A DNA stretch of 22,061 bases from a virus: positions 1 to 22,061 of IMG/VR virus record IMGVR_UViG_3300020122_000387. The stretch is one strand, 5' to 3'. Of this stretch, positions 1 through 22,061 are shown piece by piece. The position numbers were made by a program, and so were the translations under genes. Positions within the stretch are counted from its first letter, which is position 1; each line of letters begins with the position of its first letter. Under the pieces are notes generated by a model. The model saw only the letters and a list, made by a program, of their open reading frames with translations, was not told where the DNA came from and did no database searches.

Positions 1-232
1 TATTTAATTCCTCTTTTTCACATTGACATAATATTTCAAATTTATGTTTATCAACTCCATATTTATTAAAAGAACTTAGCAATCTTGGTTGTAATTTGCA
101 ATTACTTTTTTTATATATTTTAAATCTTCTTCCTATATTAACAGATTGTCCAATATATATTTTATTGTTTGGAGAGGTTATTTTGTAAATACCTATTATA
201 GTTTTTTTCATAATATTATTATAAGTAGCCAT
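1..232 (-). CDS. GIY-YIG homing endonuclease, N-terminal part (runs off the window)
   Basis: About 77 codons are visible; the 3' end lies beyond position 1. From the ATG at 232 the protein has GIY at residues 14-16, YIG at 26-28 and a GRR at 34-36, the ordered core of the GIY-YIG nuclease fold, in which the two tyrosines and an arginine are catalytic. The tail ending FEILCQCEKEELN fits the next conserved strand and helix of free-standing phage GIY-YIG enzymes. Such enzymes cut DNA lacking their own gene and spread by repair. The ATG at 211 is an alternative in-frame start seven codons later (MKKTIIGIYK). The ATG at 232 lies inside a 16-bp inverted-repeat arm, which could hide it in RNA structure. 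The DNA-binding C-terminus cannot be seen, so the subfamily is unknown. Confidence 0.85.
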   Translation of the reverse strand, partial: MATYNNIMKKTIIGIYKITSPNNKIYIGQSVNIGRRFKIYKKSNCKLQPRLLSSFNKYGVDKHKFEILCQCEKEELN

Positions 233-332
233 TTCTTATAATGTGCTATAAACTCAACTATAAATTATAGGAGGGTTATCATTATAAGAAATGGCAAAAT
301 TATTTTAATACGTTCATGTTAAGTTTATAGCA
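228..332 (-). other. Interleaved inverted repeats upstream of the GIY-YIG gene (pseudoknot-like)
   Basis: Two perfect inverted repeats are interleaved. An 11-bp pair joins 244-254 with 322-332 (TGCTATAAACT/AGTTTATAGCA). A 16-bp pair joins 228-243 with 280-295 (GCCATTTCTTATAATG/CATTATAAGAAATGGC). Read on the minus strand the order is A, B, A', B', with A' and B' directly adjacent: the topology of an H-type pseudoknot. A further small palindrome, CTATAAATTATAG, sits at 258-270 in the loop. No gene is seen between 233 and 357. The B' arm covers the first start codon of the nuclease gene. It may be an RNA control element, a DNA-binding or recombination site, or a remnant of a mobile intron. Confidence 0.6.
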
Positions 333-357
333 ATACAAAATTAGTAAAATTATTTTA

Positions 358-756
358 TTATTCTAATTTGTTTGTATCAATAATGCTATACATTAACGCC
401 TCCTGTAAACATAAATATGTTATAATATCTCCTATTTTTTCAGATATTAATTCCTTAGATGGATAGTTTTTAATATCAAACGAATCTGTAATATCCAATA
501 TGCTCACTAAATGCTTAGTAAGCATTCCATGAAGTGCACGAGTAGGAGTAGTTCTATTCATCTCTGCCGCGCGAACAAAATTGTGAAATCTATCATCTCC
601 TCTAACATATTCTTTGCCTTTAACAAGGAGCAGTTCTCGTGTCTTATTAAGACGATCATTCACAATTTTATCAAAATCAGATAATGGTTCTTTTTTAGGT
701 TGTTGTCTTTTTTCTTGCTCTCTTTTATAAGCAGCTTTTTGTTTTGTGTTTGACAT
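358..756 (-). CDS. Conserved phage protein, all-helical, unknown function
   Basis: 132 aa. A charged, Lys/Gln-rich first 25 residues precede a helical domain. The segment around residues 40-115 (LVKGKEYVRGDDRFHNFVRAA, then TPTRALHGML, KHLVSILD, EKIGDIITYL) follows a pattern I recall from small uncharacterised proteins of many phages: K-G-x-E-Y, D-x-x-H-N-F-x-R-A-A, a K-H-x-V-S, and a final E-K-x-x-D-x-x-x-Y-L helix. That last helix recalls MazG-like all-alpha pyrophosphatases, but I cannot see a full metal-binding set and do not assign that activity. It lies 18 nt downstream of the GroES-like gene on the same strand and is probably cotranscribed with it. Confidence 0.75.
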   Translation of the reverse strand: MSNTKQKAAYKREQEKRQQPKKEPLSDFDKIVNDRLNKTRELLLVKGKEYVRGDDRFHNFVRAAEMNRTTPTRALHGMLTKHLVSILDITDSFDIKNYPSKELISEKIGDIITYLCLQEALMYSIIDTNKLE

Positions 757-774
757 GATTGTTTAGTTTTAAGT

Positions 775-1188
775 TTATAAAAAGAATTTACGTTTTTCTA
801 CTGCGCCACGTTTGCGGCTTTGTCTTACTCCACCCATAGGAACTGCTTTATCATCAGCATAAAATGCTTTAACATCCAATTCACTCATAACGATGTACCA
901 ATTATTATCAAATAGAAATCCTGCATCAGCATAAGGATTATACATTACCCTGTCGCCAATTTTAAGCACTCTGGACTTGTTTAATTTAGAGTCGAATACA
1001 GTAAGTGTAACATCTGCACCAACATGCATCAAAACTCCTATTTTAGGTGTTGTTTGCTCGTTTTGAGCACCTGTTTTAATAGTTGGAATTATAATTCCAC
1101 TGTTGGTTTTTTCTTGTTCTTCTATTGGAAGAAGTATTACTCCTTTACCAATTGCTTGTGGGAAATTTTCCGGTACTTTTACTTTCAT
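775..1188 (-). CDS. GroES-like co-chaperonin
   Basis: 137 aa, against about 95-100 for bacterial GroES. The GroES layout is readable: an N-terminal strand GKGVILLPIEEQEKTNSGII (residues 14-33, matching the 'DRVIVK...SAGGIV' part), a mobile-loop region at about 29-48, PKIGVLMHVGADV, LKIGDRVMYNPYAD and the closing strand WYIVMSELDVKAF ('EVLIMSESDILAI'). GroES forms a heptameric lid on the GroEL chamber; phage versions (T4 gp31 type) adapt the host chaperonin to phage proteins. About 25 extra C-terminal residues, basic and ending RKRGAVEKRKFFL, are not part of GroES. The 5' leader contains the TAACTAAAAAC motif found before several genes here. The fold is likely; the client is unknown. Confidence 0.75.
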   Translation of the reverse strand: MKVKVPENFPQAIGKGVILLPIEEQEKTNSGIIIPTIKTGAQNEQTTPKIGVLMHVGADVTLTVFDSKLNKSRVLKIGDRVMYNPYADAGFLFDNNWYIVMSELDVKAFYADDKAVPMGGVRQSRKRGAVEKRKFFL

Positions 1189-1201
1189 AGATTTGTTGTT
1201 T

Positions 1202-2041
1202 TTAGTTAAATTTTATGTTTTGTAATGGTGAATTTATTTTACTGATTAAATTGTGCGAAATATGTAAATACACATTAGTCGTTTTTACATTAGAATGCCC
1301 TAAAATTTTCTGTATTAAATTAATGTCTACTCCATTTTCCACTAGATGAGTGGCTGATGTATGGCGCATTAAATGTGTATAAACTCTTTTATTGCAAATA
1401 CCGGCCTTGATTGCTAATTGTTTTACTACTTCACCAACACTGCGTTCTGAATATTGAAGCGAATCGTTTTGCCCGTTTAAAACATATTCCTTTGGTTTAT
1501 ATTCTTGATAGTATTCAGTAAGTAATTTTATTAAAATATCGTTTAATCCAACCTGTCTATCTTTATTGCCTTTCGCCTGAATAATATTTATAATCATTCT
1601 GCTGCGATCAATGTCTTTCCATTTTAAATTTAATAATTCAGATACTCGAAGCGAACACGAATAAAGCAGCGCAAGTATTACCTTGTGTTTTTTATTGGAA
1701 CAAACATTAAACATTCGTTGTATTTCATCCTGAGATAAAACTATTGGCAGTTTTTTATCTTTTTTTGAAAACGGTATTTTATCCAACTTTAAAGGCATTC
1801 CAACCGTAATTTCATAAAATGATTTTATGGCACATAATTTATGGTTCCTAGTGTTAATAGTTTCAAAAGTTAATAACCACTCTTTTATTGATTGTGTTGA
1901 AATAGATTTTGGTTCTATCTCTTTTTCAAAGTATCTTAAAAATGTCCCAACCGAACATAGGTAATTTTCCTGAGTTCTTTTACTCGGGTATTTTAACTTG
2001 CAATCAATCGAATATTTATCATGCCATTTTCGAAAGTCCAT
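1202..2041 (-). CDS. Tyrosine recombinase / phage integrase
   Basis: 279 aa, a compact XerC/D-size tyrosine recombinase. Residues 1-80 are the SAM-like core-binding domain; the catalytic domain begins near 98 (LPIVLSQDEIQRM). The full catalytic set is visible: R132 (CSLRVSELLNLKW), K157 (AKGNKDRQV), H223 and R226 (THLMRHTSATHL), H249 (LGHSN) and nucleophile Y258 (TNVYLHIS). These enzymes cut and rejoin DNA through a 3'-phosphotyrosine at attachment sites. The short arm-free N-terminus is of the type common in Bacteroidota mobile elements. It follows the HAD gene, with a 22-nt repeat just upstream of its start. Its likely job is integration or excision of this phage, or dimer resolution; the att site is not proven here. 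Confidence 0.95.
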   Translation of the reverse strand: MDFRKWHDKYSIDCKLKYPSKRTQENYLCSVGTFLRYFEKEIEPKSISTQSIKEWLLTFETINTRNHKLCAIKSFYEITVGMPLKLDKIPFSKKDKKLPIVLSQDEIQRMFNVCSNKKHKVILALLYSCSLRVSELLNLKWKDIDRSRMIINIIQAKGNKDRQVGLNDILIKLLTEYYQEYKPKEYVLNGQNDSLQYSERSVGEVVKQLAIKAGICNKRVYTHLMRHTSATHLVENGVDINLIQKILGHSNVKTTNVYLHISHNLISKINSPLQNIKFN

Positions 2042-2074
2042 ATTTTTTATATTGATTTTATTGGTGTTTTAATC

Positions 2075-2096
2075 GTTTTCTTCTATATAGTAGTTA
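2075..2096. repeat. 22-nt direct repeat, copy 1 (next to the integrase start)
   Basis: An exact 22-nt match to 17627-17648, core CTTCTATATAGTAG, in the same orientation. Similarity continues on the left for about 20 nt (TTTATTGGTGTTTTAATC here, TTTATTGATGTTTATAG there). It fills the gap between the HAD stop and the integrase start. It could be a promoter or leader element, or a recombinase site; no TAnnTTTG element is seen in it. Confidence 0.7.
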
Positions 2097-2099
2097 GGT

Positions 2100-2663
2100 T
2101 CAATTGCCTGCCTGCGCTCCTGTGTGTGTCGTACTAAGTATTTTAATTGCTCTTTCTGCATCCTTTAAAGTAATTCCATACGCTTCATCTGTTTGAATAA
2201 AATTGTTCAATTGTTCGGGAAGTATATCATTGTCATCATCAAAAATTACATAGCTTTCAACTTCGGGATGAAGTGATAACCATTCCTTTATTTCATTACC
2301 TCTTTCGCATCTTTCTGTAAATGATAACTTATCATTGCCTCTTCGTGTCATGTGAATAGGCGTAACATCGATTACTTCTCCTGCTATTTGTCTGTGCTTC
2401 CACATTGCTTGCATTTCAGATAGTCCATTCATTCGCCAAGTACTACTAATAACAATCTTTGCTCCTGTAATTTCAGTTATCCAAGCCAACCTTCTACAAG
2501 CCAGCGGGCAAAATAAATTACCATAATCATCTATCATTGCATCCATTCGCAAAGATGCAGCTTGTGGTCTTGCTAAATTTATTCGCTTGCATATATCCCA
2601 AAATGCAATTAAATAAACTTCTACATTAAGCACTCCGTCAATATCTAAAAAAATTATTTTCAT
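2100..2663 (-). CDS. HAD-superfamily phosphatase-like protein (RNA-repair HAD type)
   Basis: 187 aa. HAD motif I is DIDGVL, with D7 as the presumed nucleophile and D9 as the acid. Motif II is VISSTW (S73-T75). A lysine in the RGNEIKEWL helix (about 121-129) may serve as motif III, and motif IV is YVIFDDDND (D142-D144). This compact layout, with a closing F-I-Q-T-D-x-x-x-G-I-T strand, is what I know from the HAD domain of 'Swiss Army Knife' RNA-repair proteins and phage relatives, which act on phosphate ends of nucleic acid or nucleotides. The substrate here is not known. The gene and its neighbour up to about 3080 have clearly higher G+C than the flanks, and a hairpin-rich element precedes it, suggesting separate acquisition. 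Confidence 0.8.
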   Translation of the reverse strand: MKIIFLDIDGVLNVEVYLIAFWDICKRINLARPQAASLRMDAMIDDYGNLFCPLACRRLAWITEITGAKIVISSTWRMNGLSEMQAMWKHRQIAGEVIDVTPIHMTRRGNDKLSFTERCERGNEIKEWLSLHPEVESYVIFDDDNDILPEQLNNFIQTDEAYGITLKDAERAIKILSTTHTGAQAGN

Positions 2664-2718
2664 TGTCGTTTAATAATTAATATTTCACTCCGTAAAGCCT
2701 ACCAAGGCAACTAAACCT

Positions 2719-2834
2719 AACAATAACTAAGCAACATGGCTTAGCTAAGTATTTCATAGTGCAGGTTAAGTTTTTCAAAGTCGCCACGGTCGCTTAGTAT
2801 TGTTCGTTATGCGGCATTAAAACGATGCCATAAC
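2719..2834. repeat. Imperfect inverted repeats in the 208-nt gap between the HAD gene and the 67-aa gene
   Basis: Arms AACAATAACTAAGC (2719-2732) and GCTTAGTATTGTT (2792-2804) pair over 13 bp with one bulged A. Inside is the perfect palindrome CTTAGCTAAG (2740-2749), which reuses the same CTAAGC/GCTTAG word. Next to it is a second bulged hairpin, GTTAT-gc-GGCAT / ATGCC-ATAAC (2806-2834). On the minus strand the outer arm continues as GTTAGGT, fitting the GTTRRRY core of integron attC sites, and the element follows the 67-aa gene as an attC would. The opposite core (RYYYAAC) is not matched, so the attC reading is tentative. Confidence 0.5.
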
Positions 2835-2871
2835 ACAGGCTTTGAAGCAATATTTTAAAAAGCCGCACAGT

Positions 2872-3075
2872 TTACCGTTTAATCATTGGTTCGCTGTCCT
2901 TGCGTAACTCTGTAAAAATTCTACTCATCAACTCATCCAGTTTATCGGAAGGCGGTGGCGGTGTGTTTGGAAATTTGTCTTTACAATGAATGTATTTTTT
3001 TATCCAAACAAACATCCAATTTGTATCATCCATCAACTGTTGGTTGTGGTAAATTTTTAATTCGTGTCTGCTCAT
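2872..3075 (-). CDS. Small hypothetical protein
   Basis: 67 aa, not recognised. It has an aromatic stretch (NWMFVWIKKYIHC, about 19-31), a proline run (TPPPPSDK, about 38-45) and a basic tail. No signal peptide or membrane segment is evident. Its base composition is richer in G+C than the genes to its right and matches the HAD gene downstream, with which it may have arrived. It ends 208 nt before the HAD start, so the two are separated by the hairpin-rich element. It could be a non-coding accident, but length, start and composition favour a real gene. Confidence 0.5.
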   Translation of the reverse strand: MSRHELKIYHNQQLMDDTNWMFVWIKKYIHCKDKFPNTPPPPSDKLDELMSRIFTELRKDSEPMIKR

Positions 3076-3144
3076 GTCTTTATATATGCTTTTAGGTTAC
3101 AATGCCAACGCTTTTTTTTAAAATACTGCTCAAACCCTCGTCCG

Positions 3145-3387
3145 TTAATTAACATATCCTATCTTTTTAATATATGTTATTTTAATAACTGGTTTGCTTT
3201 TACCATCATCTTTTTTCTTACTTGGGTTAATACGATTATAAATCCTTTTCATAAAGCGATCATCTTTTAATAAAAATTTTAATGGTACTTTTATTGTTAC
3301 TTCATTGTCAAATAAATAATCAAAATCTTTATATCTCACATGCCAATCAGCAGTCCATATCTCAACAGCTCTATAACCTATCTCCAT
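3145..3387 (-). CDS. Hypothetical protein
   Basis: 80 aa, not recognised. Begins MEIGYRAVEIWTADWHVRYK and has a mixed strand/helix pattern with a basic second half (MKRIYNRINPSKKKDDGKSK). No known motif is visible. Its start overlaps the end of the J-domain gene by 17 nt in another frame, so translation of the two is probably coupled. The 69 nt after it contain no gene. Confidence 0.55.
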   Translation of the reverse strand: MEIGYRAVEIWTADWHVRYKDFDYLFDNEVTIKVPLKFLLKDDRFMKRIYNRINPSKKKDDGKSKPVIKITYIKKIGYVN

Positions 3388-3988
3388 GCGATGTCACAGT
3401 TGTATAGTTCATAGATAAAAATCCAGCATTGATATTGTCTACATCATAAGCATATCCCTCAAGTACTTTTTTAGCTTTACCTAAAAATATTTTCTCTTCC
3501 TCCAATGCGAAATAATTACGTTTTAAATTTTCAATTTGATTATCAAGTATTATAAACATTGTTTTATCGGAAGTGCTTTTCAAACGCTTCTTAACTGCTT
3601 CATAACGCTCAATTTTAACATTAGTAATAGCCGAAGCTTGTTGATGTTTTAAAATAGTATCATCAGTGTATTCCTGAATCATTTCAACAATATCAATGAT
3701 GTCAACATTCTTTTCATTTTCTACAATCTGAATGAGGATAGCGTTTAAGAAACCCATGAATTGTTGCTCAAAAGGTTTTTCACTGTCCGTTGACCCTGTT
3801 TCGTCGTATTTGGCACGTTTACTGTCGCTAGATAGTATTTTATATGCTAAAGTTATTTCAGTCATTATTTCATGCGATCCGTTGTTATCTGGGTGGTGTT
3901 CTTTTGCTAATTTGTAATACGATATTTTAATCTCTTCTTTGCTTGCCGTTTTTTCGACATTTAATATTTCATAAAGGCTTTTTCTCAT
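3371..3988 (-). CDS. J-domain (DnaJ-like) protein
   Basis: 205 aa. Residues 4-63 form a J domain: YEILNVEKTASKEEIKISYY, then KLAKEHHPDNNG with the essential HPD at 32-34, then AYKILSSDSKRAKYDETG. HPD stimulates the ATPase of Hsp70 (DnaK). There is no Gly/Phe region, no zinc-finger CxxC repeats and no DnaJ C-terminal domain, so it is a type III J protein. Residues about 75-190 are predicted helical and coiled-coil-like (EEEKIFLGKAKKVLEG) and may hold a specific client. Phages use such proteins to recruit host DnaK to replication or assembly complexes. ATGA overlap with the RusA-like gene upstream. Confidence 0.85.
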   Translation of the reverse strand: MRKSLYEILNVEKTASKEEIKISYYKLAKEHHPDNNGSHEIMTEITLAYKILSSDSKRAKYDETGSTDSEKPFEQQFMGFLNAILIQIVENEKNVDIIDIVEMIQEYTDDTILKHQQASAITNVKIERYEAVKKRLKSTSDKTMFIILDNQIENLKRNYFALEEEKIFLGKAKKVLEGYAYDVDNINAGFLSMNYTTVTSHGDRL

Positions 3989-4689
3989 TCAGTAATATTT
4001 TTAACTATTATACAATAGGAATTTTTTTTCATTGTTAAGTCAGGAATAATATGAAGTCCGCGACAATATTTATTATTATCATTTTCAATTATTTTTTCCT
4101 TTTGTAGCAAATCTTCCAAGAGCTTTATTTTTGTGATTACATTCGAGGCGTCCAAACGTGAATTAAATGTTAATATTATTTCATATTTATCAAATCTAGG
4201 ATATGGTTGAATAAGAAATTTTTTAAAAAACATATGCCACTCTTCAGCAATTTTATTACGTTGTGTCCAATGTTTTGATTCGTACCATTCGTTAAGACTT
4301 AATCCTTTTCCGGCCCATTTGAAAACTAAATGATGTTCATCACTTGTAAATGATGTTTTGATTAAGGCCCCAGCAGACAATATCATTTTATTGTATTGCT
4401 CTTCCTGTAATTTTTTGTGAGGTGTTTTTTTTGGTTTCTTAGAAGACATTACTGCTATTCCTAAAGCTGCAATTAGATCATCGTGTATTTCGGTTTCACC
4501 AAACAAAACTAGATCGTTAAATTTCTCTGACATTATATTTTCAATTACAGGTTTTATCTTATCAATTTCTTTCTGTATAATTTTTTCTATCGGCTGTCCA
4601 TTAGATTTTTTTTTAAATACCCCAGGACTCACTTCTTCCATTCCTTTAGCCAATAAATCATTTTCTGTCATTCTTTCTTTCTTGGACAT
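3985..4689 (-). CDS. RusA-like Holliday junction resolvase with N-terminal extension
   Basis: 234 aa. The C-terminal half (about 120-232) has the RusA pattern: GKGLSLNEWYESKHW, a basic helix, then RLDASNVITKIKLLEDLLQ (D180, N183, D193) and ENDNNKYCRGLHI (D204), with a closing strand YCIIVK. Acidic residues at these positions bind the metal in RusA. RusA dimers cut four-way junctions, useful for resolving recombined or concatemeric phage DNA. The DLDN of typical RusA is degraded to LDASN. The first 100 residues begin with a common phage-type start (LLAKGMEEVSPGVFKKK) and are Lys-rich and otherwise unassigned. It overlaps its upstream neighbour by 32 nt and the J-domain gene by 4 nt. Confidence 0.7.
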   Translation of the reverse strand: MSKKERMTENDLLAKGMEEVSPGVFKKKSNGQPIEKIIQKEIDKIKPVIENIMSEKFNDLVLFGETEIHDDLIAALGIAVMSSKKPKKTPHKKLQEEQYNKMILSAGALIKTSFTSDEHHLVFKWAGKGLSLNEWYESKHWTQRNKIAEEWHMFFKKFLIQPYPRFDKYEIILTFNSRLDASNVITKIKLLEDLLQKEKIIENDNNKYCRGLHIIPDLTMKKNSYCIIVKNITE

Positions 4690-5035
4690 AATCAGAGATT
4701 GTTAGTTGTGTGTAATCATCAAAAAATATATTTTCTAAATCTTCTTTTACGGCTATTTTTAAATAGGCTGTAATTACTTCTTGATTATTTGTTGATAATA
4801 TTGTTCTGTGTTGTTTTCGTGTATCGTGATTTTGTAATATTTCAGTTAATAGCTGTATTGTAACAATTGGAATTTTTATTTTTTGATCTTTTTTATTTTG
4901 TTTTAGCTGCTCTATTCTTATGTTTTTCCACTTTAGTTCGTTTGCCCAACTTCTCTTGTTTTTTATCTTTTTTTGTAGATGAGTTTTCATTACCAATATC
5001 TGAACTTTGTTTGGTTTTGTTATCTCTATTAACAT
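4658..5035 (-). CDS. Hypothetical basic protein, overlapping both neighbours
   Basis: 125 aa if started at 5035, where it overlaps the HTH gene by 143 nt in the +1 frame. An internal Met at residue 16 (position 4990) still lies in the overlap. The first 55 residues are Lys/Asn-rich; the rest (PIVTIQLLTEILQNHDTRKQ, then VITAYLKIAVKEDLENIFFD) looks like a normal helical protein. There is no ATG between the end of the HTH gene (4893) and the clearly protein-like part, so translation must start in the overlap, at a non-ATG codon, or by frameshift from the upstream gene. The C-terminus overlaps the RusA-like start by 32 nt. Function unknown. Confidence 0.55.
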   Translation of the reverse strand: MLIEITKPNKVQILVMKTHLQKKIKNKRSWANELKWKNIRIEQLKQNKKDQKIKIPIVTIQLLTEILQNHDTRKQHRTILSTNNQEVITAYLKIAVKEDLENIFFDDYTQLTISDYVQERKNDRK

Positions 5036-5378
5036 GTTTGTTAAAATATTTAGTAAGATTATTTAAACATTCTTTTTCATCATAGTCAGGAAGGACAAAC
5101 GTTAATTTCTTATCTTCCAGAACAGGTTTTCCAATAAATAGATTTACCGGTATCCCATAACGAAAACAAAGCCATATAATATTCTCTTCGCTGAGAGAAC
5201 TATGAATATTACCATGATTCATATATTTCGATAATGAAGCTCCGGTAAATACCATTCCTTTCTCTTCTGCATCTTTTATCACATCTTTGGCTAAAATATT
5301 AAGTGATTTAAAGCGTTCCTTTAAAAGTGTCCTGATACGTATCGAATCCTTAATTATTGATGGTTTTATTGTTGTCAT
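4893..5378 (-). CDS. HTH-like DNA-binding protein with basic tail
   Basis: 161 aa. Residues about 14-85 read as a helical domain of the phage-regulator kind: RTLLKERFKSLNILAKDVIK, a turn, then FTGASLSKYMNHGNIHSSLS (a likely recognition-helix area), then EENIIWLCFRYGIPVNLFIG, which resembles the last helices of Xre-type domains. Residues 118-161 are Lys/Asn/Ser-rich and probably disordered, ending KVEKHKNRAAKTK. It may be a repressor or a nucleoid-type DNA binder. It lies in the middle of the recombination genes, not at a divergent promoter, which argues against its being the main repressor. Confidence 0.6.
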   Translation of the reverse strand: MTTIKPSIIKDSIRIRTLLKERFKSLNILAKDVIKDAEEKGMVFTGASLSKYMNHGNIHSSLSEENIIWLCFRYGIPVNLFIGKPVLEDKKLTFVLPDYDEKECLNNLTKYFNKHVNRDNKTKQSSDIGNENSSTKKDKKQEKLGKRTKVEKHKNRAAKTK

Positions 5379-5387
5379 TGGTTGTAT

Positions 5388-5501
5388 TTATAAATTAAAA
5401 AACATACTAATTAAAACTCCATATAAACCACCAAGCAAAAACATAATTCCCATTATGGCATATAATTGATATTTTGAAATTTTATATATTTTTTCTGTCA
5501 T
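5388..5501 (-). CDS. 37-aa single-pass membrane protein
   Basis: MTEKIYKISKYQLYAIMGIM begins the protein and a hydrophobic segment runs from about residue 12 to 36 (ending GVLISMFFNL). It has a charged N-terminus and one membrane span, with no cleavage site obvious. Its ATG shares an ATGA with the stop of the 85-aa gene upstream, so it is in a translationally coupled position. It ends 9 nt before the HTH gene start. Function unknown; small phage membrane proteins often act in exclusion, lysis control or host takeover, which cannot be told here. Confidence 0.6.
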   Translation of the reverse strand: MTEKIYKISKYQLYAIMGIMFLLGGLYGVLISMFFNL

Positions 5502-5755
5502 TGGTTATTGAAAGATGTTGGATTTTCAGTGAAACGTTTAAAAAGATTGTTGATTTGTAATGAGGTCATTTTTGACTGGCCGAACTCGATAAATGGAACA
5601 AACAATGTTTCTTTATTTTCTACATAAACAATAGTACTTATGGTATATTCTTTCATTTGTACTGGAGTATCAAATGTCCATACAAACATTTCTAAATTCC
5701 CTTTTAATTTTGAAGCAACATTAGTTGGATCTTCTTCTATTCCAAATTTTTTCAT
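5498..5755 (-). CDS. Hypothetical protein
   Basis: 85 aa, not recognised. A beta-rich middle (NLEMFVWTFDTPVQMKEYTI, then IVYVENKETLFVPFIEFG) is followed by a short helix (MTSLQINNLFKRFTEN). No motif, signal or membrane segment. It starts 4 nt after the NinB-like gene ends and overlaps the 37-aa membrane gene by ATGA, so it belongs to the same transcript. Confidence 0.6.
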   Translation of the reverse strand: MKKFGIEEDPTNVASKLKGNLEMFVWTFDTPVQMKEYTISTIVYVENKETLFVPFIEFGQSKMTSLQINNLFKRFTENPTSFNNQ

Positions 5756-5759
5756 TTTA

Positions 5760-6206
5760 TTACGATTTATATTGTTCAGGATCTTTAATTATTATGCTAT
5801 GATAAGCAAGCCATCGTATTACTTGTTCACAATACTCACTCATTTCTTTGCTATTTAAATCACCGGTACTTCTAATTTTTGTTATTCTGTGCAGTTTTGT
5901 ATTTCCTTGCTCATCTATTATTTTTTCATCTGCTTCATAAGATAAATACTTTTTAGCAAAAAAATCATGTATCTCTTCTTTACGCCATCCTCCGAACATC
6001 TCATATTGTAAACATTCTTTAATGATACCACCACGATAAAATGCGTGGAAGTCAGATGATACCTTTTTTGTTTTAAGCTTAATTACCTCTTCAAATTCAT
6101 GGCCCTCTAATGACTTAATATTAGCAGCATGTAATGGCTTGTTATAATAGAGACGCTCTCCATTTTTAATAATTCCGTAATGCTTTAACACAAGTGTTGT
6201 TGCCAT
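5760..6206 (-). CDS. NinB-like recombination protein (tentative)
   Basis: 148 aa, close to lambda NinB (about 146). The middle (FHAFYRGGIIKECLQYEMFG, then WRKEEIHDFFAKKYLS) and the end (IRSTGDLNSKEMSEYCEQVI, then RWLAYHSIIIKDPEQ) follow the pattern S-T-x-x-L-x-x-x-E-M-x-x-Y-x-x-x-V-x-x-W...I-x-x-P-x found at the end of NinB/YbcN-type phage proteins, which bind DNA and assist recombination. The N-terminal strands are less clear. Its place between two ssDNA-binding proteins and a RusA-like resolvase supports a recombination role. Confidence 0.5.
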   Translation of the reverse strand: MATTLVLKHYGIIKNGERLYYNKPLHAANIKSLEGHEFEEVIKLKTKKVSSDFHAFYRGGIIKECLQYEMFGGWRKEEIHDFFAKKYLSYEADEKIIDEQGNTKLHRITKIRSTGDLNSKEMSEYCEQVIRWLAYHSIIIKDPEQYKS

Positions 6207-6209
6207 TAG

Positions 6210-6935
6210 TTAAAAATCATCCCAATCAACTTCCGTGTCAGGAGTTATTTGTTTTTCTTCTTTAGGTTTACTTTCTTCAATCTTTTGATACACCTCAACA
6301 AATGCTTTGTTTCCTTTAACTTCGCCGGCGGTTGTTTTTACTGTTAAATCAAGGTCAGCGAAGTCATCGGTTTCAATGGGTTTGGTTACAGGTTTTGCTA
6401 TTATTGCTGAACGACTTTTACCAACACTATTATCAACTTGCCTGTAACCAATAAATTCATCATACGGCTCTCCACCATTATTTTTCGGATCTCCTTTTAT
6501 ATTAGGCCTGTTCTCAGGGTTACTGCATACCATACTTCCAAACACTAAGTAATGAATAACCGGCTGTCCTGTAGTTTCATCTAAAACATGATCCTCGCCA
6601 TCAATATCATGCAATTCCTTAACAAATAACCACAACCTTTTACCAACAGCCTCCGCTTTGAATTTACCGGTTTGAGCTACCTTTTCAAGGTCAATCTCAG
6701 CATGAGCACACATCTTTTTAAATAACCATTCTTTATCACCGCCTATATAATAGGTCTGCTCAATAGTTTTACAATAGCTGTCTGAAAATTTAATTACTAA
6801 GCAAGTATCTCCTGACGGAGTAACTACTGGGTTTTTATCAGCATCTTTAAGTATGGAGGCCTCTGTTATTGTAACGAGATGCACTCCGGTTTGTAATTGT
6901 TCTTCTTTCTTCATTATTTCTTGATTAAAGCCCAT
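6210..6935 (-). CDS. Probable ssDNA-binding/recombination protein with acidic tail
   Basis: 241 aa. Residues about 14-150 form a beta-rich domain (GVHLVTITEASI, CLVIKFSDS, QTYYIGGDKEWLFKKMCAHA, GKRLWLFVKELHD) of the kind seen in phage DUF669-like proteins, which lie in recombination operons. From about 175 on it is low-complexity with many Glu/Lys/Thr and ends TEVDWDDF, an acidic tip with a terminal Phe as in SSB proteins, which recruit partner enzymes. It lies 3 nt downstream of the second SSB-like gene. The ssDNA-binding role is inferred from layout and tail; no catalytic motif is present. Confidence 0.55.
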   Translation of the reverse strand: MGFNQEIMKKEEQLQTGVHLVTITEASILKDADKNPVVTPSGDTCLVIKFSDSYCKTIEQTYYIGGDKEWLFKKMCAHAEIDLEKVAQTGKFKAEAVGKRLWLFVKELHDIDGEDHVLDETTGQPVIHYLVFGSMVCSNPENRPNIKGDPKNNGGEPYDEFIGYRQVDNSVGKSRSAIIAKPVTKPIETDDFADLDLTVKTTAGEVKGNKAFVEVYQKIEESKPKEEKQITPDTEVDWDDF

Positions 6936-6937
6936 AA

Positions 6938-7726
6938 TTAAAATGGTAGATCATCTTCGGGGGTTACAAAATCATTGACTGCTTGTTGCGCTGCTCTATT
7001 TCTCATAACAGGTTCAGGGGTTTCTTCCGGCAATACAACAGGAGCAACTAATTTAGCTTCTTCTTCAGGGGTTGGTTTAGGAACATTGCTTCCATTAGCA
7101 AAATAATTTTTAAGATAATCCTGTAAAAGAAGGTCAAGTTCCAGGGCTTTTTGATTTGTTTCAGCCTTAATTGGTTTAAGGGTGAATATTGGCATCTTAT
7201 AATCTACCTTTCCTTTCTTATGATCTGAGCAACCTATCACACAAATAGCATTTGCGTAAACCTCTTTAGATCCTTTCAGTTTTATAAACTCAATCCAAGC
7301 ACTTAGGCAAGCCCCTGACATCTTTATATGCCCAATTGTTAGCTCTTTGTTTGCGTTCATATAAGCGATATAAACTGAGGCTGCATAATCCATTGATGAA
7401 TCTTTACCTTTAATATCCGCCCACAAACCTTCTTCATACTTTTCTTTTCCACATCGAACAAACAATTTGTCGGTTTTAACATTTCTCACTTCATTAGAGT
7501 AAAATCCACCCTTTTTAGCATCTGAATAGCCGGTTATAGTTGATAGAATATCCAATACAATAAAGGTAAACGGCAGAGGAATACTAATATTCATTCCTTT
7601 CTTACCTGTTTTTGGATTATCTAATTCCTTATCGTAATATTGGAATATACCATCATCTCCCTTAAATTGGAAGAAGCGGTTGGCTGGATTTATGAGGCGT
7701 TCGCCTTCAGGATTGCTTCTTGACAT
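6938..7726 (-). CDS. Phage single-stranded DNA-binding protein
   Basis: 262 aa. A folded part (1-210) begins NPANRFFQFKGDDGIFQYYD and contains ISIPLPFTFIVLDILSTITG, a start I recall from ssDNA-binding proteins of Bacteroidota phages. A Pro/Glu/Val-rich linker (about 215-245) leads to the tip FVTPEDDLPF, a near copy of the SSB C-terminal DDIPF that docks helicases and nucleases. Its promoter lies at 7756-7787, making it the first gene of a transcript that continues into the recombination genes. It would coat ssDNA during replication and recombination. Confidence 0.7.
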   Translation of the reverse strand: MSRSNPEGERLINPANRFFQFKGDDGIFQYYDKELDNPKTGKKGMNISIPLPFTFIVLDILSTITGYSDAKKGGFYSNEVRNVKTDKLFVRCGKEKYEEGLWADIKGKDSSMDYAASVYIAYMNANKELTIGHIKMSGACLSAWIEFIKLKGSKEVYANAICVIGCSDHKKGKVDYKMPIFTLKPIKAETNQKALELDLLLQDYLKNYFANGSNVPKPTPEEEAKLVAPVVLPEETPEPVMRNRAAQQAVNDFVTPEDDLPF

Positions 7727-7755
7727 TTTGTGTGTTTTTAGTTATTAATTTTTGA

Positions 7756-7787
7756 CAAATGTAATACGGTTTGTTAAATTATGCAAA
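7756..7787 (-). promoter_or_regulatory. Bacteroidota-type promoter for the SSB and recombination genes
   Basis: On the minus strand: TTTG (7787-7784), a 20-nt spacer, TACATTTG (7763-7756, fits TAnnTTTG). A start near 7750 leaves a short leader to the ATG at 7726. The 42-nt block 7746-7787 matches 16689-16730 at 39 positions, including nearly the whole spacer, so a shared regulator is likely. The spacer holds GTTTG-N10-CAAAC. Confidence 0.8.
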
Positions 7788-7811
7788 CTTATTTTGAATT
7801 ATTTTTTAATT

Positions 7812-7946
7812 TTATTTGTTGCTCCCTTCAATTACAATATCATCTATACTTGACGGCATTATTAAACCCGATAAGCAGACTAATATAAAAATGAATATTA
7901 TAATTAATATTTTCTTAATCAATGTAACAATCGTCAATAAATTCAT
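7812..7946 (-). CDS. 44-aa small membrane protein
   Basis: Starts MNLLTIVTLIKKILIIIFIF and continues ILVCLSGLIMPSSIDDIVIE, then GSNK. One strongly hydrophobic segment (about 12-30) is followed by a short acidic tail. A cysteine follows the core, but ILVC is a poor lipobox because the -1 residue is Val. The ATG lies inside the 99-aa gene, overlapping it by 32 nt; TTG at 7922 is an alternative start. It sits just before the promoter at 7756-7787. Confidence 0.5.
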   Translation of the reverse strand: MNLLTIVTLIKKILIIIFIFILVCLSGLIMPSSIDDIVIEGSNK

Positions 7947-8214
7947 GGGCCCAGGAGTTAGCTTTTTTTGCAATCTTATATCTATTTTTGAATATTTTCA
8001 TTTTAGCCTTATATGCTTTGGTTTTATTTCTGTTTTTTTGTTTAGCAGAAACAACAAACTTCGCAACTCTTGCTAATGCTATTGGCTTATGATGCTTTAT
8101 TTGAACTCCTAATGCTTTCACATAAGAGGTTAATAATTTCTTTACTTCTTCCTGAGATGCAAATTTATTAGGGTTACGTTGATAAATAATAGATGCTATC
8201 TCCGAAATTGTCAT
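7915..8214 (-). CDS. Small basic hypothetical protein
   Basis: 99 aa. N-terminus MTISEIASIIYQRNPNKFAS followed by a helical Lys-rich region (AKQKNRNKTKAYKAKMKIFK). The first helix resembles the start of the next gene upstream (MTIIEIIDKYKL), which may reflect a common leader helix or duplication. High Lys content suggests nucleic-acid binding, but no domain is recognised. Spacing to its upstream neighbour is 3 nt. Confidence 0.55.
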   Translation of the reverse strand: MTISEIASIIYQRNPNKFASQEEVKKLLTSYVKALGVQIKHHKPIALARVAKFVVSAKQKNRNKTKAYKAKMKIFKNRYKIAKKANSWAHEFIDDCYID

Positions 8215-8217
8215 TAG

Positions 8218-8475
8218 TTATACTTCAAATGGAGGAATTGGAAATCTTTTTATGGTATCGCCCACTGCTTTAATTGTAATAGCAATATCACTTCCTGCTT
8301 TTTCTGCCTTAGTTAAATTAGTTGGATGTAATAAAGTGACTGATATGTTTTCAATTGTTTTTTTACACCCTTTATCCCATACATATTTAGCATATTCATT
8401 AAGAGCTTTTTCCAGATCTATATGTGATGCTGACCCCGTTAATTTATATTTATCTATAATTTCTATTATTGTCAT
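8218..8475 (-). CDS. Hypothetical protein
   Basis: 85 aa, not recognised. Helical first half (EIIDKYKLTGSASHIDLEKA, then LNEYAKYVWDKGCKKTIEN) and a beta-like second half (AGSDIAITIKAVGDTIKRFP), ending IPPFEV. No signal or membrane segment. It starts 4 nt after the 281-aa gene ends, so both are on one transcript. Confidence 0.6.
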   Translation of the reverse strand: MTIIEIIDKYKLTGSASHIDLEKALNEYAKYVWDKGCKKTIENISVTLLHPTNLTKAEKAGSDIAITIKAVGDTIKRFPIPPFEV

Positions 8476-8479
8476 AATT

Positions 8480-9325
8480 TTAACGTATTACAAGTGATTG
8501 TTCAGGATAAAAACGAATACCAAAATGAGTGGCTTCTGTTTCAAGGCTACCTGCCTCACGCGCTTGTTTCATCCACTCTTTAACTTTAGATTCATCGACC
8601 ATAAGAAATTTGGCTGGAACTTTCGTCATATCCATTATCTCAAATTTCCAAATCGTTTTTATTCCTTGTTGTTTTAATGGCACATCTTCGATATGAATAA
8701 CTTCAACAGCGGCTTTCATTTCTTCTTTAGCTGTTTCTTGAATTTGTTCTACAACTTCTATTTTTGCCGGATTTAATAATGCTTGTTTTTTAGCCGATCC
8801 GTAAAGTTTAATTTGTGCCAAAACTGCTTGTGCTTCTGTATTTATTTCTCCCCATATTTCAACGTCTCCAAAAATAGGAATGTAAGAATTATATACATTT
8901 TTTAATGATTCCATATCAATGGCTTTATCAATATGTTGTATAATAAGTTCTTTTTGAACAAATAGTTTTTGACGTAACGATTCAATTTTGTGTGCTGCTA
9001 ATTGCTGTTTACGTTGTTCTTCCTGTTTGTATTTAAGAATAGCCGCTTTGCCTGTTTTTATACTTTCAGTGAGAACATCTATTACTGAGGCAGCAGCAGC
9101 ATCAATAGCTTTACCCATTTGAAAATACGGGTCTTTTAATTCTTTACGCTTTGTTTCTACTTGTTTTTCAAAGGAATTAGCTTTTGAGATTATCTGTATT
9201 GCTAATCTTTCTGTTACTTCATCGGTAACGGTTATGCTTATGCATTGTTGGCTAAGTTCATTAGCTGCATTTTTAAGTAGTTCAAATTTTTGAACACTTT
9301 CATTTTTAATTTTTTCTAGTTCCAT
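8480..9325 (-). CDS. Conserved phage coiled-coil protein of the recombination region
   Basis: 281 aa. Residues 1-130 are helical, with a likely coiled coil (KANSFEKQVETKRKELKDPY, then KYKQEEQRKQQLAAHKIESL). The C-terminal 65 residues have a motif that I recall from many phage proteins beside SSB/recombinase genes: IKTIWKFEIMDMTKVPAKFL, then MVDESKVKEWMKQAREAGS, then GIRFYPEQSLVIR. The known family has no assigned activity; gene position suggests a recombination or replication accessory. The leader has the AACAACTAAAAC motif. It starts 23 nt after dnaB ends. Confidence 0.7.
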   Translation of the reverse strand: MELEKIKNESVQKFELLKNAANELSQQCISITVTDEVTERLAIQIISKANSFEKQVETKRKELKDPYFQMGKAIDAAAASVIDVLTESIKTGKAAILKYKQEEQRKQQLAAHKIESLRQKLFVQKELIIQHIDKAIDMESLKNVYNSYIPIFGDVEIWGEINTEAQAVLAQIKLYGSAKKQALLNPAKIEVVEQIQETAKEEMKAAVEVIHIEDVPLKQQGIKTIWKFEIMDMTKVPAKFLMVDESKVKEWMKQAREAGSLETEATHFGIRFYPEQSLVIR

Positions 9326-9348
9326 TGTGTATAGTTTTAGTTGTTAGG

Positions 9349-10740
9349 TTAAAATGGATCTTCTTCTGTTGGTGATTGATTAAATACAATCTCTTCTTCT
9401 TTAGGTATTAAACTTTCAAATTTGGTTAAGTATCCAATGAATTTCAATAATATTGTTCCCTGCTTTCCATTTCGGTGTTTAGCAAATATGATTTCCGCAA
9501 TACCCTTTGTACTAGAGCCATCTGAAAACGATTCTACTTTGTAATATTCCGGCCGGTGTATTAACAACACAATATCAGCATCATTACCAATAGCCTCAGA
9601 TTCTCTCAGATCACTTAACATTGGTCGTTTATCTGCTCTCTTCTCATTATCTTTATTGAGTTGTGATAAAGCAATAACAGGTATTTGCAACTCCTTTGCT
9701 AATTTCTTCAACCCTCCACTTATACTTGCTACTTCCTGCTCTCTATTACCCTTTGTTTCTTTAGTGCCCTTCATTAGCTGAAGATAATCTACAATTAACA
9801 ATTCAATATGGTGTTCTTTTTTAAGTTTCCTGGCCTTTGTAGTCAGTTCACTTATTGATATACCTGCTGTATCGTCAATGAATAGATTCGACTCTATCAA
9901 ATGCTTCATTTGCTTTTCCAGCTCCAACATTTTCTCTCCGGAAATCCCATCTCTTTGAAACTTATTTAAAGCGATGTTACTTTCTAATGAAAAAATACGA
10001 GAGGCTAATTGTATAGCTGCCATCTCCAATGAAAATATTGCTATTGGCTTATTATTGTTAATGGCAGCATTACGGGCTATGTTTAAGGCAAGTGATGTTT
10101 TACCCATTGAAGACCTGCCCGCAATAATTATCAAATCCGGTTGTTGCCAGCCTCCTGTTATTTTATCTAATTCAGGATAACCAGACGGAACACCGGTAAG
10201 CCCCTTTTGTTCTAATAGCTTAATATTTCTTTCGGAAATGTTTTGCCACATTGTATTTAACTTATATGCTTTCTGTTGAGTTAATCCGATTGTAAGTGAT
10301 GTTAAATTTTTATCAGCATATTCAATTAATTCAAAAACATCTGTTCCTTCGTTATAAGCTGTAGTTAACGACTCTGAGGCTATTCGTATTAGTTCTCTTT
10401 TTAAAAACTGTTGTAAAATTATACGAGCGTGAAACTCGGTATTCCCCATGTATTTATTGGTAAGCTGAGAAATGTAATAAGCTCCTCCACAAATATCCAA
10501 CTCCTTTGTTTTTTTTAATTCTTGTGCTACAGTTAAAATATCAACTGGTTCGTTACGTTTATAAATGTTAACGATACCCCGATATATACGGGCATGAGAG
10601 TCTTTGTAAAACGATTGCACAGTAAGAATGTCTACTATATTAATTAATGTTTCATTTTGTAATAACATTCCTGCTAATACATTCTCTTCACTTTCTATTG
10701 CTTGCGGTGGTAATCTTCCTTCTATTTTAGAGCTCATCAT
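9349..10740 (-). CDS. dnaB: Replicative DNA helicase DnaB
   Basis: 463 aa, full length. An N-terminal helical domain (about 12-110, PPQAIESEENVLAGMLLQNE) binds primase and loader. The RecA-like motor starts near 180: Walker A AGRSSMGKT (207-215), SLEM (237-240), Walker B LLIVDYLQL (314-322), then LSQLN (358-362), DLRESEAIGNDAD (377-389) and KHRNG (421-425), which carries the arginine finger. All motifs are intact. It unwinds DNA 5'-to-3' as a hexamer ahead of the phage fork. The upstream gene, which overlaps by 14 nt, is probably its loader. The tail is acidic. Confidence 0.97.
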   Translation of the reverse strand: MMSSKIEGRLPPQAIESEENVLAGMLLQNETLINIVDILTVQSFYKDSHARIYRGIVNIYKRNEPVDILTVAQELKKTKELDICGGAYYISQLTNKYMGNTEFHARIILQQFLKRELIRIASESLTTAYNEGTDVFELIEYADKNLTSLTIGLTQQKAYKLNTMWQNISERNIKLLEQKGLTGVPSGYPELDKITGGWQQPDLIIIAGRSSMGKTSLALNIARNAAINNNKPIAIFSLEMAAIQLASRIFSLESNIALNKFQRDGISGEKMLELEKQMKHLIESNLFIDDTAGISISELTTKARKLKKEHHIELLIVDYLQLMKGTKETKGNREQEVASISGGLKKLAKELQIPVIALSQLNKDNEKRADKRPMLSDLRESEAIGNDADIVLLIHRPEYYKVESFSDGSSTKGIAEIIFAKHRNGKQGTILLKFIGYLTKFESLIPKEEEIVFNQSPTEEDPF

Positions 10741-11344
10741 CTGTGAAAGTTTGTGGTTTACTCATTACTACAATATTTTTGTCTTCTGCCTTTTTAATAT
10801 TTTTTGGTGTAAGGTCATCGTTCCAATATTGATATTGAGGATTTAACCAGGAAGATGTATCCTTTTTAAATGTGTCCGTATCGTTGCACCACTTTGTATA
10901 TACTTTATACTTTTCACATAAGGTTTCATGAGTAACAACTTTAATGGCTCTCTCATACATCTTACGTGCTGATGCTTTATTTCCTTTGGGTGCAATTAGC
11001 CAAAAATCCTCAAACTGGCTTAATACATCAAATTCTGAATCCCATACTGTTGTTGTTGTAACAATACCTGTTTCATGACGATACACTATATTTTTTTCTT
11101 TTAGCCCTTTCCATATTATAGGTAAGATGTTCGGTTCTAATCCTGTTGCTTTCCATAAATCACCATAGGTAATACGTGTAGTGTGTTTATCTTGCCATTG
11201 TTTGATAAAATCAGCTAATATATATTCATCATTAGTAAGGTTTAATTTAACTCGTATTTTATGATTAATAATAGATGATCCAACAACAAAACGATTGTTG
11301 GTACTTTTACTAAATATCATCCATTTTTTACCAAGTTCTGCCAT
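10727..11344 (-). CDS. Winged-helix replication protein, probable helicase loader or origin binder
   Basis: 205 aa. Residues about 35-95 read as a winged helix (LTNDEYILADFIKQW, ITYGDLWKATGLEPNILPII, IVYRHETGIVTTTT). Residues 110-180 carry the FW...P-K-x-x-x-x-A-x-x-x-Y/W-x-x-A and W-L-N-P-x-x-x-x-W-x-D-D pattern (FEDFWLIAPKGNKASARKMY; SSWLNPQYQYWNDD) common to DnaD-like phage replication proteins. These bridge an origin and DnaB. The 14-nt overlap with dnaB is the usual arrangement of initiator/loader and helicase. The exact role is inferred. Confidence 0.65.
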   Translation of the reverse strand: MAELGKKWMIFSKSTNNRFVVGSSIINHKIRVKLNLTNDEYILADFIKQWQDKHTTRITYGDLWKATGLEPNILPIIWKGLKEKNIVYRHETGIVTTTTVWDSEFDVLSQFEDFWLIAPKGNKASARKMYERAIKVVTHETLCEKYKVYTKWCNDTDTFKKDTSSWLNPQYQYWNDDLTPKNIKKAEDKNIVVMSKPQTFTDDEL

Positions 11345-11345
11345 A

Positions 11346-11711
11346 CTATTTTACAACTTTAAGATTTGCCAATGGTTGCGATATTTCAATTTTAGGTTTG
11401 TCAGCACCTTGTTTAATAGACTCTCCATAAACAAATCCGGCAAGTTCCTCGGCCCACAATGCCATAAGCCTATTAGTCTGTTTAACCATGTTCATATATT
11501 CCTTCGATTGTTTATCCTTTTTTAACACATCAGGACGGCTATCTCGTTTAATCAAATCAGATGTAATATCTCGAAGGTAAATAGCATTAGCGAGATTATT
11601 CTCGTGGCACACCTGATACCTCATTAGAAATTCATTAGGATGTAATTCTAATTCGTAATCCATCTTACCTGTTAATTGGAATGACGGTAATTCTTTTTTT
11701 TCTTCGCTCAT
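11346..11711 (-). CDS. Hypothetical protein of the replication operon
   Basis: 121 aa, not recognised. Helical and charged. Notable segments are ELELHPNEFLMRYQVCHENN, LANAIYLRDITSDLIKRDSR and NRLMALWAEELAGFVYGESI. No signal peptide or motif. It ends 1 nt before the loader-like gene, and its ATG overlaps the stop of the 67-aa membrane gene (ATGA). Location suggests a replication accessory, unproven. Confidence 0.6.
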   Translation of the reverse strand: MSEEKKELPSFQLTGKMDYELELHPNEFLMRYQVCHENNLANAIYLRDITSDLIKRDSRPDVLKKDKQSKEYMNMVKQTNRLMALWAEELAGFVYGESIKQGADKPKIEISQPLANLKVVK

Positions 11712-11911
11712 GATTTTTTATTTTTAAAATATTCATTAATATATACTATAGAAGCAATGGTATTACATACCGGTAACAAGCATAAGATAGTGCCATCTAA
11801 TAAATCAGGTTTTCCATATAAGTAACATCTTTCATGGAAAGTCTTTTTGAAAAATTTATACCCTCCATATATGGACAAAATATAAATTATAGTTAAAATA
11901 GTACAGATCAT
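11708..11911 (-). CDS. 67-aa membrane protein, two predicted spans
   Basis: Hydrophobic segments at about residues 2-20 (ICTILTIIYILSIYGGYKFF) and 38-58 (DGTILCLLPVCNTIASIVYI), with a basic loop and basic tail (YFKNKKS). It has ATGA overlaps at both ends. Function unknown; it sits between two replication genes together with a secreted protein, so the pair may be an accessory insertion. Confidence 0.6.
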   Translation of the reverse strand: MICTILTIIYILSIYGGYKFFKKTFHERCYLYGKPDLLDGTILCLLPVCNTIASIVYINEYFKNKKS

Positions 11912-12213
11912 TGTCTTCGTAGATTATAAAAGTTAAAATTATTGTATTGTAGATTATTTAATGGAATAATATTTCCTTGAGGTACTCCATACGGATTAGT
12001 AATAATTAATCCATTATACGTTGGCACAACATATAAAACAGACGTTCCATAATTATTAGTTATCACCTCTAACGGTTGCCCGTAATTATAATTATACATA
12101 TTGCCATAGTTTGGAGTAGTATACAAGTAGTCATAACTAGCTTGTTGTGTTTGCGCTGTAACACTTATAGTAGCTAACAGCAACATCATTATAAATAATA
12201 GTTTTTTCATCAT
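11908..12213 (-). CDS. Small secreted Tyr/Asn-rich protein
   Basis: 101 aa. A clear signal peptide: MMKK, a hydrophobic core (LLFIMMLLLATISV), then TAQ with a likely cut after TA (about residue 20). The mature part is very rich in Tyr and Asn (NYGNMYNYNYGQPLEV, NNLQYNNFNFYNLRRQ) with Gly-Val-Pro strands (ITNPYGVPQGN). It is probably exported to the periplasm or cell surface. An exported protein in the middle of a replication operon is unusual for a phage. ATGA overlaps join it to both neighbours. Confidence 0.65.
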   Translation of the reverse strand: MMKKLLFIMMLLLATISVTAQTQQASYDYLYTTPNYGNMYNYNYGQPLEVITNNYGTSVLYVVPTYNGLIITNPYGVPQGNIIPLNNLQYNNFNFYNLRRQ

Positions 12214-13865
12214 TGTAAGTCTTTAAATGGGAGTTTAGATTTTTGCAAAAACTCTTTTTGTTTTTTCTTTAGATCTTTATCCTCAATGATTTTCTTAGCC
12301 TTGGTATATTCTCCAACAGTTGCGCCTTGCGATACATCATAATTGTTAGCTGCTAAGAATTTTATTTGCCAATTTTGTGCTGGTGAATTAGATATAATAA
12401 CAGCACACATCTCTTTTGTATAATTATTGTTTTCTATATCATATCCTAAATCTTTAATCCATTTAAGTTGCCCTGGAGTTGCCGGATCTTGCATCCTTAT
12501 TGAAGTGCTAATTTCTACTTCTGGGAGTTTAAATAAATTAACTTTTTCGTCTTTGGTAGCGGAAGTGATACGCATCTTAACATCACGTTTAGTTATTAAT
12601 TCTAAGCGTTTTTGTTGAGTAATAAATGTTTTCTCTTCTAATGTCTTTGCTTTATCTAAAGTCCATGTATTAATTAATCGGTGACGAGAAGTAACATCTA
12701 CAAAATCTAGCACTATAACATTTTGTCCAAACTTCTCCACATAATCAGGAGTTTTTAAACGAGTCCCACGACCTATTGGTCCTTGTAAAAATTTAACTTG
12801 TGATTTAGTTGGTGTTGTAGATAATGTACATCCAATATTAGGATGATCGAATCCTGCAACTAATACATTACAATTTGTTAGTCCTATATATTCTCCACTT
12901 TTAAATTCATTGATGATCTTTTTTCTGTCAGTTGTTAATTCCTTATCCCCTACAACAAAATTGCATTTGATGCCGTTTTCGTTAAATTTATCACACAGAT
13001 CAATGGTGTGCTGCACATCATTGCAAAAAGCTAAAAACTGCCGACCTAGCGCATATTCTTTATATTTATCAACTATCAACTGATTACGTTCATCAGTATT
13101 AATTACTACTTCTAAATCTTTAGAATTTAATTCTCCAGCAGTTGTACGTACAGAATCAATATTTGTATTTGTTTTTACACGGATTGCATCTATCTCACAT
13201 AAGAATTTGTCTTTAATTCCTTGTTCAATAGTATATTCATATGCAATCTCATCAAAAATGTCTCCCATAAGCATTCCATCTGTTCTGTATGGAGTAGCTG
13301 ACAAACCTAATCTTATAAGTGGATTAAAATAGTCTAGTGATGTTTTGAAAGACTTAGCGCCAAAAAGATGACATTCGTCTGCAATAATAATAGTGAAATG
13401 ATTTTCATTTATCAAATCTAATCTTCTCCATAGAGTTTGCATTGATGCAATAACAATTGGCTTATCAATGATAAATAGATCAGCTTTAATTATACCGATA
13501 TTATCAGTAATTAATTTTATTTTTTCATCAAGGAATAGACCACTTTTGTTGTTCCTCAATAATTCTATCAATCCTCCATTTGATTCTATGGTATCAATTA
13601 AATCATTGTATGGCATTAATTCCAATTCAGATAAAAGGACTATTGCACTTTGCTCAAGTAATGATTCTTCATGCGTACCCCATAGTACCCTAAAATTTGA
13701 AGGGGACTCAATTTCCTTTTTAAACCGTTCTATAAATTTAACAGCGGTAAATGTTTTGCCTACACCAGTTGCTAAGGCCCACAATAATTTAGTAACTCCA
13801 GATCTCCATCGTTGGATGGTTTTATCAATAGCTTCTTGTTGATAATATCTAATCTCTCTTTTCAT
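12210..13865 (-). CDS. SF2 DNA helicase (DEAD/DEAH-type, UvsW/ResIII-like)
   Basis: 551 aa. Motif I ATGVGKT (32-38), Ia LWGTHEESLLEQ (61-72), motif II ADECH (162-166), motif III SATPYRTDG (189-197), C-terminal domain with LAFCNDVQHT (motif IV, about 278-287) and motif VI QGPIGRGTRL (361-370). This is the layout of UvsW and type III restriction motor subunits. UvsW remodels branched DNA and R-loops at phage replication forks, which suits the neighbours. No nuclease domain is present, so restriction is unlikely. After about 450 (PGQLKWIKDLGYDIENNNYT) there is a small helical domain and a Lys-rich end. It is the first protein gene after the tRNA cluster. Confidence 0.9.
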   Translation of the reverse strand: MKREIRYYQQEAIDKTIQRWRSGVTKLLWALATGVGKTFTAVKFIERFKKEIESPSNFRVLWGTHEESLLEQSAIVLLSELELMPYNDLIDTIESNGGLIELLRNNKSGLFLDEKIKLITDNIGIIKADLFIIDKPIVIASMQTLWRRLDLINENHFTIIIADECHLFGAKSFKTSLDYFNPLIRLGLSATPYRTDGMLMGDIFDEIAYEYTIEQGIKDKFLCEIDAIRVKTNTNIDSVRTTAGELNSKDLEVVINTDERNQLIVDKYKEYALGRQFLAFCNDVQHTIDLCDKFNENGIKCNFVVGDKELTTDRKKIINEFKSGEYIGLTNCNVLVAGFDHPNIGCTLSTTPTKSQVKFLQGPIGRGTRLKTPDYVEKFGQNVIVLDFVDVTSRHRLINTWTLDKAKTLEEKTFITQQKRLELITKRDVKMRITSATKDEKVNLFKLPEVEISTSIRMQDPATPGQLKWIKDLGYDIENNNYTKEMCAVIISNSPAQNWQIKFLAANNYDVSQGATVGEYTKAKKIIEDKDLKKKQKEFLQKSKLPFKDLQ

Positions 13866-13891
13866 AAATAAATTTAAATATCATATTGTAG

Positions 13892-13964
13892 TTTCACTTA
13901 TTGGACTCGAACCAATGACCCCTACATTAAGCGTGTAGTGCTCTACCAACTAAGCTAAAGTGAA
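13892..13964 (-). tRNA. tRNA-Lys (anticodon CTT), atypical G33
   Basis: 73 nt. The acceptor TTCACTT/AAGTGAA is perfect; D arm GCTTAGTTGGTAGAGC; anticodon stem CTACA/TGTAG; T arm ATTGG-TTCGAGT-CCAAT; discriminator A, CCA not encoded. The anticodon loop is CGCTTAA, so anticodon CTT is preceded by G at position 33 instead of the near-universal U. It lies 2 nt after tRNA-Gln(CTG). Confidence 0.85.
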
Positions 13965-13966
13965 AG

Positions 13967-14039
13967 TTGTGCCGCAAGGAGTCGAACCTTGATTTCATCC
14001 TCCAGATGGACGCGTCCTGAGCCATTAGACGAAAGCATA
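13967..14039 (-). tRNA. tRNA-Gln (anticodon CTG), imperfect acceptor stem
   Basis: 73 nt. D arm GTCTAATGGCTCAGGAC; anticodon stem CGTCC/GGATG with loop ATCTGGA (U33, anticodon CTG); T arm CAAGG-TTCGACT-CCTTG. The acceptor TATGCTT/CGGCACA has two mismatches (A2-C71, U7-C66) and one G-U pair, so this gene may be decaying or need editing. Anticodon CTG reads CAG. Confidence 0.75.
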
Positions 14040-14041
14040 AG

Positions 14042-14114
14042 TTGTCCTGACAGGTCTCGAACCTATACTCTTCTGGACCAAAACCAGACGTGTTGCCAAT
14101 TACACCACAGGACA
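14042..14114 (-). tRNA. tRNA-Gln (anticodon TTG)
   Basis: 73 nt. Perfect acceptor TGTCCTG/CAGGACA; D arm GTGTAATTGGCAACAC; anticodon stem TCTGG/CCAGA with loop TTTTGGT (U33, anticodon TTG); T arm ATAGG-TTCGAGA-CCTGT; discriminator A, CCA not encoded. It is first in a tandem cluster with gaps of 2 nt between genes, presumably one precursor downstream of the 123-aa gene. Confidence 0.92.
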
Positions 14115-14122
14115 AATGCTGA

Positions 14123-14494
14123 TTATTTCAACATAGATTCAAGCTGTTTAATGCTTTTCCCTTTTAATGATTCATCTTGTTTTTCGGAAATAAGAGCGAT
14201 AATTTTTTTGTTGTGCTCTTTAATTTCTTGAGCTTCAGAAGCAGCTTGAAGCTCTTCTGCCTTAGTATTTAAAACTTCAAGAACCACATCAAATCTTAGT
14301 TTGGTTGTTTTGTCTTTTATAGATGTCTTCACTAAAAAAGATTTTTTACCTGACTGTTTGTGTTCTTCTTCATAAGCAACAGCTAATGAATCAAGTTCTT
14401 CCAGGGATAAATCCCATAATTGTTCTGTTGATAACAAACCTTTATTAGTTTGGAATCTTAATTTTTGTTTGCTTGCAAATTTGAAATTTTCCAT
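14123..14494 (-). CDS. Conserved phage protein of unknown function
   Basis: 123 aa. The order of segments is one I recall from small proteins of many tailed phages: FKFASKQKLRFQTNKGLLST, then EQLWDLSLEELDSLAVAYEE, then a KLRFDVV strand, and a C-terminal KKIIALISEKQDESLKGKSI with QLESML. No activity is established for that family. It is charged and helical, with no signal. It lies just downstream of the 703-aa gene and upstream of the tRNAs, the same neighbour pairing often seen elsewhere. The leader has the TAACAACTAAAAAC motif. Confidence 0.75.
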   Translation of the reverse strand: MENFKFASKQKLRFQTNKGLLSTEQLWDLSLEELDSLAVAYEEEHKQSGKKSFLVKTSIKDKTTKLRFDVVLEVLNTKAEELQAASEAQEIKEHNKKIIALISEKQDESLKGKSIKQLESMLK

Positions 14495-14512
14495 TTTTGT
14501 AGTTTTTAGTTG

Positions 14513-16624
14513 TTAAAATTTAATTTTTACTATTCGTTTGTGTGTTCCTTGTAATCGTACTATTAATTCATCTTTTACTGTTGCATTAAACCCTAATCCT
14601 GATAATTGTTTGTCGGTTGACTCAATCATATTAGTAGCTCCTAACACTTCTAATACCTTTCGGTGTTGTGCTAATTCCGGTAATAAATTCTCATTGTGAA
14701 AACTTCTTATAGAAGATGGTGACTTACATTTATCCAACATGAAGAAATAATGTTTATTACCCGTGTTGTTTATTCCCCAATGATTAGGAGATAGACAAAC
14801 TAAATTCACTTTATGAAATTTATTTGTTTCCAACCCGTAAATTTCTTTTGATGAAATTGAAGACTCAGGTAATTTATGAATTATACTGAACTGTCCATTT
14901 TTTAAAGTTACTTCTGCAATATCTATTCTTGATTTGTTTGTCATTGGTTTGTTATATTCATAAGAATATATTTCACCATTAAACTCTATCTCTGCTTTAA
15001 ATCCTTTTGATCCTCTATCACCAAATTGGTGAATAAATAAAACATATACTCCCTCAGTCATTTTACTTAAAGATGGATAGGTAATGTTTTCTACAGCTAA
15101 TTTACCATAAGGTTGTGTAATATCTATATCCAAATTTCCTAGAGTAGTGTGGCTCCTTTTATTAGAAAAATAAATCTCATTTCTATTAGGTTCAATGCAA
15201 TGCAAATCTAAATCTGAATTGTCACCATTGCCATCGGCCCACATCATAGAAAATCTTAACACTCCATCAACTTTACCTCCTTTAGATTTAACTTCTTCTT
15301 TGATTTGACTTTTGCCAGCTAAATTTCCGTTGAAGGTCCAAGAATAATCATTATTCCATTTGAATATCTGTTTTGCACTAGAAATGTTGGTCGTTGTCAA
15401 AGAAACTAAATTACCTTCATGGTTATTAGCAAGAAACGTTTCTACGGATGAACATGAGGGCAAAATATCCTTCATGAATTTGTCAATAGATATTTCTTCT
15501 ATGCCATCAAATTCATTTCTCTTATGCCTTGTTGATGTAGGTTTAACATCATCAAAAATGGAAACAGATTGAATTTTCCCTTCACCTACATTGCTATGTA
15601 ATATTTCAGAAACTTTAATATCATCAATAGTGGCAAATCGTCTGTTAAAAGACTCTGTATATCCGTTTTCCTCAACAAATGCTTTCGCTTCTTCAATTTG
15701 TTTTTTAGTGATCGGTGCGGTAACTTTCATATAGTTCGCCGGATCAACTCTTTTATTCCAAGATTGACATGCTTTATTCAATTCTTCTCCTTCAGATAAT
15801 TCAGAGCACAAAACACCGATTAATTCATTTCTAAATTTAGCAAAAGGTAATTTAAAGGATTTGACCCAGCACCAATTATTTCTTTGGTTTGCGGCTAAAT
15901 TATCATATTGTTTTTTAAGAGGTATAATTTGCTCGATTTTATATAAATGAGTAGCTCCATCCAACAAAGAACCTTGATTAATTAAATCTTTTACTAGATT
16001 TAAAGTATCAAGTGAAATTGTTTCCATCGTTCTTTGGAAAACATTTTTAGCATCTCTGTAGTTACCCATTATAGATTCAACAGAATTACCAGAAATGTCT
16101 ACAAAGATTTTATCAACAAAAACATGCAAATGGTTAAATGTTCTTACTTCATTTGGCTTTACCACTCCAAATTTTTCAGCTTCCTCTTTGGTATATCTTT
16201 TTGAATTACTAACAATCCCTAATTGGAAGATAGAGTTTGACTTGGTACAAGATTCATAAGGTAACACATTCAGCTCATTAAAAGTTTCAAAAAACACTTC
16301 TGTTATTTTTGAATTTTTAATTGTCTGAGATAATACTTTAGTAGTGTTTTCAAATTCATCATTCCCAACTATATTGAATATTGTATCAATATTGTAGTTT
16401 TCGTCAATAGATACAATATTTCCGTATCTACGAATGAAATTTTTACAATGATTACAATTATGTGAGGAACTGTTCGGATCACGAAAAATTGGGTCTTCGT
16501 CTTCGGAGAATGAATCTAAATATAGATCCCATATTTGTTGTCCGGTTAATTCCACTCTGAAAAGTTTACCTGTTTTAGACATTTCAGTAAACTTCTTCTG
16601 GATTCTTTTGTTAAATTCTTTCAT
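14513..16624 (-). CDS. Large phage protein with YfaP/DUF2135-like domain
   Basis: 703 aa, the largest gene here. The N-terminal part has TGQQIWDLYLDSF and SHNCNHCKNFIRRYGNI (Cys at 57 and 60), a start known to me from long uncharacterised phage proteins. At about 455-555 there is a beta domain of YfaP/DUF2135 type: LRFSMMWADGNGDNSDLDLH, CIEPNRNEIYFSN, LDIDITQPYG, then VYVLFIHQFGDRG and an EIEFNGEIYSYEY strand. The C-terminus (about 610-703) is a further domain with HWGINNTGNKHYFFML. It has its own promoter 75 nt upstream. The role is unknown; no enzyme motif is seen and no signal peptide. Confidence 0.75.
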   Translation of the reverse strand: MKEFNKRIQKKFTEMSKTGKLFRVELTGQQIWDLYLDSFSEDEDPIFRDPNSSSHNCNHCKNFIRRYGNIVSIDENYNIDTIFNIVGNDEFENTTKVLSQTIKNSKITEVFFETFNELNVLPYESCTKSNSIFQLGIVSNSKRYTKEEAEKFGVVKPNEVRTFNHLHVFVDKIFVDISGNSVESIMGNYRDAKNVFQRTMETISLDTLNLVKDLINQGSLLDGATHLYKIEQIIPLKKQYDNLAANQRNNWCWVKSFKLPFAKFRNELIGVLCSELSEGEELNKACQSWNKRVDPANYMKVTAPITKKQIEEAKAFVEENGYTESFNRRFATIDDIKVSEILHSNVGEGKIQSVSIFDDVKPTSTRHKRNEFDGIEEISIDKFMKDILPSCSSVETFLANNHEGNLVSLTTTNISSAKQIFKWNNDYSWTFNGNLAGKSQIKEEVKSKGGKVDGVLRFSMMWADGNGDNSDLDLHCIEPNRNEIYFSNKRSHTTLGNLDIDITQPYGKLAVENITYPSLSKMTEGVYVLFIHQFGDRGSKGFKAEIEFNGEIYSYEYNKPMTNKSRIDIAEVTLKNGQFSIIHKLPESSISSKEIYGLETNKFHKVNLVCLSPNHWGINNTGNKHYFFMLDKCKSPSSIRSFHNENLLPELAQHRKVLEVLGATNMIESTDKQLSGLGFNATVKDELIVRLQGTHKRIVKIKF

Positions 16625-16698
16625 TTTTTATTTTGTTTTTTGGTCTGACACTACTTTAGTTCGTAATCAGAGAGGTTAATATTTGTATTAATTTTTGA

Positions 16699-16730
16699 CA
16701 AAGATAATACCGTTTGTTAAATTATGCAAA
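16699..16730 (-). promoter_or_regulatory. Bacteroidota-type promoter for the 703-aa gene
   Basis: On the minus strand: TTTG (16730-16727), a 20-nt spacer, TATCTTTG (16706-16699, fits TAnnTTTG). It lies in the 122-nt gap before the ATG at 16624. It is a near copy of the promoter at 7756-7787 and shares the CATAATTTAACAAAC spacer core. Confidence 0.8.
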
Positions 16731-16746
16731 TTAAAAATGATTTATT

Positions 16747-17208
16747 TTACAATTCGTAATAAGGTGTTTTTGGTTCAACCCCAAAATCTAAATCAAGTCG
16801 TCTGTTATCATTTAACGCTTGTTTTGAGAAGAACACAACATCTTCACAAGTTTTATTAGAAAACATCCCTATATGTGTGTATTCGGGTAGCAATCCCAGC
16901 GTTTCGGACAACCATTTATAAGCTTCTGTCCTTGTCATTATATTTAGTTGCCAAATCTTATCAAAATATAGATGAGCTTGCTTTTTTGCCTCGCGTAACT
17001 TTGCATTCGCAAGCCTTCCCAAAGAATTGCTTGTGTTTTTATGCACACCACAATACGCATCGCATTTTTTACAGAGATAAATCATTCCATAACTCTTCCC
17101 ATAAATAACAGAACTGTCAACATATTCTGTTTTATTTTTACAGTAAGGACAAATTTTACCCTCAATTATAGAAAGTTGTAATTCGCTTAATTGTAGTTGT
17201 GTTATCAT
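16747..17208 (-). CDS. Zinc-ribbon protein, DUF3268-like
   Basis: 153 aa. Four cysteines, CPYC (20-23) and CKKC (46-49), form a zinc ribbon, with C53 nearby. The sequence around them (YVDSSVIYGKSYGMIYLC, then AYCGVHKNTSNSLGRLANA) and the following EAKKQAHLYFDKIW, MTRTEAYKWLSETLGL and HIGMFSNKTCEDVV match the DUF3268 pattern as I know it from phages and mobile elements. The biochemical role of the family is not known; nucleic-acid binding is plausible from the ribbon. Its ATG overlaps the stop of the 55-aa gene (ATGA). Confidence 0.8.
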   Translation of the reverse strand: MITQLQLSELQLSIIEGKICPYCKNKTEYVDSSVIYGKSYGMIYLCKKCDAYCGVHKNTSNSLGRLANAKLREAKKQAHLYFDKIWQLNIMTRTEAYKWLSETLGLLPEYTHIGMFSNKTCEDVVFFSKQALNDNRRLDLDFGVEPKTPYYEL

Positions 17209-17372
17209 AAACTTTCTCTTGCTAAATCAATTTGTAATTCAACTTCATTATCCAGGTAAAAATATTCAGGTAGTTTTAATAACTCTCGCAATTCTCTCCT
17301 GTATCTGAAAACATCCCATCGGCTAACCTTGCCATAATTTTTTAGAGTTTCTAATATTTCTTTAGCATTCAT
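17205..17372 (-). CDS. 55-aa small helical protein
   Basis: Begins MNAKEILETLKNYGKVSRWD and continues VFRYRRELRELLKLPEYFYL, ending in an acidic stretch (DNEVELQIDLARESL). Helical and charged; the K-V-S-R-W-D-V-F-R-Y segment could be the recognition part of a small HTH, but this is a guess. ATGA overlaps at both ends, with the 63-aa gene upstream and the DUF3268-like gene downstream, strongly suggest a real translated gene. Confidence 0.65.
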   Translation of the reverse strand: MNAKEILETLKNYGKVSRWDVFRYRRELRELLKLPEYFYLDNEVELQIDLARESL

Positions 17373-17560
17373 TTTGAAGATAGAATTTGAACGTGTTTAA
17401 ATCCTTCTACGGTTCGCAATTGTAATATGTAGTCTTTATATTGAGGTTCTTTCTTAAACTGTTTTTGTTTTATTCTAACTAATTGCGCTGACCCAACTGG
17501 ACCGTATACCTGTGTTGTTTTATTATTTTTGGTAGCTGTAAGAATAAATTGTTGTGTCAT
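17369..17560 (-). CDS. Small hypothetical protein
   Basis: 63 aa, beta-rich and basic (MTQQFILTATKNNKTTQVYG, then LVRIKQKQFKKEPQYKDYIL). No known domain. It ends in an ATGA overlap with the 55-aa gene. The 85-nt upstream gap contains the second copy of the 22-nt repeat. Confidence 0.55.
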   Translation of the reverse strand: MTQQFILTATKNNKTTQVYGPVGSAQLVRIKQKQFKKEPQYKDYILQLRTVEGFKHVQILSSK

Positions 17561-17626
17561 TACAATTTAATTTTATATACTTTAAAAAATTTACAATGAA
17601 TGCGTTGACTTTATTGATGTTTATAG

Positions 17627-17648
17627 GTTTTCTTCTATATAGTAGTTA
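17627..17648. repeat. 22-nt direct repeat, copy 2
   Basis: Exact match to 2075-2096, same orientation, with partial similarity continuing to about 17606. On the minus strand it begins with the stop codon of the 144-aa gene (17648-17646) and precedes the 63-aa gene, so part of it is coding here. Confidence 0.7.
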
Positions 17649-18080
17649 TTTACCGATAATGGTTAAGTTAATATTAAACTGTTGAACAAATCGTTCCATA
17701 ACAGTATAGTCAATTTTTGATTTATCGTATTGTTTATACTGAGGTTTGCCACTCAACTGAATTTTTGCCAGGTCCATGTATAGTTTCTCAGCTTTCAACC
17801 TGCTATTACATGGGAATACTTTATTTTTCGTGCACACAGCATAAGGAATTTCATATTCGCTTATGATAAACATTCTTTCTTCCCATATATCCAATATTGA
17901 TACGATATGTTTGTATTCTGAAAAGAAAGATTGTAACAGTTTTTCAAGCAGTTCATATTCATCTTCCATAAAGTCTTCATACAAGTGAATATTATCATCG
18001 ATCCATTTTTTAGAATCAAACTTATCGGCGAACTCCTTTAAAGTTCTAATTACTTCTTTTTTACTTACTTTGAGTATCAT
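17646..18080 (-). CDS. Hypothetical protein
   Basis: 144 aa, not recognised. Acidic and helical in the first half (EFADKFDSKKWIDDN, then EDEYELLEKLLQSFFSEYKH), with a basic end that contains a Y-K-Q-Y-D-K-S-K-I-D-Y segment. It overlaps the HTH gene by 20 nt, which suggests coupled expression. No signal or membrane segment. Confidence 0.55.
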   Translation of the reverse strand: MILKVSKKEVIRTLKEFADKFDSKKWIDDNIHLYEDFMEDEYELLEKLLQSFFSEYKHIVSILDIWEERMFIISEYEIPYAVCTKNKVFPCNSRLKAEKLYMDLAKIQLSGKPQYKQYDKSKIDYTVMERFVQQFNINLTIIGK

Positions 18081-18252
18081 TTAATTTTTGTGTTAAAAAA
18101 AACAATTCACATTCTCTCCAGCGATTATATTTCAATTTATTATCAAAAGATTGCCGGCTAATCTCCAAAATATTTGCTGCCTTTGTTTTCGTAATTTTTT
18201 TATCAAACAAAAATTGCAAAATTTTATTACTATTATTTATTTCTAGTTCCAT
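18061..18252 (-). CDS. Small helix-turn-helix protein
   Basis: 63 aa. Residues about 19-45 form a helix-turn-helix: KITKTKAANILEISRQSFDN, followed by KLKYNRWRECELFFLTQKLN. The KTKAANILEISRQSFDNKL part fits the positioning and recognition helices of small Bacteroidota HTH proteins, which bind DNA as dimers. It may control the small-gene group next to it. It starts 17 nt downstream of the tRNA-like element. Confidence 0.65.
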   Translation of the reverse strand: MELEINNSNKILQFLFDKKITKTKAANILEISRQSFDNKLKYNRWRECELFFLTQKLNDTQSK

Positions 18253-18268
18253 AATTATATTGTTTTAG

Positions 18269-18320
18269 TTCCGATGAAGAGAGTCGAACTCTTGTAATGA
18301 CTACCAACAAGTCCATCGGA
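18269..18320 (-). ncRNA. 52-nt tRNA-like element lacking an arm
   Basis: A perfect 7-bp acceptor TCCGATG/CATCGGA, discriminator A and a canonical T arm AAGAG-TTCGACT-CTCTT enclose one central hairpin, GACT-TGTTGGT-AGTC, whose loop reads like a D loop (GTTGGTAG). The anticodon arm is missing, as is the usual U8-A9. Read the other way, the central hairpin is a poor anticodon arm with G33 and TTG. It lies between the HTH gene (18252) and the 129-aa gene (18330). Confidence 0.6.
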
Positions 18321-18329
18321 AACAATTAC

Positions 18330-18719
18330 TTAATCTTTAACTTTCTCCCACACTTTCGAAAAGTGTTTCTTTCTTTTTTGGATACCGATAAAATAAATCC
18401 CAGCTTTTAATAATGTCGGTTTATGGTCCGCAATTGGCATCACCTTATTCACATCCCAATATTCAGGAGTTAAATTTTGGTATCCGGTGTGATTTAAGGT
18501 ACACCCATCAGATCCAACAGTTATAATGTGTCCCTTTTGCTCAGGTAACTCATAAAGCTCGTAATCTCCACATAATGCATGAACGTGGCCTGATTTTTCA
18601 GACTTTGCAATGAATGTTTTTGCTATTTTCTTTGCTTCTGCTGGTAATTTAGACACACTGAATATTTCTACATCGCCTTGATGTGCTGCAAACTTTCCAT
18701 TAAAATTTTTCTTTTCCAT
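18330..18719 (-). CDS. Conserved phage protein of unknown function
   Basis: 129 aa. The pattern HQGDVEIFSVSKLPAEAKKI, then SEKSGHVHALCGDYELYELP (G-H-x-H at 44-47), recalls short phage proteins with H-G-D...L-P...G-E-x-T-G-H-x-H that often accompany the large protein at 14513-16624 and the 123-aa gene. A GHVH pair could bind metal, but no activity is known to me. The last part (GIYFIGIQKRKKHFSKVWEK) is basic. Its upstream gap is only 40 nt. Confidence 0.65.
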   Translation of the reverse strand: MEKKNFNGKFAAHQGDVEIFSVSKLPAEAKKIAKTFIAKSEKSGHVHALCGDYELYELPEQKGHIITVGSDGCTLNHTGYQNLTPEYWDVNKVMPIADHKPTLLKAGIYFIGIQKRKKHFSKVWEKVKD

Positions 18720-18759
18720 TTGTTTTTTGTTTTAAATTGTTATTGATAATTGATATTTA

Positions 18760-19683
18760 TTAACTACGTGAATTCCATTTGTATTCTATTTCTGTTGGCA
18801 CTTCAGAGGGTCGGTGATATTTAGCAGCGTCTACACAATTTGTAAAGCTAGAGTCTGAGGGGATCAAATAATTCTGACCAGTTGAAGCGCAAGACATTTT
18901 TAACCAAGCTAATGCTGCCGGAGATTTACCATTTAAATCTTCTTCTTCAGCAAAAAGTTCATCCGTCTTATACAGAATCATTTCCTCTATTTCTCCATTA
19001 GCATGAACAAATGATTTTTTATCAATCTCTTTAGCACCTAAAAATGTTAACATTGATCCTTCACCTTGTGCTTCTATGATTTCATACATACCACCCCTTA
19101 CATCTTCATTTTCCTCTTTAAAAAAATCCTCTTTCGTGAACTTAGTTTCAAATATTCTTTTTGGCATGTTACGTCCATTGATATAATATTGTCCATATCC
19201 ATTTTCCCATTGAATAGCTTTACCTGAAACATTATGTAATCCATTTTCATTTTTAATACATATTACCGGTTTTTCAACAATAATAATAGCTTTTTCAAAT
19301 TCAATAGTCATAAAAATATTACTATCTATGAATTTTCTTAATTCGAAATATTTAGGGAATTTTTCGGCGGTAATAATTCCCAACTCTATATATGTTTCTA
19401 CCCATGCGTACCAGCTTGCCCAATAAATGGTAAGATATGTACCAAATGAATAATATTTCTTTTCTGTTCCTTTTAATTTGTTTGCCATTTGCTGAGCTTT
19501 TAAAGGATTAGAAGCTAAATAAATGATTGGCATATCTTTTTTTATTAAAGAGTAAACAAATTTAATCACCTCTTTGGCAATAGGAATATTGATTTTGTCT
19601 TTATTTAAAAATTTTTTAATAAACTTTTCTTTATTTGTTTTTAAAAGTTTTTTTTGTTCGGGATTGAGTTTTTCGAGTTTCAT
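18760..19683 (-). CDS. DUF6745-like protein
   Basis: 307 aa. Residues about 129-179 (FEKAIIIVEKPVICIKNENG, then LHNVSGKAIQWENGYGQYYI, NGRNMPKRIFE) show the DUF6745 signature: a 'P-x-x-I...L-H-N...G-x-A-x-x-x-x-D/N-G' line followed by 'G-x-x-x-P'. The N-terminal helical half contains an aromatic stretch (YWASWYAWVETY, about 87-98). The end (KSPAALAWLKMSCASTGQNY, then LIPSDSSFTNC) fits the closing part of the family. From memory, relatives often hold a tetrapeptide-period run of the form W-x-S-V/L in the middle; here a separate S-E-V-x protein lies immediately upstream (48-nt gap). Function unknown. Confidence 0.7.
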   Translation of the reverse strand: MKLEKLNPEQKKLLKTNKEKFIKKFLNKDKINIPIAKEVIKFVYSLIKKDMPIIYLASNPLKAQQMANKLKGTEKKYYSFGTYLTIYWASWYAWVETYIELGIITAEKFPKYFELRKFIDSNIFMTIEFEKAIIIVEKPVICIKNENGLHNVSGKAIQWENGYGQYYINGRNMPKRIFETKFTKEDFFKEENEDVRGGMYEIIEAQGEGSMLTFLGAKEIDKKSFVHANGEIEEMILYKTDELFAEEEDLNGKSPAALAWLKMSCASTGQNYLIPSDSSFTNCVDAAKYHRPSEVPTEIEYKWNSRS

Positions 19684-19731
19684 AATTTTATTAGGTTTTA
19701 AGGTTTCGTTTTTTTTATTGATATTATTAAA

Positions 19732-20199
19732 TTATTTTTTATTTTCCTTGTCCACTTCACTGTCCACTTCACTGCTCACTTCACTGCTCACTTCACTGCT
19801 CACTTCACTTTCCACTTCCCTGCGCACTTCCCTGCGCACTTCACTGCCCACTTCTCTGTCCACTTCTCTGTCCACTTCACTGCGCACTTCCCTGCGCACT
19901 TCCCTGCCCACTTCACTGAACACTTCACTGCGTACTTCCCTGCGCACTTCACTGCTCACTTCACTGTCCACTTCACTGTACACTTCACTGCCCACTTCAC
20001 TGTCCACTTCCCTGTCCACTTCACTGAACACTTCACTGAACACTTCCCTGCCCACTTCACTGAACACTTCACTTTCCACTTCACTGAATACTTCACTGCC
20101 CACTTCACTTTCCACTTCACTTTCCACTTCACTGCGCACTTCACTGCCCACTTCACTGCTCACTAATTCGCCTATATTTATTTTAGAATTTGTTTTCAT
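19732..20199 (-). CDS. Tetrapeptide (S-E-V-x) repeat protein, complete copy
   Basis: 155 aa from the ATG at 20199; upstream in-frame codons lie in the promoter. A 14-residue head (MKTNSKINIGELVS) is followed by 34 perfect-period S/R-E-V-x units and the tail KENKK. The variable x is Gly, Arg, Glu, Phe, Asp, Ser or Tyr; S is sometimes R. No signal peptide. The Val every fourth residue could form one face of a repeat solenoid or helix, but no fold is proven. It has a promoter at 20216-20247 and is followed by the DUF6745-like gene, so the two are probably one transcript. The opposite strand is also open over the array; the shared head in the second copy shows which strand is coding. Confidence 0.75.
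   Translation of the reverse strand: MKTNSKINIGELVSSEVGSEVRSEVESEVESEVGSEVFSEVESEVFSEVGREVFSEVFSEVDREVDSEVGSEVYSEVDSEVSSEVRREVRSEVFSEVGREVRREVRSEVDREVDREVGSEVRREVRREVESEVSSEVSSEVSSEVDSEVDKENKK
19750..20157 (-). repeat. 12-bp tandem array, 34 units
   Basis: Unit AGTGAAGTG plus a variable codon (GGC, CGC, GAA, TTC, GAC, TAC or AGC); AGT is AGG in about ten units. No spacer or indel breaks the period. The array is far richer in G+C than its surroundings. Confidence 0.95.
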
Positions 20200-20201
20200 G
20201 C
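20149..20201. repeat. Left arm of a 53-bp perfect inverted repeat
   Basis: Identical, in reverse complement, to 21621-21673. It covers GC plus the first 17 codons of the repeat protein (MKTNSKINIGELVSSEV). Similarity stops abruptly upstream of GCATG, so the promoter was not duplicated. Beyond it the two arrays remain alike but differ in their variable codons. Confidence 0.95.
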
Positions 20202-20215
20202 TGTATTTTTTTTGA

Positions 20216-20247
20216 CAAATGTAAAACATTAATACATCTAATGTCAA
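20216..20247 (-). promoter_or_regulatory. Promoter for the tetrapeptide-repeat and DUF6745 genes
   Basis: On the minus strand: TTGAC (20247-20243), a 19-nt spacer, TACATTTG (20223-20216). This fits the Bacteroidota consensus. The start would fall about 10 nt upstream of the ATG at 20199, giving a very short leader. The right copy of the gene has no such element. Confidence 0.8.
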
Positions 20248-20313
20248 GTTTTTTTACACTTATTTTATTATTTATAATCATTCTAAATAGCATATACAAT
20301 ATTACATCAATCC

Positions 20314-20371
20314 ACATAGCATAAAAATTATGCGATGTGTAGCCATTAGAGCATAAAAATGATGCACTAAT
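20314..20371. repeat. Two tandem related palindromes in the divergent control region
   Basis: CACATAGCATAA-aaa-TTATGCGATGTG (20314-20340, one mismatch) and ATTAGAGCAT-aaaaatg-ATGCACTAAT (20345-20371, one mismatch). Both share the core GCATAAAAAT-N-ATGC and are centred about 31 bp (three helical turns) apart. They may be operator or origin sites. The rest of 20248-20525 holds no gene or other clear signal. Confidence 0.7.
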
Positions 20372-20525
20372 AAAAAGTGTAACTATTAAACCTGAAAAAA
20401 TATTTGAAGAACAAGTAAATTCAAGGTCCTATTAATGAATATGCGCTAATAGTAGCAACTGGTTATGTTAAGGATAGTACAAATGAACATAAATCATATT
20501 AAATGAAAATATTTTCACTTTTTTC

Positions 20526-20555
20526 TTGACTTTTATAAAATGTGTTGTATATTTG
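20526..20555 (+). promoter_or_regulatory. Promoter for the rightward 261-aa gene
   Basis: TTGAC (20526-20530), a 17-nt spacer, TATATTTG (20548-20555, fits TAnnTTTG). Transcription would begin near 20562, about 145 nt before the ATG at 20709, leaving a long structured leader. Confidence 0.8.
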
Positions 20556-20570
20556 TGCTGTTATTGCTTA

Positions 20571-20691
20571 GCGGAACTGATTAATAACAATATGAAAACA
20601 TTGAGTATTTAAAATATTGCCGAAAGGCAAGCACATAAGTCTCGACATATAGAAGTTCCGCATTTGAAAAGATTCGGGACTTTTGTGTTTT
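20571..20691 (+). promoter_or_regulatory. Structured leader with mutually exclusive helices (attenuator-like)
   Basis: GCGGAACT (20571-20578) pairs over 8 bp with AGTTCCGC (20654-20661). The same right-hand arm, as AAGTTCCG (20653-20660), also pairs over 8 bp (one G-U) with CGGGACTT (20675-20682), which runs into a U-rich stretch (TTTTGTGTTTT). Only one helix can form. Within the first sits a perfect hairpin TTGCC-GAAA-GGCAA (20617-20630) with a GNRA tetraloop. The layout is that of an antiterminator/terminator switch. A known riboswitch class is not recognised. Confidence 0.55.
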
Positions 20692-20708
20692 ATATAGGTT
20701 TCAACAAT

Positions 20709-21494
20709 ATGGTAACTAACATACAGATAATAAGACATTGTTCGGATAGAAATATCCTCAGGCAATATGCTGTATGGTTACAAATGAAACAAGTATTTAA
20801 ACATTCATGCTTTTATAATGGTAATATATCTCATATCATAAAAACAACCGGCCTCTCCCGCAATACGGTAAAAAAATATATTAACTTTTATATTGAGAAT
20901 GGTTGGGCTAGGGAGCATGGAAATAACATTACACTCATATCACAACATAAATTAAAGAAGCTATTAAAAATTACATTAATGAGAAACATAAATATTTCTC
21001 ACCTTGATCATTCTTCAACATCAAAAACAATTACATTATTAAATTACCTTTTATTTAAATTCAAGCACGATCAGTTTCAGTACTTGAGGGAAATGTCATC
21101 CGATCTAATCAATCCTAATGGGTCAAAAGCATTACAACGTCATAAAGCAGCCGTTCGCTTCTTTAAGGAAAGTAATTCCAAGCCTATCTTAGATGAAAGT
21201 GATGACACTTATAACCCTTCAGTATTTACCATTGCACGAACTATTAATAAAAGTATTGCTTCAGCATCCAGGTTAACAAAAAATCTCGCTGATTTAAAAC
21301 TAATTACTGTTAAGGAGAACAAAAAAGTTGTATCTCCTGAGCGTAAAAGCAGATCGCGATTTAATCATGGTACTACTACTAAACATCAAACATTCAGAAA
21401 GTCTATTCCTTTCTCAAGAATAGACCAACAAAGTGTTAGAATATTTAATCAGTCATTTATAATTCAATACCGAAACTGCTATGTTTTCAATTAA
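20709..21494 (+). CDS. Protein with two helix-turn-helix segments; regulator or initiator
   Basis: 261 aa from the ATG at 20709; a TTG at 20664 would add 15 residues, but it lies in the structured leader. Residues about 40-72 (ISHIIKTTGLSRNTVKKYIN, then a wing-like FYIENGWAREHGNNITLI) form a winged helix. A second likely HTH is at about 170-203 (PSVFTIARTINKSIASASRL, then TKNLADLKLITVKEN). The C-terminal 50 residues are basic (ERKSRSRFNHGTTTKHQTFR). It is the only rightward gene and stands opposite the main leftward block, with palindromes and a leader upstream, so a regulatory or replication-initiator role is likely but not proven. Confidence 0.7.
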   Translation: MVTNIQIIRHCSDRNILRQYAVWLQMKQVFKHSCFYNGNISHIIKTTGLSRNTVKKYINFYIENGWAREHGNNITLISQHKLKKLLKITLMRNINISHLDHSSTSKTITLLNYLLFKFKHDQFQYLREMSSDLINPNGSKALQRHKAAVRFFKESNSKPILDESDDTYNPSVFTIARTINKSIASASRLTKNLADLKLITVKENKKVVSPERKSRSRFNHGTTTKHQTFRKSIPFSRIDQQSVRIFNQSFIIQYRNCYVFN

Positions 21495-21620
21495 TACAGA
21501 ACATACTGTCAAAAAGTGTAAACCTCTTCAATCCTTGAATTATTCCTACGTGTATGTGTGTATGCGGGATACCATTAGATGCTAAAAAAAAAATAAACTT
21601 TTAATTTAAAAAATAAAAAA

Positions 21621-21673
21621 GCATGAAAACAAATTCTAAAATAAATATAGGCGAATTAGTGAGCAGTGAAGTG
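21621..21673. repeat. Right arm of the 53-bp perfect inverted repeat
   Basis: Mirror of 20149-20201. Upstream is an A-rich stretch without a TAnnTTTG promoter, so this copy would depend on read-through from the 261-aa gene or be silent. The 128 nt between that gene and this arm show no terminator hairpin. Confidence 0.95.
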
Positions 21674-22061
21674 CGCAGTGAAGTGCGCAGTGAAGTGCGC
21701 AGTGAAGTGGAAAGTGAAGTGGAAAGTGAAGTGCGCAGTGAAGTGGGCAGGGAAGTGGGCAGTGAAGTGGAAAGTGAAGTGCGCAGTGAAGTGGGCAGTG
21801 AAGTGCGCAGTGAAGTGGAAAGTGAAGTGTTCAGTGAAGTGGGCAGTGAAGTGGGCAGTGAAGTGCGCAGTGAAGTGTTCAGTGAAGTGGGCAGTGAAGT
21901 GTTCAGTGAAGTGTTCAGTGAAGTGGGCAGTGAAGTGGGCAGTGAAGTGCGCAGGGAAGTGGGCAGTGAAGTGGAAAGTGAAGTGCGCAGTGAAGTGGGC
22001 AGTGAAGTGCGCAGTGAAGTGGAAAGTGAAGTGTTCAGTGAAGTGGGCAGTGAAGTGGGCA
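21623..22061 (+). CDS. Tetrapeptide (S-E-V-x) repeat protein, second copy (runs off the window)
   Basis: At least 146 codons; the 3' end is outside. The head is identical to the copy at 19732-20199. Thirty-three complete units are visible, using only four variable codons: CGC, GAA, GGC and TTC (R, E, G, F). Asp, Tyr and Ser units of the first copy are absent, and R-E-V occurs only twice. No own promoter is seen. It may be a donor (silent) cassette, a second expressed allele or an assembly consequence of the repeat. Confidence 0.7.
   Translation, partial: MKTNSKINIGELVSSEVRSEVRSEVRSEVESEVESEVRSEVGREVGSEVESEVRSEVGSEVRSEVESEVFSEVGSEVGSEVRSEVFSEVGSEVFSEVFSEVGSEVGSEVRREVGSEVESEVRSEVGSEVRSEVESEVFSEVGSEVG
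21665..22061 (+). repeat. 12-bp tandem array, at least 33 units, second copy
   Basis: Same unit and phase as 19750-20157 on the other strand, with a narrower codon set. The window ends inside a unit, so the true length is unknown. Confidence 0.95.

Follow-up and report, generated by a model that had tools for sequence, protein, structure and literature searches.

Free-standing tetrapeptide-array genes in a phage fragment as a possible split-off, diversifying partner of a DUF6745-type protein

Two genes that begin identically, point away from each other and continue into short coding repeats raise the question of whether such a pair forms a switchable cassette or has another explanation. The pair analysed here lies in the IMG/VR virus record IMGVR_UViG_3300020122_000387, whose whole length of 22,061 bp is referred to as the window; the record is metagenome-derived and probably a fragment. 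The preliminary description had proposed a variable-repeat cassette with an expressed left and a silent right copy, exchanged by inversion of the middle segment or by gene conversion between the arrays, and had suggested comparing the arrays with those of related phages. The features of the locus are collected in Table 1.

Table 1. Positions of the paired array genes and of their neighbouring features in the window
Feature	Positions	Strand	Description
Conserved partner gene	18330..18719	(-)	Motifs HQGD and SGHxH; 40 nt after the DUF6745-type gene
DUF6745-type gene without internal tetrapeptide array	18760..19683	(-)	48 nt after the left array gene, same strand
Left free-standing tetrapeptide-array gene	19732..20199	(-)	13-aa leader MKTNSKINIGELV, 34 x[S/R]EV units, DKENKK, stop
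Left array proper	19753-20160	(-)	34 units x-[S/R]-E-V
Leader copy, 54 bp	20149..20202	(-)	Identical, inverted, to 21620-21673
Promoter-like site, left array gene	20216..20247	(-)	Bacteroidota-type, TTG-N21-TACATTTG, 16 nt before ATG
Promoter-like site before HTH gene	20526..20555	(+)	TTGACT ... TATATTTG, TTG...TAnnTTTG-like
HTH protein gene	20709..21494	(+)	HTH_36 match; weak similarity to phage replication-initiation proteins
Leader copy, 54 bp	21620..21673	(+)	Identical, inverted, to 20149-20202
Right free-standing tetrapeptide-array gene	21623..22061	(+)	Leader as in left gene; cut by contig end
Right array proper	from 21662	(+)	At least 33 full x-[S/R]-E-V units, open at contig end

The layout given in the preliminary description holds. 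The array genes point outward from a segment of 1423 bp between the two ATGs (20200-21622) that contains the HTH gene, and each start runs into a 12-bp array in a fixed frame. The identity of the two starts is likewise real, although it extends over 54 bp rather than 53, comprising 3 bp before the ATG and 51 bp from the ATG onward. The leader MKTNSKINIGELVSSEV is common to both oppositely oriented genes, and the DNA upstream of it is unrelated between them. TRF reported both arrays as tandem 12-mers with scores of 483 and 563, far above chance, and the gene pair as a whole forms an inverted repeat of 453 nt with 86% complementarity. Because the contig stops inside the right array, in a 111-nt exact repeat (the last 111 nt of the window repeat 21747-21857 of the same array), the length of this array is a lower bound: the units listed are a minimum and the true end lies beyond the contig.

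A unit of the two window arrays consists of NNC or GAA, followed by AGT (or AGG/AGA), GAA and GTG. Across the 67 regular units of both arrays, the GAA framework codon is invariant and the sole change of the GTG codon is to GTA, which occurs twice. The first codon is GGC, CGC, AGC, GAC, TAC, TTC or GAA, the variable residues of both arrays being G, R, E, D, F, S and Y. In the order of their units, the left and right arrays resemble each other no more than shuffled arrays do, with a longest common run of 3 units, and there is thus no sign of the gene conversion proposed earlier. The right array contains an internal 8-unit repeat, a length reached in none of 2000 shuffles; it is part of the 111-nt match at the contig end and may be real or an effect of assembly. 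Since the unit orders are fully reshuffled, yet the 54-bp leader is unaltered, the arrays have turned over fast; their turnover was complete while the leader stayed unchanged, unless the leader was homogenised. The term variable-repeat genes is therefore apt, the unit orders being reshuffled and the variation focused on one codon per unit. The pattern differs from that of a diversity-generating retroelement, in that the adenines of the unit framework do not vary and reverse transcriptase is absent among the ORFs examined in the 22,061-bp fragment. Structure prediction returned a helix of low confidence for the array (pLDDT 40-55), a model that indicates no binding surface.

A fixed open frame does not in itself argue for coding, because 12-mer arrays like these lack stop codons in several frames. 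We grew the borders of 20 arrays by DNA identity alone and counted the fewest base changes that separate their unit variants. These arrays held 143 nonsynonymous and 21 synonymous changes, as compared with 37.8 synonymous changes expected (p about 7e-4), counts that represent minimum events and are not fully independent. Nearly half of the changes (78 of 164) affected base 1 or base 2 of codon 1; base 3 of this codon hardly varies, if at all, within most arrays. An earlier version of the count with protein-defined array borders agrees (86 to 9).

The left array gene is followed on the same strand by the DUF6745-type gene and then by the partner gene. The DUF6745-type protein is 48% and 57% identical to proteins of two viral loci, L072 and L083, respectively, and both homologues match DUF6745 (PF20530) above the Pfam cut-off. 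The window protein itself had no Pfam match, even at E 10, and no match in the phage collection. The partner gene adjoins DUF6745 in 25 of 26 viral loci, just as it does in the window. No PDB relative was found for the DUF6745 model, a full-text literature search returned no paper naming DUF6745, and a scan of a defence library matched nothing meaningful.

We collected viral relatives with the DUF6745-type protein of the window. Nearly all of them carry an internal tetrapeptide array of the x-[DANSG]-[NQTS]-[VIL] kind (xDNI, xNTL, xSQL, xDQV and others), located between SPxxxQ...N-like and GWVAFYDYF-like segments, at the position where the window protein has the short joint ANKLKGTEKKYYSFGTY. 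Two relatives, L107 and L139, also have an array-less DUF6745 gene with a short joint as in the window; a free array gene with xTEV or xNQV units, respectively, lies directly downstream of it. In L140, an array-less DUF6745 gene of a different type and the partner gene are followed by five consecutive small array genes (4418-5421), most of which start with M(x)LGKP or similar and continue into a degenerate x-[DN]-S-[VI] array. Judged from their sequences, these genes may constitute a multigene array family parallel to the shared-leader pair of the window. Weaker cases with short array ORFs are L138, L150 and L153/L154.

All free-standing array genes that we found lie close to array-less DUF6745 genes, namely in the window and the loci just named, and none was detected in 15 fused loci. 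Fisher's exact test on this difference gave 0.042 when restricted to the four strong cases and 0.0007 when the weak ones were included, rough figures given that only four cases are strong, the loci are related and hence not independent, the detector was written after examples had been seen and some contigs are truncated. When the free-array label is mapped on a C-terminal-domain tree, a minimum of three changes is required, and the rows nearest to the window are L139, with a free array, and L109, with a fused one. The array is not always needed, because several array-less loci (L142, L145, L147, L151, L157 and Microcystis phage LMM01) lack a free array in the sequence available. DUF6745 proteins of sibling Microcystis phages, as well as those from actinobacterial genomes, also have no tetrapeptide array.

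A DNA pattern for SEV-like units succeeded where tblastn with the array protein as query found no relatives, probably because low-complexity filtering had removed the query. Most matches to the pattern were unrelated WEVR/TEV low-complexity ORFs, and the eight matches to the exact array pattern in GTDB genomes were short and unrelated. We also rejected L121 as a candidate inverted array, since its repeat is of the usual in-frame type, and TGA apparently serves as a sense codon in it. The DUF6745-array gene of that locus (L121:4428-5640) contains many in-frame TGA codons, also at the variable position of the array, so that TGA probably specifies an amino acid in this phage.

Our main result, beyond the question of a switch, is that the arrays are linked to DUF6745 and that fused and free forms of them are repeatedly split among loci. 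These findings also bear on the simplest account of the pair, a recent duplication in which both copies are expressed and undergo ordinary repeat instability without any function as partners of DUF6745. Such an event would explain why the leader is identical at all synonymous sites while the upstream DNA is unrelated. However, free arrays recur with array-less DUF6745 genes and are missing from fused loci, and we consider duplication of this kind unlikely.

On balance, we favour as the somewhat more probable reading that the SEVx genes are a split-off, duplicated and diversifying tetrapeptide-repeat partner of the DUF6745-type protein. The SEVx proteins would then be functionally tied to the neighbouring DUF6745-type gene and the conserved partner gene. 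The array, which resides inside DUF6745 in most relatives, would have become a separate gene here and then been duplicated, with the second copy placed divergently behind the HTH gene. Each 12-bp unit, if translated, would provide a fixed S-E-V framework and one displayed, changeable residue. Array length and unit order could change by recombination or slippage between units that keep the framework identical, and selection for diversity at the displayed residue would retain first- and second-base variants of its codon. These data best support a mechanism in which the coding repeat undergoes concerted evolution while diversity is maintained at the one residue displayed. On this reading, the array protein would most probably act as a repeat of variable length and variable surface that meets a changing target in the host or in a competitor, in trans with DUF6745.

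The alternative of an invertible cassette depends on the segment between the arrays. Recombination at the identical leaders or arrays would invert the 1.4-kb segment and swap the promoter, or convert one array. Inverted identical sequence around a promoter-containing segment is indeed the arrangement of the invertible promoters of Bacteroidota. The window resembles them in that a perfect inverted identity of 54 bp flanks a segment holding a promoter-like site, and inversion would move the left promoter to the right copy. The window differs from them in that its inverted sequence is coding, no invertase lies adjacent and no evidence of inversion was found. A tyrosine recombinase gene is present in the window (1202-2041), but it lies at a distance of 18 kb and resembles a typical phage integrase.

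As for the promoters, the preliminary description was right that the left copy has a promoter-like site and that the right copy has none of its own. The left site has the form TTG-N21-TAnnTTTG, a pattern that occurs 2 times in the window where 0.73 would be expected, and thus statistically weak. To call the right copy silent is nevertheless unjustified, because it follows the HTH gene in tandem, 128 bp behind it on the same strand, and the HTH gene has its own promoter-like site, which could serve the right array gene too. The HTH assignment itself is a narrow one (25.8 bits for HTH_36 against the Pfam cut-off of 25), and tblastn of the protein against viral contigs and phages found no relatives. 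Between its promoter-like site and the HTH gene, the plus strand (20556-20710) can form a long hairpin (-40.8 kcal/mol, z -4.65 against shuffles); Rfam gave no match approaching a gathering score for this stretch, a possible small RNA or structured leader.

The comparison with related phages did not favour the cassette: the inverted pair was seen in no relative, the arrays being usually fused within DUF6745, and the array paralogues with a shared leader in L140 are direct tandem genes, which need no inversion. Together with unit orders that share no more than shuffles do, these observations leave the expressed/silent cassette without positive support, and we regard a switch as improbable.

Still less probable is an assembly artefact, in which the second copy was produced by the assembler or by merging of strains. 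The metagenomic origin of the fragment and the contig end within a 111-nt exact repeat would allow it, as would the ends of other contigs of the DUF6745-array family within arrays. On the other hand, neither the order nor the composition of the units agrees between the two arrays, their upstream sequences are unrelated and the exact identity of the leaders spans just 54 bp. Contigs ending inside an array include L083, L072, L113, L114 and L119 in addition to the window, and genes of this type are therefore probably under-represented or truncated in metagenome collections. Least probable of all is that the arrays act as DNA, iteron-like or as binding arrays with an incidental frame, since their position around a DNA-binding protein gene and their several open frames are outweighed by variation that respects the SEVx frame (bases 1-2 of codon 1, few synonymous changes), a conserved leader with an ATG and a like repeat fused in frame inside the DUF6745 proteins of relatives.

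Among known systems, the reading of a split-off, diversifying partner finds its closest parallels in coding repeats of other phages. The DUF6745 (PF20530) phage proteins with an internal array share the x-[small]-[polar]-[V/I/L] unit and the variation at codon 1, but the window has two copies of the array, both outside the DUF6745-type protein. Gp54 of mycobacteriophage Tweety likewise contains a 12-bp unit coding for a repeat of four amino acids, and the repeat number differs between phages. The third base of its codons is frozen while first and second bases vary, which has been read as selection for variation (PMC2884959); counted in the same way as our arrays, the gp54 gene has 8 nonsynonymous and 0 synonymous changes. 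Unlike the window arrays, each of which is its own gene, duplicated and inverted, the gp54 array has the repeat AA-x-x and lies between unique N- and C-terminal domains of one gene. Gp54 has no DUF6745 match by Pfam, and no sequence homology to DUF6745 or to the array proteins was found. It belongs to phrog_3416, whereas the window array genes fall outside this family and match other PHROGs only, through the repeat. Another short repeat in a phage gene is VR2 of bbp36 in Bordetella phage BMP-1, a 24-bp unit whose number varies between isolates, as cited in PMC2884959; the likeness is one of description only.

Several other features of the fragment deserve mention. The protein encoded at 14513-16624 on the minus strand is a large PHROG 1735 protein, found in hundreds of large phages. 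Its nearest relatives are in the 462-kb uncultured phage LR756500 (67%), followed by Cellulophaga phages (53-54%), and the presence of the latter among the nearest relatives suggests a Bacteroidota host. The minus strand also encodes GroES-like (775-1188) and DnaJ-like (3371-3988) proteins, and Rfam identified three adjacent tRNA genes (13892-14114, minus strand) between a helicase gene and a small gene. A 69-nt repeat at 7743-7811 and 16686-16754, with 84% identity, bears matching promoter-like sites on the minus strand and is apparently a repeated promoter.

Tweety gp54 is the one studied phage protein of such a repeat kind that we found, and its repeat number tunes counter-defence. Because mutants that have gained or lost gp54 repeats overcome prophage defence (PMC9262239, PMC8549241), a role in host interaction is the best available analogy for the arrays described here; by this analogy, a counter-defence role of the array protein is conceivable, if unlikely. 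More generally, and tentatively, the arrays may belong to a phage-wide system in which a string of short repeat units, with one free residue in every four amino acids, is rapidly re-written by recombination of its units under diversifying selection. The string would be supplied to a DUF6745 partner, whether as a fused part or as several copies acting in trans, as a re-tunable repertoire for binding or counter-defence. DUF6745 phage proteins are widespread yet unstudied. In the split loci, where array and DUF6745 are encoded apart, the role of each part can be tested directly. If the DUF6745-linked arrays of large phages act as that of gp54 does, they would represent an overlooked class of self-diversifying proteins that can be recognised from sequence.
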